A stretch of 64,000 nucleotides of DNA, from NCBI GenBank assembly GCA_017512365.1, contig JAFWGQ010000010.1:86917-150916 (forward strand). Direction: 5' to 3'. Origin of the DNA: Mogibacterium sp. (GTDB lineage Bacteria > Bacillota > Clostridia > Peptostreptococcales > Anaerovoracaceae). Positions 1 through 64,000 of this stretch are shown here, piece after piece; position 1 is the first letter of the stretch, and each line of letters starts with the position of its first letter. A program made the position numbers and the translations under genes. The notes below the pieces were generated by a model, which made no database searches, was not told where the DNA came from, and saw only the letters and a list, made by a program, of their open reading frames with translations.

Positions 1-23
1 TTTTTCTGAAGTGTACCCAAATG

Positions 24-52
24 TTGACAAAAAATATCCTGGCTACTACAAT
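24..52 (+). promoter_or_regulatory. Sigma-A type promoter of the phd-doc operon
   Basis: A perfect -35 hexamer TTGACA (24-29) is followed after 17 bp by TACAAT (47-52). It lies 44 bp upstream of the antitoxin start and is the only good promoter seen for the pair. Confidence 0.8.
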
Positions 53-71
53 AAATATAGGATATATTTAT
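51..71. promoter_or_regulatory. Probable autoregulatory operator of the Phd antitoxin
   Basis: A perfect 9-bp inverted repeat, ATAAATATA-GGA-TATATTTAT, overlaps the end of the -10 box and the expected transcription start. Phd/YefM antitoxins repress their own operons by binding palindromes in this position, so this is the natural operator candidate. The palindrome is seen; the binding is inferred. Confidence 0.55.
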
Positions 72-96
72 GGTATGATTTTATTGGAGAATTAAT

Positions 97-342
97 ATGC
101 TCATCAACACAGAAACAATATTCTCAATGACTCAGGCAAATCAGAATTTTTCTGTTGTTGCACGTGCTGCCGATCGTAATGGCGAAGCTGTTGTCTTCAA
201 GAACAACCGGCCAAAGTATCTGGTCGTCAATATGGAAAACAGCGATTATTTGCTTGACCTTACAGAAGATGAAAAAATAGATATCGTTGCAAAAAGGGTA
301 TTGAATAAATACATTGGCGCTTTTAAGGAACTGGCGAAATGA
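97..342 (+). CDS. Phd/YefM family antitoxin
   Basis: This 81-residue protein is the antitoxin half of a type II toxin-antitoxin pair. The N-terminal 50 residues (ISMTQ-like opening, then an A-rich helix and a GEAVVFKNNRPKYLVV strand) match the Phd/YefM DNA-binding fold. The C-terminal helix (about 55-81) is the part expected to bind and neutralise the toxin. A GGAG ribosome binding site lies 7 bp before the ATG. The stop overlaps the start of the toxin gene by 4 bp (ATGA), typical of translationally coupled antitoxin-toxin pairs. Regulation is probably by the palindrome at 51-71. Confidence 0.85.
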   Translation: MLINTETIFSMTQANQNFSVVARAADRNGEAVVFKNNRPKYLVVNMENSDYLLDLTEDEKIDIVAKRVLNKYIGAFKELAK

Positions 343-713
343 CAAAGATCAACAGCGAGAAAATCAAACTGCTCCATCAGTTAATGGCCGAGGCTACCGG
401 CGGAAGTATAGGAGTGAGAGATGAGGGCCTGCTGGAATCTGCGGTTGAAAGCGCATACGCAACCTTTGATGGGGCAGAATTATATCCATCTAAAGAAGAG
501 AAGGCTGCTAAGCTGGGGCATTCACTTATCTCGAATCATGCATTTGTTGACGGCAACAAGCGGATAGGTGTTTATGTGATGATCAGCTTTCTGGAACTCA
601 ACGGGATCCATATTGAGTCAGGCGATGAAGATGTCATAGCACTGGGGCTTGGCGTAGCCGATGGCAGCATGAGTCAGGAAGATGTGCTGGGATGGATCGA
701 AAAACACAAATAA
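339..713 (+). CDS. doc: Doc-type (Fic fold) toxin
   Basis: This 124-residue protein carries the Fic/Doc signature HAFVDGNKR at residues 67-75. Length and motif match Doc (death on curing), which phosphorylates elongation factor Tu and stops translation. The second half of the classical AMP-transferring Fic motif (GxGxR) is absent, which favours Doc over a true AMPylator. It overlaps the antitoxin gene by 4 bp. The catalytic His67, the glycine loop and Lys74-Arg75 are intact, so the toxin is probably active. The substrate is inferred from the family only. Confidence 0.87.
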   Translation: MTKINSEKIKLLHQLMAEATGGSIGVRDEGLLESAVESAYATFDGAELYPSKEEKAAKLGHSLISNHAFVDGNKRIGVYVMISFLELNGIHIESGDEDVIALGLGVADGSMSQEDVLGWIEKHK

Positions 714-736
714 ATGAATCCACAAAAGGATCTCAA

Positions 737-774
737 CGAGTCTGCGGGTTTGATGTCCCGCAGACTCGATTTTT
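737..774 (+). terminator. Rho-independent terminator after doc
   Basis: A 12-bp perfect GC-rich stem (CGAGTCTGCGGG with its complement at 757-768) with an 8-nt loop is followed by ATTTTT. It closes the phd-doc operon and lies between convergent genes. Confidence 0.9.
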
Positions 775-786
775 AAAACTCTTCTG

Positions 787-1992
787 TCAGAAGACTTTTC
801 CGGCTTTTGCGAACATTTCGACCGCATCCTTAAGAATATTACGGACAAGCCTGATACACTCCGGGTTCAGATTGGTATAGGTATCATTGACGTTATGATA
901 ATAATCCTGAGGGGTGAAGGCGACTCCGCAGATCGCAGCTGCTTTTACCCCGATGGCCGAAAACGCCTCGGAATCGTTGGCACCGGGATAAAACTCCGCC
1001 ATGGGTAAATCAAGTCCGTTTTTTATCGAAGAGAAATACAGAAGGTTGCAGACCTCCTCGCTGTTTGATTCGGTATAGTTGATACCACGTGAGAAGATCC
1101 TCAGCTCTTTGACCGAGTGGATCGTGTCAGGGGCGATCACTATGGTGTTGAGTGAAAGCAGCTCCTCTACATTTTCTTCTGCGAAAGCAAGCGCCCCGCG
1201 CAGACCGCATTCCTCGGCGTCTGTTATCAGGCAGCAGACTTCAGTGTCGTCATAACGCATATCATTATCTGCCATTTCCTTCAGGAGGCTCATAGCAAGG
1301 TAGCAGCCTGTCAGGTTGTCATTTGCTCCGTCCACGACCGTCCGCCAATCTACAAAGAAGAGCAGCGGCGCATACAGAATCGAGTCCACGATCTCGATTC
1401 CCGCAAATACATGCAATGTCTTAGCCGAAAGAAAGTTCGCCAGGGCCAGATTGCAGAAAAGGAAATTGATGATCCAGAACAGTAGACCGGATATGATGCA
1501 GGTAAGGATCAAAACGAGTGGAAAATGCTTAAGAAGCGGCATTTCCCAGGCGGCATCCGAATGGCCGCACAGGATGATACGCCGCTTGGGAGTGTTTTTA
1601 GCCCGACGGATCATATAGAGGTTCTGCCCTGTCCGTTTTGGATACAGCCTGTCAGTAAAAGGTCTGAACAGTATATATTCCACGACGATTATTACCATCG
1701 CGGTTACAGTAACGGCCAGTGATACGATATATGGCCATAGTTCTCCGGAATATACACCGCTGAGGAACAAAGCGCACGCTGCAAGGCTGAGAAAAGCATA
1801 GAGCGGTATCGATCCTATGAATGCGTGCGGATGAACTTCAAACTGCTGAGTTCTCATCTCATCAACGCAGTCCTTCATGGCCTCGGACATTTCCGCCTGA
1901 GCTGTTTTTACCGATTCGCATCCTGCGGAGCGCCGTTTGTGATTTTTGCAAATAGATTCTATTCCGTCAGTTATATATTTAATGTAGTCCAT
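787..1992 (-). CDS. Membrane-anchored M28 family zinc peptidase
   Basis: This 401-residue protein belongs to the M28 (aminopeptidase Y/IAP) family. All co-catalytic zinc-site residues are visible: H144 and D146 in GHSDAA, D225 in GANDN, E260-E261 in the DAEE motif, D289 in APD and H366 in YHNVND. Four hydrophobic segments (about 60-80, 85-108, 157-185, 190-213) anchor it. The second pair sits inside the peptidase domain, between the first two metal ligands, which is unusual. I chose the ATG at 1992 because it follows an AGGAT-type ribosome binding site 12 bp after the upstream gene's stop; an earlier start at 2076 would overlap that gene. Peptide substrate unknown. It is co-transcribed with the membrane protein at 2004-2699. 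Confidence 0.8.
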   Translation of the reverse strand: MDYIKYITDGIESICKNHKRRSAGCESVKTAQAEMSEAMKDCVDEMRTQQFEVHPHAFIGSIPLYAFLSLAACALFLSGVYSGELWPYIVSLAVTVTAMVIIVVEYILFRPFTDRLYPKRTGQNLYMIRRAKNTPKRRIILCGHSDAAWEMPLLKHFPLVLILTCIISGLLFWIINFLFCNLALANFLSAKTLHVFAGIEIVDSILYAPLLFFVDWRTVVDGANDNLTGCYLAMSLLKEMADNDMRYDDTEVCCLITDAEECGLRGALAFAEENVEELLSLNTIVIAPDTIHSVKELRIFSRGINYTESNSEEVCNLLYFSSIKNGLDLPMAEFYPGANDSEAFSAIGVKAAAICGVAFTPQDYYHNVNDTYTNLNPECIRLVRNILKDAVEMFAKAGKVF

Positions 1993-2003
1993 ATTCTGCC
2001 ATC

Positions 2004-2699
2004 CTATTCTCTCGTATTCTGGAACTGCCGGTACTGTTCCAGGATGTTTTTGCGAAAGCTGTGGGTAATGATACACGCCACGACTGCAACGATGATCACA
2101 AATGATATTGCCGGCAAAAAAACGGCCAGCAGTTCATTGACTTTTGTACCGGCTGCGTCGATGATCTCCGGTCTGAGAGCCTCTTCCAGTGTCGTATCGA
2201 TTTTAACAACAGATCCGGGAGTCACTCTGATGACATTCAGGTCATAATATGTGAGAAATGAAGTCAGCAGCAGAGGGACAAATGAACCCATGACTGTAAT
2301 GACAGATAAAAACACCGAATAGAACAGTGAACAGTATTGTACGCTGAGCAGAATGGGTAAAATAAAGAGAATGCTCCCGCTGACACCCATTGTGGACGTG
2401 GTGGCAATGGCGGATACGACGAAACTTATCCCAAGCACCCATTTGAGCATATCATCGGAGCCGTCTTTTTCTTTGACGACTGCCAGTTCCACTATGGAAA
2501 CGATCAGCATCACCCCGGAAAAGATCAAAAAGGTTTTTGTCGCACGGAGTTCGGGTACTTTGAAATACAGGAGCACAGATAACGCTGTCAAAAACACTTC
2601 AAGACAGACGAACAGGTATGCGCTTACATAGTTTGATGAACGATCAATGGCACCAAACAAGCCGAACTTACCTTTATGCATCATTGAAGTTGAAATCAA
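2004..2699 (-). CDS. Six-helix membrane protein, function unknown
   Basis: The protein has 231 residues with about six transmembrane helices and a short cytoplasmic tail (FRKNILEQYRQFQNTRE) after the last one. The layout resembles the membrane sensor region of signalling proteins such as diguanylate cyclases, but no catalytic domain follows: the frame stops and the M28 peptidase gene begins 12 bp later. It could be a stand-alone sensor or partner of the peptidase, or a truncated receptor. The TTG at 2699 was chosen because an AAAGGGGG ribosome binding site lies 9 bp before it; ATG codons at 2684 and 2681 are alternatives. No named family is recognised. Confidence 0.6.
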   Translation of the reverse strand: MISTSMMHKGKFGLFGAIDRSSNYVSAYLFVCLEVFLTALSVLLYFKVPELRATKTFLIFSGVMLIVSIVELAVVKEKDGSDDMLKWVLGISFVVSAIATTSTMGVSGSILFILPILLSVQYCSLFYSVFLSVITVMGSFVPLLLTSFLTYYDLNVIRVTPGSVVKIDTTLEEALRPEIIDAAGTKVNELLAVFLPAISFVIIVAVVACIITHSFRKNILEQYRQFQNTRE

Positions 2700-3002
2700 A
2701 ACAATGATCCCCCTTTCATATTACATCATTAGAATCATTGAAATTCTAATACCTGCGTTCAGCAACTGTCAATTGTTTCTATGCCCGTATTTCAATAGGT
2801 TTGCGGGATCATATACTCAAATGGATCATTCTGACAGAGTGAAAAAAAGACATGCAGATCATGTCGATCCTGCATATCTGACGGCTCGTGCGCATCTGCT
2901 CTGACGGCGCTGTCGCTTGTCACTCGCAGGCGCACTGCATAAAGGAACTCCCGGCACCTCTGACTTCGTTTTCACTCATCGATCGGCGGGGGAGTTCCTC
3001 TG
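2700..3002. other. Intergenic region without a gene
   Basis: About 300 bp between the membrane protein and the tRNA. I see no supported coding frame. It contains the upstream region of the membrane gene and, at its right end, the inverted repeat listed at 2943-2999. Confidence 0.6.
2943..2999 (-). terminator. Inverted repeat downstream of tRNA-Val, possible terminator
   Basis: A 10-bp perfect stem (AGGAACTCCC at 2943-2952, complement at 2990-2999) lies 4 bp past the 3' end of the minus-strand tRNA. The loop is long (37 nt) and the T-tract on the minus strand is short, so termination is only probable. Confidence 0.45.
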
Positions 3003-3078
3003 TGGTGGTCTGTGCGAGGCTCGAACTCACGACATCATGGTTGTGACCCATGCGCTCTCCCAACTGAGCTAACAGACC
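3003..3078 (-). tRNA. tRNA-Val (anticodon CAC)
   Basis: A 76-nt cloverleaf on the minus strand with a 7-bp acceptor stem (GGTCTGT/ACAGACC), D stem GCTC/GAGC, anticodon stem CATGG/CCATG with loop GTCACAA (anticodon CAC at positions 34-36), T arm with TTCGAGC loop, and an encoded CCA end. It decodes GTG valine codons. Confidence 0.93.
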
Positions 3079-3152
3079 TTATATGTGCGCTTCTTAACGC
3101 GCACGACTATTGTAACGCTTTTTGCATCAAAAATATATAGTAAATTTAAAAA

Positions 3153-3190
3153 TCTGTGCAAGGCTCGAACTCCCGGCATCATGGTCGTGA
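3153..3190 (-). pseudogene. tRNA-Val 3'-half remnant fused to the 3' end of rqcH
   Basis: These 38 bp match the 3' half of the adjacent tRNA-Val (anticodon 3' arm, variable loop, T arm and part of the acceptor) at 34 of 38 positions. No 5' half is present. The fragment supplies the stop codon and last codons of rqcH. It lies upstream of the intact tRNA on the same strand, so it is more likely the scar of a tRNA duplication/deletion than a standard integrase attachment site. Confidence 0.7.
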
Positions 3191-4891
3191 GGGGAGCTTC
3201 GGGGTGACGTAGACTGTGCGGTTGTGCGTGAATATCACCATGCCCGGCTTTGAACCGTTCGGCTTCTTTACATATCTTACAGGCACGTAGTCAACGGGAA
3301 CATTGTCGCTGCCGCCCGCTTTGCTGTGATACGCCGCGATGGACGCCGCCTCGTATATCAGATCCGCGGACAGATCATCCACATTGCGGCCGTCCCCGAG
3401 CCTCACGATGACATGCGATCCCGGGATGTCCTTCGTATGCATCCATACATCGGTCTTGGACGCGAACTTCATAGTGAGCCAGTCGTTTTCAAGGTTGTTC
3501 CTTCCGACAAGGACCTCTGTGCCGTCGCTGAGGACATATCTGTACGGCTCGGGCTTCGCTGCCCTGCGCTTCCTCTGCGATGCCTTCTGGCGCCTCCTGA
3601 CATATCCGGTCTGCTCGAGCTCGTCCCTGATCGATTCGAGAAGGGGAACGCTGTCCGCCGATTCTAAGTTCTGCACGACGGACTCGAGGTACTCTATGTC
3701 CCTGTCGTTGTCTTCGAGCTGGGCCTGCTTCTCGTGTATCGCAGTCCTGGCTTTAGAATACTTCTTGAAATACCTCTGGGCGTTGGCCGAGGCGTTGGTC
3801 TTCTCATCGAGCGGGATGGTGATGAGACTGCCGTCATAGTAATTCGTGACGGTCACGCTCTTGGCGCCCGGTTCTACCATGTGGATGTTCGCTGTAAGAA
3901 GTTCTCCGTAGAGCCTGTATTTATCCGAATTCTCCGCGTTCAGAAGATCCTCGGAGAGCTTCTTTTTCTTGAGCATGGCCTTGTCGAGAGCTGCCTGAGC
4001 CGACTTCAGAAGCGGCATCGACTTCTGGCGAACGAGGTTCGATGACTCGCGATTCGAGTAATAGTAGTCGATGCATCCGGATACCGTGTCGAAAAAGACC
4101 GTGTCGAGATCCTCGTACTCCTCAAGATCGCAGATGTGGAACTCACGCGGAGTCCCTTCGCTGTCGATATATACTCGGGGCCTGCATGTGCCGTCGCCGA
4201 CCGATCCGACTATCTCGATGAGCCGCTTTGCCGGAGCTCCCGAGATGAGAGATGCGTCTTCGCCTTTGCAATAGCGCAGCATCTCGCGGCTGACGGCAGG
4301 GGATATCCCGCTGACCCTGGCCATGATGGCGCGGTCGCCGCACGGCAGTCCGGTGAGAGGTCCGACCTCTCTGAACGGTATCTTGTCCTGGGCCGGAGGG
4401 TACTGATAGATGACGCCCGGCAGAAGCTGGCGGTATCTGTTGACGTCTATGGATATGCGCTTGATCGAGTCTATGATCTTGCCCGTCTCGAGGTCGACCA
4501 GCACGATATTGCTGTGCTTTGACATGATCTCGATTATGAGCCGTCTGCAGACAGAAAAGCCCATCTCGTTCTGGGCCTCGATATCTATCTCGATGATGCG
4601 CTCGGAATCCCTCTGCCTTACCTCCGTGATGCGGCCTCCCTGCAGATGCTTTCTGAGCAGCATGCAGAAGGTAGGCGGCTGATCCGGATTGGTATAACTG
4701 CCTTCAGTGAGGCAGACTCTCGCAGACTGGCTGCCTGCCGACATGAAAAGGCGCACATTGCCTCGTTGAGTGTGGATGTGCACCAGAAGATCATCGGGAC
4801 CCGGCTGATAGATCTTTTCGATCTTGCCGGGAACGATCCTTTCATTCAGTTCTTTTGCTTCCGCATAGGTGATTATGCCGTCGTAAGCCAT
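3179..4891 (-). CDS. rqcH: Ribosome quality control factor RqcH (NFACT protein)
   Basis: This 570-residue NFACT protein was once called fibronectin-binding protein. RqcH binds obstructed 50S subunits carrying peptidyl-tRNA and recruits alanyl-tRNA to add a C-terminal alanine tail degron. The NFACT-N domain fills roughly the first 260 residues and includes RDSERIIEID with the conserved D-x-R type motif. A coiled-coil middle (about 290-430) follows, then an NFACT-R domain with DVWMHTKDIPGSHVIVR from residue 481. Length is normal. The last residues after YVTP (KLPSRP) are encoded by the tRNA remnant at 3153-3190. It follows the DUF4914 gene by 9 bp and is probably co-transcribed with it. Confidence 0.93.
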   Translation of the reverse strand: MAYDGIITYAEAKELNERIVPGKIEKIYQPGPDDLLVHIHTQRGNVRLFMSAGSQSARVCLTEGSYTNPDQPPTFCMLLRKHLQGGRITEVRQRDSERIIEIDIEAQNEMGFSVCRRLIIEIMSKHSNIVLVDLETGKIIDSIKRISIDVNRYRQLLPGVIYQYPPAQDKIPFREVGPLTGLPCGDRAIMARVSGISPAVSREMLRYCKGEDASLISGAPAKRLIEIVGSVGDGTCRPRVYIDSEGTPREFHICDLEEYEDLDTVFFDTVSGCIDYYYSNRESSNLVRQKSMPLLKSAQAALDKAMLKKKKLSEDLLNAENSDKYRLYGELLTANIHMVEPGAKSVTVTNYYDGSLITIPLDEKTNASANAQRYFKKYSKARTAIHEKQAQLEDNDRDIEYLESVVQNLESADSVPLLESIRDELEQTGYVRRRQKASQRKRRAAKPEPYRYVLSDGTEVLVGRNNLENDWLTMKFASKTDVWMHTKDIPGSHVIVRLGDGRNVDDLSADLIYEAASIAAYHSKAGGSDNVPVDYVPVRYVKKPNGSKPGMVIFTHNRTVYVTPKLPSRP

Positions 4892-4900
4892 CTTGCCCCG

Positions 4901-6823
4901 CTATTCTTTTGAGTGACCGTGACTTCCCTTGATGCTGTTTATCGGAGTCAGTCTGAGATACTCGGAGAGAGGTGCGTCGTTCAGGCACAGCTCGATTATC
5001 TCTCTGCCCAGCGGATCGAGCTCAGGCACGAGGAACTGCTGAAGCTCCTGCTTGAAGAAGTCCGTGAGTATCTTTGCGCAGACATCGTAGCCTTCTTCAC
5101 CCATCCTGACCTGCAGCTCAGGCCTCAGGAAGTTGATCCTGATGTACTGGCCGTCTATCTTCATCTCGTCAAGAGAGTATCCGAAGAGAGGGCAGCGCGC
5201 CTCCACGAGGTGCTTTGCCATGACAGTACAGCTGCGGCGCGCGAGGTATTCGCGGGTGATCCACTCGGCCTTGAAGCCAACCTTGTACGCTCCGATGTAC
5301 TGGTTCGGAATGAGTATGTTGAGAGTGTTCGGCGTGTCCACGATCTGATGCAGGAGCATGTTGGCCTGCGTGACCTTCTCGCCTGTAGCGAACGGCCAGT
5401 ATGAGCCGACACCCTCGGCCGCAAGACCGCTTCCGGCATTGCTGTCCGCTATCGAAGGGTTTTTGAAGCCGCGGGGCGAAACGAGTCTCCACAGCCAGGC
5501 CAGGGCAGGAGGGACTATCTGTACGAAGCCCATTATGCCGTAGTCAGGCTCTTCTGCGGTGCTCGGAGGCATCCTCACGCCGAATGAACGCACGTCGACC
5601 TCGAGCGGCTCGTCTGCCGGGATGATGTTGTCGATCATTCCGCGCGGGATGATGACGCGCGGATTGGTGCACGGCTTGCCGCTGGATTCCATCGTGTGCT
5701 CCCAGATGAGGCAGGTCGCGCCCGGTGTGCCGTCGATATTGAAGAATTCGAGCGGCTCGTCCGGATGTATGCTGATCCTCTCGTAGAGAGGGATGTTGCC
5801 GTAGTACTTGTCTCCGTCGACCCTGAGGAACCAGCCGCTCTCGGCATCGGCTATGACCAGCCTGCCGGAGCTGTTCTGCATGTCCCTGTGGGCCATCACC
5901 ATGTCGTCGGCGATAGGGAATATGTCGCAGGTGTCGCCTATGTTGAGGTGGAATTCCTCGCCTGTGAACTTGTCTTTGGCCACCAGCACGCGGTTGTCGG
6001 CTTCGCGTCTGATCTCCTCGAGCATCTCGCTCTTGCCGCCGCCGGACGCGCCCTCGTGCATGAAGACGAATTCGTTCTCATACGGGGTCTGCAGCATCGC
6101 AGCCGAAGCGTGGTTGGTGATCCAGCCTTCGCGCTCTCCGATATCCAGAAGTATGGAGAAGACTCCCTTTTTGGCGCTCGGTCCCGGATAGAGATTGTAC
6201 GAGAACACCTCATGCAGCTCCTCGCTGCGGCAGTGGACGACGGCCTGCTTTCCGCCGAAGTGCGTGTGCCTGAAAGGAGGCGCCACATATATGATCGAGC
6301 GCGGGGTGTATCCGTCTTCGATCTCCTGTATGCTTTCAAATTCCTGTATGTTCGAAAGAGCGTATGCGAAAAATGCGGCATTCGCAGGGCATACGACGAG
6401 GCATGAGTACGAATGCGCCTTGCCGCCTATGCCTGCCGGCATGACGATGAGGCTCTGTTCGGAAAACCAGCTCATGGTGGCGGCTCTCAGGTCGCCGAAC
6501 TCCATGCCCCAGGAATCCCTGAAGCGCGGTTTGTCGGTAGGAAGCTCGTCCCCGATGTACATGCAGTGAGGGTCGCGTCTTCTCATATATTCGTCAGAGA
6601 AATTCACGGAGGCACCGTTCTTGCAGCGCACTACCTCAGCTTCCTGTACGTAGCCGAGCCCCGGTATGGTATAGCCTACGATCTGAACGCTCCCCCCAGA
6701 TGTGCCGAAGCAGAGCTCGTACAGCTCCTGCTTGGTCTCGGGGAACCAGATGTTTGGGCAGGCCGAAAGGGCAGCCTTCAGATCTTCGGGAAGATTCATT
6801 TTGTTCAACATTTCAGAGTTCAT
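4901..6823 (-). CDS. DUF4914-type protein, PEPCK-like P-loop enzyme
   Basis: This 640-residue protein has no assigned reaction. A glycine-rich nucleotide loop, EGASGGGKSE (257-266), resembles the P-loop of ATP-dependent phosphoenolpyruvate carboxykinase and HPr kinase. The surrounding sequence looks like a full-length cytoplasmic enzyme with conserved Gly/Asp/His-rich segments (PPFRHTHFGGKQ near 182-193). I place it in the DUF4914 family from memory of the motif and length. No signal peptide or membrane segment is seen. It is the first gene of a likely two-gene operon with rqcH, which hints at a link to translation quality control but does not prove it. Confidence 0.65.
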   Translation of the reverse strand: MNSEMLNKMNLPEDLKAALSACPNIWFPETKQELYELCFGTSGGSVQIVGYTIPGLGYVQEAEVVRCKNGASVNFSDEYMRRRDPHCMYIGDELPTDKPRFRDSWGMEFGDLRAATMSWFSEQSLIVMPAGIGGKAHSYSCLVVCPANAAFFAYALSNIQEFESIQEIEDGYTPRSIIYVAPPFRHTHFGGKQAVVHCRSEELHEVFSYNLYPGPSAKKGVFSILLDIGEREGWITNHASAAMLQTPYENEFVFMHEGASGGGKSEMLEEIRREADNRVLVAKDKFTGEEFHLNIGDTCDIFPIADDMVMAHRDMQNSSGRLVIADAESGWFLRVDGDKYYGNIPLYERISIHPDEPLEFFNIDGTPGATCLIWEHTMESSGKPCTNPRVIIPRGMIDNIIPADEPLEVDVRSFGVRMPPSTAEEPDYGIMGFVQIVPPALAWLWRLVSPRGFKNPSIADSNAGSGLAAEGVGSYWPFATGEKVTQANMLLHQIVDTPNTLNILIPNQYIGAYKVGFKAEWITREYLARRSCTVMAKHLVEARCPLFGYSLDEMKIDGQYIRINFLRPELQVRMGEEGYDVCAKILTDFFKQELQQFLVPELDPLGREIIELCLNDAPLSEYLRLTPINSIKGSHGHSKE

Positions 6824-6853
6824 TTATCGTATCCTTTTCGTTGATTTTAATTA

Positions 6854-6872
6854 GCGGGGCCATCGGCCCCGC
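6854..6872 (-). terminator. Hairpin after the beta-propeller gene
   Basis: A compact 8-bp GC stem (GCGGGGCC-ATC-GGCCCCGC) sits 40 bp past the stop of the minus-strand propeller gene, with a weak T/A-rich tail (TAATTAAAAT) on that strand. It is probably a terminator separating this gene from the DUF4914-rqcH unit. Confidence 0.6.
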
Positions 6873-6912
6873 ATTCCGTATATTCTACTATTTTATGCAG
6901 TATAATGCAAAC

Positions 6913-8928
6913 CTATTCCGGCATGAAGCTCCCCGCGACTCCGTTCGCATCCAGCGCGTAGATCCAGTCTTCGATGAATACGCTCCTGAAGAGCTGCGTG
7001 GCTTCGATCTCGTGCTGATCCACCATGTCTATGCTGTCACCTGCCCTGAATACCAGGACTCCCGCCTGGTGAGGGTTATCGGCAGACGAGGTCTCAGTGC
7101 CGTATTCTTCACCGGATGTCTCCGGCTCTTCGGCATCCTCGATGACAACGATGTCGTCAGAAGAGTTTTCGTAGCTGTAGATGTCATATGGTATCGCATA
7201 CCATCCCTTTTCGGCATTGACGGTCAGCGCCTTGTGGTCGCTCTGGGCAAAGCTAGACATGTTTTCGAACTCTTTGCTGTCGAGGACCTTTGGCTCGGAC
7301 GGATCGGAGATGTCGAAGAGGGCCAGCTTGAGCCCGCTGTCGTATTCTCCGCCGTAGCCGTTGTCGCCGGTGGCGTGGCCTATGCCGAGCAGCCTGCCTT
7401 CGCCGGCAGGTACAAGGAGGGTGGAGAAGCCGTCTATCTTGACTTCGCCCTCGATGCGCGGTCCTGCAGGGTCGGCGAGATCGATCACGAAGAGCGGATC
7501 GATCGCTTCATAGGTTATGACATATGCCTTGCTTCCCATGAAGCGCACGGACTTTATGCTCTCGTTCCTGGCGAAGCCCGTGAGCTTGCCGGTCTCACGG
7601 AGCTCTTTGTCGAGCACGTACAGGTTGTTGACATCCATGCCGTTCCTGTCCGAGGTGGTGGCGATGCGGAAGTAGCCGTCCTGCTCGTCCATGGAGAACT
7701 GATTCACTATCGAGCCGCGGACCCTTGCGGTGTTGTCGAATCTTATGTCGAGCCCGTCAAAGCGCGTCCTTGCGATCCTCGTGTATACGGCGCCCGTATC
7801 TTTGTCCCACTCGGAAGACGCTGAGTAAAGGGCGTGGTCGTTGCAGTAGATGTCGCTGCTCGCTCCGAACACGGCCTTTGTGGCCGTCTTTCCCTGACCG
7901 CCTGATGCGATGTCGACCGCGCTGAGCACTATGTACGAGGCGGACGAAGGCTCAGGCATGCAGCGGATGTCCGAAAGAGCGAGCTCTTCGCAGGCGTCGT
8001 ACGGGCCGCACAGAGGCACGACACGTCCGCCTTTCCTGACGTAGTCGCTGGTAACAAGGTATACACAGTCACCGACCATGCGGCTCGACACTATGTCGCC
8101 GCTCTGGCGGAAGTCATACAGCATCTCAGGCCTGCTCCTGTCGCTGATGTCGTATACGACCACTCCGGAGCTGCCGCTGTCCTCATCGTCACTGTAGATC
8201 CTGCCTACGGTCACGAGCCTGTCGCCGCTGAGGAAGATGTCCTCGATGTAGTTCTCTACGCCGTTGTTGCCTATGGCCGCGAGCTTTTTCGTACTGCCGT
8301 CCTCTGCCTCGAGTATAACTACCTCGCGGGCGGCATTGACATAGTAGATGTATCTGCCGTCGGTCTTGACTATATCCGCTTCATCGACGCCGCCGACCTG
8401 AAGATACGTCTCGGAGTGTGATGCGTTCGACACGCTCTTTCCCGGCGCGGCGGCTTCGGAAGAGCTGTCGGCTGCAGCGGGCGCCTCGTTCATGACCACA
8501 TCCGGAGCAGAGCCCGTCGTGTAGTCCTCGACCAAATCGTTTTTTCCGGCGAACAGCCTGTCGGACGGCGTTTCGTCGAGACTCCTGATCAGGTTCATTA
8601 TCTCTCTTGTATTTCTGAATTCATACAGTTCGCCGCCGGACGCCGATGTGTCAGGCTCTCTGTCGATGAGCGGGCTCAGGGCAGCGATGCCGAATATGGC
8701 TATCATGGCAGCCGCGGCGACCGCGAGCACCTTCCTGTTCTCAGGGCGTATCCATGCGCGTTTTTCCGGCGCGGCCTTTCTGAAGTCCTTCTCCTCGGTC
8801 TCTTTCTTTTCAGGGGATGATCCGTCAGCCGCTTCAAGCATCCTGAGGATATTGTCCTCAGAGAGGCTCTCAGGCGCCCTGACACCGTCATTATCGAATT
8901 TTTCTTTTATGTAATCTCTGTTGTCCAT
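6913..8928 (-). CDS. Membrane-anchored beta-propeller protein paired with an ECF sigma factor
   Basis: The protein has 671 residues. The N-terminal 65 residues are charged and cytoplasmic, a single transmembrane helix follows (about 68-88), then a low-complexity stalk and an extracytoplasmic domain that fits the secreted beta-propeller family PF09826 (signature VGGVDEADIVKTDGRYIYYV). I chose the ATG at 8928 because AGGAGAGACC precedes it; a longer in-frame reading to 9306 only reads through the sigma factor gene. The gene starts 11 bp after the sigma gene's stop. Anti-sigma factors usually occupy this position and topology, so the cytoplasmic tail may hold the sigma factor. This role is inferred; no zinc anti-sigma motif is visible. 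Confidence 0.8.
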   Translation of the reverse strand: MDNRDYIKEKFDNDGVRAPESLSEDNILRMLEAADGSSPEKKETEEKDFRKAAPEKRAWIRPENRKVLAVAAAAMIAIFGIAALSPLIDREPDTSASGGELYEFRNTREIMNLIRSLDETPSDRLFAGKNDLVEDYTTGSAPDVVMNEAPAAADSSSEAAAPGKSVSNASHSETYLQVGGVDEADIVKTDGRYIYYVNAAREVVILEAEDGSTKKLAAIGNNGVENYIEDIFLSGDRLVTVGRIYSDDEDSGSSGVVVYDISDRSRPEMLYDFRQSGDIVSSRMVGDCVYLVTSDYVRKGGRVVPLCGPYDACEELALSDIRCMPEPSSASYIVLSAVDIASGGQGKTATKAVFGASSDIYCNDHALYSASSEWDKDTGAVYTRIARTRFDGLDIRFDNTARVRGSIVNQFSMDEQDGYFRIATTSDRNGMDVNNLYVLDKELRETGKLTGFARNESIKSVRFMGSKAYVITYEAIDPLFVIDLADPAGPRIEGEVKIDGFSTLLVPAGEGRLLGIGHATGDNGYGGEYDSGLKLALFDISDPSEPKVLDSKEFENMSSFAQSDHKALTVNAEKGWYAIPYDIYSYENSSDDIVVIEDAEEPETSGEEYGTETSSADNPHQAGVLVFRAGDSIDMVDQHEIEATQLFRSVFIEDWIYALDANGVAGSFMPE

Positions 8929-8939
8929 CTGGTCTCTCC

Positions 8940-9449
8940 TCAGGATAAGAACTCCCGCATCTTTGCCAGGCTGCGCGACAGCTTTGATCTGACCGTTCCC
9001 GCCGGGAGGCCTGTCTGATCTGCTATCTCGCTGCTGTTCATACCGGCTATGACAGAAAGCAGCACGATCTCGCGCTCCTGATCGCTCAGTTTTGCCAGCG
9101 CCTCGTTCAGCTCGACCGCGAGGGAAGGGGATGAGCCTTCCGGCGTGAAGCCGCCTTCTCTTATGACCTGCCCGATGTTCTCGCGTGAACTGATCGCGTC
9201 CTTTATGCGCGACGCGCAGCAGTTCGACAGTATGCGGAATATCCACGAGCCGAACGCCCTGCTGCTTCTGAGGCTTCCGATGCTCTTCCAGGCCGCGAGA
9301 ACGCATTCGCTCACGGCGTCTTCGGCTTCCTCCGGGCTGCCCAGTCTGTACAGGGCGTATCGGTAGAGCCTGTCCTTATATGAGCCGTACAGCTCTGCGA
9401 AGGCTTCTCTGCTGCCTGCTATTGCTTCATTGATAAGTCTTTCGTCCAT
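8940..9449 (-). CDS. ECF-type RNA polymerase sigma factor
   Basis: This 169-residue sigma-70 family protein has only regions 2 and 4. Region 2 (about 10-80) binds core polymerase and the -10 element (YRYALYRLGSPEEAEDAVSE). Region 4 (about 110-165) has a helix-turn-helix (MNSSEIADQTGLPAGTVRSK) for the -35 element. It is the first gene of an operon with the membrane beta-propeller gene, and an ECF-like promoter precedes it, so autoregulation is likely. The inducing signal is unknown. Confidence 0.92.
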   Translation of the reverse strand: MDERLINEAIAGSREAFAELYGSYKDRLYRYALYRLGSPEEAEDAVSECVLAAWKSIGSLRSSRAFGSWIFRILSNCCASRIKDAISSRENIGQVIREGGFTPEGSSPSLAVELNEALAKLSDQEREIVLLSVIAGMNSSEIADQTGLPAGTVRSKLSRSLAKMREFLS

Positions 9450-9511
9450 GTCATGTCCTCAAACCGTTGAGAGTGATCACACTCTGTTCTTGAGAGCTCC
9501 TGTATATATAG

Positions 9512-9537
9512 TAGCCGAAAGCGGGCGAAGTGTTGCA
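9512..9537 (-). promoter_or_regulatory. Candidate ECF-type autoregulated promoter of the sigma operon
   Basis: On the minus strand TGCAAC (9537-9532) is followed after 14 bp by CGGCTA (9517-9512), about 62 bp upstream of the sigma gene start. The AAC core at -35 and C-G-rich -10 are the usual layout of Bacillota ECF promoters. The match is by eye only. Confidence 0.4.
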
Positions 9538-9674
9538 TCATAATTTCATTTTTCATTTTTTTCAGAAAGACGGACACGGATGTGTTAGTATGGATGCATG
9601 CAGATAAACGATGAAGGCAAAGAGGCCTGCAAAACGCAATAAGCAATAAATAAGGAAACAGGAGCAGAACGAAA

Positions 9675-10085
9675 ATGAGTGAAAGAGCGGAAAAGGCTGT
9701 AGCAAAATACAGGAACGGATATAACTGCTGTCAGGCTGTGGCATGCGTGTTCGCTGATGAGACCGGCATGGACGAGGCCGTGCTGTATAAGCTCGGCGAG
9801 GGCTTCGGCGGCGGAATGGGAACAGCGCAGGGAGTCTGCGGCGCCATAAGCGGAGCCGCGATGATCGCCGGACTTGTCCACAGCGACGGCGACATCGAAC
9901 ACGCCGGACAGACGAAGGCGAAGACCACGAGATCTTCAGGAACGATGCAGAAAAAATTCGTCGAAAGGGCAAAGCGTCTCATATGCCGCGACATAAAGAC
10001 GGGCAACGACGGAAAGGCTTTCACATCGTGTCCTGACTGCATCAGGATCGCAGTCGGTCTGGTCGAAGAAGAGCTCGGGCTGTAA
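9675..10085 (+). CDS. C_GCAxxG_C_C family protein
   Basis: This 136-residue protein belongs to the small Cys-motif family named after its conserved pattern. The visible cysteines are C18-C19 (GYNCCQ), C55 in GVCGAISGA, C104, and C119/C122 in SCPDC. The Gly-rich stretch GEGFGGGMG precedes the central cysteine. The family is widespread in anaerobes and is thought to bind a metal or redox centre; its reaction is not established. It sits alone between the sigma operon and the permease gene. Confidence 0.85.
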   Translation: MSERAEKAVAKYRNGYNCCQAVACVFADETGMDEAVLYKLGEGFGGGMGTAQGVCGAISGAAMIAGLVHSDGDIEHAGQTKAKTTRSSGTMQKKFVERAKRLICRDIKTGNDGKAFTSCPDCIRIAVGLVEEELGL

Positions 10086-10143
10086 GGGGAGGATAAAGAA
10101 AAGCCGATTGGGAAATGATCTGGATAAAAAAACAAGAGAGCCG

Positions 10144-11043
10144 ATGAGCGACTACAAGACCGGTCTGCTCTGCGTCATAGGCTGCCAGCTGTTCTGGGGC
10201 GTATGTCCGATATACTGGCAGGCGCTGATGCCCATACCGTCGTGGATCATCATCCTCTACAGGATAGTCACCATGTTCGTGTTCTCGTATATCGCGGCGC
10301 GTTTCAGGTTCAGCAGGGAAGAGGTATGGGGTCCCCTCAGGGACAGGGCTGTAAGGAGGAAGTACTTCACGGCCGGCCTCATCCTCACCGCCAACTGGAG
10401 CACGTACATCTGGGCCATGACATCCGGCAGGGTGATACAGGCATCCATAGGCTACTACATCGAACCTATAGTCATATGCGCAGTGGGCATCATCGTATTC
10501 AGGGAAAAGCTCACGAAGTACAACCTGACCGCGATGATCTTCGCGGCGGCGGCCATAGTCATCATACTCGTGCACTACCGTCAGCTGCCGGGCGTGGCAC
10601 TCGGGCTCGCCTTCACATGGGCGGCGTACTCTGCGATCAAGAAGACGTCCGAGATGCCGGTGCTGCTGACCATGGTCTACGAGACCATGATCTACGCTGT
10701 GATATGCTTCTTCGCGATCATATATATCGAAACAAGAGGCATTGGAGCGCTCAGCCTCGGAGTCCCGGGCAAGTACGCCCTGATGTATCTGAGCGGGCTC
10801 ATCACGCTGATCCCGGTGGGGCTCTTCAGCGTGTCCGCGAAGAAGGTATCGCTGCTCGTCATCGGCCTGTGCCAGTACATAAGCCCTACGATGTCGCTTC
10901 TTCTCGGCATATTCCTTTTCAAAGAGCCTTTCGACAAGGTGCAGGCGGCAGCGCTTGTCATCATATGGACCGGACTCGCGGTATTCACATACGGCGAGTT
11001 CGTCTCTGCAAAAAAAACGGCCAGGGGGACCCCGGCCAGCTGA
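10144..11043 (+). CDS. rarD: RarD-like EamA family permease
   Basis: A ten-helix drug/metabolite transporter of the EamA superfamily with about 299 residues. The opening (KTGLLCVIGCQLFWGVCPIYW) and the internal motif TANWSTYIWA are typical of RarD. Substrates of this subgroup are not established. I prefer the ATG at 10144, which starts directly before the first helix as in other family members; an in-frame TTG at 10108 with GGGGAGG upstream is an alternative and would add 12 residues. It follows the Cys-motif gene closely and may share its transcript. Confidence 0.8.
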   Translation: MSDYKTGLLCVIGCQLFWGVCPIYWQALMPIPSWIIILYRIVTMFVFSYIAARFRFSREEVWGPLRDRAVRRKYFTAGLILTANWSTYIWAMTSGRVIQASIGYYIEPIVICAVGIIVFREKLTKYNLTAMIFAAAAIVIILVHYRQLPGVALGLAFTWAAYSAIKKTSEMPVLLTMVYETMIYAVICFFAIIYIETRGIGALSLGVPGKYALMYLSGLITLIPVGLFSVSAKKVSLLVIGLCQYISPTMSLLLGIFLFKEPFDKVQAAALVIIWTGLAVFTYGEFVSAKKTARGTPAS

Positions 11044-11057
11044 TTTTTTGAGTCTTT

Positions 11058-12260
11058 TCAGTTTTCGTCTTCGGACAGATGCGATGTGTCGAAGCCCAGA
11101 AGGTTTCTCGCCTTGAGTTCGACGGCTTCGGCTATGGCGAAGACCACATCCAGCGACGGACCGTAGAACACTCCGCCGTGATGAGGGATTATGCACGCAT
11201 GGGTCTTCTTCAGAGTGGAAACCACAGTTGCAGCGAGCTCTGCCGTCCCCGGCGGGGCGTACGCTGTCACCAGTATGTCTCCGATCAGATCCTGCAGTTC
11301 TCCTCCGCCCAGCCTGAATCCCGCCTCGCAGGCGGCGAATACGCTCAGCGCATTCGAACGGGTATGCATTATGGCCCCGCAGTCAGGCAGCTGCCTGTAG
11401 GCAAGAGCGTGCATCCTGGATTCGGTGCTCGGGATGCGCTGGCTGCCGTATTCCAGAGTGTTTATGTTTACCTTTACTATGTCTTCGACTTTTATGTCGA
11501 AATAATCCATTGAGGAAGGGGTTATGAGCATCTCTTCGTCGTTGAGCCTTACGGAGAGATTGCCCCATGAACCGTACGAGAGATCCTGCTTCACAAGCTC
11601 CATCCCGAAATCCACCAGCTGCGCTCTGGCAGCGAACTCATCCTCGTCAAATCCGATGAATTCCACATGAGGCTCTTCATTGCGCCGGGTGTAGTCGGAA
11701 ATGAAATTCGCTCTGTATTTTTCGGCGAGCTCCTCCGGTATGGCAACGGTGCCTCCTATGAGACTGCCGTGCACTTCGGCCTCGCAGGCCTTCTCCACGA
11801 TCTGGATGGCGGCGACTGCTTTTCTTGCGTTGCTGCACGCGGCGATCGCTCCTGTGCCTTTTACCAGACAGACGTCCGAATCTTTCAGCCCCGCAAGGAT
11901 ACTGGCGGGGGACGCGTCATCGATCACCCTGAGATACGGACCTGTCAGTCTCGCGAGATCTTCGAGTGTCACAGCTACGGCGTCCCTGTCCTGCGACGCC
12001 TTTACGGTATCGGCAGAGCAGCCGAAAATGATGGCGTTCACATCGGGCCTGTTCCTGAATATCTCGCCCTGCCATCCTTCCTGCAGATCGCAGACCTCGA
12101 ATTCCTCAGGAAGGATGCCTGCGAGCATCTTGTTGCCTCCCGTACTGAGGCAGACCCTTTTGTCGACACGGATGCAGATCTGACCGTACATGATCTTGAA
12201 TCTGCCGTGGAAGCCCTTTATCGCGTTAGTCAGCAGCTCAGCCGCTTTGTCCATATCCAT
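11058..12260 (-). CDS. Duplicated class II aldolase/adducin-like protein
   Basis: The protein has 400 residues and two tandem class II aldolase/adducin folds. The N-terminal copy (about 5-180) is degenerate: it keeps the fold pattern but shows no metal-binding histidine pair. The C-terminal copy (about 205-390) has the sugar-phosphate aldolase layout, with SYGSWGNLSVR, the likely acid-base E280 and H299. However the canonical His-x-His pair reads H299-T-R301, so one zinc ligand is replaced. H360/H361 supply the third position. Catalysis, if any, may differ from fuculose-phosphate aldolase. No sugar-catabolic genes adjoin it. Confidence 0.7.
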   Translation of the reverse strand: MDMDKAAELLTNAIKGFHGRFKIMYGQICIRVDKRVCLSTGGNKMLAGILPEEFEVCDLQEGWQGEIFRNRPDVNAIIFGCSADTVKASQDRDAVAVTLEDLARLTGPYLRVIDDASPASILAGLKDSDVCLVKGTGAIAACSNARKAVAAIQIVEKACEAEVHGSLIGGTVAIPEELAEKYRANFISDYTRRNEEPHVEFIGFDEDEFAARAQLVDFGMELVKQDLSYGSWGNLSVRLNDEEMLITPSSMDYFDIKVEDIVKVNINTLEYGSQRIPSTESRMHALAYRQLPDCGAIMHTRSNALSVFAACEAGFRLGGGELQDLIGDILVTAYAPPGTAELAATVVSTLKKTHACIIPHHGGVFYGPSLDVVFAIAEAVELKARNLLGFDTSHLSEDEN

Positions 12261-12296
12261 GATGACCTCCTCCGTATCTTCAGCGCCGGTAATATA

Positions 12297-12325
12297 ATAA
12301 GCGAAGCATACAATACTTCGCTTAT
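12297..12325 (-). terminator. Perfect 10-bp inverted repeat between glycosyltransferase and aldolase genes
   Basis: ATAAGCGAAG (12297-12306) and its exact complement (12316-12325) flank a 9-nt loop. On the minus strand the stem is followed by TATATTA. It lies 49 bp past the stop of the glycosyltransferase gene, so it is probably that gene's terminator; an operator for the aldolase gene is the alternative. Confidence 0.5.
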
Positions 12326-12373
12326 CGTGATACTAACACAATACAATGCCATATTTATGATGGATGTATAAAC

Positions 12374-13594
12374 TTAAAGGAAAAAACCGGTCAGGCTTTC
12401 CGCAACGTGATCCCATGTGATCGAAGAGGTGTCCGGAAGGGGCCCCGGAGCCTCGCCCGAAACGATATCCAGGACCGCTTTTTTCAGTACGCCGGCGAGA
12501 TCCGAGGTGAACTGCGAACGCGCTTCATCGACGGGCTCGTCTATGCTTTTCATCGCAGGCGCAGGGACGAACCTTGCGTTCGGGCGGCCCACATTGGCAT
12601 CTATCCAGTCCCTGACTCCCGGCAGGTCCGTGCTGACCGGCAGCGCTCCCGAAGCCATGGCTTCTATGAGCACAAGCGGCAGTCCCTCGAAATACGAAGG
12701 GAGGACGAATATGTCGCTGCTTTTCATCAGCTCGGCAAGCATGTCCTGAGGGATCTGGCCGAGATAGCTTATGTATGGAGGCAGAGCGCCGATCCTGCCG
12801 GCGAGGGCCTCGTCCTGACAGCCTCCGGCCATGGCGAGCCTGAACTCCGGCACATCCGGATCGGCGTCGAGAAGCTCAAGAGCCTCGAGCAGCTCAGGGA
12901 CTCCCTTCGGGCGGCTCACCTTGCCCGCGTAGCAAAGACGCACCGGGGCGTTCTTTTCGTAAGGCTCTCTGCCTTCCGTATTGAACAGCCTGTCGTTGTA
13001 GCCGCTGCCGAGGACCCTGACATGAGCCGGATCCATGTCAAAGATATCCTTTATGCGCTCAGCCATATCGGAATGAAGCGCGAACGCCATGTCGAGCCTT
13101 GCGATCTCAGGCCTGACCTTATCCGCGAGTGCGGGGCAGTTCACCATCTGGCGAAGGTCCGTGCCGTGGGATATCCCGCAGACACGCCTGTCCGGGAAAC
13201 GCTTCCTCACGAGCGCCGTCAGCAGGAAGAGGTGATGGCACACTATAAGATCCGGATCGAGCTGATCCATGGCCCTTCCGACCGCGTCCATGAAGGCATA
13301 CGAGAACTCATCGATCATCTCCGGAGTGAGGTCGCGGTATCTGGTCGATTCGTACGGCATGATGTCGGACATGCCGGTTATCGGAAATGATATGCCGCCG
13401 GATGCATCCCCGGCACTGAAGTACACGGGATAGCAATAGACTCCCTCGGGAAACGATATTTTGTCGTCAGGATAAACGCCGCAGACGACAGCCTGTTCGT
13501 GGCCCGCTCTGCAGAATGACTTCACCAGTTCGGTCAGGTATGTGCCGCTCCCCGTGGAATGCGGCTTCTGCGCTGTGATGCTTAATATCTTCAT
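12374..13594 (-). CDS. GT4 family glycosyltransferase
   Basis: This protein of about 406 residues is a GT-B fold glycosyltransferase of family 4. The N-terminal acceptor domain begins MKILSITAQKPHSTGSGTYL. The C-terminal nucleotide-sugar domain includes the conserved YAGKVSRPKGVPELLEALE and the retaining-GT signature SYFEGLPLVLIEAMASG. It probably transfers a sugar from a nucleotide donor to a lipid or polysaccharide; donor and acceptor cannot be read from sequence. The start at 13594 begins at the first beta strand; an earlier in-frame ATG at 13675 would translate the palindromic repeats and is rejected. No other cell-envelope genes adjoin it. Confidence 0.85.
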   Translation of the reverse strand: MKILSITAQKPHSTGSGTYLTELVKSFCRAGHEQAVVCGVYPDDKISFPEGVYCYPVYFSAGDASGGISFPITGMSDIMPYESTRYRDLTPEMIDEFSYAFMDAVGRAMDQLDPDLIVCHHLFLLTALVRKRFPDRRVCGISHGTDLRQMVNCPALADKVRPEIARLDMAFALHSDMAERIKDIFDMDPAHVRVLGSGYNDRLFNTEGREPYEKNAPVRLCYAGKVSRPKGVPELLEALELLDADPDVPEFRLAMAGGCQDEALAGRIGALPPYISYLGQIPQDMLAELMKSSDIFVLPSYFEGLPLVLIEAMASGALPVSTDLPGVRDWIDANVGRPNARFVPAPAMKSIDEPVDEARSQFTSDLAGVLKKAVLDIVSGEAPGPLPDTSSITWDHVAESLTGFFL

Positions 13595-13613
13595 ACATCT
13601 ATGATAACAGAAA

Positions 13614-13668
13614 TGAGTCAAAAAGAACCGTCCCTTTTGACTCAAAAAGAACCGTCCCTTTTGACTCA
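13614..13668. repeat. Tandem copy of a dispersed palindromic repeat
   Basis: Two overlapping copies of a 31-bp palindrome: arms TGAGTCAAAA and TTTTGACTCA around a core containing ACCGTCCC. The copies share the middle TGACTCA. A related copy is at 40625-40661. Such elements resemble repetitive extragenic palindromes mobilised by RAYT-type transposases, none of which is in the window. Confidence 0.75.
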
Positions 13669-13817
13669 CTAACATTTCACTTGAGTTTTTTGCGCAGATA
13701 AGGTATAAAAAGAGAGTCGGAGGCGCTGGAATACGATGCCCCCGGCGAGTCAGAACATACCCGCGGATAATATCGAAGAACCGGCTCCGAATGGCAAGGG
13801 GACGGCATTTTTTATAA

Positions 13818-14519
13818 ATGGGACTATTTTACGAAGCTGAAAAAACATTCGAAGAACTGATGGACGAAAAGAAGAATTTCGTCTTTATCGGCGAGGCGGG
13901 CAGCGGCAAAAGCGAGCTCGTGCTCAACGTCGCTCTCAAACTGGCTGAGCGGACCGGAAAGCCCGTCGATCTCTTCGACCTCGACCAGACAAAGCCGCTT
14001 TACAGATCGCGCGACATGAAGGAAGAGTTCGCGAAAAAGGGAGTGAACATCATCTATCAGGACCAGTATCTTGACGCGCCTGTCATGGTTGGAGGCGTCA
14101 GGGTATCCCTGGTCTCGGACAACTACACCCTGCTCGACATCGGCGGAGGCCATCAGGCGGCAAAGTTCGCGGGCGCGTACGCCGACCTTCTTTCAAAGGA
14201 CGATTCCGTTCCCGTATACATCATAAATCCGTACAGGCCGTGGACCAGGGACGTCGATTCCATCGACGGGACCATGCGCCACATACTCGGATCGATGAGA
14301 CTCGACCACATATATATCCTCGGCAATCCGAACCTGGGATATTCAACTACCGTTAATGAATTCATGGACGGTCTTGAAAAGATCGACGAGCTGCTCGACG
14401 GCTTCACCGCCGTCAACAGCGCATGCGTCAGGAGAGATATCTTCGAGGAGGCGCAGGCAAAAACAGATAAGGCCCTTGTGCCGATCGATCTCTTCCTGAC
14501 CTACTCATGGGTTGATTAG
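13818..14519 (+). CDS. P-loop ATPase of the 2-oxoacid oxidoreductase operon, unknown role
   Basis: This 233-residue protein has a Walker A motif FIGEAGSGKSE (23-33) and a DLFDLDQTKPLYRSRD segment as in SIMIBI-type ATPases that use a deviant switch region. A possible Walker B is LLDIGGGH. It has no membrane segment. The stop is 37 bp before the ferredoxin gene of the VOR operon, so it may help assemble or regulate that complex, for example through metal-cluster or cofactor loading. I do not recognise a named family and the function is not known. Confidence 0.7.
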   Translation: MGLFYEAEKTFEELMDEKKNFVFIGEAGSGKSELVLNVALKLAERTGKPVDLFDLDQTKPLYRSRDMKEEFAKKGVNIIYQDQYLDAPVMVGGVRVSLVSDNYTLLDIGGGHQAAKFAGAYADLLSKDDSVPVYIINPYRPWTRDVDSIDGTMRHILGSMRLDHIYILGNPNLGYSTTVNEFMDGLEKIDELLDGFTAVNSACVRRDIFEEAQAKTDKALVPIDLFLTYSWVD

Positions 14520-14556
14520 TATAAACAGATATTGTCAGGAGAAGGAGGACTTATTA

Positions 14557-14760
14557 ATGGCAAGAATCGAAATAACGAGCGAAGCCTGCAAATCATGCTC
14601 CTACTGCGTCATCTCGTGCCCTAAGAAGTGCATCGGGATAGGCGAAAAAGTTAACTCCAAGGGATATCTCTACGCGACTTCCGTAAGGCCCGAGGACTGC
14701 ATCGGATGCGCCATGTGCGCCCAGATCTGTCCTGAGTCGGCGATAGAGGTCTGGAGATAG
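14557..14760 (+). CDS. 2[4Fe-4S] ferredoxin subunit of 2-oxoacid oxidoreductase (delta)
   Basis: This 67-residue protein has two cluster-binding sets, CKSCSYCVISCPKKC and CIGCAMCAQICP, each with the C-x2-C-x2-C-x3-C spacing. It is the electron-transfer (delta) subunit of a 2-oxoacid:ferredoxin oxidoreductase and passes electrons from the TPP subunit to soluble ferredoxin. The ATG at 14557 follows GGAGAAGGAGG. The alpha subunit gene starts 14 bp downstream. Confidence 0.93.
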   Translation: MARIEITSEACKSCSYCVISCPKKCIGIGEKVNSKGYLYATSVRPEDCIGCAMCAQICPESAIEVWR

Positions 14761-14774
14761 GAAAGGAGACTGAT

Positions 14775-15854
14775 ATGGCAGAAAGAGTATTCATGAAAGG
14801 AACAGAAGCGATCGCAGAGGCTGCGGTAAGAGCAGGCTGCCGTTTCTTTGCAGGCTATCCTATCACTCCGCAGAACGAGATCCCTGAGTACATGGCAAGA
14901 AGGCTTCCTGAGGTGGGAGGCACGTTCGTACAGGGCGAGAGCGAGGTCGCTTCCGTAAACATGCTGTACGGAGCCGCGTCGACAGGCATCAGGGCGATGA
15001 GCTCGTCAAGTTCGTGCGGTATCTCGCTGTACAGCGAAGGCGTCAGCTACTGCGCGTCCGCGCGTATCCCTATGGTATACGTAAACGTTCAGAGAGGAGG
15101 CCCGGGCATCGGAGCCATCCAGCCGGCACAGCAGGACTACATGCAGGCCACAAAGGCTTCCGGCAACGGAGGATTCAGGATGATCGTGCTCGCACCGGAT
15201 TCGGTGCAGGAGTGCGTGGACATGGTCTACGAGGCGTTCGACCTTGCGGAAAGAGACCAGAACCCGGTCCTCGTCCTCACAGACGGAGTCATGGGCACCA
15301 TGATGGAACCTGTGGTACTCCCTCCGATGAAGACAGATGAAGAACTCGCGAAGTGCAGAGAGAAGTTCCTGCCGAGAGCTATCATAGGACACCCACTCGG
15401 ACAGCAGGCCTTCTGCAGACCGGGCTCGGTAGGTGACGGCCAGGAGCAGGAGAACATCAAGGCTGCTGCTATGTACGAGACATGGGACAAGGACATCAGA
15501 GTCGAAGAGTACATGATGGACGATGCTGAGATCGTGTTCGCCGCTTACGGCATCAGCGCACGTATCTCAAGAGCAGTCATCAGACAGCTCCGCGAGAAGG
15601 GCGTTAAGGCCGGCATGATCAGACCGATCACAGTCTCGCCGTTCCCATACGACGCGTTCAAGAACCTCGACTTCAACAGAGTCAAGGGCATCATCGACGT
15701 AGAGATGTCGATCCCGGCTCAGATGAGATGGGATATCGATTATGCGGTACAGGGCAGATGCCCGGTCCACGAGGTACTGAGATCCGGTGGACAGCTTCTT
15801 ACCAACGACCAGGTAATGAAGGGCGCAGAAGAATTCATTAAGGAGGTGCTGTAA
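14775..15854 (+). CDS. vorB: 2-oxoacid:ferredoxin oxidoreductase, alpha subunit (VorB/KorA type)
   Basis: This 359-residue subunit has the pyrimidine-binding opening FMKGTEAIAEAAVRAGCRFFAGYPITPQNE typical of VOR/KOR alpha chains. The complex oxidatively decarboxylates a 2-oxoacid with CoA to an acyl-CoA and reduces ferredoxin. The order delta-alpha-beta-gamma and the lengths fit branched-chain 2-oxoacid (VOR) or 2-oxoglutarate (KOR) enzymes; the substrate cannot be fixed by eye, so the symbol is provisional. The stop overlaps the beta subunit start by one base. Confidence 0.88.
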   Translation: MAERVFMKGTEAIAEAAVRAGCRFFAGYPITPQNEIPEYMARRLPEVGGTFVQGESEVASVNMLYGAASTGIRAMSSSSSCGISLYSEGVSYCASARIPMVYVNVQRGGPGIGAIQPAQQDYMQATKASGNGGFRMIVLAPDSVQECVDMVYEAFDLAERDQNPVLVLTDGVMGTMMEPVVLPPMKTDEELAKCREKFLPRAIIGHPLGQQAFCRPGSVGDGQEQENIKAAAMYETWDKDIRVEEYMMDDAEIVFAAYGISARISRAVIRQLREKGVKAGMIRPITVSPFPYDAFKNLDFNRVKGIIDVEMSIPAQMRWDIDYAVQGRCPVHEVLRSGGQLLTNDQVMKGAEEFIKEVL

Positions 15855-16615
15855 TGGCTGAAGAAAAGAAAGTCTATACCAGGACCAGGGGAATACTCCC
15901 TGATACAGTCTCGGGATTCTGCCCGGGATGCATGCACAGCACGATCCACAAGATCATCGGCGAGGCTGCCGAGGAGCTCGGACAGCTCGATAACCTCGTA
16001 AGAGTCGAGGGTGTCGGCTGCTGCGGACTCGGACAGTTCTATGTATCCTGCGATGAGACCATCGCGGCTCACGGCAGGGCCGGCGCTGTGGCGACAGGCA
16101 TCAAGAGAAGCTCCCCGGATTCGCTCGTATATACATACCAGGGCGACGGAGACCTCGCTGCCATCGGACTCGCCGAGACGCTGTCTGCTGCCAACAGAGG
16201 CGAGAACTTCACGGTCATCTTCGTCAACAACGGCATATACGGCATGACGGGCGGCCAGATGGCGCCTACCACGCTCGTGGGAATGAAGTCGACGACTACG
16301 CCGGGCGGCCGTGATCCTGAACAGCACGGATATCCGATGCACATGTCGGAGATCATCAACCAGCTGACTGCTCCTTACTACATCGAGAGAGTGAGCTGCG
16401 ATACGCCGCAGAACGTCATCAAGGCAAGAAACGCCATCAAGAAGGCGTTCCAGTACCAGCTCGACGGCAAGGGCTACAGCATCGTAGAGATCGTGACGAG
16501 CTGCCCGACCAACTGGGGACTCGATCCGCTGAAGTCACTCGACTTCCTCAGAGAGAAGATGTTCGCTGAGTATCCGCTCGGAGTATTCAGGGACGGCGGC
16601 GAGAAGAAGCAGTAA
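15854..16615 (+). CDS. vorA: 2-oxoacid:ferredoxin oxidoreductase, beta (TPP) subunit
   Basis: The 253-residue beta chain binds thiamine pyrophosphate and magnesium through GDGDLAAIGLAE (about 97-108) and the following VNNGIYGMTGGQ. It carries the N-terminal FCPGCMHS motif (cysteines at about 23 and 26) and C55-C56 that contribute to the catalytic-centre cluster environment in this family. The GMTGGQMAPTT segment is typical of VOR/KOR beta chains. It overlaps the alpha gene by one base and precedes gamma by 12 bp. The symbol is provisional. Confidence 0.88.
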   Translation: MAEEKKVYTRTRGILPDTVSGFCPGCMHSTIHKIIGEAAEELGQLDNLVRVEGVGCCGLGQFYVSCDETIAAHGRAGAVATGIKRSSPDSLVYTYQGDGDLAAIGLAETLSAANRGENFTVIFVNNGIYGMTGGQMAPTTLVGMKSTTTPGGRDPEQHGYPMHMSEIINQLTAPYYIERVSCDTPQNVIKARNAIKKAFQYQLDGKGYSIVEIVTSCPTNWGLDPLKSLDFLREKMFAEYPLGVFRDGGEKKQ

Positions 16616-16627
16616 AGGAGGCGGACC

Positions 16628-17173
16628 ATGGAAAGAAATCTTATGATCGCCGGATTCGGCGGACAGGGAGTAATGACGATGGGAAAGCTCCTTGCGGAAG
16701 CCACTTCGCAGGCTACAGACCTCAACGTCACATTCTTCCCTTCATACGGAGCTGCCATGAGAGGCGGCACGGCAAACTGCTACGTAGTCATCTCGGACGA
16801 GCCGATCGGAGCGCCGGTCAGCTACGCGCTCGAGGACCTCGTGGTAATGAACGGACCTTCGCTGCACAAGTTCCTGCCTAACCTCAAGCCGGGCGGGACA
16901 CTGTTCGTGAACAGCACCATCGTTACAGATCCGATCGAGAGAGACGATATCAAGGTCATCAAGGCACCTGTAACGCAGATGTCGATAGATATCGGCAATC
17001 CGAGGGCACTGAACGTCATCATGCTCGGCGTATACGTCGGAGCCACTGACGCTGTGCCTGAGGAGGTCATCATCAAGGGCATCGAGCACAAGTTCGCTGC
17101 CAAGGAAAAGCTGATCGCTCCGAACGTCGAGGCGTTCAGGATGGGCCTCGAGATCGGAAGACAGCAGAAATAG
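16628..17173 (+). CDS. vorC: 2-oxoacid:ferredoxin oxidoreductase, gamma subunit
   Basis: A 181-residue gamma chain with the hallmark opening IAGFGGQGVMTMGKLLAEA and the SYGAAMRGGTANCYVVIS motif. This subunit completes the VOR/KOR complex and carries the CoA-binding domain. AAAGGAGG precedes the ATG. All four subunits of a complete enzyme are therefore present at 14557-17173. Confidence 0.9.
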   Translation: MERNLMIAGFGGQGVMTMGKLLAEATSQATDLNVTFFPSYGAAMRGGTANCYVVISDEPIGAPVSYALEDLVVMNGPSLHKFLPNLKPGGTLFVNSTIVTDPIERDDIKVIKAPVTQMSIDIGNPRALNVIMLGVYVGATDAVPEEVIIKGIEHKFAAKEKLIAPNVEAFRMGLEIGRQQK

Positions 17174-17194
17174 TCCAAAGGAGCATTGCAAAAA

Positions 17195-18073
17195 ATGAGA
17201 ATAGCCGTAACTTACGAAGACGGGAATGTGTTCCAGCATTTCGGTCATACGGAAACATTCAAGATCTATGAAGTCGAGGACGGAAAGATCGTATCCGGCA
17301 GCATCATGGACACGAACGGCACGGGCCACGAGGCTCTGGCAGACCTGCTCGCGGACAGGGGCGTTGATGCTCTTATCTGCGGAGGCATGGGACAGGGAGC
17401 CGAAGATGCTCTTACTGCCGCGGGCCTGCAGATCTGCGCAGGAGCAGAAGGATCCGCCGATGCGGCAGTCGAAGCATGGCTCAGAGGCGATCTCGCCGAT
17501 ACGGGCGTCAACTGCGATCATCATCATGAGCACGGCAATGAGCACGGTCACGATCATCACCACGATGATGCCGGCTGCGGCGGATGCGCCGATGCAGGCG
17601 GCTGCTCCGGATGCCCGGGCTGCGGCGAGCCTCAGTATCTCTTCGAGGGAAAGAACGTAGGAAAGACTGTAAAAGTCCACTACGTCGGAACCTTTGACGA
17701 CGGAGAGCAGTTCGAGTCGAGCTATGAGAGGGGAGTGCCTCTCGAGTTCGTATGCGGCATCGGCCAGATGATAAAAGGCTTCGACCGCGCAGTGGCGGAG
17801 CTCGAGCCGGGTGAAAAGATCGAGGTGCACCTCGAGCCTGAAGACGCTTACGGACATCATCAGGATATGCTGGTCATCACTGTGGACAAAGAGACGGTCG
17901 CGGGATCCGATGATCTTGAGGTCGGAGACCAGGTGATGCTCCAGGATACTCTCGGCAGACCCTTCGACGCGCTCGTTACAGCGATCGACGACAGGACGGT
18001 CACCTTCGACTGCAACCATCAGATGGCGGACAAGGCTCTCAATTTCGCGATAGAGCTGATCGAAGCGCGTTAG
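17195..18073 (+). CDS. NifX-like domain fused through a His/Cys-rich linker to a SlyD-type FKBP
   Basis: Three parts can be seen in 292 residues. Residues 1-105 are a dinitrogenase iron-molybdenum cofactor-binding (NifX/NifB C-terminal) domain, with HFGHTETF and ICGGMGQGA. Residues 107-143 are a metal-binding linker with nine histidines and six cysteines. Residues 150-292 are a FKBP-type prolyl isomerase with a SlyD-like insert and the DCNHQMADKALNF signature. NifX domains carry Fe-S or metal clusters and SlyD is a nickel-binding chaperone, so a metal chaperone/foldase role is plausible. It follows the VOR operon by 21 bp and may serve its metal centres. The ATG at 17195 fits AAAGGAG better than a TTG at 17186. 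Confidence 0.8.
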   Translation: MRIAVTYEDGNVFQHFGHTETFKIYEVEDGKIVSGSIMDTNGTGHEALADLLADRGVDALICGGMGQGAEDALTAAGLQICAGAEGSADAAVEAWLRGDLADTGVNCDHHHEHGNEHGHDHHHDDAGCGGCADAGGCSGCPGCGEPQYLFEGKNVGKTVKVHYVGTFDDGEQFESSYERGVPLEFVCGIGQMIKGFDRAVAELEPGEKIEVHLEPEDAYGHHQDMLVITVDKETVAGSDDLEVGDQVMLQDTLGRPFDALVTAIDDRTVTFDCNHQMADKALNFAIELIEAR

Positions 18074-18121
18074 AGGACCGGGACAGATACAGTTCCTGAA
18101 AAAAGCTGTGAACAGCATGAC

Positions 18122-18154
18122 ACGCACCGGGGCACACGTTCCGGTGCGTTTTTT
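18122..18154 (+). terminator. Rho-independent terminator of the VOR operon
   Basis: A 9-bp stem (ACGCACCGG with CCGGTGCGT) and 10-nt loop are followed by TTTTTT. It ends the 13818-18073 transcript. Confidence 0.92.
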
Positions 18155-18225
18155 GCCCTCATACCGCGGCTTCGTGTGATACAATTAAACTCACTGAAAG
18201 AGAGGAGACGGATCAAAGGAGCGGC

Positions 18226-19104
18226 ATGCAAAAGTACGAAAGAAAGACAAAGGAAGACAGGCCGGTCATGGCCATATGCTATGACTTCGACAAGACGCTC
18301 TCGCCGGACAATATGCAGGCTCAGGGCTATCTGCAGGCCATAGACTATGAGGACCAGGAGAAGTTCTGGGCGGAGTCGAACGCGTTCGCGGCGGAACGGA
18401 ACATGGATCCTACTCTCGCGTGGATGTTCCTGATGCTCAGGAAGGCCCGCGGCAAGGAGATCTTCAGGAGAGACATGCTCGAAAGCTACGGCGCCAGGGT
18501 CAAGCTGTATCCGGGCGTCAAGGAGTGGTTCTCCAGGGTGAGGGACTACGGAGACGCCGAGGGAGTCATAGTCGAACACTACATACTCTCGTCGGGACTC
18601 AGGGAGATGATAGAGGGGACCGAGGTCGCCGGCGAGTTCGAAAGGATATACGCGAGCTCGTTCTGCTATGATGAGGACGGCGTCGCGATCTGGCCTGCCC
18701 AGGTGGTCAACTACACGGGCAAGACGCAGTTCCTCTTCCGCATATCCAAGGGCGTGCTCGATGAGAACGACGACGCGGTCAACGACTCGTTCGCACCTGA
18801 AGAAATAAGGATACCGTTCAGGAACATGGTGTATATCGGAGACAGCGAGACGGACATACCGTGCATGAAGCTCGTCAACTCCTACGGAGGCTATTCCGTC
18901 GGTGTATACGATCCGACGACCGGCAGCAAGGACAGGGTCCTCAGGATGCTGGCGGAAAACAGGATACGCTATATCGAGGCGGCGGATTACACTGAAGGCT
19001 CGGGACTCGACAGGCTCATAAAGCTCATCATCGCCAGGACGGCCGCAAGCGAGAGACTCGAGGAGGTCCACTGCAGGGACATGAGGGAAAGCAATTGTAA
19101 ATGA
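18226..19104 (+). CDS. HAD superfamily phosphatase
   Basis: This 292-residue haloacid dehalogenase-type hydrolase shows the nucleophile motif CYDFDKTLS (19-27), the motif II serine in ILSSGL (about 125-130) and motif III/IV GDSETDIPC. The cap between motifs I and II is helical. It probably dephosphorylates a small metabolite, but the substrate is not predictable. AAAGGAG lies just before the ATG. It stands alone, after the VOR terminator and before metG. Confidence 0.85.
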   Translation: MQKYERKTKEDRPVMAICYDFDKTLSPDNMQAQGYLQAIDYEDQEKFWAESNAFAAERNMDPTLAWMFLMLRKARGKEIFRRDMLESYGARVKLYPGVKEWFSRVRDYGDAEGVIVEHYILSSGLREMIEGTEVAGEFERIYASSFCYDEDGVAIWPAQVVNYTGKTQFLFRISKGVLDENDDAVNDSFAPEEIRIPFRNMVYIGDSETDIPCMKLVNSYGGYSVGVYDPTTGSKDRVLRMLAENRIRYIEAADYTEGSGLDRLIKLIIARTAASERLEEVHCRDMRESNCK

Positions 19105-19182
19105 CACGGAAGGCCGCTTATGGTACAATCTTAATGTTGGTTTCAGATAAGAACGCTCTCATTCGAGCGGGGAAGGCAAAAC

Positions 19183-20772
19183 ATGGAAAACAAAGGGACA
19201 TATTACATTTCGACACCTATCTACTATCCGAGTTCGAATCTGCATATCGGACACACATACTGCACGGTCATGGCAGACGCCATGGCGCGCTTCAAGAGAC
19301 TGCAGGGCTATGACGTCATGTTCCTGACGGGGACCGACGAGCACGGCCAGAAGATACAGACAAAAGCGATCGAAAAGGGCGTCACTCCTCAGGAGTACGT
19401 CGACGAGATCGTTGACGGCATACTCGAACTGTGGGAGACGATGGAGATCAGCTACGATGACTTCATCAGGACCACACAGCCGAGACACATGGAGAGAGTC
19501 CGGGAGATCTGGAAGAGGATGTACGACAAGGGCGACATCTACCTCGGAACTTATGAGGGACTCTACTGCAAGGAATGCGAGGCGTTCTGGACAGAAAGCC
19601 AGCTCGTGGACGGCTGCTGCCCGGACTGCGGCAGACCTGTCACAAAGGCGAGTGAAGAGGCATATTTCTTCAGGATGTCAAAGTATGCCGACAGGCTTCT
19701 CGAACTCTTCAGGGAAAACCCGGACTTTTTGGTGCCTGAGACAAGACGCAACGAAATGGTAGCTTTCGTCGAGCAGGGCATGGAGGACCTCTGCGTATCC
19801 CGTACATCCTTCGACTGGGGCATCCCTGTGCCGAACGATCCGAAGCACGTCATGTACGTGTGGGTCGACGCGCTCTCAAACTATGTGACAGCCCTCGGCG
19901 GACCGGAGGAGACCGAAAAGTTCAAAAAATACTGGCCTTGCGACTGCCATCTTGTCGGAAAGGAGATCGTAAGGTTCCACTCGCTCATATGGCCTGCGAT
20001 GCTGATGAGCGCTGACCTGCCTCTTCCTAAGCAGGTCAGGGGACACGGCTGGCTCCTGATGGGAGGAGAGAAGGTCAGCAAGTCGAAGGCTGCAAAGGGA
20101 CAGGATGTGATAGATCCGGTCGTTCTTATCGACCGCTACGGCATCGACGCCCTCAAGTACTTCCTGCTGAGAGAGTACACATTCGGACAGGACGGCACCT
20201 TCACGAACGAGGTCATGCTCAGACGCATGAACTTCGACCTCGCGAACGACCTCGGCAATCTGCTCTCGAGAACCGTCTCGATGATACAGAAATACTGCGG
20301 AGGCAGCGTGCCTGAAGCAGCGACGAAGGACGCCGTCGATGAGGAGCTCATCGCTCTGGCCACATCCACTGCCGACAGGGTCGCGGCAAACATGGACGAA
20401 TTCCAGTTCAACATGGCTCTCGAGGATATATGGGTGCTCGTAAGGCGCGCCAACAAGTACATCGACGAGAAGACGCCGTGGGTGCTCGCCAAAGACGAAT
20501 CGAAGAAGGCCGAGCTCGACACCGTCATGAGGAACCTCGCCGAAGCCCTGAGAATAGTTTCCATTCTGATCGAGCCGTACATGCATACGACGACCGACCG
20601 CATGAGAGAACAGCTCGGACTCGCTGATGTTCCGGTCGTATGGGAGGATGCGTTCGAATTCTACAAGATGGACGGATGCAAAGTGGAGAAGGGCGACATG
20701 CTCTTCCCGAGACTCGACATCGACAAGGAACTCGAAGAGCTGTACGCTCTCGGAGCCGCCGCAGCGAAATAG
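19183..20772 (+). CDS. metG: Methionyl-tRNA synthetase
   Basis: A class I synthetase that charges tRNA-Met. The HIGH motif is at HIGHTYC (residues 22-25) and the KMSKS loop reads KVSKSK (about 296-301). A zinc knuckle with CKEC and CPDC lies in the connective peptide (about 127-150). The anticodon-binding helical domain ends near residue 515. At 529 residues it lacks the C-terminal Trbp111-like tRNA-binding domain found in the longer form of many Bacillota (about 640-660 residues). No T-box leader is seen in the short upstream gap. Confidence 0.95.
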   Translation: MENKGTYYISTPIYYPSSNLHIGHTYCTVMADAMARFKRLQGYDVMFLTGTDEHGQKIQTKAIEKGVTPQEYVDEIVDGILELWETMEISYDDFIRTTQPRHMERVREIWKRMYDKGDIYLGTYEGLYCKECEAFWTESQLVDGCCPDCGRPVTKASEEAYFFRMSKYADRLLELFRENPDFLVPETRRNEMVAFVEQGMEDLCVSRTSFDWGIPVPNDPKHVMYVWVDALSNYVTALGGPEETEKFKKYWPCDCHLVGKEIVRFHSLIWPAMLMSADLPLPKQVRGHGWLLMGGEKVSKSKAAKGQDVIDPVVLIDRYGIDALKYFLLREYTFGQDGTFTNEVMLRRMNFDLANDLGNLLSRTVSMIQKYCGGSVPEAATKDAVDEELIALATSTADRVAANMDEFQFNMALEDIWVLVRRANKYIDEKTPWVLAKDESKKAELDTVMRNLAEALRIVSILIEPYMHTTTDRMREQLGLADVPVVWEDAFEFYKMDGCKVEKGDMLFPRLDIDKELEELYALGAAAAK

Positions 20773-20830
20773 AGGAGAGGCTGATGCAGATCCGCGGGTC
20801 TGCAGCTGCACAATAACGAATTGAAAGCGA

Positions 20831-21089
20831 GGATGGTGTAATTTTTCATAGAAATGGTAAATCGATACACCATCCTTTAGTATTTTTCGGAAGATTTGAT
20901 CATTCTGACCGGCAAATGGTGTAATATTTGCCGGAACACACGGATCCATACACCCGATTTCCGCAAATACGGTGTATGGATCCGGCATAATTGCAGATTT
21001 TTACACCATCCGGGCCCGAATCAGGCGGTTATAAATGGGATTTGTGTCAAATGGTGTAATTGTTCCGGAACAGGGCCGGAGTTTACACC
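20831..21089. repeat. Array of four 37-bp GGTGTA-N25-TACACC units
   Basis: The 342-bp gap between metG and tatD has no coding frame. It holds four inverted half-site pairs, each exactly 37 bp: 20835-20871, 20918-20954, 20971-21007 and 21053-21089. Each begins GGTGTA and ends TACACC, while the 25-bp interiors differ. Half-sites are 31 bp apart, about three helical turns. Three of the four left ends are preceded by AT and followed by A. A 14-bp perfect inverted repeat (20941-20954 with 20971-20984) joins units 2 and 3, and a 10-bp one (20831-20840 with 20866-20875) frames unit 1. A multi-site operator is the best guess. It is not a CRISPR array. Confidence 0.8.
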
Positions 21090-21114
21090 GTAGAAACGGC
21101 CCGGGGAGTCAAAA

Positions 21115-21993
21115 ATGCTTTTCGACGCGCATACACATCTGAATTTTGAAAAATATACCGAAGAGGAACGCAGGGGGCTTGCGGCGGAGATAGAGGCGTC
21201 CGATGTGGGCTGCATCATCGATGTGGCCGACTGTGTGGAGGCGGCGAAGCTCGCGCTGAAGGATGCTGACGACTATCCGTGGTGCTATGCCGCGGTGGGT
21301 ATACATCCGGATCACGCCCGGGATTATGAAGGCATCTGCGGCGATGACCCTGAAAAGAGAAGGGCGGCAGATGCGAGACTTGAGGCGGATCTGGAAGAGA
21401 TCAGAAAACTCGCTGCGCATCCGAAGGCTGTTGCAATAGGAGAGATCGGACTCGATTACTACTACGGCACGGATGACAGGGACGAGCAGCAGGAGCTTTT
21501 CCGCAGGCAGATAAGGCTCGCCAACGAGCTCAGGATGCCGATAATGATCCACACGAGGGACGCTCATCAGCTGACCATGGATATATTAAAGGAAGAAGGG
21601 GCTTTCTCGGATGAGCGAAAGACCTGGTTTCCTGAAAGGCCGGCGGCCGGCGGCGGCACAGAGCCTGACGCGAGGGTGCAGATGCACTGCTTCTCGGGAT
21701 CGCCGGAGCTCGCACTGCAGTATGCAAAACTCGGGGCGACCATGTCCCTCGGAGGGCCTGTGACCTTCAAAAACGGAAAGAAGGCGGCCGAGGTAGTCAG
21801 GCAGCTTCCGATAGAATACCTGATGTCCGAGACCGACGCGCCGTACATGGCTCCGGAGCCTCTGCGCGGCAGGCCGAACAAGCCGCCGTATATCGAACAC
21901 ATAGTGAGGCGCATGGCCCTGCTGAAAGGGATGGAATACGACGAGACGGCGCGCGTGCTGACTGAGAACGGAAAGCGCTTCTTCGGCATCTGA
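21115..21993 (+). CDS. tatD: TatD family metal-dependent hydrolase
   Basis: The protein has 292 residues with the TatD/amidohydrolase layout: metal ligands in FDAHTHLNF (residues 3-8), GEIGLDYYYG, a HTRDAH motif and a late SETDAPYMAP motif. Family members are 3'-5' DNA/RNA exonucleases and D-aminoacyl-tRNA-like hydrolases in repair and quality control. An extra Gly/Pro-rich segment (about 160-185) between the HTRDAH and HCFSG motifs is longer than usual. GGGGAG precedes the ATG. metG-tatD order is common in Bacillota, so the spacer array at 20831-21089 interrupts a conserved pair. Confidence 0.92.
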   Translation: MLFDAHTHLNFEKYTEEERRGLAAEIEASDVGCIIDVADCVEAAKLALKDADDYPWCYAAVGIHPDHARDYEGICGDDPEKRRAADARLEADLEEIRKLAAHPKAVAIGEIGLDYYYGTDDRDEQQELFRRQIRLANELRMPIMIHTRDAHQLTMDILKEEGAFSDERKTWFPERPAAGGGTEPDARVQMHCFSGSPELALQYAKLGATMSLGGPVTFKNGKKAAEVVRQLPIEYLMSETDAPYMAPEPLRGRPNKPPYIEHIVRRMALLKGMEYDETARVLTENGKRFFGI

Positions 21994-22053
21994 CAGACCG
22001 AAGATGTGCAGAAACAGCAACAGTAACAGAACAGAGATCAAAATAGAAACATA

Positions 22054-23481
22054 ATGAAAAGAGATCACATAATCGAAACATTGATAGACAGCGAGCTGAT
22101 CGAACCGGGTTCAGCGGTGGTTGCAGGAGTGTCGGGAGGTCCGGATTCGCTGTGCCTGCTGCATGCTCTTGTCAGCATCGCCGACATGCTCGACCTGATG
22201 ATAGTACCGGTGCATGTCAACCACAAGCTCAGGCCGGAGGCGGATGACGAGGCCGCGCATATCGGGGAGATATGCGACCGCATGGATCTTGAGATGGAGC
22301 TGTACGAGGCTTCATGCAGCGAGCTCGCTGAGGAGGCGGGGATATCGGTCGAGGAGGCCGGCAGGATCATCAGATACGAGATATTCGATGACGTTGCCCG
22401 CAGCCTGGAGGATGAGGGCTTTCCGGGAGACCGGATAATGATCGCGCTCGCCCATAACGCGGACGATCAGGCGGAAACGGTACTCTTCAGGCTGCTCAGG
22501 GGCACCGGCCCACACGGGCTTGCGGGAATACCGGCGGCAAGGATGTCCGAGGGGGGATATCTCATCGTGCGACCTCTTCTGTCCGTAGAAAGAAAGGACA
22601 TAGATGAATACATCAGAGTGAACAGGCTCCGTCCCAATATCGACGCTTCGAACAGCGACAACAGCTATGCCAGGAACCGCATAAGGAACGAGCTGATACC
22701 TTATCTCGAAAAGAACTACAATCCTAAGATCAGGGAGCACCTGAGGCGCTACGCAGGTCTGGCCTACATGGACGACATGCTGCTCAGGGAGATCTCGCTG
22801 AACGAGTATGCCGACGACATAAGCTTCGACGATGAGAAGGAAAGGGCCGTGATCGATCTCAGGAAGGCAAAGGAGAATCCGCCTCCTGTGAACAGCAGGA
22901 TAGTCAGGATGATGCTGGAGGTGCTCGGACTGGAGTCGTATGCGACGTTCGAGACAGTGAATTCTGTAATGGAACTGATGTACAGCGACCACCCGTCAGC
23001 CGGCATCGACCTGCCGCTCGGAATCAGAGCGTACAGGGAATACGACAAGCTCGTCTTCTCGGCAGAGGAGGAGATCATCAGGCCGGACGAGAGCATCGAA
23101 ATATGGCCTCAGGTCGTCATGGCAAGGGAATTCGAGCCTGACGAGGATCAGCCTTACGCAGCCTTCGACTTCGACAAGTTCAACGCCGATCACCCCGGCA
23201 GCATAGGGGAGATAGTGATCAGGACAAGGCTCGGCGGAGACTATCTGCCGATGAAGAACGGCAGCAAGAAGATACAGGATCTTCTCGTCGATTCCAAGGT
23301 GAACAGGAACGCGAGAGACAGCATGCTGATGGCCGCCATAGGCAGCGAGGTGCTGTGGATACTGCCGAGCCCGCACTTCAGTGGGGAGAGAGAAAAGAAA
23401 AAGGGCAGATTTTCACAAAAATATCAGATTTCCGACACAACAGAAAGGGTGCTTCTCATTGAATTAGGGGAATCCATGTGA
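22054..23481 (+). CDS. tilS: tRNA(Ile)-lysidine synthase
   Basis: TilS attaches lysine to cytidine 34 of the tRNA-Ile CAU anticodon, changing its codon and amino-acid identity. The PP-loop motif SGGPDS is at residues 29-34, and HNADDQAETVLFRLLRGTG follows near 133-152. A substrate-binding middle domain and a C-terminal TilS_C domain (TRLGGDYLPMKNGSKKIQD, about 392-412) complete a normal 475-residue protein. In many Bacillota hpt lies between tilS and ftsH; here it is missing. Confidence 0.95.
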   Translation: MKRDHIIETLIDSELIEPGSAVVAGVSGGPDSLCLLHALVSIADMLDLMIVPVHVNHKLRPEADDEAAHIGEICDRMDLEMELYEASCSELAEEAGISVEEAGRIIRYEIFDDVARSLEDEGFPGDRIMIALAHNADDQAETVLFRLLRGTGPHGLAGIPAARMSEGGYLIVRPLLSVERKDIDEYIRVNRLRPNIDASNSDNSYARNRIRNELIPYLEKNYNPKIREHLRRYAGLAYMDDMLLREISLNEYADDISFDDEKERAVIDLRKAKENPPPVNSRIVRMMLEVLGLESYATFETVNSVMELMYSDHPSAGIDLPLGIRAYREYDKLVFSAEEEIIRPDESIEIWPQVVMAREFEPDEDQPYAAFDFDKFNADHPGSIGEIVIRTRLGGDYLPMKNGSKKIQDLLVDSKVNRNARDSMLMAAIGSEVLWILPSPHFSGEREKKKGRFSQKYQISDTTERVLLIELGESM

Positions 23482-23482
23482 T

Positions 23483-23509
23483 AAAATTTGTGCTCGGGAC
23501 ACAAATTTT
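23483..23509 (+). terminator. Hairpin between tilS and ftsH
   Basis: AAAATTTGTG and its perfect complement with a 7-nt loop, followed by GCATTGTTTTTA. The stem is AT-rich and starts right after the tilS stop. It could be a weak terminator or an mRNA-processing/attenuation hairpin ahead of ftsH. Confidence 0.45.
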
Positions 23510-23565
23510 GCATTGTTTTTAGTACCGCAATTAGAAAAATCCAAGGGGAAAGGAAATAAAATAAA

Positions 23566-25689
<2,124 letters not shown>

Positions 25690-25700
25690 GGGAGAACCCA

Positions 25701-27278
25701 ATGAAGATAAGTGTAAACGACTGCCTTAAACTTGATGCTTTCAGAGGAAGCCGAGTGCTTGCCTGCAGCGATGGATGCTCAAGACGGGTGAGATCGGTAT
25801 CCGTTCTTGACGAGGACGATCTCGGCATGGGCGTCGAGAGAAACGGCGTCAGCGAGCAGATGGTCATCACTCACTTCTGGACCAGCAGGGACGATACGGA
25901 AGCGCAGAAGGCGGCAGTGACTGCTCTGGGCAGGAAAGGCATCAGCGCTCTTGTCGTATATCTGAACGAAAAGGGCGTTGTCAGGGTGGCGCCGGATGTG
26001 ATCCGCGCGGCCGAGGATGCGGGCCTCCCGCTCATCACCATCACGGATAACGGCAACGCCACGTATTCGATGCTTATCGAGCAGGTGCTCGACAAGATCC
26101 TCTACGGCGAGAATTACAGCGACAATATACTCAACAATTCGATCTATCATCTTCTGAACTTCGAAAAGCACAGCAGCTTTCCCGCGGCACTTCGCGAAGC
26201 GGCGATGCACAACAACTATCAGGTCGTGCTCATGACAGAGGAGTTCAATACGATACTCACTGTCGAGACGAGGCACCTGGTAAAGATCGAGGATGCAGTC
26301 CAGGCCGCCCGCAAGCTCGATGCGTTCAGCATGAACGGATTTACGCGCGTCGAGATCGAGAGCGTAGTGACATACTGGGGCTTCATCAACATAAAGGACA
26401 GCAGATACATTCTCGTCATAGTGGACAACGAGGACGAGTACTCGGCTGCCGAGATGAGCAAGCTGGCCCAGACCATAGAGCTCGCGATAGGCATGTGGAA
26501 GTACACTCCGGACAGGGATTCGAGAGCCGAATTCATAAAGTCCGCGGTAAGAGGCGACATATCCTTCTGCCATACCCTGCTCGATGAGTCGGGACTCCGC
26601 GGCATGCAGTTCACCAGCGCATTCTACATCAAGGACGCGCGCGAGGATCAGGACAGATTCCCTGAGATACTCGACAGGCACAGAAAGGAATCGGACTTCG
26701 GGCTGCTGGTCACCATCGAGGCGGACGAGATATACGGCATAGTCTATGTCGAAGGCGGACAGGAGAGAGGCATAGAGACCAAGAACGCATGTCTGGCGAT
26801 GTTCGATGAACTGAAAGCCGCGTGCAGGGACGAGAGGATATTCCATATCACGGGAATGGAGACTCTCGAGGCCTGCGTGGACGGCTTCAAGATGATAAAC
26901 AAAACGAGCAGATACATGGAGAGGGTGTTCCCTTTCAAGAGGGTCTTCTCCAAATATGAGATATCCATGATGAGCGACTGCGTATACATGCAGACCGGCT
27001 CGCAGCAGCAGAGAAAGATGTATCTGGACCTGCTGGAGCCTTTCGAAAGAGAGGTGTCGCAGAACAAGGGCAGGATGCTCATCGACACGCTGTCCACCTT
27101 CGTGCTCGACGCGGGCATGAACAGCAACAGGACGGCGGAATTCATGAACATACATAACAATACCGTGCAGTACAGGCTGAAAAAAGCCAACGAGATACTC
27201 GGAGCCGAGATGACGGCCAACCGCGTCATACCGGGGCTTACGATGGCCCTTGCTCTCAAGAGACTGGAGGAGGACTGA
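25701..27278 (+). CDS. PucR family transcriptional regulator
   Basis: This 525-residue regulator has an N-terminal PucR/XylR-type sensory domain (about 1-125), a middle GGDEF-like region without catalytic residues, and a C-terminal helix-turn-helix of the PucR_C type (NRTAEFMNIHNNTVQYRLKKANEILG, about 473-498). Family members control purine, amino-acid or polyamine use. The ligand and targets here are unknown. It starts 11 bp after ftsH and ends 1 bp before coaX, so it is probably in the same operon. Confidence 0.88.
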   Translation: MKISVNDCLKLDAFRGSRVLACSDGCSRRVRSVSVLDEDDLGMGVERNGVSEQMVITHFWTSRDDTEAQKAAVTALGRKGISALVVYLNEKGVVRVAPDVIRAAEDAGLPLITITDNGNATYSMLIEQVLDKILYGENYSDNILNNSIYHLLNFEKHSSFPAALREAAMHNNYQVVLMTEEFNTILTVETRHLVKIEDAVQAARKLDAFSMNGFTRVEIESVVTYWGFINIKDSRYILVIVDNEDEYSAAEMSKLAQTIELAIGMWKYTPDRDSRAEFIKSAVRGDISFCHTLLDESGLRGMQFTSAFYIKDAREDQDRFPEILDRHRKESDFGLLVTIEADEIYGIVYVEGGQERGIETKNACLAMFDELKAACRDERIFHITGMETLEACVDGFKMINKTSRYMERVFPFKRVFSKYEISMMSDCVYMQTGSQQQRKMYLDLLEPFEREVSQNKGRMLIDTLSTFVLDAGMNSNRTAEFMNIHNNTVQYRLKKANEILGAEMTANRVIPGLTMALALKRLEED

Positions 27279-27279
27279 C

Positions 27280-28095
27280 ATGCTGCTTGCCATAGATGTG
27301 GGCAATACCAATATCGTGCTCGGAGTGTTCGAGGGCGACAGGCTCGTCGAGAGCTGGAGGCTTGCGACGGACAACAACAGGTCCGCCGATGAGTACGGGA
27401 CCATCATTAATTCAATGTTCAACTATGCGAAGATCAGCGCCGGGGATATCGACGATGTCATCATCTCGTCGGTAGTTCCTTCCCTGCTGTTCACGCTTGA
27501 GCACATGTGCCTCAAATACTACGACAGGAATCCTGTCGTGGTCGAGCAGGGCATAAAGACAGGGATCAAGGTCAGATACGACGATCCGCGCCAGCTCGGA
27601 GCCGACCGTATCGTGAATGCGGTCGCGGCCCATACGAGGTACGGCGGCAACCTGATCATCGTCGACTTCGGAACTGCCACCACCTTCTCGTGCGTATCAT
27701 CGGAAGGGATATTCCTCGGAGGCGCGATCGCGCCGGGCATGAAGACACAGGCCGCGGCTCTTTTCGAGCACACTGCCAAGCTGCCGAACGTAGACCTCGA
27801 GATCCCGGGAAGCTTCATCGCAAGGAATACGAGCGAAGGAATGAGATCGGGCCTCGTTTTCGGTCACATGGGCTTCACCGAGCACATGATAAACGGCATG
27901 AAGAAAGAAATGTGCGATGAGCTCGGCTGCGGCCCTGAGGACATAAAAGTCGTGGCGACCGGCGGTATGGCTACCATGGTCGAAAGCGGAGTATCCTGCA
28001 TAGATGTGATCGACAGGAGACTTACGCTCGACGGACTTCAGATGATCCACGAAAAGAACAGGGGACTCAACAAGAAGAGAGTCCTGCAGGGCTGA
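27280..28095 (+). CDS. coaX: Type III pantothenate kinase
   Basis: CoaX phosphorylates pantothenate in the first step of coenzyme A synthesis. The 271-residue protein shows the ASKHA-fold motifs AIDVGNTNIVLG (4-15), GADRIVNAVAA and IIVDFGTATTFSC. GGAGGAGG lies just before the ATG at 27280; a longer in-frame reading from 27250 runs inside pucR and is rejected. Its stop codon overlaps the dusB start by one base. Confidence 0.95.
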   Translation: MLLAIDVGNTNIVLGVFEGDRLVESWRLATDNNRSADEYGTIINSMFNYAKISAGDIDDVIISSVVPSLLFTLEHMCLKYYDRNPVVVEQGIKTGIKVRYDDPRQLGADRIVNAVAAHTRYGGNLIIVDFGTATTFSCVSSEGIFLGGAIAPGMKTQAAALFEHTAKLPNVDLEIPGSFIARNTSEGMRSGLVFGHMGFTEHMINGMKKEMCDELGCGPEDIKVVATGGMATMVESGVSCIDVIDRRLTLDGLQMIHEKNRGLNKKRVLQG

Positions 28096-29054
28096 TGAAG
28101 ATAGGCGATCTGGAACTGAAGAACCCGTGGATCCTTGCTCCCATGGCGGGATTCACCGACGCCGTGATGCGGACTCTCTGCGAAGAGCAGGGCGCCGCTC
28201 TCACATATACCGAGATGGTGAGCGCCAAGGGCCTGTACTACGGCGGAAACAAGACAGGCAGACTGACTTACATACCGGAGGGCGCCGGCCCGACGGCAAT
28301 ACAGATATTCGGAAGCGAGCCCGAGGTGATGGCGTTTGCCGCGCGCGAGCTCGATCCTCTCCCGAACAGGGTGCTCGACATCAACATGGGATGCCCTGTG
28401 CCGAAGGTAGTGCGCTCGGGCGACGGATCTGCTCTGATGAGGGATCCGGACCTCGTGTACGAAATAGTGAAGGCGACAGCTGCCGCAAGCTCGAAGCCTT
28501 TGACGGTCAAGATAAGAAAGGGCTTCACCGAAGATGAGGCCAACGCCCCTGAGGTCGCAAGGGCGGCAGAGGCGGGAGGCTGCGCTGCGGTAGCGGTCCA
28601 CGGCAGGACGCGCGGACAGTACTACGGCGGCACCGTCGACAGGGACATCATAAGAAAGGTGAAGGAAGCCGTGTCCGTACCGGTGATAGCAAGCGGCGAT
28701 GTAACCACGGCGGAGGAGGGCATGAGCATGCTCTCTGCGACAGGCTGCGACATGGTCATGATAGGACGCGGCGCGCTCGGCAATCCGTGGATATTCAGGG
28801 ACCTGTGCTGCGCGTACAGAGGAGAGCCCGTTCCGCCCGCTCCGGCGCCTGATGAGAGAAAAGCCATGATGATAAGGCATCTTGAGATGCTGTGCGATCT
28901 GAAGGGCGAGGACACCGGGGTCAGGGAATTCAGAAAGTACATACCGCGCTATACGAAGGGCATGCCGGGAGCGGCGGCTCTGAGAAGGAGCGCCAACGAC
29001 ATGACCACACTCGGAGAGATGACCCGGGCGATAAGAGAAAACATAAGTGGATAG
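28095..29054 (+). CDS. dusB: tRNA-dihydrouridine synthase (DusB family)
   Basis: A 319-residue flavoprotein that reduces uridines in the tRNA D loop. The TIM-barrel motifs are intact: LAPMAGFTDAVMR (14-26), NMGCPVPKVVRSGDGSALM with the catalytic cysteine at about 99, VAVHGRTRGQYY and GRGALGNPW. It follows coaX with a one-base overlap, and its 3' end overlaps the lipoprotein gene by 8 bp. Co-transcription from pucR onward is likely. Confidence 0.95.
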   Translation: MKIGDLELKNPWILAPMAGFTDAVMRTLCEEQGAALTYTEMVSAKGLYYGGNKTGRLTYIPEGAGPTAIQIFGSEPEVMAFAARELDPLPNRVLDINMGCPVPKVVRSGDGSALMRDPDLVYEIVKATAAASSKPLTVKIRKGFTEDEANAPEVARAAEAGGCAAVAVHGRTRGQYYGGTVDRDIIRKVKEAVSVPVIASGDVTTAEEGMSMLSATGCDMVMIGRGALGNPWIFRDLCCAYRGEPVPPAPAPDERKAMMIRHLEMLCDLKGEDTGVREFRKYIPRYTKGMPGAAALRRSANDMTTLGEMTRAIRENISG

Positions 29055-30474
29055 GAAAAGAAGAGTAAAAAGATCATATCTCAGAACGGCCCTGCTGGCT
29101 GCTGTCGCTGCCGGCATGGTCTTTGCTTTGTGCGGCTGTACCACATACAACAGCTTCAGGCAGACGTATATCACCGGATCGGATCCCGATAAGCAGTCGG
29201 TCCCGACGATAACGATAGGCGTCATAGAGCCGCAGACCGGCAGATATGCAGACAAGGGAAAGTCTGAACTGAAGGGCATCGAACTGGCCAACAGCATCTA
29301 CAATAACGTGGACGGATACAAAGTGGAGCTCGTAAAGATCGACACGCAGTCATCCGTAAGCGCCACGAACACCGCGATCCAGGGCCTTCTGGAGATGAAT
29401 CCTGTCGCGATCATAGGAACTGCAGGAGACGCCTCGTCGCTTGCGATCTCAGACTATGTCGATGAAGCCGGGGTGCCGGCGATCACTCCGTCGGCCACTA
29501 ATCCTCTGATCACACAGGGCAGTCATTACTACTTCAGGGCCTGCATGACCGATTCGCAGATGGGCGAAGGACTTGCCGAATACGCATGCAAAAAGCTGGG
29601 AGCGAAAGGCATAGGCGTGATCACTGTAAAGAACGACACGAGCACTTCGGCGCTGCTCGACGGATTCTATGACAGGATAAAGGAACTCAGAGGCAAGAGA
29701 GACAGGACCGTCAAAACAAAGACGGAGATACAGCCTGAAGAGAAAGAGATGAAGGACGCCCTCAGGCAGGTCAGATCCTCCGGAGCCGATGTATGCTTCG
29801 TCTCCATGGGACCTGAGGAGATGGACACGTTCTTTGCCCTGGCCGAAAAAATGAAAATGACGGATGTGACATATCTGGGCACAAGGAACTGGGGAGATGC
29901 AGCCTTCGTCTCGATGATGAAGAAACACAAGAAAATAAAAGTGGTTTTCCCGTATGAATCCGTGCTTTCAAAGACTGACGACACATCGGATACAGCGACC
30001 GAAGAGGCTCAGAGATTCCAGATCGAATACGCCAACAGATACGGGGTGGATGATGTTCCGACCGACAACGCGGCGCTCGGATATGATTCGTATCTGCTGG
30101 TCATAAACGCCATACACAACTCAAAGGTGATCAACGCCATGAACAGCGACGACCCTCCGGAGATCAGCCAGATCAGAGCCGAGGTCAGGAACGCGCTGCG
30201 CGGGATCAGGGACCTGAAGTGCGCCACGGGCGTATTCAACTTCGACGATACGGGCAATGTTGTAAGAGCGGTGACGCTTTCGACCATCAAGGGGGGCAAG
30301 CCGGTCACGGAGTATGTGACGGCGGGCGAGACCGAGGCGAGAAAGCTCGAAGACATAGAGGACGCGGAGAGCGGGAACGCTGACAGCGAAAAACGGTCTC
30401 CGGCCGGGAACGAAGATAACAGAGGAAACTCCGAGGATACGGAAAATACGGAAGACAGCGGGGAAGAAGGATAA
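29047..30474 (+). CDS. Type 1 periplasmic-binding-fold lipoprotein (branched-chain amino acid type)
   Basis: The protein has 475 residues with a lipoprotein signal peptide and lipobox FALCGC (cleavage before about C30). Residues 50-430 form a Peripla_BP_6/LivJ-like ligand-binding domain (TIGVIEPQTGRYADKGKSEL, then GTAGDASSLAISDYVDEAGVP). A Glu/Asp/Asn-rich tail of about 45 residues ends the protein. No permease or ATPase genes adjoin it, so it is either an orphan binding protein or a receptor. It starts with GTG inside the end of dusB. Confidence 0.85.
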   Translation: MDRKRRVKRSYLRTALLAAVAAGMVFALCGCTTYNSFRQTYITGSDPDKQSVPTITIGVIEPQTGRYADKGKSELKGIELANSIYNNVDGYKVELVKIDTQSSVSATNTAIQGLLEMNPVAIIGTAGDASSLAISDYVDEAGVPAITPSATNPLITQGSHYYFRACMTDSQMGEGLAEYACKKLGAKGIGVITVKNDTSTSALLDGFYDRIKELRGKRDRTVKTKTEIQPEEKEMKDALRQVRSSGADVCFVSMGPEEMDTFFALAEKMKMTDVTYLGTRNWGDAAFVSMMKKHKKIKVVFPYESVLSKTDDTSDTATEEAQRFQIEYANRYGVDDVPTDNAALGYDSYLLVINAIHNSKVINAMNSDDPPEISQIRAEVRNALRGIRDLKCATGVFNFDDTGNVVRAVTLSTIKGGKPVTEYVTAGETEARKLEDIEDAESGNADSEKRSPAGNEDNRGNSEDTENTEDSGEEG

Positions 30475-30479
30475 GACTG

Positions 30480-31910
30480 ATGGGATATTCAGAAAGGCTT
30501 GATTCATACAGGGAAGACATGATCAGGACTCTCGGCGAGTCCGTCAGCTGCCAGAGCGTGAACTCCGACGCTGTCAGGACGGCCGACGGGGAGATATATC
30601 CTTTCGGCAAGGGCGTCCAGGACGCTCTCGAGCACATGCTCAGGACAGGAAGAGAGCTCGGGTTCGAGACGCATAACGACGATAACTACGCCGGTCATAT
30701 AGAGTACAGATCGGCAGAAGGCAGCGAAGGGTACTTCTGCATCGCAGGTCATCTGGATGTAGTGCCGGTCGGCACGGGCTGGACAAACGACCCGTTCACC
30801 ATGACCGAAAAGGACGGCTTTCTTTACGGCAGGGGCACATCCGATGACAAGGGACCCGTGGTCGCCGTGCTTTACGCGCTCAAGGCTCTGAAGGAAGAAG
30901 GCATCGTGCCTCATAAGGATATCAGGATAGTCCTCGGCCTGGATGAAGAGACCGGATCCGTAAGCATCGAACACTATCTGGAGAACTTCGGAAAGCCGTC
31001 GGCAGGCTTTACTCCGGACGCGGATTTTCCGGTGGTGAACGGAGAGATGGGCATACTGGTATTCGACTTTGCCCAGAAGTTCACATCAAAGCCGGCAAAG
31101 GACGAGCTGAGGCTCACAAAGCTCGAGGGCGGCACGGCTCCGAACGCTGTGCCCGCAAGCGCAAGGGCTGTCATATCCGGCAATAAAGAGCAGTACGGGC
31201 TGATCACGGACAGGGCGAGGCTCTACTCCGAAGAGACGGGTCACATCATAAGGACGAGAAAGCAGGGCAGCGCGCTCGTCGTGGAAACGGAAGGCGCCGC
31301 CGCCCACGGAGCGCATCCGGAGCTCGGACTCAATGCCGTCAGCATACTCATGGAGTTCCTCGGCAGGATAGGGTTTGCCGGCGAAGAGCTCAATGACTTC
31401 ATTGCGTTCTACAACGATCATATCGGCTTCGATCTTCACGGAGAAAGGATGGGCTGCTTCTTTGAGGACGAACCGTCGGGGCCATTGATTTTTAACGTCG
31501 GAATGGCTAATATTAATGAAGAACTCGCGACGGTCACAGTCAACATACGCTATCCGGTAAGCTGTACGGATGATCAGGTTATGGGAGCCATTGAGGAAAC
31601 GCTCGGATCCGGCAGGGTCGGCGTCGTCGGAAGGATGGTCCACGAACCTGTCTACGTGGAGCCTGACGATCCGGTTGTCGTGACGATGATGGAAGCCTAC
31701 AGGAATGCTACAGGCGACTTCGAATCGAAGCCGTTTACCACGGGCGGAGGCACGTACGCCAAGGCGGTAGGCAATATCATCGCGTTCGGAGCGCTGTTCC
31801 CGTACGAGGAAAGCACGATGCACAAGGCAGACGAAAGACTCAGCATAGAGTCATTCATGAAGATGGCTCACATCTACGCTGATGTCATTTTCGGCATCTG
31901 CTGCGCATAG
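30480..31910 (+). CDS. pepV: M20 family dipeptidase (PepV/Sapep)
   Basis: A 476-residue di-zinc peptidase that cleaves dipeptides in the cytoplasm. The metal and catalytic motifs are GHLDVVPVGTGW (about 90), GRGTSDDKGP (about 120), the catalytic LDEETGS (about 157) and TTGGGTYAKA late in the sequence. The dimerisation lid domain lies between about 190 and 370. It begins 5 bp after the lipoprotein gene, so amino-acid or peptide scavenging may be a shared theme. Confidence 0.92.
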   Translation: MGYSERLDSYREDMIRTLGESVSCQSVNSDAVRTADGEIYPFGKGVQDALEHMLRTGRELGFETHNDDNYAGHIEYRSAEGSEGYFCIAGHLDVVPVGTGWTNDPFTMTEKDGFLYGRGTSDDKGPVVAVLYALKALKEEGIVPHKDIRIVLGLDEETGSVSIEHYLENFGKPSAGFTPDADFPVVNGEMGILVFDFAQKFTSKPAKDELRLTKLEGGTAPNAVPASARAVISGNKEQYGLITDRARLYSEETGHIIRTRKQGSALVVETEGAAAHGAHPELGLNAVSILMEFLGRIGFAGEELNDFIAFYNDHIGFDLHGERMGCFFEDEPSGPLIFNVGMANINEELATVTVNIRYPVSCTDDQVMGAIEETLGSGRVGVVGRMVHEPVYVEPDDPVVVTMMEAYRNATGDFESKPFTTGGGTYAKAVGNIIAFGALFPYEESTMHKADERLSIESFMKMAHIYADVIFGICCA

Positions 31911-31934
31911 ACCGTTACTGCTCAATAGAATAAT

Positions 31935-32055
31935 CTGTTTCAGGGCGTGGTGAAAGTCCACACCGGCGGTGACAGCGAAAGCTCAAGTCCGCGAGCCGAG
32001 AGGCTGAACCGGTGAGAATCCGGTACCGACGGTATAGTCCGGATGAAAGAAACAT
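31935..32055 (+). promoter_or_regulatory. FMN riboswitch (RFN element)
   Basis: The conserved RFN segments occur in order: AGGGCGTGGTGAAAGTCC, ACCGGCGGT, AGTCCGCGAGCC, CCGGTGAGAATCCGGT, ACCGACGGTATAGTCCGGATG. The flanking CTGTTTC and GAAAC ends close the P1 helix. It precedes ribU, so riboflavin uptake is shut off when FMN is abundant. A following hairpin (AATGGCC with GGCCATT, about 32078-32107) is probably part of the expression platform; it lacks a clear T-run, so initiation control is as likely as termination. Confidence 0.96.
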
Positions 32056-32159
32056 GACATTGCAAAAGACTTGTGATGAATGGCCTTGAATGACTTCAGG
32101 GCCATTATTGATGCCTGACAGATTCCATCCGTTCATGATACAAGAAGGAGGAATATGTT

Positions 32160-32741
32160 ATGAACAACGAAAAGAACAACACTGCCAAGATCGCGAGACT
32201 GGCCATGATGACGGCTGTATCCGCGGTACTGCTCCTGCTCATCAGGATACCTTTCCCGCCGGCGCCTTTCCTGGTGTATGATCCGGCCGATGTGCCGATC
32301 TATATCACGGCGTTCGCGTACGGACCTGTCGAAGGACTGATAGTTACGCTGATAGTATGTCTGATCCAGGCGTTCGGACTCGGAGGGGACGGGCTCTACG
32401 GATTTCTGATGCACTTCGTGGCTACCGGCATAGTTGCCGTGATCATCGGAATGATATACCGCCGCAACAAGACCAAGAAGACGGCGGTAAAGGCTCTCGT
32501 GACAGGAGTGATCGTCACGGTCGTCGTGATGTGCATCATGAACATCATAGTGACGCCGGTCTACATGGGAGCTCCGAGGGAAGCGGTCATCGCGATGATA
32601 CCTACGGTCATCATCCCGTTCAACCTTCTTAAGGCAGGCCTCAACGCGGTTTTCACATTCCTGCTTTACAAGAGGATATCCGGTCTGCTGCACGGAAGTG
32701 GCAGGACCGTAAGGGCAGAAGAAACAAAAGAGCTTGAATAA
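32160..32741 (+). CDS. ribU: Riboflavin-specific ECF transporter S component
   Basis: A 193-residue substrate-binding membrane subunit with about six helices. The motif LVYDPADVPIYITAFAYGP and the FMN riboswitch upstream identify it as RibU rather than another ECF S component. It works with the shared EcfA/A'/T energising module, which is not in the window. AAGGAGGA precedes the ATG. The tsaE gene begins inside its last codons. Confidence 0.93.
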   Translation: MNNEKNNTAKIARLAMMTAVSAVLLLLIRIPFPPAPFLVYDPADVPIYITAFAYGPVEGLIVTLIVCLIQAFGLGGDGLYGFLMHFVATGIVAVIIGMIYRRNKTKKTAVKALVTGVIVTVVVMCIMNIIVTPVYMGAPREAVIAMIPTVIIPFNLLKAGLNAVFTFLLYKRISGLLHGSGRTVRAEETKELE

Positions 32742-33165
32742 AATAAGACACAGGACTGAAAAACTGAAATCCGAAGCCGACACGCGCGCACTGGGCCTTG
32801 AGATCGCAGACGCTCTTGAGCCCGGTGATGTCGTGGCTCTTATCGGGGACCTCGGCACGGGCAAGACCGCGCTGACCAGATACATCGCCGAGGGGCTGGG
32901 CGTAAAAGAGGAGATCAGCAGTCCGACCTTCACCATAATCAGGGAGTACAGAAGCGGCAGGCTGCCGCTTTACCACTTCGACGTGTACAGGCTCGGAAGC
33001 GGAGACGAACTGCTCGACATAGGGGCTGAGGACATGCTCGACGGAGACGGGGTCTGCGTCATAGAGTGGGCGGACATAGCCGCCGACGTGCTGCCGGAGG
33101 ATTCACTCATCGTGAGCCTCAGCTACGGCGGCAGCGAGAACGAAAGGACTGCAGAGATCTACTGA
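32734..33165 (+). CDS. tsaE: tRNA t6A37 synthesis ATPase TsaE
   Basis: The protein has 143 residues with Walker A GDLGTGKTALTRYIAEGLG (about 40-58), the SPTFTIIREY switch and a Walker B-like VIEWAD. TsaE is the ATPase of the TsaB-TsaD-TsaE complex that makes N6-threonylcarbamoyl adenosine in ANN-decoding tRNAs. It starts with TTG and overlaps ribU by 8 bp, so the tsa genes may be partly controlled by the riboswitch. tsaB follows after 5 bp. Confidence 0.93.
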   Translation: MNKIRHRTEKLKSEADTRALGLEIADALEPGDVVALIGDLGTGKTALTRYIAEGLGVKEEISSPTFTIIREYRSGRLPLYHFDVYRLGSGDELLDIGAEDMLDGDGVCVIEWADIAADVLPEDSLIVSLSYGGSENERTAEIY

Positions 33166-33170
33166 AGCAC

Positions 33171-33938
33171 ATGAAGATACTGGCGCTTGAGACTACAGGG
33201 AGATACGGATCGGCCGCCGTCATCGATGATGACGGCAGGATTTGGCATGCCTCATCGACCGAGGAGATGAACCATCTCAGAGGAATGATATCCCTCATCG
33301 ACGAAGCGGTCACAAAAGCCGGGATCGGCAAAGACGATCTCACGCACATGGCAGCCTCCGTCGGTCCGGGATCCTTTACCGGCATAAGGATAGGCGTCAC
33401 CACGGCGCGGACGATGGCACAGATGCTCGGCCTTCCGTGCATCGGGGTATCATCGACGGAGGCTCTTGCAAAAGGAGCTCTTGCGGATGCCGTGTCCGCA
33501 GGGGCGCGGCTTATCGTACCGGTCATCAACGCCAGAAGGCACCAGACATACGCTGCGGTCTTCGAGGCAGACCGTGAGGCGGAGTCTCTCGTGCCCGTGC
33601 TCGAAGAAAAGCAGTACATGATAGAAGAGCTGCTCGAAGAGCTCAGGGCGCGTCTCGGGGAGCACGACGGGGCAGCTGTGTATTTCACGGGCGACGGCAT
33701 AGACGCGTACGGCGGGATAATAGAGGGGGCTCTGCCGGAAGGCTCGTTCATGTTCGCAGCCGGAGACAAAAGATATCAGAGCGCCGGCCCGGTCTCGGAG
33801 ATCGCGCTGGAAAAGGCAAGGGCCGGAGAGACCGTTGGATACGACGGGCTGATGCCCGAGTACATGAGGCTTGCCGAGGCTGAGCAGAAACTCAGGGCCG
33901 GCACGCTGAGCGACAGGATCAGAACGGCAAAGGTGTAG
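33171..33938 (+). CDS. tsaB: tRNA t6A37 synthesis scaffold TsaB
   Basis: A 255-residue ASKHA-fold paralogue of TsaD that opens ILALETTGRYGSAAV and has SVGPGSFTGIRIGVTTAR at about 62-79. It dimerises with TsaD to form the t6A synthase core. The ATG at 33171 begins directly at the first strand; a longer in-frame reading from 33066 overlaps tsaE and is rejected. rimI follows after 10 bp. Confidence 0.94.
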   Translation: MKILALETTGRYGSAAVIDDDGRIWHASSTEEMNHLRGMISLIDEAVTKAGIGKDDLTHMAASVGPGSFTGIRIGVTTARTMAQMLGLPCIGVSSTEALAKGALADAVSAGARLIVPVINARRHQTYAAVFEADREAESLVPVLEEKQYMIEELLEELRARLGEHDGAAVYFTGDGIDAYGGIIEGALPEGSFMFAAGDKRYQSAGPVSEIALEKARAGETVGYDGLMPEYMRLAEAEQKLRAGTLSDRIRTAKV

Positions 33939-33948
33939 AGGCGCGGTC

Positions 33949-34422
33949 ATGGGAACGAACATAAGGCAGGCAAAACTCTATGATGTGCCGGCGATCTCCC
34001 GGATAGAGCAGGAATCCTTCGACTCTCCGTGGAGCGCCGATGAGATAACAAAGGACGTCATGTCGAAGGACGGCAGCATTTACGTGGCTGTCATCGAGTC
34101 TGACGGGGAGAAGGCCGGATATGCAGAGATGAGGACGGTCGCGGGCGAGGCCCAGATCTACAATATCGTCATCGACAGGACCTTCAGGGGGAAGGGCCTC
34201 GGCGAGATGCTGCTGAGGCATCTGATCGACAAGGCGAAGGAGACCGGCTGCAGTCTCGTGACTCTTGAAGTAAGAGGCGGGAACGAGGCTGCGATGGAGC
34301 TTTATCACAAGCTCGGCTTCAAAGAGGTAGGCCGCCGCAAAGGATATTACATAAAAGGCGGCGAGGACGCGGTCCTCATGGATCTCGCGCTGGGAGGATT
34401 CGAAATAACAGTAGAGGTATAG
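33949..34422 (+). CDS. rimI: Ribosomal protein S18 alanine N-acetyltransferase
   Basis: This 157-residue GNAT enzyme has the acetyl-CoA motif RTFRGKGLGEMLLRHL (about 82-97) and the late GRRKGYY motif. RimI acetylates the N-terminal alanine of ribosomal protein S18. It belongs to the usual tsaE-tsaB-rimI-tsaD cluster. Here its stop touches a 198-bp non-coding element that separates it from tsaD. Confidence 0.92.
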   Translation: MGTNIRQAKLYDVPAISRIEQESFDSPWSADEITKDVMSKDGSIYVAVIESDGEKAGYAEMRTVAGEAQIYNIVIDRTFRGKGLGEMLLRHLIDKAKETGCSLVTLEVRGGNEAAMELYHKLGFKEVGRRKGYYIKGGEDAVLMDLALGGFEITVEV

Positions 34423-34619
34423 TCATCGCGATCATATGCTCGCCTCGCAGCGCTCGGATCTGCCATTGCAGCCGCAGTTGTTTGCGAGCGCGGGGAGTTT
34501 TCGCCGTCGCACTGGGTACCGGGACTCCGTCTCAAACATCCGGCCGCTTCGCTTCACGCCTTTGGTGCAGCTGCCGGGATCCTCGCGCGACGCTCATCTC
34601 GCACAATGACCGCGATGAC
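34422..34619. mobile_element. 198-bp element with terminal inverted repeats inside the tsa operon
   Basis: This stretch begins at the last base of the rimI stop and ends 8 bp before tsaD. Its ends are a 13-bp imperfect inverted repeat: GTCATCGCGATCA at 34422-34434 and TGACCGCGATGAC at 34607-34619 (12 of 13 pair). No coding frame is supported, and its GC-rich, palindrome-rich texture differs from neighbouring genes. A miniature inverted-repeat transposable element or a structured RNA is possible. No target-site duplication can be demonstrated. Confidence 0.45.
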
Positions 34620-34627
34620 AAAACACA

Positions 34628-35644
34628 ATGAAAAGCGGAAAATTTCTTACACTCGGAATAGAGACCAGCTGTGATGAGACAGCAGCCTCCGTGGTCGCGG
34701 ACGGCCGCTTTGTGATGAGCAATGTCATAAGTTCGCAGATAGACATACATACCCGGTACGGAGGGGTCGTGCCCGAGATCGCTTCGCGCAAGCACCTTGA
34801 GCGCATGAACGACGTGCTGGACAGGGCGCTGGGCGATGCAGGCGTCAAAGCGCAGGATATAGATCTCATAGGCGTCACATACGGGCCGGGTCTCGTGGGA
34901 GCGCTGCTCATAGGAGTGGCGGCAGCCAAGGCAATGGCGTATGCCTGCGACATCCCGCTGATCGGGGTCAACCACATGCACGGGCACATAGCGGCCAATT
35001 ATCTCGAGCATCACGATCTTGAGCCGCCTTTCATGGCTCTTATCGTGTCGGGCGGCCATACCGAGATAGTGAACGTTCCCGGCTACAACAGATGCGAAAA
35101 GCTCGGCGGCACAAGAGACGATGCCGCGGGCGAGGCCTTCGACAAGGTCGCGAGGGTCATAGGTCTCGGATATCCGGGAGGCCCGAAGATCGACAAAGCC
35201 GCAAAGGAGGGCGATCCTGAAGCCATAGCCTTCAAGAGGGTGTACCTTGAACCGGGAAGCCTGGACTTCAGCTTTTCAGGTCTCAAGACCCAGGCCCTGA
35301 ACTACCTCAACAGCGAGAAGCAGGCGGGCAGGGAGATCGATGTGAACGATGTGGCCGCGAGCTTCCAGGAGGCGGTGGTCGAGGTCATAGCGGACAAGGC
35401 TGTCGACGCCGCCGTAAGGCACGGCCGGAAGCGCATAGTGATGGCCGGAGGAGTGGCGTCGAACTCGAGACTGAGATATCTCATGGAGACGAAGGCCGGC
35501 GCGAAGGGCATAGAAGTGCTCAAGCCGAGCCCTGTGCTCTGCACTGACAACGGCGCGATGATCGCATCGGCCGCATATTATGGATACAAAGCCGGCGGGC
35601 GGACGGGACTCGATCTCGACGCCGTGCCGGGACTGGAGTTCTGA
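34628..35644 (+). CDS. tsaD: tRNA N6-adenosine threonylcarbamoyltransferase TsaD
   Basis: This 338-residue Kae1/Qri7-family enzyme transfers the threonylcarbamoyl group to A37. It opens [16 protein letters not shown] (8-23), has metal-binding [10 protein letters not shown] (about 116-125) and [13 protein letters not shown] (about 162-174). The ATG at 34628 has no recognisable Shine-Dalgarno sequence (GATGACAAAACACA upstream), unlike almost every other gene here, perhaps because the adjacent element displaced it. Confidence 0.95.
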
Positions 35645-35647
35645 CGG

Positions 35648-37588
35648 ATGGTCATAATATCAGGAAAGGACATAAGCAAATCGTACGGGACAGACATCAT
35701 TTTTGAAGATGTCTGTTTTGGCGTGGATGACGGCGACCGCATAGGCATAGTCGGAGCCAACGGGACGGGCAAGTCCACGCTCCTTTCCATCATCGCAGGG
35801 GATACGGAGCAGTCCTCCGGAGAGCTGTACATACGAAGCGACAGGAAGATCGGCTATCTGAGGCAGCAGAACCACTTCGAAGGCAGCGGAACGGTGGCTG
35901 AGGAAGCTGAGAAGACCTTCAGGCATTTTTACGCCATGGAAAAGAGGCTCGAAGAGCTTCAGCTGGCCATTTCGGACCACGAAAGCGAAAGCTTCGACAG
36001 GGATCTTGCCGAATATACCGCCCTCATGGAGGAATACGAGAGAAAGGGCGGCTATACCTACAGAAGCGAGCTGAGCGCCATGCTCACCCACATGGGCTTT
36101 ACTGAGGCTGACAGGAACAAAAGGACAGGTATGCTCTCGGGCGGTGAAAGGACAAGGCTCGCGCTGTCGTGCCTGCTCCTGAGCAAGCCGGACGTTCTGA
36201 TGATGGACGAGCCGACGAACCACCTCGACCTTCGCATGCTGGCTTGGCTCGAATCCTATCTCGAAGGATACAGGGGAACGCTCATAGTCGTTTCGCACGA
36301 CAGATACTTCCTCGACAAGATATGCAGCCGGATATTCGATCTTGGCAGCGGCACGCTGGAGGCCTACAGGGGCAATTATTCGGAGTTCCTCGTAAAGAGG
36401 GAGGAACGGTACGAGGTGATGCGCCGCGAATACGAAAAGCAGCAGGCCGAGATCGCGCGCCAGGAAGAGATCATACGGCGCTTCAAGCAGCACGGCACCG
36501 AGCATCTGACAAAGCGCGCCAGATCGCGGGAAAAGCGCCTGGCCATGATGGACGTCATTGAAAAGCCTGAGATAACCAGCGAAAAGATGAAGCTCAGCTT
36601 TGAAGCCGGCTTCAGGAGCGGAGGAGAGGTGCTGGAGGCGGAGGACCTCTGCAAGAGCTTCGGAGACAGGCTCCTCTTCGACAACGTAAAGCTGCTCATC
36701 CGAAAGGGCGAGCGGATCTGCATAATCGGAGACAACGGCATAGGCAAGACGACTCTGCTCAGGATACTCATGGGACTCGAAAAGCCCGATGAAGGCTATC
36801 TCAGACAGGGCTACAATGTCGACTTCGGCTACTACGACCAGGGACAGCTGCTGCTCGATGAGAACGAGACGGTGCTCGGCGAGATGAAGAACGCTTACCG
36901 CCTGTATACAGATACTGAGATGAGGTCGCTGCTCGGCCGCTTCCTCTTCACAGGAGACGATGTCTTCAAGCATGTAAGGGACCTTTCGGGAGGAGAGAAG
37001 GCAAAGCTGTCGCTGCTCAAGCTGATGCTCTCCGGAGCCAATACCCTCGTGCTGGATGAGCCGACGAACCATCTGGACATAGAATCCAGGGAGGTAGTCG
37101 AGGACGCTCTTATGGAATTCGAGGGGACCCTCATCATAGTCTCGCACGACAGGTATCTGCTGAACCTCATCCCGGACCGCATACTCGAGCTTACAGAGCA
37201 CGGACTGGCCGAGTACAGAGGAAAGTTCGATTATTATCTCGAAAAGTCCGGCAAAATGACAGAGGGCGAAGAAAATAAGGCGCGGCCTGCCGGAGACGGA
37301 CCGGCGGACGAACTGAGGCAGACACAGGAACTTATAAGATCGTCCGAGGCCGAAAGAAAGGCAAAAAAGCAGCGCGAGGCCGAAGACAGAAAGAAGGCCA
37401 GAAGGTCTGAAAGCATAGAGGAGAGGATACACGAGCTGGAGGGCATGATCGCCGAAATACAGGATCAGATGGAGGATCCTGAGAAAGCATCGGACCCGGC
37501 ATGGATGAGCGAGAACGCGACCCTGATGGCAGCTCATGAAGAGGAGATATCCTCGCTCTATGACGAATGGATGGAGCTGCAGGAATGA
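35648..37588 (+). CDS. ABC-F family ATPase
   Basis: This 646-residue soluble protein has two ABC domains and no membrane segments. The first has Walker A GANGTGKST (about 36-44) and signature LSGGERTR; the second has GDNGIGKTT (about 360-368) and LSGGEKAK. Both Walker B regions read DEPTNHLD. A helical linker sits between the domains and a charged coiled coil fills the last 100 residues. ABC-F proteins act on stalled or antibiotic-blocked ribosomes; the subtype (YdiF/Uup-like rather than a resistance protein) is likely but uncertain. It begins 3 bp after tsaD. Confidence 0.9.
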   Translation: MVIISGKDISKSYGTDIIFEDVCFGVDDGDRIGIVGANGTGKSTLLSIIAGDTEQSSGELYIRSDRKIGYLRQQNHFEGSGTVAEEAEKTFRHFYAMEKRLEELQLAISDHESESFDRDLAEYTALMEEYERKGGYTYRSELSAMLTHMGFTEADRNKRTGMLSGGERTRLALSCLLLSKPDVLMMDEPTNHLDLRMLAWLESYLEGYRGTLIVVSHDRYFLDKICSRIFDLGSGTLEAYRGNYSEFLVKREERYEVMRREYEKQQAEIARQEEIIRRFKQHGTEHLTKRARSREKRLAMMDVIEKPEITSEKMKLSFEAGFRSGGEVLEAEDLCKSFGDRLLFDNVKLLIRKGERICIIGDNGIGKTTLLRILMGLEKPDEGYLRQGYNVDFGYYDQGQLLLDENETVLGEMKNAYRLYTDTEMRSLLGRFLFTGDDVFKHVRDLSGGEKAKLSLLKLMLSGANTLVLDEPTNHLDIESREVVEDALMEFEGTLIIVSHDRYLLNLIPDRILELTEHGLAEYRGKFDYYLEKSGKMTEGEENKARPAGDGPADELRQTQELIRSSEAERKAKKQREAEDRKKARRSESIEERIHELEGMIAEIQDQMEDPEKASDPAWMSENATLMAAHEEEISSLYDEWMELQE

Positions 37589-37633
37589 TTGTGAAAAACT
37601 TCAACAATTTCGTTAAAAATCCTACAGCTTCTG

Positions 37634-37662
37634 TTGAAATAGCCATGCGCAGATAATATAAT
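37634..37662 (+). promoter_or_regulatory. Sigma-A type promoter of acpP-rex
   Basis: TTGAAA (37634-37639) and a perfect TATAAT (37657-37662) are separated by 17 bp and lie 44 bp before the acyl carrier protein gene. Confidence 0.82.
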
Positions 37663-37706
37663 CATAAATGTATTGAATAAAGGCTAAGAGAAAAGGAGAA
37701 ACGAAA

Positions 37707-37934
37707 ATGGTATTTGAAAAGATAAAGGCTCTTATCGCAGAACAGCTGGATGTCGATGCTTCGACGATCACCATGGAGACTGATTTCATGAAGGACCTCG
37801 AGGCAGACTCGCTTGACGCGGTAGAGATCATCCTCGGCGTAGAGGACGAATACGGCATCGAAATCCCTGATGAAGTCGCAGAGAACTTCACAAAGGTCGG
37901 CGACATCGTCAAGTATGTAGAGGAGAACAAGTAA
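37707..37934 (+). CDS. acpP: Acyl carrier protein
   Basis: A 75-residue acidic four-helix protein with the phosphopantetheine attachment motif EADSLDAVEII (Ser37 region). It carries growing acyl chains in fatty acid synthesis. AAAAGGAG precedes the ATG. No other fatty-acid genes adjoin it; rex follows after 15 bp, so acpP and the redox regulator appear to share a transcript. Confidence 0.95.
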   Translation: MVFEKIKALIAEQLDVDASTITMETDFMKDLEADSLDAVEIILGVEDEYGIEIPDEVAENFTKVGDIVKYVEENK

Positions 37935-37949
37935 GCGGGGGAGACATAA

Positions 37950-38594
37950 ATGGGCAAGACGAAAGTATCAAATGCGATCATTCGAAGACTGCCTCGCTAC
38001 AGAAGATATCTGGGATATCTCCAGACAAAAGGTATCAAAAAAATCTCGTCGAACGAACTCAGCGAGATGATCGGCTATACCGCATCGCAGATCAGACAGG
38101 ATCTGAACACTTTCGGAGAGTTCGGACAGCAGGGCTACGGCTATGAGGTCGACAAGCTCTACAGGGAGATCAACAAGATCCTCGGTCTTGACAGGGAATA
38201 CAGGACAGTCGTCGTCGGAGTCGGAAACCTCGGACAGGCGATCACGAACTACACCTATTACTACAAGATAGGCTTCAATATCATGGGCCTCTTCGACGTG
38301 AATCCGAGGGTCATCGGCAATGTCATCAACGATGTGGAAGTCCTTGACAGCGCTGACCTTGAAGACTATGTCAGAAGGGAAGGAATCGACATAGGCATAA
38401 TATGCGTCAACAGGGAGAACGCCCAGCAGGTGGCCGATTCACTCGTTGACGGAGGAGTAAAGGGGATATGGAACTTCGCTCCTATCGATCTGGTCGTTCC
38501 CGAAGATGTCGCGCTGGAGTCAGTGCACCTTTCCGACAGTCTGCACGCTCTGTCATTCATGATCAAGAGCAAGGAAGAGGAAGGCAGGGACTAG
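37950..38594 (+). CDS. rex: Redox-sensing transcriptional repressor Rex
   Basis: A 214-residue repressor with an N-terminal winged helix (VSNAIIRRLPRYRRYL..., recognition helix TASQIRQDLNTFGEFGQQGYGY) and a Rossmann domain with VGVGNLGQAI (about 90-99). Rex senses the NADH/NAD+ ratio and represses fermentation and respiratory genes when NAD+ is high. No clear Rex operator was found in the immediate neighbourhood. Confidence 0.96.
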   Translation: MGKTKVSNAIIRRLPRYRRYLGYLQTKGIKKISSNELSEMIGYTASQIRQDLNTFGEFGQQGYGYEVDKLYREINKILGLDREYRTVVVGVGNLGQAITNYTYYYKIGFNIMGLFDVNPRVIGNVINDVEVLDSADLEDYVRREGIDIGIICVNRENAQQVADSLVDGGVKGIWNFAPIDLVVPEDVALESVHLSDSLHALSFMIKSKEEEGRD

Positions 38595-38618
38595 CGCCGG
38601 GCAAAATGAAAGCAAAAT

Positions 38619-38648
38619 AAAATCCCGTAGCCTCTGCTACGGGATTTT
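38619..38648. terminator. Bidirectional terminator between rex and the ferredoxin gene
   Basis: A 13-bp perfect stem (AAAATCCCGTAGC-CTCT-GCTACGGGATTTT) has T-runs on both strands. It serves the convergent rex and ferredoxin genes. Confidence 0.93.
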
Positions 38649-38666
38649 GATAATCTGTGTGTCAGA

Positions 38667-38834
38667 CTATGCCTCAGCAGGCGCACCTACAGGGCAGTTG
38701 GCAGCACATGCTCCGCAGTCGATGCACTTGCTCTCATCGACAACGTAAGGTGTACCCTCAGCGATCGCCTCGGCAGGGCAGTTATCCTTGCAGACGCCGC
38801 AGGCAATGCACTCATCAGAGATCTTATATGCCAT
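38667..38834 (-). CDS. 2[4Fe-4S] ferredoxin
   Basis: This 55-residue clostridial-type ferredoxin has two complete cluster motifs, CIACGVCKDNCP and CIDCGACAANCP. It is probably a main electron carrier for the 2-oxoacid oxidoreductase and other anaerobic enzymes. The ATG at 38834 has a strong AGAAGGAGG before it; an upstream in-frame start at 38933 is not needed. It is monocistronic and divergent from the P-loop/Asp23 gene. Confidence 0.96.
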   Translation of the reverse strand: MAYKISDECIACGVCKDNCPAEAIAEGTPYVVDESKCIDCGACAANCPVGAPAEA

Positions 38835-38917
38835 AGTGTTACCTCCTTCTTTAAGATAATATCTACAAGCGAAGTATAACACCGGCAAAGCCAAAAAGTA
38901 AATAATAATAAAAAAAT

Positions 38918-39793
38918 ATGAAAGTCGCGTCATTTACGGGAAAAAGCGGAACGGGAAAAAGCTTCCAGGCAACTGCGCTCGCGCAGAGCCGCGGTTTTGA
39001 TGCCATAATCGATGACGGCCTGCTCATATACAAGGGCCGGATAGTCGCCGGCTCATCGGCCAAGAAATGCGCATCGAAGGCAGCTGCGATGAGGACGGCT
39101 CTATTCAATTACGAAGACCACAGGGAGGCCGTAAAGGAAGCCCTGCGGCAGTACGAGCCTGATGCCCTGATGATCATCGGCACCTCCGACCGCATGACGG
39201 ACATAGTCGCGGAACAGCTGGAAATAGGACCGATAGAGGAGCGCATATATATAGAGGATGTGACGACCGAAGAGGAAAGGGCGACAGCAAGACATTACCG
39301 CCTGGACGAGGGCGAGCATGTAATACCGGCGCCGGTAGGGCAGCTCAGGCGGGATTTCGCCGGATACTTCATGGACCCTATCAAGCATTTCATCGACAGG
39401 GCCAGGGGCAACGCGGTGCAGCCCGGAGCCAGAAGGGAGGAGGCTGACGGCCCTGACGACAGGACGGTGGTGAGACCTACCTTCAGCTATTCGGGCAGCT
39501 TCACCATAAGCGAGCAGGTGATAAGGGACATCATCAGGATAGCGGCCGAAAAATACGAATCGCACCTCGCCGTCGTGGACAGGATGAACAACGGCAAGCA
39601 GACAAACATGTCCGTGACCATAGACGTCATGGCCATCAGAGATCCGGACTCCATCGACATGTGCATAGCGCTGCAGGAGGACGTGTTCAAAGCGCTTGCC
39701 GAGATGACGGCGTTCACGATAGAAAGCGTCAACGTAAGGATAAGAGACATAGTAAGGGATGCCGAAGAGATGCATTCCAGAAGGCTGCATTAA
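38918..39793 (+). CDS. P-loop NTPase fused to an Asp23/Gls24-like domain
   Basis: This 291-residue protein has a Walker A-like TGKSGTGKSFQATALA (7-22) and an N-terminal domain of about 165 residues. A linker (about 165-188) leads to a C-terminal Asp23/Gls24 (DUF322)-like domain with ISEQVIRDIIRIAAEKYESHLAVVD (about 196-220) and a final VNVRIRDIV strand. Asp23 proteins are envelope-stress and membrane-scaffold factors without a known enzyme activity. The combination is unfamiliar to me. No ribosome binding site is obvious before the ATG, but the frame begins right at the P-loop domain. The glycosylase gene follows with no gap. Confidence 0.7.
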   Translation: MKVASFTGKSGTGKSFQATALAQSRGFDAIIDDGLLIYKGRIVAGSSAKKCASKAAAMRTALFNYEDHREAVKEALRQYEPDALMIIGTSDRMTDIVAEQLEIGPIEERIYIEDVTTEEERATARHYRLDEGEHVIPAPVGQLRRDFAGYFMDPIKHFIDRARGNAVQPGARREEADGPDDRTVVRPTFSYSGSFTISEQVIRDIIRIAAEKYESHLAVVDRMNNGKQTNMSVTIDVMAIRDPDSIDMCIALQEDVFKALAEMTAFTIESVNVRIRDIVRDAEEMHSRRLH

Positions 39794-40630
39794 GTGAAGA
39801 AAACAAAGCTCATAAGAATAAACGATGTAAAGGATCTTGACCTCACTCACACCTTCGAGTGCGGTCAATGTTTCAGATGGGTCCCTGCCGGGAACGGAGC
39901 CTACGCCGGGGCGGCAGGTGACAAAGCGGCGCTGATCAGCCTCGAAGACGGGACCCTCACGATCATGGCGACCGGAGGCGATGAAGAGTTCTGGCGGAAC
40001 TACTTCGACCTTGACACCGACTACGGGGAGATCAAGGCTGCGCTGGCTGCGGGAGAGCCGCGCATCGCGGAGGCTTGCAGATACGGCAGCGGGATCAGGA
40101 TACTGAACCAGGATCCCTTCGAGACCATCATTTCGTTCATAATATCCCAGAACAACAATATCCCGAGGATAAGAAAGAATATCGAGTCCCTGTGCAGGAA
40201 GTACGGAAGCCCCGTAGAGGGGAGCGAAGAGCTGAGCCGTGACGGCGGGACCGTTTATTCATTCCCGGCCCCCCGGGCCCTCGCGGAAGCGGAGGTATCG
40301 GATCTTGCAGATCTGAAGCTCGGATACAGGAGCGGATACATAAAGGCGAGCGCGGAGCAGTATCTCAGAGAAGGATGTCCTGACTGCAGGGAAGAGCTTC
40401 TTGGCTTTCACGGCATAGGCCCCAAGGTCGCGAACTGCATCATGCTCTTCGGCCTCAGGGATACGGCTGCCTTCCCGGTGGACACATGGGTAAAGCATAT
40501 AATGAACGACATGTACGGCTTCGGCATGAACGATGTCAGGGGCATGCAGGCCTTTGCGGCGGAGAAGTTCGGCCCGCTTGCGGGCTACGCCCAGCAGTAT
40601 CTTTTCTACTATTACAGAGACCGTAAATGA
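39794..40630 (+). CDS. ogg: 8-oxoguanine DNA glycosylase/AP lyase (OGG1 type)
   Basis: The 278-residue protein removes oxidised guanine from DNA. The N-terminal OGG_N-like domain has LTHTFECGQCFRW (about 16-28). The helix-hairpin-helix/GPD region reads FHGIGPKVANCIMLFGL with the catalytic lysine, followed by FPVDTWVKH with the conserved aspartate. It starts with GTG directly after the preceding stop, so translation is probably coupled. Its stop lies inside the palindromic repeat at 40625-40661. Confidence 0.9.
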   Translation: MKKTKLIRINDVKDLDLTHTFECGQCFRWVPAGNGAYAGAAGDKAALISLEDGTLTIMATGGDEEFWRNYFDLDTDYGEIKAALAAGEPRIAEACRYGSGIRILNQDPFETIISFIISQNNNIPRIRKNIESLCRKYGSPVEGSEELSRDGGTVYSFPAPRALAEAEVSDLADLKLGYRSGYIKASAEQYLREGCPDCREELLGFHGIGPKVANCIMLFGLRDTAAFPVDTWVKHIMNDMYGFGMNDVRGMQAFAAEKFGPLAGYAQQYLFYYYRDRK

Positions 40631-40661
40631 GTCACGGAGTACCGTCCCTTCTGACTCATTT
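40625..40661. repeat. Second copy of the dispersed palindromic repeat
   Basis: Arms AAATGAGTCA and TGACTCATTT (10 bp, perfect) flank a core with ACCGTCCCTT, the same core as at 13614-13668. It overlaps the end of the glycosylase gene and supplies its stop codon. Confidence 0.75.
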
Positions 40662-40689
40662 AATATGGAGAAAAGTTCACGTTAAAGTG

Positions 40690-40718
40690 TTGACACACTC
40701 ATTAAGTGCGAGTACAAT
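40690..40718 (+). promoter_or_regulatory. Sigma-A promoter of groESL
   Basis: TTGACA (40690-40695), a 17-bp spacer and TACAAT (40713-40718). The CIRCE operator lies 12 bp downstream. Confidence 0.9.
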
Positions 40719-40730
40719 AGGTTTTGGTGA

Positions 40731-40757
40731 TTGGCACTCATAAACGAAGAGTGCTAA
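40731..40757. promoter_or_regulatory. CIRCE operator (HrcA binding site)
   Basis: TTGGCACTC-N9-GAGTGCTAA matches the CIRCE consensus with one mismatch in the left arm. HrcA, not in this window, represses chaperone genes here until heat or unfolded protein titrates GroEL. Confidence 0.95.
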
Positions 40758-40785
40758 CAAATACAAACAGATCAGGAGGCAAGAA

Positions 40786-41067
40786 ATGAGTATTGGAATC
40801 AAACCGCTCGGCGCAAGAGTAGTTATCAAAAAGATGGAAGCCGAAGAGAAGACGGAAGCAGGGCTTCTGCTTTCCGGAAGCGCAAAGGAAAAGCCGCAGC
40901 AGGCTGAAGTGCTGGCTGTAGGCCCGGGCACCAAGGACGAGCCTATGGAGCTCAAGGCAGGCGATATCGTCGTGTTCAGCAGATACGGCGGGACCGAGCT
41001 CAAATACAAGGGCACGGAATATACTATCATCAATCAGAAAGACATCCTCGCCACTATCGAAAAGTAA
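40786..41067 (+). CDS. groES: Co-chaperonin GroES
   Basis: This 93-residue protein has the family opening GIKPLGARVVIKK, the mobile-loop region (about 17-32) and the SRYGGTELKYKG motif. Seven copies cap the GroEL ring. AGGAGG precedes the ATG, and groEL follows after 32 bp with its own AAAGGAGG site. Expression is controlled by the CIRCE element. Confidence 0.97.
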   Translation: MSIGIKPLGARVVIKKMEAEEKTEAGLLLSGSAKEKPQQAEVLAVGPGTKDEPMELKAGDIVVFSRYGGTELKYKGTEYTIINQKDILATIEK

Positions 41068-41084
41068 GCGGCGGGTGCAGATAA

Positions 41085-42722
<1,638 letters not shown>

Positions 42723-42749
42723 TACAGAGCCCTGCATAAAGACAAAACT

Positions 42750-42774
42750 GGCACCTCCCGCAGGTGCCTTTTTT
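42750..42774 (+). terminator. Rho-independent terminator of groESL
   Basis: GGCACCT-CCCGC-AGGTGCC followed by TTTTTT, 27 bp past the groEL stop. Confidence 0.93.
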
Positions 42775-42879
42775 GTGCTGCTTCGGGCGGTAAATGCCAA
42801 AACATTAGATTTGCACGCTTTTTTTCGTATAATCAGAGTAACAGATACAGGAGGAGTCCGGAAAGGGGTCCACAGACAG

Positions 42880-43953
42880 ATGGAATTTGATCTGCACGAA
42901 GTAAGATCGGAAATACTGGAAAAGTGTCCTGAATGGATCGATCTGATGAATGCTGTCGAATTCAGGAACAGTTCAGAAGCGGATCCGGCAGGATACAGCG
43001 GGAACAGGGTCCTGTACAACAGCTTCCGGATGCGGCATTTCAGCCGGGAGGCGCAGGAGTTCCTGATAGCCGGGCAGCTCATGCACATACAGCTCGCTCA
43101 CCAGCAGAGGGGAGTGAAAAAAGACCGCAGGCTCTGGGACGCCGCCTGCTCGGCTGTGGTCAGCGAGCTTCTCATCGGGAACGGATTTGAGCCGCCGGCA
43201 AATATCTTCCGCCATGAAGATGCAGACGGCATCAGCGCAGAGGAACTGTACGATATCCTCTGTGAAGAGGCCGTCGAGGACCCGCGGGAAGAGCCGGAGG
43301 AGAAGACCGAAGAAGCCGGAGAGGCGACGGAGCTTCCGGCACATCCTGATGATGACAGCGTGAAGAGACCGGGAGATCTTCAGGGCGCTCAGGTCCGCGA
43401 AATAGATGATCCGGGTCTTGCGCACGCCGTGGCGGGACTGTCGGATCTTCTGGAGCCGAGCCTGCAGATGGAATTCGACTGGTTCCCGGCGGACAGGATA
43501 AGGGACGGAATGCTGAAAGAACAGTTCAGGCCGTATCCTGTGCCGCACGCTGAGATACTCCTGGACACAAGCGCATCCATAGACACGGATCTGCTGAGGG
43601 CTTTTGTAAAAGGAGTCAGGGGCATTCTCAGGGAGGATGCTGTCGTAAAGGTCGGCTGCTTCGATACCGAGTTCTACGGATTCCAGGAGATACATTCAGA
43701 GAAGGACATATCGGAGCTCGAGATAAGAGGCTCAGGCGGAACGGATTTCGAGACTGCCGTAAAAGCCTTTACCGGCGATGCGGAGACAAAGATAATATTC
43801 ACCGACGGCTATGCTGATATGCCGTCCGCCAGGTGCGACGCCATCTGGCTGGTATACAGCGATACAGAGGTGGATCCGCCGGGAGGGCATGTCATATACG
43901 TTAAAAAACCTGAGGAGATAAACAATAATGAAATCGATTTTCTTATCACATGA
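42880..43953 (+). CDS. VWA-like protein with degenerate metallopeptidase-type N-terminus (DUF2201 type)
   Basis: The protein has 357 residues. The N-terminal part resembles the DUF2201 putative metallopeptidase domain, but where HExxH would be expected the sequence reads LMHIQLAHQQR, so a zinc site is probably lost. A Glu/Pro-rich linker (about 125-165) follows. The C-terminal VWA-like domain has the MIDAS motif DTSAS (about 228-232) and GGTDFETAVKAF. It overlaps the AAA ATPase gene by 26 bp. Such VWA partners usually receive or present substrates for MoxR-type ATPases. The ATG at 42880 was chosen because the AAAGGGG site lies upstream and the preceding sequence is the groEL terminator. Confidence 0.75.
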   Translation: MEFDLHEVRSEILEKCPEWIDLMNAVEFRNSSEADPAGYSGNRVLYNSFRMRHFSREAQEFLIAGQLMHIQLAHQQRGVKKDRRLWDAACSAVVSELLIGNGFEPPANIFRHEDADGISAEELYDILCEEAVEDPREEPEEKTEEAGEATELPAHPDDDSVKRPGDLQGAQVREIDDPGLAHAVAGLSDLLEPSLQMEFDWFPADRIRDGMLKEQFRPYPVPHAEILLDTSASIDTDLLRAFVKGVRGILREDAVVKVGCFDTEFYGFQEIHSEKDISELEIRGSGGTDFETAVKAFTGDAETKIIFTDGYADMPSARCDAIWLVYSDTEVDPPGGHVIYVKKPEEINNNEIDFLIT

Positions 43954-45559
43954 GCAGCTGTTCGGGAATCCGCTCCCTCTATTCAGAAGGATCGGGACAG
44001 CCGCCCAGGCCGGGGACCTTGTCCTTGCAACTGCGGAGGATGACGGGTTCACATTCAGCTCCGGCTGTGTAAACTATTACCTTTCCGGGGAGGACTGCGT
44101 CGACAGATTCGGACGCGACAGCATTTCCGAAATCTGCGCTGTCAGGCCGGTGATCATGCTTGAGCCTGGAGACGAGAAGCTGCTGACACATGCCCGCGAA
44201 GTAAGCGGCATAGTGACGGTGGAGCTCGGATCATACCCGTCAGTCATACTTGAGCATTCGCTGCGCGACATGGCTGAGGAGCAATACAGGGAAGGGACCC
44301 TCAGAAAGACCGGGAACAGCTTCACGATCGCGGGCGGGAAAAAGGAAGTCTTCAGGCTTGGCGCCAAGCGTATCGTGAGGGTGAACGTCACGGAAAAGAT
44401 CATGAGCGGATATGTGCAGCTTTCCGACGGCACTGCAGTCAGCGCGGGCGGGGAGATCATGCTCGAGCTGAGACCTGTAAGATGGTACTACGATGAGGTG
44501 AACAGGATGCTGATATGCGGCAAAGCTCTGTTCGCGGATCTCTCGCGAAAAGATGCCGAAGCATACCTTAAGGACGGGTTTATTGAGGAGCTGCTTGCCG
44601 GAGATGCGGAGGAGACCGCAGCCGACGGTTCCGGAGCATCGTATCATGTGGGCGAGCATGACGAGCTGGATCTCATACGGGCGTATGTAAAAGCGGATAT
44701 ACCGGTGTTCATACACGGGCTCACGGGAGACGGGAAGAGCGACCGTGTAAAAGAGATAGACCCCCAGGTGCTGGACATAGAGCTGGTGAACGAGACTCCC
44801 GAGACGATAAACGGACGGGCCGTATATAACGAGACAAACGATGAGATCATAGACATAAAGCCGGTATGGCTGGTGAAGCTCGAGCGCCTGTGCGAGGACG
44901 GAGAACTTCATATCCTGTTCTTCGATGAGCTCACTAATGCCACGAAGCAGACCCAGGCAGTGATATTCAAGATCGTGCTGGAGCGTTTCGTGAACAACCG
45001 ATGGCCTCTCCCGGAAAACGCGCGCATAGTAGCTGCAGGGAACGACCGGGCCGAGTCGAGCGTCTCACATGATCTGGCTGAGCCGCTGTTCGGCAGGTTC
45101 GCACATGTATATATCCGGACAACGGTCGAAAACTGGATGCCGTGGGCCGTGAGAAAGAGGATCAATCCGTATGTCATGGAGTTCCTGGCCAACAATGATC
45201 TCTATCTCAGGACGGATTACACAGGGACGGAAGGCTACGCCGATCCGCGGCGCTGGGAGATGGTCTCGCGCGTACTGGACAGCTCGGGCAACGATTTTGC
45301 GCTGATCGAGCCCATAGTGGGGCGCGATACTGCTGACGCCTTCATAAGATTCTTCCGCGCGCAGGAAGAGATGGCAGGCATCGGGAACTATACCGATGAG
45401 GAGATCGCTCACATGACTGTTTCCAGAAAGTACCAGATCGCGCAGCAGTGCCTGTACGCTGCAGCCGCGAAGCCTGAGGAGGCCGAAAGGCTGGTCGGGA
45501 GGCTCGGAGCCGAATTCGCAGCCTGGTTCAGGTATGTGCTCAGCAGAAAGGTCCGCTGA
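43928..45559 (+). CDS. MoxR-like AAA+ ATPase with an extra N-terminal domain
   Basis: The protein has 543 residues. Residues 1-230 form a domain that resembles DUF6273-type modules of gut Bacillota (VELGSYPSVILEHSLRDM, EQYREGTLRKTG, LELRPVRWYYDEV). The AAA+ module follows: Walker A-like HGLTGDGKSDRVKE (about 258-271), Walker B ILFFDELTNATKQTQ (about 334-348), sensor-1 IVAAGNDR and arginine-finger-type residues near EPLFGRFAH. The lysine and serine of the P-loop are present but the motif is unusual (GLTGDGKS). It is translationally coupled to the VWA gene. The cellular target is unknown. Confidence 0.75.
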   Translation: MKSIFLSHEQLFGNPLPLFRRIGTAAQAGDLVLATAEDDGFTFSSGCVNYYLSGEDCVDRFGRDSISEICAVRPVIMLEPGDEKLLTHAREVSGIVTVELGSYPSVILEHSLRDMAEEQYREGTLRKTGNSFTIAGGKKEVFRLGAKRIVRVNVTEKIMSGYVQLSDGTAVSAGGEIMLELRPVRWYYDEVNRMLICGKALFADLSRKDAEAYLKDGFIEELLAGDAEETAADGSGASYHVGEHDELDLIRAYVKADIPVFIHGLTGDGKSDRVKEIDPQVLDIELVNETPETINGRAVYNETNDEIIDIKPVWLVKLERLCEDGELHILFFDELTNATKQTQAVIFKIVLERFVNNRWPLPENARIVAAGNDRAESSVSHDLAEPLFGRFAHVYIRTTVENWMPWAVRKRINPYVMEFLANNDLYLRTDYTGTEGYADPRRWEMVSRVLDSSGNDFALIEPIVGRDTADAFIRFFRAQEEMAGIGNYTDEEIAHMTVSRKYQIAQQCLYAAAAKPEEAERLVGRLGAEFAAWFRYVLSRKVR

Positions 45560-45749
45560 GAAAGACTGATGATGTACTGCAAAAAGTGTAAAGGTTAGAC
45601 ATCTTTAATATCGCAGATTCGCTTTATTTTGACCTTTTGAAGTGCTATATTGTACGAAACAGTGAAAATCGGCAAAAAGTTAGATTTAGCTAACAAATCA
45701 AATCAACGCCGGCAGACACAGATCAATACAGCGAAAACAGAGGTGAATA

Positions 45750-47264
45750 ATGGCGACAGTACTCAAGGAACCATCAAGGACATTCAACGAATATCTGCTC
45801 ATCCCGGGCTATTCCGGCATGGACGCAAGACCGGAGAACGTATCTCTCAGGACCCCGGTAGTCAGATTCAGGAAGGGTGAGGAGCCGGCTCTGTCAATGA
45901 ACATCCCGCTGACCTCGGCGGTGATGCAGGCGGTCTCCGACGACAACATGGCGGTCGCTCTGGCGAAGGAGGGCGGCATCTCGTTCATCTTCGGATCGCA
46001 GTCCGTAGAGAGCCAGGCCGCGATGGTCAGAAGAGCAAAGCGCAGCAAGGCGGGCTTTGTCCCGAGCGACTCGAACCTCAGGCCTGACGCGACTCTTCAG
46101 GACGTGCTCGATCTCAAGGCGGAAAAAGGCCATTCGACCATAGCGATAACAGAGGACGGCACAGCCGACGGAAAGCTGCTCGGCATCGTGACCAGCAAGG
46201 ATTACAGAGTGTCGAGAATGGATCCGGCGACAAAGGTCACAGAGTTCATGACCCCGTTCGACAAGATGGTCTACGGCCGCGACGGCATCACGCTCTCGGA
46301 GGCCAACGATCTGATCTGGGACAACAAGGTCAATCAGCTGCCTATAATCGACGACAATCAGAGGCTCACGGCTTTCGTATTCCGCAAGGACTACGATTCG
46401 CACAAGGAGCATCCGCTCGAGCTGCTCGACGCTGACAAGAGATACATCGTCGGGGCGGGCATCAATACAAGAGACTACGAGGAAAGGGTGCCGGCGCTGA
46501 TCGATGCGGGCGTCGACATCCTGACGATAGATTCATCGGAAGGATATTCGGAGTGGCAGGCGGTAACCCTGAAGTGGATCAGGGACAACTACGGCGACAA
46601 GGTCAAAGTCGGCGCAGGCAATGTCGTAGACGCTGACGGATTCAACTTCCTCGCCGACTGCGGGGCTGACTTTATCAAGATAGGCATAGGCGGAGGCTCG
46701 ATCTGCATCACGAGAGAACAGAAGGGCATCGGGCGCGGCCAGGCCTCGGCGGTCCTTGAGGTAGCCCAGGCGAGAGACGAGTACTTCAAGAAGACCGGAG
46801 TGTACATCCCGATCTGCTCGGACGGCGGCATAGTCTATGACTATCACATGACACTGGCTCTCGCCATGGGAGCGGACTTCATAATGCTCGGCAGATACTT
46901 CGCGAGATTCGATGAGTCGCCTTCCGCAAAGCTGATGGTGAACGGCAGCTATGTCAAGGAATACTGGGGAGAGGGCTCGGCAAGGGCCCGCAACTGGCAG
47001 AGATACGACATGGGCGGAGATGCGAAGCTCAAGTTCGAGGAGGGCGTGGATTCATACGTGCCTTACGCCGGCTCCCTGCACGACAATGTGCAGATGTCGC
47101 TCAATAAGGTGAGATCCACCATGTGCAACTGCGGATCTCTCAATATCCAGGACTTCCACAAAAACGCCAAGCTGACCCTCGTTTCGGCTGTAAGCATAGT
47201 CGAGGGCGGTGCGCATGACGTCATTCTGAAGGAAGTCAATTCGAACTCGTCAAACGGCAGATAA
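45750..47264 (+). CDS. guaB: IMP dehydrogenase
   Basis: IMPDH makes XMP, the committed step to GMP. The 504-residue protein has the TIM barrel interrupted by a CBS (Bateman) pair at about 105-230, the catalytic cysteine in [13 protein letters not shown], and the flap Arg-Tyr dyad in ARNWQRYD. The sequence, including [37 protein letters not shown] and VDSYVPYAG, is strikingly like the Tritrichomonas foetus enzyme as I remember it and unlike the usual 485-residue Bacillota GuaB. It is followed by GMP synthase after 43 bp. The 190 bp upstream contain a small GTTAG...CTAAC palindrome but no recognised riboswitch. Confidence 0.94.
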
Positions 47265-47307
47265 ACAGACAAATATTTCTCACAATGAGACTCTGGAGGT
47301 ATATATC

Positions 47308-48276
47308 ATGGACAAGAGACCGGAAACGATGGAACGTATCACAACCCGTGCACTCGCTGACAGGTTCATCGAGGAGCAGCTCGCTGAGATCAAGGCTCAG
47401 GTAGGAGACAAAAAAGTGCTTCTGGCACTCTCCGGCGGCGTCGACTCGAGCGTAGTGGCTGCGCTGCTGATAAAAGCCATAGGCGACAATCTGGTGTGTG
47501 TCCATGTCAATCACGGCCTGCTCAGAAAAGGCGAGCCTGAGATGGTCGTCAAGGTGTTCAGGGAAGAACTCGGCGCCAATCTCATCTATGTCGATGCTGT
47601 CGACAGATTCCTCGACAAGCTCGCCGGAGTCGACGATCCCGAGACCAAGAGAAAGATCATCGGCAAGGAGTTCATCGACGTGTTCGCAGAGGAAGCTTCA
47701 AAGCTCGAAGGGATCGAGTTCCTCGGACAGGGCACGATCTATCCGGACATCCTCGAATCCGACGGGGTCAAAGCCCACCACAACGTGGGAGGCCTTCCTG
47801 AGGACCTGCAGTTCGAGCTCGTTGAGCCGGTGAAGTATCTCTACAAGGACGAGGTGAGGGTAGTCGGGTCTGCCCTCGGACTTCCTGACAAGATGGTGTA
47901 CAGACAGCCGTTCCCGGGACCTGGTCTCGGCGTGAGGTGCACAGGCGCCATCACAAGAGACAGGCTCGAGGCTCTGCGCGAGGCGGACGCCATAGTAAGG
48001 GAAGAGATCGGAAAGATGGAAAGGACTCCGTGGCAGTACTTCGCTGTCGTTCCGGACATGAAGTCGACCGGCATAAAGGACGGAAAGCGCTACATGGGAT
48101 GGCCGGTGATCATCAGAGCCATCAACACGGTGGACGCGGTGACGGCGGAATCCGTCGAGATCCCGTGGGAGATGCTGAAGACTATCCGCGACCGCATAAT
48201 CGCGACTGTTCCGGGTGTCAACAGAGTCATGTGGGATATCTCAGATAAGCCGACAAGCACGATCGAGTGGGAATAG
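47308..48276 (+). CDS. guaA: GMP synthase ATP-pyrophosphatase subunit (glutaminase domain absent)
   Basis: The protein has 322 residues with the PP-loop LSGGVDSS (about 44-51), the FLGQGTIYPD XMP-site region, PFPGPGLGVRCTG and the standard ending STIEWE. These are the synthetase and dimerisation domains only; typical bacterial GuaA is about 510 residues with an N-terminal glutamine amidotransferase. The ATG has TGGAGG upstream and the preceding 43 bp cannot encode a glutaminase, so the subunit is genuinely separate as in archaeal GuaAb. A stand-alone glutaminase must lie elsewhere, or the enzyme uses free ammonia. Confidence 0.9.
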   Translation: MDKRPETMERITTRALADRFIEEQLAEIKAQVGDKKVLLALSGGVDSSVVAALLIKAIGDNLVCVHVNHGLLRKGEPEMVVKVFREELGANLIYVDAVDRFLDKLAGVDDPETKRKIIGKEFIDVFAEEASKLEGIEFLGQGTIYPDILESDGVKAHHNVGGLPEDLQFELVEPVKYLYKDEVRVVGSALGLPDKMVYRQPFPGPGLGVRCTGAITRDRLEALREADAIVREEIGKMERTPWQYFAVVPDMKSTGIKDGKRYMGWPVIIRAINTVDAVTAESVEIPWEMLKTIRDRIIATVPGVNRVMWDISDKPTSTIEWE

Positions 48277-48378
48277 TGAAAAATTGTCACGAGGCAACAT
48301 TGATTAGCGGCTAAAAGGCAAAAAACAATATCCTAAGTTAATCATAAAAACCAGAGGTAAGTATATTGAAGCAGAGAA

Positions 48379-48552
48379 ATGTTTCTACTGGGAGTAATAG
48401 AGGATCGTATTCGCAAGGGTCCTGGTACGAACTATAACCACAGAGGCTTCATAAAACCAGGTGTATACACGATAGTTGAAACACAAGGTGAGTGGGGCAG
48501 GCTGAAATCTGGTGCAGGGTGGATTTGTCTCAGATATGCGAATAGGACCTAA
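48379..48552 (+). pseudogene. SH3b domain remnant of a cell-wall hydrolase or lysin
   Basis: A 57-codon frame begins ATG at 48379 and ends TAA. It reads as the C-terminal half of a bacterial SH3 domain: KGPGTNYNHRGFIKPG, YTIVETQGEWGRLKSGAGWI, CLRYANRT. Such domains end phage and bacterial endolysins and bind peptidoglycan. An in-frame stop 10 bp before the ATG and the absence of a catalytic domain indicate a 5'-truncated gene. No ribosome binding site is evident. It is followed by a good terminator, consistent with the 3' end of a lost gene. Confidence 0.72.
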
Positions 48553-48559
48553 GTGTGAC

Positions 48560-48586
48560 GGGCGGGAGTAATCTCGCCCATTTTTG
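48560..48586 (+). terminator. Terminator after the SH3b remnant
   Basis: An 8-bp stem GGGCGGGA-GTAA-TCTCGCCC (one G-T pair) followed by ATTTTTG. Confidence 0.8.
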
Positions 48587-48743
48587 TTTTGCTTAGAACG
48601 GATGGTGATGTGTTTGTCAAGACCTTTAGGGGGTGACATTCTGGAACTCCCTCTTGAAAGAAGGGCTAATAATAAGCGATAATGACTGTGTATAGTTTGT
48701 GATGCGGCAATCAAGCCGTGAATGAAGAAAACGGAGAACGCTT
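48587..48743. other. Upstream region of the large surface protein gene
   Basis: 157 bp with no convincing gene. Short frames here look like worn fragments and match nothing I recognise. The stretch must contain the promoter of the surface protein gene, but no strong -35/-10 pair is evident. Confidence 0.4.
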
Positions 48744-51700
48744 ATGAAGAAACGATTATTAGGCATTCTATTCAGTCTTGCACTGATGCTGACAATGATG
48801 CCGGTACTGGGGCTGACCCAGCCGGTGCATGCTACAACTGATCCCGCACTCAGCATTACCAGCCCGGCCGTAGGACAAGTTATCGGCAATGATGGCAAGA
48901 ACTACTACTATAGCAGCCTACCTCAAAGCGTGACCGCCGTAGCAAAGATCGCTTACGTTGACGAGACAAACCATAAGGGTCTGGCTCTGGCAATGACCGA
49001 CGAGAGCGACACGAAATACGGGTATGAAGCTGACACAGCCGCATCCGCCCACACACCGGCATTCACCGGCGGCACATGGAAACTTGCCAGCAAAGACGAG
49101 TGGGATAATATGATCAAAGCAGCTGGTGGCTTCGCAAGCCTACGGGACGGCTTTAGTAGCGTCGGCGGCACTAATATTAATATGAAAGGCAACTATTGGT
49201 CGAGTACAACGCAGGGCGCCAATAAGTATTACATCGACTTTAAAAATGGTTATTGGTATTCCGTTGGCCAGAGCACTACTAAGATCTATGTACGCGCCTG
49301 TCTGACATTCGACATTGTAACAACTTACCCTCTCTGGGTTGGCGGCACACCGGTGACGAGCGCGAACAAGGACGATGTGTTTAATGACCAAAAGGTGAGC
49401 TACACGCCTGCTACAGACACATCTGCAGCCATACTGAAGTTGAACGGATATGATAACGAAGGTGCTGTAGGTGACAAAGACGCTGCGATTTATGCCGAAG
49501 AGGATCTGATCATAGAAACGACCGGCGATAACAATGTTGAAAATACATCTACAGAAGATAATACTTGTGCCATCTGGGTTACCGGAGATCTGACCTTACA
49601 GGGCAGCGGTACGCTAAATGCTACAGGGCTTGCCGGTATTCAAGCCTATCAGAAGCTGATGATTGAGGGCGGAATAATTAGGGCTACAGGCATAAGCTCC
49701 GGAATCGGTGGTTTAACGGTTACTATCAATAATGGAACCATTGAAGCTACAGCCACTGATAACGTTTCTTACGGCATATTTGGTGGTGGTGGGGTAACGA
49801 TCAATAATGGTCAAGTTACCGCATCCGGCTCAACCGCAGGGATATCAGGATTCGTTAAAAACGCCATCGCCGGTACCGGCTGGACTGACACGGAAGGTAC
49901 CGAAGGAAAAGCGGATATCGAAGTATCAGCAGAGACTGGACAGGATCTGAGCGACTATAGGAAAGTCCAGTTCCCGGCATTGGTTGAATACCCACTCTGG
50001 GTCGGCGGCACACGGGTGACGAGTGCGAACATGTATGGCGATGGATGGAGCTACACTCCTGCCACCACCGAGGGAGGTAGCACAACACCGGCCACCCTGA
50101 AGCTGAACGGATACAGTTACGAAGGTGCGGGGTATGAAAACGCTGCCATTTATGCCAAAGAGGATCTGGAGATCGAATTAACGGGTGATAACACGGTTAC
50201 AGCAACGTCGAGTTCACCAATGGCATATGATAGCTATGGAGTTAAAGTCGTTAAAGTCGAAGAAGATGGCAAATTTTTAAAAATCAGTGGAAACGGTAAA
50301 CTGACTGCCACCGGCGGCAAAGATGGTATCCGCACTTTTGGCGATATTATAATCGACAGCGGCACAGTTGAAGCATCCGGAAGTGAGCATGGAATTGTAA
50401 CCGAGCCCGGCGTAGTAAGGATAAATGGAGGCACTGTGACTGCTTCAGGCAGTATGGACTATGATGGCACCGGCATTTTGGGCTCAGGTGTAGAGATAAA
50501 AAGCGGCACCGTGACCGCTTCAGGCGGCGGCCAAGGTATCTACTCTCCTAGTGTTAAGATCACAGATGGTGTAACTAGTGTCATCGTATCATCTAATCAT
50601 AATGTGATAACTGGCATCGTGAAAAACGCCGTCGCCGGAACAGGCTGGACGAACACTGCCGGCACCGAAGGAAAAGCGGATATCGCAGTATCAGCAGAGA
50701 CTGGATGGGATCTGAGCGACTATAATAAGGTCCAGTTCCCGGCTGCGCACGAACATAGTTTCACTTACAACGCCAACGGTGCAACTATCACGGCAGAATG
50801 CTCTTCGGACGGCTGCACGCTGCCTAATAATACGGCCACCCTGACCATCGAAGCGCCGCAACATACGACCTATGGCGACGGAAAAGAGGAGAAAGCACAG
50901 ATCACCGATTCGGATGGCATACAGGGTGGAGCAAAAGTAAGCTATTTCAATACTGACGCAGAAGGTGGGAAAACCGGTAATGCTTTGACCTCGGCCCCTA
51001 CCGGCGCAGGCAAATACTGGGCGGAGATCACCCTCGGACCTGGCACTGATAATAAGTCAGCCACCGCACATGTGGTCTACACGATCGCAAAGGCAACTCC
51101 GACTATAAATACAAATCCGACTGCAAGTGCTATCACCTACGGCCAGGCACTGTCAGCCAGCACATTAAGCGATGGTGTGGCAAGTGTTGACGGTTCGTTT
51201 GCATGGACCACTCCTACAACGAAACCGGATACTGCAGGCACTCCTTCTTATGGGGTGAGTTTCACGCCGAACGATACTGACAATTACAATACAGTAACAT
51301 GCACCGTTTCGCTGACTGTGAATCAGAAAGAGGTCGGTCTTTCATGGGCCGATACCAAGCTGACATACAACGGCCAGCAGCAGGCTCCGACAGCTACAGC
51401 AACGGAACTTGTATCCGGTGATACGGGACAGGTAAGTGTCATCGTGACCGGTGGACAGACAAATGCGAGCGCTACTGCATATACTGCTACAGCCAGCGGA
51501 CTGACCGGTGAAAAGTCGGGCAACTATAAGCTGCCGACCGATAATACAACAACGTTCACTATCTCGCCTAAATCCATAACCGGAGCAAGCGTGACACTTG
51601 ATAAAACTGAACTCACATTCAACGGTTCTTCGCAGACCGTAAACGTGACCGGGGTATCTCTTGACGGAGTGAACCTGGATGCTAATACCGATTATGGTGT

Positions 51701-53153
51701 TAGCGGCAACACGGAAACAAACAAGGGCGATTACACCGTGACCGTAACCGGTAAAGACAACTATACCGGCAGCGCAACAGCTAACTGGAAGATCGTTGCA
51801 AAGGCAATGACCGTCACGGCGGATCCAGTCAACGAAACATATGACGGTAATGAATACAGCATCACAGTAAATGTGACAGATCCGTCAAGCGGAACAACGA
51901 TCAATTACGGTACAGAAGCAGGCACATATGATCTTAGCGAAAGCCCGAAGTTCAAGGATGCAGGAACACATACCGTATACTTCAAGGTCAGCGGAAACTT
52001 CAATTATAATGACTATACAGGTCAGGCTGCAGTGACGATCGCTAAAAAGCCTGTCAATGCAAGCGTCTCGGCTGACGATAAAAAGTATGACGGGAATACC
52101 GTTGCGACAGTAGCTGCTTCTGTTTCAACAGGTGATCTGATCCAGGGTGACAGCATAAAGATCACAGGACTTAAGGGATCCTTCGCAGATAAGAATGCGG
52201 GCGAAGACAAGACTGTCACCATTGACAGCAGTGCTAAATCGATTTCCGGAACAGGTTCAGAAAACTATGAAGTAACGATACCGTCGGAGACAAAGGCATC
52301 GATCAGCAAGGCAGCGGCAACAATCAAGGCTAAAGACCAGAGCATCAAGGTCGGGGATACAGTACCTGATCTGTCGGATCCGGTTCTGGATAAGCACTAT
52401 ACCGTTACGGGTCTGGTTGCAGGAGATGCTCTGACTGCTGCTCCGAAACTTGCATATGCATCAAAGCCTGACAACACAAAAGCAGGCACTTATGAGATCA
52501 CAGCAAGCGATGCAAATGCAGGCGGCAATTATGAGCTGAGTTATCAGAAAGGTACTCTGACTATCTCAGAAGCACCTGCAGCAGTACCAACAGCAAAGGC
52601 AGTGCTGGCAGCCAAGGGAATCGCCAAGGGCAAGACTGCTCTTAAGTTCAAATGGAACAAGGTCAGCGGCGCAGCTAAATATGAGGTCTGGATGGCAAAG
52701 TGCGGTAAGAAGAGCACGATAAAGATGGTAAAGACTCTCAGAGCACCGAAGACCAGCTGGACAAAGAAAAAGCTGAAAAAGAACACGGCGTACAGGTTCT
52801 ATGTAGTCGCGAAGGATGCATCGGGCAATGTCATATGCAAGAGCGTTACAGGCCATGCATATACTGGCAACGTCAGAGGCAAGTACACCAATGCAAAGAG
52901 CCTCAAGGTGAAGAAGAGCTCATTCACCCTGAACAAGGGAGGCACGGCCAAGATCAAGGCGACACAGAAGAAGGCCGGGAAGGGCAAGAAACTGTGCAAC
53001 CATGCAAAACTGCTGAGATACAAGAGCAACAATACATCTGTTGCCAAAGTCAGCAGCAGCGGCAAGATCATAGCTGTAGGTGCAGGATCCTGCACAGTCT
53101 ATGTACAGACCGTGAATGGCATCTGGAAGACGGTAAAGGTCACTGTTAAATAG
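48744..53153 (+). CDS. Large secreted multi-domain repeat protein
   Basis: The protein has 1469 residues with a signal peptide (1-31, MKKRLLGILFSLALMLTMM). Residues about 105-190 look like a DUF1566/Lcl C-type-lectin-like module (NYWSSTTQGANKYYIDFKNG). Two related units follow, each beginning YPLWVGGT.VTSAN (about 195 and 416) and ending DLSDY.KVQFPA, made of short beta repeats (INNGTIEATA, IKSGTVTASG). Residues about 780-1260 are MBG/YDG-type immunoglobulin-like repeats, then a fibronectin-III-like region (about 1275-1370) and a Big_2-like domain to the end. No LPXTG or S-layer anchor is seen. Its GC content is lower than the core genes. An adhesin or surface ligand-binding role is plausible only. 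Confidence 0.75.
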   Translation: MKKRLLGILFSLALMLTMMPVLGLTQPVHATTDPALSITSPAVGQVIGNDGKNYYYSSLPQSVTAVAKIAYVDETNHKGLALAMTDESDTKYGYEADTAASAHTPAFTGGTWKLASKDEWDNMIKAAGGFASLRDGFSSVGGTNINMKGNYWSSTTQGANKYYIDFKNGYWYSVGQSTTKIYVRACLTFDIVTTYPLWVGGTPVTSANKDDVFNDQKVSYTPATDTSAAILKLNGYDNEGAVGDKDAAIYAEEDLIIETTGDNNVENTSTEDNTCAIWVTGDLTLQGSGTLNATGLAGIQAYQKLMIEGGIIRATGISSGIGGLTVTINNGTIEATATDNVSYGIFGGGGVTINNGQVTASGSTAGISGFVKNAIAGTGWTDTEGTEGKADIEVSAETGQDLSDYRKVQFPALVEYPLWVGGTRVTSANMYGDGWSYTPATTEGGSTTPATLKLNGYSYEGAGYENAAIYAKEDLEIELTGDNTVTATSSSPMAYDSYGVKVVKVEEDGKFLKISGNGKLTATGGKDGIRTFGDIIIDSGTVEASGSEHGIVTEPGVVRINGGTVTASGSMDYDGTGILGSGVEIKSGTVTASGGGQGIYSPSVKITDGVTSVIVSSNHNVITGIVKNAVAGTGWTNTAGTEGKADIAVSAETGWDLSDYNKVQFPAAHEHSFTYNANGATITAECSSDGCTLPNNTATLTIEAPQHTTYGDGKEEKAQITDSDGIQGGAKVSYFNTDAEGGKTGNALTSAPTGAGKYWAEITLGPGTDNKSATAHVVYTIAKATPTINTNPTASAITYGQALSASTLSDGVASVDGSFAWTTPTTKPDTAGTPSYGVSFTPNDTDNYNTVTCTVSLTVNQKEVGLSWADTKLTYNGQQQAPTATATELVSGDTGQVSVIVTGGQTNASATAYTATASGLTGEKSGNYKLPTDNTTTFTISPKSITGASVTLDKTELTFNGSSQTVNVTGVSLDGVNLDANTDYGVSGNTETNKGDYTVTVTGKDNYTGSATANWKIVAKAMTVTADPVNETYDGNEYSITVNVTDPSSGTTINYGTEAGTYDLSESPKFKDAGTHTVYFKVSGNFNYNDYTGQAAVTIAKKPVNASVSADDKKYDGNTVATVAASVSTGDLIQGDSIKITGLKGSFADKNAGEDKTVTIDSSAKSISGTGSENYEVTIPSETKASISKAAATIKAKDQSIKVGDTVPDLSDPVLDKHYTVTGLVAGDALTAAPKLAYASKPDNTKAGTYEITASDANAGGNYELSYQKGTLTISEAPAAVPTAKAVLAAKGIAKGKTALKFKWNKVSGAAKYEVWMAKCGKKSTIKMVKTLRAPKTSWTKKKLKKNTAYRFYVVAKDASGNVICKSVTGHAYTGNVRGKYTNAKSLKVKKSSFTLNKGGTAKIKATQKKAGKGKKLCNHAKLLRYKSNNTSVAKVSSSGKIIAVGAGSCTVYVQTVNGIWKTVKVTVK

Positions 53154-53197
53154 CAGGCAGACTAAGCGGACAACCAGACTAAAGTCCACAACTTATG

Positions 53198-53223
53198 GGG
53201 GCGGTCATAATGATCGCCCTTTT
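53198..53223. terminator. Terminator of the surface protein gene
   Basis: GGGCGGTCAT-A-ATGATCGCCC (one G-T pair) followed by TTTT on the plus strand. It lies at the junction with a convergent small gene. Confidence 0.8.
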
Positions 53224-53477
53224 CACATCTCAACTTCCCATCGACATTCCTGAAAATAATAATGCAGGCTATAACTTAAACGCTGGCCTGCATTTATTGT
53301 GTCACAGAAATAAGTAGCACGCGTGTTACCGCCTGCTCGCATCCATTCTACGTTATTGATGTTTGTTACTGGAATTGTCTTCTTGATTCCAAGCTCTCTG
53401 ATCTTAAAACGGATCGGCTTTGGAGCACGGGATCCAACATCGAAAACAGACGATTTGTAGCCTCTGATGCGCTGCAT
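53223..53477 (-). CDS. Small hypothetical protein
   Basis: An 84-residue frame opens MQRIRGYKSSVFDVGSRAPK and ends HYYFQECRWEVEM. I recognise no family. Reality is supported by GGAGGG 6 bp before the ATG and an extended -10 promoter (TGGTATAAT) just upstream. The high Arg/Ser content and Tyr/Cys-rich C-terminus suggest a compact beta protein, with no signal peptide or membrane helix. It lies in the low-GC island and may be a mobile-element passenger. Confidence 0.5.
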   Translation of the reverse strand: MQRIRGYKSSVFDVGSRAPKPIRFKIRELGIKKTIPVTNINNVEWMRAGGNTRATYFCDTINAGQRLSYSLHYYFQECRWEVEM

Positions 53478-53503
53478 GATATACCCTCCGAACGCATGTT
53501 CAT

Positions 53504-53512
53504 ATTATACCA
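53504..53512 (-). promoter_or_regulatory. Extended -10 promoter of the small hypothetical gene
   Basis: TGGTATAAT on the minus strand, 27 bp upstream of the ATG at 53477. The -35 region is poor, as is common with extended -10 elements. Confidence 0.55.
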
Positions 53513-53805
53513 TGCAGATCATCTCCGAAACGGCTCTGCCTTGTTCTTTTGTGTTATTTTTTTGTTCGGGCTCGCTGTCGAAAACCGCTTTGGATCGCTC
53601 GCACAAAGGTGGGCGGGCTTTCAGGAGGGGCGGGGTTGAAGCGAACGATCATCCATGATACGATCGGGGCGTGATTCATCTCACTACCTGTAGTGGAGGT
53701 AGGAGTTTTCTCACACTGCTTTTGATAAAATTTGAGCCGTAGGACCGACTGATGACGGTACTTCCGGATTCGTTTATGTGCAGCGCAGGCAGGGGAAAGA
53801 GCAAA
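53513..53805. other. Non-coding stretch upstream of carB
   Basis: About 290 bp with no supported gene. A small hairpin (CTACCT at 53684-53689 with AGGTAG at 53697-53702) resembles ends of IS200/IS605-type elements but no transposase is present. No PyrR-type leader structure was recognised by eye. Confidence 0.4.
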
Positions 53806-56800
53806 ATGGCAAAAAGAGAAGACATCAAAAAGGTACTTATCATAGGAAGCGGCCCGATCGTTATCGGCCAGGCTGCGGAATTCGATTACGCGGGCACGCA
53901 GGCCTGTCTCGCGCTGAAGGAGGAGGGATACGAGGTGATCCTCTGCAACTCCAACCCGGCGACGATCATGACCGACACCTCTATCGCGGACAAAGTATAT
54001 ATGGAGCCGCTTACGCTTGAATATGTCGCAAAGATACTCAGATATGAGAGGCCGGACGCCATCGTTCCGGGGATCGGCGGACAGACGGGACTCAACCTTG
54101 CGATGCAGCTCGACCGCAAGGGAGTTCTTGCCGAGTGCAGAGTAAAGCTTCTCGGAACTCCCGCAGACTCCATCGAGAGAGCCGAGGACAGAGAGCTTTT
54201 CAAAGAGATGTGCGAGTCCATAGGCGAGCCTGTGATACCGAGCGTGATCACCTACAGCATTGAGGAAGCAAAGCTGGCAGCAAAAGAGATCGGCTATCCT
54301 GTCGTGCTCAGACCGGCGTTTACTCTCGGCGGCACCGGAGGAGGCTTCGCCGGCAATGAAGAAGAACTGGAAGATATCGGGATCAGGGCGTTCAATCTTT
54401 CCCCTGTACACCAGGTTCTGATCGAGAAATCCGTGAAGGGTTTCAAGGAAATAGAATTTGAGGTGATGCGTGACGGCGCTGACAGGGCCATCACTATCTG
54501 CGGCATGGAGAACGTCGATCCGGTAGGTGTCCATACCGGAGACTCCATAGTGGTCGCGCCTATACTGTCACTTAGCGATCACGATCTTAAGATGCTCAAT
54601 GACTCTGCAATAAAGATCATAAGGGAACTTAAAATCGAGGGCGGCTGCAACGTTCAGTTCGCCCTGCATCCGGAAACGGGCGAGTACTACCTGATAGAGG
54701 TGAATCCGAGAGTGTCGAGGTCTTCAGCGCTCGCGTCAAAGGCATCGGGTTATCCGATCGCAAGGGTAACGGCAAAGATAGCTATGGGCATGACTCTCGA
54801 TGAGATAGAAGTAGCCGGAGGCCTTGCCTCAACAGAGCCTTCGCTCGATTACATAGTAGCCAAGTTCCCGAGGTTCCCGTTCGATAAATTCAGTGATGCG
54901 AGCAATGTGCTCGGTACCCAGATGAAAGCCACCGGAGAGGTGATGGGAATAGGAGCTACTCTTACAGAGAGCTTCCTGAAGTCGATAAGGTCGCTCGAGA
55001 CCGGAGCCTGTCATCTGCATCTTGCCAGGTTCGACGGAATGAGCCGCGACAGCCTGATGGAGTACATATCCGAATCCCGTGATGACAACATGTATGCCAT
55101 CGCAGAGCTTCTCAGACGCGGGACCGGCACAGATGAAATACATGAGGTCACTAAGATCACGGAGATATTCCTCGAGGCGTTCAGATGCATAGTCGATATG
55201 GAGAAGACTCTCAGGGAGCGCATCAACGACATCGAAACTCTCAGGGCTGCCAAGATAATGGGATTTTCGGATAAAGAGATCGCGCTGCTGTGGAACCTCA
55301 GCGAGACTGAAGTTTATCAGAAGAGGAAGAAGAACGGCATCGTGCCTGTGTTCAGGATGGTGGACACGCTGCATACCGGCAAATACATAGCATATCTGTA
55401 CTCCTCATATACAGGAAAGAACGAGTCGAGGCACACGGACAGGAAGAAGATAATCGTGCTTGGAGCCGGACCAATAAGGATCGGGCAGGGCGTTGAATTC
55501 GACTACTCAACGGTGCACGCCGTTCAGACCATAAGGCGCGCCGGATACGAAGCGATCATTATCAACAACAACCCAGAAACAGTTTCGACAGACTATACCA
55601 CCGCCGACAAGCTCTATTTTGAGCCGCTCACGACGGAAGACGTCATGGCCATCATCGACTTCGAGCAGCCTGAGGGCGTTATCGCAACGCTCGGAGGACA
55701 GACCGCCATCAACCTCGCCGAACCTCTCATGGAGAGGGGCGTGAAGCTCATCGGAACGGACTGCGAAGCCATCGACCGCGCGGAAAACAGAGACAGATTC
55801 GAGAAGGTGCTTGAGGAGCTCGGTATCCCGCAGCCTCCGGGGCGCGCTGTCACAAGGATCGAAGACGGAGTCAGGGCGGCGGCTGAGATAGGCTATCCTG
55901 TTCTGGTAAGGCCGTCATTCGTGCTTGGCGGCCGCGCCATGCAGATAGTGGGTGATGAGGCTCAGCTGAGGCAGTACCTGAAGACTGCGGTGGAGATCGA
56001 CGAGGACAAGCCTGTTCTGGTAGACAAGTACATACTCGGCAAGGAAGTCGAGATCGACGCCATATGCGACGGGCGCGATGTCTTTGTTCCGGGGATCATG
56101 GAGCTTGTCGAGAGGACCGGCATCCATTCCGGAGACTCGATCTCGGTCTACCCGGCGTTCTCAATAAGCGACAAAGTGAAAGGCCTTATACTGCAGTACG
56201 CAAAAAAGCTCGGCAGGGGCATGGGCATGATCGGACTCTACAACATCCAGTTCATCGTTGACGGGAATGATGATGTATTCGTCATCGAGGTGAATCCGAG
56301 ATCTTCAAGAACGGTCCCGTTCCTCTCAAAAGCTACGGGATACAGCCTTGCGGATATTGCGACGGATGCTATTCTGGGCAAATCGCTGAAGGAGCAGGGC
56401 ATATTCGACCTCTATCCTGAGGAGAAGAAGAGATTCTATGTGAAGGTCCCGGTCTTCAGCTTCAACAAGATAAAAGGACTCGATACGTATCTCTCGCCTG
56501 AGATGAAGTCCACGGGAGAGGCGATAGGCTACGACAACAAGCTGAACCGGGCGCTCTACAAGGCTCTTATCGCATCCGGAACAAAACTGCGCAATTATGG
56601 TACCGTGCTGGCGACGCTTGCCGGAGATGACAAGGCGGAGGCGCTTCCTCTGATAAGGAGATTCTACAAGCTCGGGTTCAATATAGAGGCGACCCACGGC
56701 ACGGCTGTTTTCCTCAGAGAAAACGGGGTAAGGACGCGCGAGATGAAAAAGATAAGCGAGGGCTCTGATGAGATCCCTGAAGCGATCCGCAAAGGGCATA

Positions 56801-56979
56801 TCGCATACATACTGAACACCAGGAAGGCGGGCGACCACGTTACCGCAAACGACGGGGCTCTGATAAGGCAGTGCGCGAGCGAAAACAACGCGACTCTCTT
56901 CACCTCGCTGGATACAGTAAGCGTGCTGCTCGATGTGCTTGAAGAAACGACACAGACTGTTTCGACAATAGACGCCTGA
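53806..56979 (+). CDS. carB: Carbamoyl-phosphate synthase large subunit
   Basis: This 1057-residue enzyme makes carbamoyl phosphate for pyrimidine and arginine synthesis. It shows the duplicated ATP-grasp architecture: GSGPIVIGQAAEFDYAG (about 14-30) in the first half and GAGPIRIGQGVEFDYS (about 557-572) in the second, each with NPR(V/S)SRS-type metal-site segments. The MGS-like allosteric domain forms the C-terminus (about 930-1057). The ATG at 53806 has AGGGGAAAG before it; an upstream start at 53752 is rejected. carA is not adjacent, which is unusual. Confidence 0.96.
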   Translation: MAKREDIKKVLIIGSGPIVIGQAAEFDYAGTQACLALKEEGYEVILCNSNPATIMTDTSIADKVYMEPLTLEYVAKILRYERPDAIVPGIGGQTGLNLAMQLDRKGVLAECRVKLLGTPADSIERAEDRELFKEMCESIGEPVIPSVITYSIEEAKLAAKEIGYPVVLRPAFTLGGTGGGFAGNEEELEDIGIRAFNLSPVHQVLIEKSVKGFKEIEFEVMRDGADRAITICGMENVDPVGVHTGDSIVVAPILSLSDHDLKMLNDSAIKIIRELKIEGGCNVQFALHPETGEYYLIEVNPRVSRSSALASKASGYPIARVTAKIAMGMTLDEIEVAGGLASTEPSLDYIVAKFPRFPFDKFSDASNVLGTQMKATGEVMGIGATLTESFLKSIRSLETGACHLHLARFDGMSRDSLMEYISESRDDNMYAIAELLRRGTGTDEIHEVTKITEIFLEAFRCIVDMEKTLRERINDIETLRAAKIMGFSDKEIALLWNLSETEVYQKRKKNGIVPVFRMVDTLHTGKYIAYLYSSYTGKNESRHTDRKKIIVLGAGPIRIGQGVEFDYSTVHAVQTIRRAGYEAIIINNNPETVSTDYTTADKLYFEPLTTEDVMAIIDFEQPEGVIATLGGQTAINLAEPLMERGVKLIGTDCEAIDRAENRDRFEKVLEELGIPQPPGRAVTRIEDGVRAAAEIGYPVLVRPSFVLGGRAMQIVGDEAQLRQYLKTAVEIDEDKPVLVDKYILGKEVEIDAICDGRDVFVPGIMELVERTGIHSGDSISVYPAFSISDKVKGLILQYAKKLGRGMGMIGLYNIQFIVDGNDDVFVIEVNPRSSRTVPFLSKATGYSLADIATDAILGKSLKEQGIFDLYPEEKKRFYVKVPVFSFNKIKGLDTYLSPEMKSTGEAIGYDNKLNRALYKALIASGTKLRNYGTVLATLAGDDKAEALPLIRRFYKLGFNIEATHGTAVFLRENGVRTREMKKISEGSDEIPEAIRKGHIAYILNTRKAGDHVTANDGALIRQCASENNATLFTSLDTVSVLLDVLEETTQTVSTIDA

Positions 56980-57023
56980 TCCCGGGATGAGATCGATACA
57001 CCTTACAGGAAAGGAATGATAAT

Positions 57024-58493
57024 ATGAAGAATCTGAAAAAACTGACACTGCTGCATTCCAACGACCTTCACGGGGATTTCCTCGCAGAGAAGGTGGACGA
57101 CAAACTCATAGGGGGAGTTTCGCGCCTGTCCGGATATATCAATAAGGTCCGCAACGAGGAGAAGAATGTCATCTATTCCATCTCCGGAGACATGTTCCGC
57201 GGCTCGCTGATCGACAGCGAGTTCCAGGGCCTCTCGACGATAGAGATAATGAACCTGCTGGCGCCGGATGTCGTGACGATAGGCAATCACGAGGCGGATT
57301 ACGGGCTTGCGCACCTTCTGTTCATAGAGAAGTGCGCATCATTTCCGATCATAAATGCAAACATGTATATAAAATATGTCGGAAACCGTCTTTTCAACTC
57401 GCACTACATAAAAGAGATCGACGGGATGCGCGTGATGTTCATCGGCATACTGACTGAGGAGGTGCTGGCCAATACAAAGAGCGAGGGGCTTGTCGGCACC
57501 CTGATAGATATACAGGATGCGGCATCCGAGGTCGGAAAGATCTGCGACGCGTACCGCACGACTGATATCGATCTTACTGTCCTGCTCACGCATATCGGTA
57601 TCGAAGATGACAAGAAGCTTGCGGAGGCGCTCGATCCTGCATATGGGGTAGACATGATCATCGGAGGACACAGCCATACTCTTCTCTCCGAGCCTTGTGT
57701 AGTGGCAGGGATCCCGATCGTACAGGCAGCAGTCGGCACAGACCAGATCGGACGTTTTGACATAATGGTGGACACGGATAAGAACTGCATGGATTCATAT
57801 ACATGGCAGTGCATCCCTGTCACAGAGGAGAACTGCCCGCGGGATAAGGCTCTTGAGAAGGTAGTCAAAGAGTACAAGAATTATACAGACGAGAAGTACG
57901 GATGCGTTCTTACAAGATTCCCCCGCGCCTACACACACCCGGCGCGCAACATGGAGACCGAACTCGGAGATCTGATGGCAGAATGCATGCGCGATCAGCT
58001 CGGCGCGGATCTTGTTCTGCTCGGCTCCGGAAGCATACGTATGCCGTCACTGGGACCTATAGTCACAGTCAAAGACTTCATGGAGGTGTTCCCTTTCAAG
58101 GGGACTGTGAAATGTTTCAGACTTACAGGCAAACAGCTCAGGCATATCGTGACATTCATGCTTCGCGAAGAAGCCTTCAATGACTCCGACAGCTGCGAAT
58201 GGTTCCAGTTTTCGAAAGGGTTTTTCTGTGAATTTGACCGGAAAAAGCACTCCGCCATCTCATTGAAGATGAACGGACAGGAAGTCGGAGACAAGGATAT
58301 ATTCACAGTCATCATGCAGCAGTTTTTCTTCGATAATATCGGAGAGCTCCTCGATCTTCCGCAGTCGGAGATAGAGAAGAACGGCAGACCGATCGAAGTC
58401 GCTGCAAGCGCGCCGAACGTGCTGGAAGAATACTTCAAGGCCCATGACAGCCTGAAGTATGACGGAGAGAAAAGGCTTGTGATCCGTCAGTGA
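57024..58493 (+). CDS. Cytoplasmic 5'-nucleotidase/2',3'-cyclic phosphodiesterase family protein
   Basis: A 489-residue calcineurin-like phosphoesterase fused to a 5'-nucleotidase C-terminal domain. The metal-site motifs are LLHSNDLHGDF (9-19), GDMFRG, TIGNHEADYG (about 86-95), THIGIEDD and GGHSHT (about 217-222). The C-terminal domain has ETELGDLMAECMRDQ and GSGSIRM. Unlike UshA it has no signal peptide, so it acts inside the cell or is not secreted by Sec. It may recycle nucleotides, which fits the neighbouring nucleotide genes carB and pyrG. Confidence 0.88.
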   Translation: MKNLKKLTLLHSNDLHGDFLAEKVDDKLIGGVSRLSGYINKVRNEEKNVIYSISGDMFRGSLIDSEFQGLSTIEIMNLLAPDVVTIGNHEADYGLAHLLFIEKCASFPIINANMYIKYVGNRLFNSHYIKEIDGMRVMFIGILTEEVLANTKSEGLVGTLIDIQDAASEVGKICDAYRTTDIDLTVLLTHIGIEDDKKLAEALDPAYGVDMIIGGHSHTLLSEPCVVAGIPIVQAAVGTDQIGRFDIMVDTDKNCMDSYTWQCIPVTEENCPRDKALEKVVKEYKNYTDEKYGCVLTRFPRAYTHPARNMETELGDLMAECMRDQLGADLVLLGSGSIRMPSLGPIVTVKDFMEVFPFKGTVKCFRLTGKQLRHIVTFMLREEAFNDSDSCEWFQFSKGFFCEFDRKKHSAISLKMNGQEVGDKDIFTVIMQQFFFDNIGELLDLPQSEIEKNGRPIEVAASAPNVLEEYFKAHDSLKYDGEKRLVIRQ

Positions 58494-58554
58494 TGCGTTC
58501 ATGATGCTCAGCGACATTCTGATGCTCCAACTCTGAAAGAGGTAAGTGATTATC

Positions 58555-59316
58555 GTGACTAAGGATGAAGTGACAAGAGCCAGGATCTCAGACAGGATAG
58601 ATCAGTGCCGTGATGGTTACTATGTGACCGGCACGGATTTTCTTGATTCACATGAGCAGTCGATAGCCATGAGCGAGGCGAGGTCTGCGGGCGGCGTGAG
58701 AGTATTCATGTATGGGGGATATGATGATGCTGAGCGAAGGATGATGATCTGTATACCTGCTGATCTTGAGCTTAGCGATGAGGATGCGGCTGACGGCCTG
58801 GCAGAGGTGCTCCGTATAACAAAGCCGGCGGCTTCACGTGAACTGAGCCACAGGGATTATCTCGGATCCATGCTGGCGCTTGGCATAGACAGACGGCTCA
58901 CGGGCGATATTCTGGTAAGAGAAGACGGCGCAGATATCGTAATCATGCCCGAGATCGCGCAGTTTCTTATGAGAGAATTCTCAAGTGTCGGCAGGGTGGA
59001 GATAAAAACAGAGATAATTGGCATAAAAGACCTCATGATACCCGAGGCGCGTTTTGAGATGATATCCGGCAGCATCAGTTCGCCAAGACTCGACAGCGTG
59101 ATATCTGCGGCTTTCAGGATCCCGAGAGCCAAGGCTGCTGAAGCCGTGAGGAGCGGACTGGTTTCTGTGGATCACGTGGAGTGCCTGAAGCCCGACGCCC
59201 GCGTCGCTGAAGGAATGAGTCTGGTGCTCAGGGGCAAAGGAAAGGCAGTGCTTGAGGAGACAGGAGAGACATCCCGTAAGGGGCGTACCCGGATCAGAAT
59301 AAAGCGATTCATATGA
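58555..59316 (+). CDS. ylmH: S4-domain ribosome rescue factor YlmH
   Basis: The protein has 253 residues. The N-terminal part matches YlmH (VRVFMYGGYDDAERRMMICIP, LSHRDYLGSMLALGIDR). A C-terminal S4 RNA-binding domain (about 180-240) has RIPRAKAAEAVRSGLVSVD. In Bacillus YlmH binds obstructed 50S subunits and takes part in ribosome-associated quality control beside RqcH; an rqcH gene also lies in this window. The GTG at 58555 is chosen because GAAAGAGG lies 11 bp before it, while a GTG at 58546 is too close. It overlaps the next gene by 4 bp (ATGA), so the two are translationally coupled. The usual division-gene neighbours of ylmH are absent. Confidence 0.86.
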   Translation: MTKDEVTRARISDRIDQCRDGYYVTGTDFLDSHEQSIAMSEARSAGGVRVFMYGGYDDAERRMMICIPADLELSDEDAADGLAEVLRITKPAASRELSHRDYLGSMLALGIDRRLTGDILVREDGADIVIMPEIAQFLMREFSSVGRVEIKTEIIGIKDLMIPEARFEMISGSISSPRLDSVISAAFRIPRAKAAEAVRSGLVSVDHVECLKPDARVAEGMSLVLRGKGKAVLEETGETSRKGRTRIRIKRFI

Positions 59317-62033
59317 ACAACAGGAAGATCACGATAGGAATACTGGCTCATGTGGATGCGGGCAAGACCACTCTCTCGGAGGCGATTCTTTACCTTACAG
59401 GAGAGATCAGAAAGCCGGGCAGGGTGGATCACGGAGATGCATTTCTCGATGACAATATCATCGAAAGAAACCGCGGCATCACGATATTTTCAAGGCAGGC
59501 CCGCATTACGCTCAGCAAGGACGGCGGGAACAGAACCGAAGCGACGCTGATCGACACTCCGGGGCATGTGGACTTCACTGCAGAGACCGAACGGTCATTG
59601 TCAGTTCTTGACTGCGCTCTGCTGGTGATCAGCGGATCTGAAGGCATACAGGCGCATACCAGGACTCTGTACAGGATGCTTCAGGAGCACGGCATCCCTG
59701 TTTTTGTATTCATTAACAAAATGGATATTGCCGTGCGGGATGTCGATGCGCTTATCGCAGAGCTCAACAGTGAGCTGGAGATGAATGCCGTGGATTTTTC
59801 GGATGCAGCAGAACGGACAGAGAGGTTCATAGATGATGTGACATTGTATTCGCCTGCGCTGGCTGAGGCGGTGCTTGACGGGGATGGAAGCCTGTCAGAT
59901 GAAGATATTGCCTGCGCGATATCCAAAGGGGAAATCGTGCCGTGCGTGTCGGGGTCTGCGCTGAAAACGGAAGGTGTCAGAGAACTGATCGACGTTATGG
60001 CGGCATATGCAGGGGCGCCGGAATACGGCAGTGATTTCGGCGCAAAGATATATAAAGTGACCGAATCAGAGGATGGAGAACGGCTTTGCTTCATAAAGAT
60101 AACCGGAGGAGAACTAAGAGTCAGGGACAGGGTGACAGTAAGAAGCGCGAGGGGCGGAGAACGGGAGGAAAAAGTGAGCCGGATAAGGCTGTACTCCGGG
60201 AGCCGCTTTGAGCAGACTGACACAGCGGCAGCCGGCACGGTGTGCGCCGTCACAGGGCTCGGACAAGCCCTGCCCGGAGACAGCCTCGGAGCCGAGGATC
60301 CGGTTTCCCGTTGCACAGTCGATCCATATATGGTGTATAAGGTGCTGCCGCCTGCGGGCATGGATCCTCACAGACTAAAAGCGGATCTTGATATACTCAC
60401 TGCCGAAGACCCGGTCCTTCAGACAAGATGGTCAGCAGATGGCAGCATAGAGATGCGCCTTATGGGACAGGTGCAGCTCGAAGTTCTGCAGTCTGTCATA
60501 AAAGAACGCTTCGGATATGATGCCGGCTTTGATACAGGCAATGTGCTATATCTTGAGACGATCACCGGAAAATACGAAGGCGTCGGACATTTCGAGCCTC
60601 TGCGTCATTACGCTGAAGTGCACCTGATACTGGAACCGGGTGAACGAGGCAGCGGCATTGTGATCACAAGCGATGTTCCCGAGGATGAGCTTGCGATAAA
60701 CTGGCAGAGGCTGATAATGACACACATAGAAGAAAAGGAGCATCTCGGGACCCTCACGGGAGCTCCTCTTACCGATACTAAGATAACGCTTGCGGCAGGC
60801 AGAGCCCATGCGAAGCACACCGAAGGAGGAGACTTCAGAGAGGCGACATACAGAGCCATAAGAAATGCCCTGATGCAGGCTGCGCGCGACGGTAACGCTG
60901 TTCTGCTTGAGCCATGGAGTGAATACGAGATAGATGTTCCGGCCGGCAGCACAGGCCGTGTCATGACCGACATAAAACAGATGGGAGGAACGCAGGAAAG
61001 CCTGGAGCAGAGGGGAGACCGCGCGGTCATGACAGGAAGAGTGCCCTCTGCGGAGATAACAAACTACCCGCAGACCCTTGCAGGCTATACATCAGGCGAG
61101 GGAAGTCTGTCGCTTGCTCAGAGCGGATATGATATCTGTCACAACACCGATGAGGTGGTCGCCGAAAGAGGCTACGATGCGGAGCGCGATGTCGAGAACA
61201 CAGCCGATTCTGTCTTCGTCAGTCACGGCGGCAGCGATATAGTCAGCTGGGATGAAGTCCCTCAACACATGCACATCAGGAGCGTGCTCAGAAGCAGATC
61301 TGCGGAAGATGATGCAGCGGAGGTGCAGGACGAAGATCGTTTCCCGGGATCAGACGGCGACCCATATGACATGCTCGATGTAAGGGAGCGTGCAAGGAGA
61401 AGAGCCGCCGCTGAAAAGGAACTCAGGGATATATTTGAGAGGACATACGGGACGCGGAAGAACCACAGATATAAGGACAGGATCGAAAGAAGATACGGGG
61501 CCGGGGTACGGGCAGCTGCTGACGATAAGGAGGCAGCGAAAAATGCTGCGAGAAACGCAGAGATAAAAGCCAGACATGAGCACAGGAGTTCCGGACAGAC
61601 TGACGAAGAGGAGACTCTCATCCTGATAGACGGATACAATCTGATCTTTTCGGATGAATATATGAGATCGCTTGCCGCTGAAGACATAGGTTCTGCCCGT
61701 GACCATCTTATTGAGCGGCTCAAAAACTATGCCGGCTATACGGGATTCGAGGTCAATGTGATATTCGATGCGTATAAGGTGGTGCCGGGTGAGGGCAGCA
61801 GTGAGGATCATCAGGGCGTAAAAGTGATATACACGGCTGCGGATGAGCCGGCTGACATTCGTATAGGCATGATGATCAGCACAAAAAAGGGAAGGCGCAT
61901 ATATGCTGTCTCGTCGGATAAGCTCGTGAAGCAGGATGCCTGGAGCCACGGCGCCCTCCGCATCTCATCGCGTGATTTCATTCAGCTGCTGGACGAAACA
62001 GATGAAGAGATAAGAGCCAGCCTCCGTAAATAG
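59313..62033 (+). CDS. EF-G/TetM-like GTPase fused to a NYN (YacP/Rae1-like) ribonuclease domain
   Basis: The protein has 906 residues. Residues 1-650 form a complete ribosomal translation GTPase of the TetM/EF-G type: G1 AHVDAGKTT (12-20), G2 Thr57 in RGITIF, G3 DTPGH (81-85), G4 NKMD (135-138), a domain IV (PLTDTKITLAAGRAHAKHTEGG) and a domain V ending (EGSLSLAQSGYD). A charged linker (about 660-765) leads to a NYN/PIN-like domain (768-900) like YacP/Rae1: LILIDGYNLIF with D773, IFDAYK with D819, EPAD with D848 and SSDK with D869, then HGALRISSRDF. All four acidic residues of the likely nuclease site are present. Rae1 cleaves mRNA in the ribosomal A site, so a GTP-driven, ribosome-delivered nuclease is a strong inference. 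It overlaps ylmH by 4 bp. Calling it tetracycline resistance is not supported. Confidence 0.88.
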   Translation: MNNRKITIGILAHVDAGKTTLSEAILYLTGEIRKPGRVDHGDAFLDDNIIERNRGITIFSRQARITLSKDGGNRTEATLIDTPGHVDFTAETERSLSVLDCALLVISGSEGIQAHTRTLYRMLQEHGIPVFVFINKMDIAVRDVDALIAELNSELEMNAVDFSDAAERTERFIDDVTLYSPALAEAVLDGDGSLSDEDIACAISKGEIVPCVSGSALKTEGVRELIDVMAAYAGAPEYGSDFGAKIYKVTESEDGERLCFIKITGGELRVRDRVTVRSARGGEREEKVSRIRLYSGSRFEQTDTAAAGTVCAVTGLGQALPGDSLGAEDPVSRCTVDPYMVYKVLPPAGMDPHRLKADLDILTAEDPVLQTRWSADGSIEMRLMGQVQLEVLQSVIKERFGYDAGFDTGNVLYLETITGKYEGVGHFEPLRHYAEVHLILEPGERGSGIVITSDVPEDELAINWQRLIMTHIEEKEHLGTLTGAPLTDTKITLAAGRAHAKHTEGGDFREATYRAIRNALMQAARDGNAVLLEPWSEYEIDVPAGSTGRVMTDIKQMGGTQESLEQRGDRAVMTGRVPSAEITNYPQTLAGYTSGEGSLSLAQSGYDICHNTDEVVAERGYDAERDVENTADSVFVSHGGSDIVSWDEVPQHMHIRSVLRSRSAEDDAAEVQDEDRFPGSDGDPYDMLDVRERARRRAAAEKELRDIFERTYGTRKNHRYKDRIERRYGAGVRAAADDKEAAKNAARNAEIKARHEHRSSGQTDEEETLILIDGYNLIFSDEYMRSLAAEDIGSARDHLIERLKNYAGYTGFEVNVIFDAYKVVPGEGSSEDHQGVKVIYTAADEPADIRIGMMISTKKGRRIYAVSSDKLVKQDAWSHGALRISSRDFIQLLDETDEEIRASLRK

Positions 62034-62055
62034 GATATACCGGCAAGCCAGCAAA

Positions 62056-62100
62056 CCGGGGACTTCCGGAGAGAGCATTTCCTCTCCCCGGGCCCTTTTT
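62056..62100 (+). terminator. Terminator after the GTPase-nuclease gene
   Basis: CCGGGGA (62056-62062) pairs with TCCCCGG (62085-62091), with an inner GGAGAG/CTCTCC stem, followed by GCCCTTTTT. Confidence 0.85.
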
Positions 62101-62173
62101 CATATGCAAAATAAATGATAACCCCAATAATATATGTATTTCATTTTAAAATACTGCGGGTTTATTTTTTTAG

Positions 62174-63826
<1,653 letters not shown>

Positions 63827-63863
63827 TCTGGTTCTGAAAACAAAGACTGCCTGTCATACGCAA

Positions 63864-63882
63864 TGTCATTAAGTTAATGACA
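63864..63882. repeat. Perfect 19-bp palindrome after pyrG
   Basis: TGTCATTAAGTTAATGACA is a perfect inverted repeat of 9 bp around a central G, 37 bp after the pyrG stop and before the terminator. It could be an operator or the end of a mobile element; no gene depends on it in the window. Confidence 0.5.
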
Positions 63883-63891
63883 GAAAACACG

Positions 63892-63928
63892 AACTGGGAA
63901 TTGCACAATTTGCGACTCCCAGTTTTTC
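63892..63928. terminator. Terminator of pyrG
   Basis: AACTGGGA pairs with TCCCAGTT around a 17-nt loop and is followed by TTTCTTT on the plus strand. Confidence 0.85.
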
Positions 63929-63929
63929 T

Positions 63930-64000
63930 TTATCTAAAAAGAACGTATACCGAGGAGCAACGAACGAATTTGTCGAGTGGATCCATGTCATCTTCAAAAG
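63930..64000 (-). CDS. Possible 3' end of a convergent gene, truncated by the window
   Basis: A minus-strand frame with no internal stop enters from the window edge and ends at TAA (63932-63930), reading ...FEDDMDPLDKFVRCSSVYVLFR. Only 22 codons are visible, so coding status is uncertain; the position right beside a terminator between convergent units is consistent with a real gene. Confidence 0.3.
   Translation of the reverse strand, partial: FEDDMDPLDKFVRCSSVYVLFR

Follow-up and report, generated by a model that had tools for sequence, protein, structure and literature searches.

The translational GTPases EF-G and RF3 have a GTPase core like that of the protein analysed here, RF3 in the layout G-II-III, and Tet(M), Tet(O) and Otr(A) share with that protein EF-G-like domains G to V. 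Domain IV is the part of TetM and TetO that dislodges tetracycline. The closest nuclease is Bacillus subtilis Rae1/YacP, a protein of one domain, about 170-200 aa long, encoded elsewhere by a free gene, for which Leroy 2017 is reportedly the source (5mq8, 5mq9). Excerpts from the literature describe Rae1 as a ribosome-dependent endonuclease of the A site (PMC6613710; PMC10100781), and in B. subtilis as cutting mRNA in a translation-dependent manner (PMC10632193; PMC10100781). In the available portion of Atkinson 2015 (PMC4342817), NYN-carrying Tet proteins were reported in ten Clostridiales species, with a possible resistance mechanism. The quality-control factors YlmH and RqcH, as treated in an extract of PMC11317155, are different proteins; here the one is encoded by a neighbour gene and the other in the same window.

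The window, which is the whole stretch of 64,000 nucleotides of Mogibacterium sp. DNA that was analysed, encodes a GTPase-NYN fusion (Table 1). From the available portion of Atkinson 2015, the fusion and the NYN-Tet proteins, there read as Tet proteins, have the same architecture and are almost certainly of the same family; the architecture is not new, having been published in 2015 (PMC4342817). Comparative evidence is added here, namely a separate clade with its own tip motif, the near-exclusion of yacP and the short forms. Operon loss, near-exclusion, the separate clade and the short forms were not found in that portion of PMC4342817.

Domain layout of the fusion protein

Table 1. Positions in the window of the fusion gene, its domains and the two context genes.
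Feature	Coordinates	Strand	Remarks
ylmH-like gene	58546..59316	+	256 aa, GTG start; stop overlaps fusion ATG by 4 bp
GTPase-NYN fusion gene	59313..62033	+	906 aa, ATG start
G domain, residues 5-232	59325..60008	+	GTP_EFTU E 1.5e-49 (Pfam)
Domains II and III, residues 253-404	60069..60524	+	EF-G_D2 and EFG_III (Pfam)
EF-G-like domain IV, residues 410-523	60540..60881	+	EFG_IV E 4.3e-16 (Pfam)
Domain IV tip motif GRAHAKHTEGGDFR, residues 496-509	60798..60839	+	conserved columns
EF-G domain V, residues 530-611	60900..61145	+	EFG_C E 3.9e-19 (Pfam)
C-terminal extension, about residues 612-656	61146..61280	+	SVFxxxGxxxxxxWDxV; conserved columns
Variable linker	61281..61616	+	one conserved patch
NYN_YacP/Rae1 nuclease domain, residues 770-904	61620..62024	+	NYN_YacP (PF05991) E 8.7e-31
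RqcH (NFACT) gene, context only	3179..4891	-	NFACT_N E 6.5e-133

The fusion is confirmed as a real protein, in which a linker connects the EF-G/Tet-like domains G to V with a C-terminal NYN domain of the YacP/Rae1 kind. An intact translational GTPase joined to a Rae1-type nuclease had been proposed in the sequence-only reading, and both the Pfam domains and the motif columns bear this out. A frameshift separating the two halves had been considered there as a possible artefact; the continuous fusion reading frame recurs in many other genomes, which excludes both chance and a frameshift as its cause. The same reading had predicted a NYN-family match at residues 768-900, which was found, with the four acidic residues kept across homologues, and had placed RqcH in the window, in accordance with the NFACT_N match.

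The HVDxGKTT, DTPGH and NKxD motifs of the G domain were kept in an alignment of 21 fusions, the invariant columns being H13, V14, D15, G17, K18, T19 and T20, then D81, T82, P83, G84 and H85, and finally N135, K136 and D138. EF-G_D2 matched residues 253-325 (E 5.9e-7) and EFG_III residues 338-404 (E 8.7e-4, 19.7 bits against a gathering score of 27). The G motifs and the domain order of EF-G place the protein among the translational GTPases of the EF2/EF-G superfamily, EFG_III alone being under its cut-off. Within the tip motif, H499, H502, T503, G505, G506, D507, F508 and R509 were invariant in all 21 fusions, and the motif deviates in two of the 12 named fusions (L133 and L142). The C-terminal extension is common to fused and unfused members of the GTPase subfamily: with profile A2 the matches of unfused members reach position 634-636, and those of Tet-type proteins mostly end at 585-616. 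The linker patch comprises E703, I707 and T711, each present in at least 90% of the aligned fusion rows.

The nuclease domain scored 107.6 bits against the curated NYN_YacP cut-off of 24.6, and the last 154 residues of the protein matched the solved YacP chains 5mq8 (E 1.7e-16) and 5mq9 (E 2e-16), with residues 769-906 aligned. D773, D819, D848 and D869, which we take to be the NYN active site with catalytic residues as in B. subtilis, were invariant in 21/21 aligned fusions and also in 13/13 rows comprising the window and 12 named relatives; Rae1 has the same conserved acidic residues. By this homology the NYN part is a Rae1-type domain and not free Rae1, as it forms the C-terminal domain of a GTPase.

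Three species of the same genus (genomes G125, G200 and G216) have short forms without EF-G domains IV and V, which shows that domain IV is not required throughout the fusion family. The short forms keep domains II and III, the linker including its conserved patch, and the nuclease, and in two of the three the G domain can also be read; L087 and L088 have no domain IV, and the match of L254 does not include it. Their G-II-III layout resembles that of RF3.

Near-replacement of separate yacP and origin of the fusion

The fusion has nearly replaced the separate yacP gene, including its loss from beside rlmB. The only NYN_YacP match in the Mogibacterium sp. genome analysed is the fusion itself, and no NYN gene lies beside rlmB, which answers for this genome the question raised in the sequence-only reading, whether a stand-alone yacP is absent; across fusion genomes the answer is a near-exclusion. 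The class sample of 293 genomes included 103 with the fusion, and separate yacP was present in 4/103 of these compared with 89/190 genomes without it (Fisher p 2e-16, uncorrected for relatedness). In the order sample the two were found together in 2/56 fusion genomes, and NYN was present in 118 of the 142 non-fusion genomes. The gene order rlmB-yacP-sigma factor was seen in the six separate-yacP genomes checked, two of them also with the fusion. All ten fusion-only genomes checked had no NYN beside rlmB, and in seven rlmB was followed directly by the sigma-factor gene. Among 47 genomes of the same genus, 14 had no NYN match at all, several of them being less than 80% complete; the fusion gene is, therefore, dispensable.

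The GTPase without NYN was present in 19/293 class genomes, six of these without any YacP, and in two Bifidobacterium genomes in which YacP is absent. The GTPase has, therefore, some function of its own, and the many genomes with YacP and without such a GTPase indicate that Rae1 does not generally depend on it. That Rae1 strictly requires the GTPase was considered and rejected: YacP was present in 25/25 unfused-GTPase genomes of the order sample, a rule broken by Bifidobacterium, and in the class sample in 13/19 unfused-GTPase genomes against 76/171 other non-fusion genomes (p 0.055).

A single origin of the fusion is probable from the tree topology. The GTPase tree supports the fused clade with 100/99 and the unfused sister clade with 100/98, and it needs two fused/unfused changes, interpreted as a gain and, in Actinomycetota, a loss; several separate origins are not favoured. 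The NYN tree agrees weakly (solo group 70/99), its bootstrap not being settled and the window row lying on a long branch. The unfused GTPase is known in Bacillota and Actinomycetota.

Proposed function and rival readings

The chances appear about evenly balanced that the fusion gene encodes an mRNA-cutting NYN nuclease of Rae1 type borne by a GTPase of the EF-G/Tet superfamily that depends on the ribosome. In the best reading, a ribosome-targeting GTPase would have acquired Rae1 as a domain, and the cleavage of mRNA on stalled ribosomes would be GTP-gated. Delivery to the ribosome and dependence on GTP had already been proposed in the sequence-only reading. The GTP-bound fusion would dock at the factor site of ribosomes with an empty or obstructed A site, domain IV of the full-length forms may clear this site first, and the tethered nuclease would cut the mRNA in or near it. 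GTP hydrolysis would then release the fusion, and the ribosome left on a truncated message would pass to tmRNA or RQC. The sequence of these steps is conjectural because domain IV and the nuclease are unable to fill the A site simultaneously. The fusion would thus correspond, in Clostridia, to free Rae1, with an added GTP-controlled delivery step. A bolder version is put forward tentatively and is rather doubtful, namely that the GTPase subfamily exists to bring Rae1 into the ribosome, that the unfused GTPase is an unrecognised Rae1 partner where the genes are apart, and that the nuclease replaces domain IV in the short forms, making the part entering the A site the cutter.

The suggestion of Atkinson 2015, in the portion available (PMC4342817), would make the fusion a tetracycline ribosomal-protection protein whose RNase adds a new resistance mechanism. 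The superfamily is the same, tet_protect is the best-scoring NCBIfam model, and a copy from Agathobacter rectalis bears the annotation TetM/W/O/S family protein; we nevertheless consider this reading improbable. The fusion scored 393 bits against the equivalog cut-off of 775 and 7/7 other subfamily members scored 355-436, whereas two of the three Tet-type controls passed (964 and 853) and the third, L235, fell under it with 702. The GTPase tree places the fusion subfamily in a clade apart from the Tet rows. Its tip loop is HTEGGDFR against STP(A/S)DFR in 4/5 Tet-side rows, although the fifth row, L146 of Paenibacillus, is partly similar (HTHPLDF); EF-G rows read YHxVDS at this position. The short forms are without the drug-dislodging domain of TetM/TetO, and the fusion is frequent in the class sample. 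The EF-G model (251.6 bits, cut-off 659.4) and the RF3 model (138.7 bits, cut-off 473) were not reached either, and the extra nuclease is present in the fusion only. Two functions in one chain, in which the NYN part is an ordinary self-docking Rae1, the GTPase has an unrelated EF-G-like or LepA-like role and the fusion gives only proximity, are favoured by separate Rae1, which needs no GTPase of this kind to work, and by the occurrence of the GTPase without NYN in Bacillota and Actinomycetota. This reading is unlikely, though it deserves serious weight: domains IV and V are gone from the short forms, in which the GTPase domains, linker patch and NYN nevertheless stay together, and yacP is replaced almost exclusively.

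The target of the nuclease could also be rRNA or tRNA, in ribosome maturation or turnover, with the GTPase as a ribosome anchor. An earlier proposal of rRNA and tRNA maturation for the YacP family (PMC4342817, in part) and the position of separate yacP adjacent to rlmB, an rRNA methyltransferase gene, speak for it, but the mRNA cleavage described for B. subtilis Rae1 in excerpts of PMC10632193 and PMC10100781 leaves it very unlikely. There is slightly more, still only a slim chance, for a role in ribosome-associated quality control as the dedicated partner of YlmH. The ylmH-like product matched YlmH_RBD (E 4.3e-13) and S4 (E 1.1e-4, 22.3 bits, just below the cut-off of 22.8), and scored 117 bits with TIGR03069 against 201.55; its reading frame starts 9 nt before the position 58555 given previously. 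The sequence-only reading had coupled the fusion to YlmH, of which the 4-bp overlap stood at this locus and the linkage did not. A YlmH frame was found in the flanks of one of 169 other distinct fusion loci, a distantly related tandem of Lachnospiraceae AC2029 (L142) in which the two genes lie 3 nt apart, and was absent from the flanks of 168, including every other locus of the same genus; 167/169 loci had at least 300 nt upstream. RqcH in the window favours the partnership, but none of the neighbouring gene families is widespread beside the fusion, as the largest clusters cover 10/133 fusion loci. A conserved operon with ylmH, pyrG, carB or 5'-nucleotidase was rejected, its linkage being not recurrent except for the L142 tandem, and the coupling to YlmH is weak.

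Consequences for annotation and for Rae1

At least one copy is labelled as a tetracycline-resistance protein though its group misses the curated cut-off, and such mislabelling could make resistance genes in gut metagenomes look more numerous than they are. If GTP-gated cleavage is true, a GTPase of translation can control the cutting of mRNA on stalled bacterial ribosomes, and the route of Rae1 to its target would be directly testable in one protein having natural long and short forms.

The fusion protein and its GTPase subfamily

The fusion is real. The joining of a ribosomal GTPase to a NYN nuclease, read from the sequence alone, was borne out as one continuous ORF. The Pfam search matched GTP_EFTU, EF-G_D2, EFG_III (under its gathering score), EFG_IV and EFG_C, and the expected NYN-family match was found at residues 770-904 (NYN_YacP, 107.6 bits). 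Sequence comparison related the front part to solved EF-G, TetO and TetM and the tail to solved YacP. The four acidic residues D773, D819, D848 and D869, singled out by the sequence-only reading, were unchanged in 21/21 fusions and in 13/13 rows of a second alignment; the G-domain motifs were also unchanged across the 21 fusions. The architecture is already published: Atkinson 2015 (PMC4342817), which appeared earlier than the study of Rae1 cited as Leroy 2017, describes ten Clostridiales species whose Tet proteins gained a YacP-like NYN domain and proposes a resistance mechanism. Rae1 is presented, in PMC6613710 and PMC10100781, as an A-site, translation-dependent endonuclease. The literature search, whose coverage most subscription papers lie outside, returned no further papers on the fusion.

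Coordinates of the features discussed
Feature	Position	Strand	Remark
Fusion gene, 906 aa	window 59313-62033	+	ATG overlaps ylmH stop by 4 bp
G+C-rich inverted repeat, then T's	window about 62056-62100		3' of fusion; likely terminator, by eye
1469-aa protein	window 48744-53153		single YDG domain is the only Pfam match
543-aa ORF	window 43928-45559		no Pfam match at E 1e-5; flanked by DUF2201-type protein and IMP dehydrogenase
ylmH-fusion tandem, Lachnospiraceae AC2029	L142:4227-7952		ylmH ends 3 nt before the fusion
Fusion, Agathobacter rectalis plasmid	L375:2989-5790		annotated TetM/TetW/TetO/TetS family resistance protein

The relation of the GTPase to Tet proteins was analysed in a tree of 67 rows with EF-G as outgroup, in which odd amino-acid composition of many rows makes the deep branching order provisional. 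One clade (100/99) united fused and unfused members beside a Tet-side clade (99/94); it contained two sister groups, one unfused with 18 rows (100/98) and one fused with 38 rows (100/99). The domain IV tip read G(R/K)xHxKHTxGGDFR in most subfamily members (deviating in L133, L142 and L232), whereas Tet and EF-G rows differed, the Tet-side row L146 being partly alike. Against an NCBIfam tet_protect cut-off of 775, the window protein scored 393 bits and seven other members 355-436, and Tet-type controls 964, 853 and 702. Tree, tip motif and score together place the GTPase outside the Tet proteins, and the fusion is probably misnamed in some annotations. Its inheritance looks mostly vertical. Inside the fused clade lay three NYN-less members from Actinomycetota (two Bifidobacterium, one Collinsella), grouped with one fusion at 98/95, which is best read as NYN loss after transfer. 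In the Bifidobacterium loci L136 and L144 this nested GTPase lacked NYN, and a YacP match was found nowhere in the genome.

Distribution and the separate yacP gene

In the window's order the fusion was present in 56/198 genomes, one short form included, and the unfused GTPase (635-682 aa, 695-812 bits) in 25; 10 further genomes gave weaker GTPase-profile matches only, nine Tet-like and one a fragment (G114). The class sample held the fusion in 103 and the unfused GTPase in 19 of 293 genomes. The phylum sample (398 genomes) yielded 35 matches at E 1e-150 or better, sorted by frame length into 28 fusions and 7 unfused. On the question of confinement to Clostridia, 14/14 named fusions (12 loci and two plasmid records) were placed there by title or record; some fusions of the phylum sample fell outside the class of the window under the definition of the tool used.

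A check for a stand-alone yacP, as the earlier reading had suggested, showed that the fusion stands in its place in most fusion genomes. The fusion was the single NYN_YacP match of the window's own genome, and a separate yacP was absent from 54/56 fusion genomes of the order and 99/103 of the class, although two (G104, G196) and four respectively carried both. An NYN match occurred in 118/142 order genomes without the fusion. The class-sample contrast, 4/103 against 89/190 others, gave a Fisher p of 2e-16, uncorrected for relatedness; among the four the second match was displayed with length only for G522 (174 aa), and among the 89, G500 scores below the cut-off of the family, while G429 could be a fusion that was cut. 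The order rlmB-yacP-sigma factor was seen in six separate-yacP genomes (G121, G054, G093 and G052, plus G196 and G104, which carry both). Beside rlmB, NYN was absent in 10/10 fusion-only genomes examined; a sigma-factor gene directly followed rlmB in seven, and different genes in three, all of the window's genus. Sigma factors at rlmB were confirmed by Pfam in three. This pattern indicates that the free yacP left its old place in fusion-bearing genomes. In the window's assembly (estimated contamination 6.94%) rlmB occurs twice with almost the same score, on contigs C58 and C67 (L271, L267), which a second strain or duplicate may explain.

Neighbourhood, short forms and proposed mode of action

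The proposed coupling with YlmH is weak. The overlap with ylmH was confirmed from the sequence and the RqcH gene is present in the window as claimed, but 168 of 169 other distinct fusion loci lacked a YlmH ORF in their flanks; for 167 of the 169 these included 300 nt or more of upstream sequence. The one exception (L142), in Lachnospiraceae AC2029, encodes a YlmH with YlmH_RBD and S4 matches. The tree places this locus well away from the window; this second tandem in a distant lineage is suggestive of a link but no more. Among the remaining neighbour families the maximum recurrence was 10/133 loci, and the most recurrent clusters look like large superfamilies.

A full-protein match at E 1e-100 or better was obtained in 30/47 same-genus genomes; the NYN search of the remaining 17 was positive in three (G125, G200, G216) and negative in 14, several of them <80% complete. 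These three species carry short forms (L087, L088, L254), in all of which the match breaks off at residue 401-407 and resumes at 699-703: domains IV and V of EF-G are absent, and what comes next is the linker patch with NYN. L087 and L088 matched GTP_EFTU, EF-G_D2 and NYN_YacP in Pfam, without EFG_IV or EFG_C; the G domain of the G216 form is an unreadable stretch of N. By eye, GTPase motifs and all four acids are retained in the two readable forms, and since these group together (100/100) the short forms may be one event. Drug displacement by domain IV is impossible where that domain is missing, and GTPase plus nuclease is the conserved pair left.

Architecture, conserved active sites, the yacP replacement pattern and the short forms are established observations; in the mechanism proposed beyond them, the fusion would dock at the factor site of the ribosome, GTP would control its action, the nuclease would cut mRNA in the A site, and hand-over to tmRNA or RQC could follow. 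Competition for one A site is to be expected between a domain IV of EF-G type and a Rae1 domain, so the full-length protein would have to act in steps; the short form would escape this conflict. A strict GTPase-Rae1 partnership is opposed by 6/19 unfused-GTPase genomes without YacP in the class sample, by two Bifidobacterium genomes with the GTPase and without YacP, and by YacP without a subfamily GTPase in many genomes. The comparative evidence shifts the fusion from an odd resistance protein towards a GTPase-carried Rae1.
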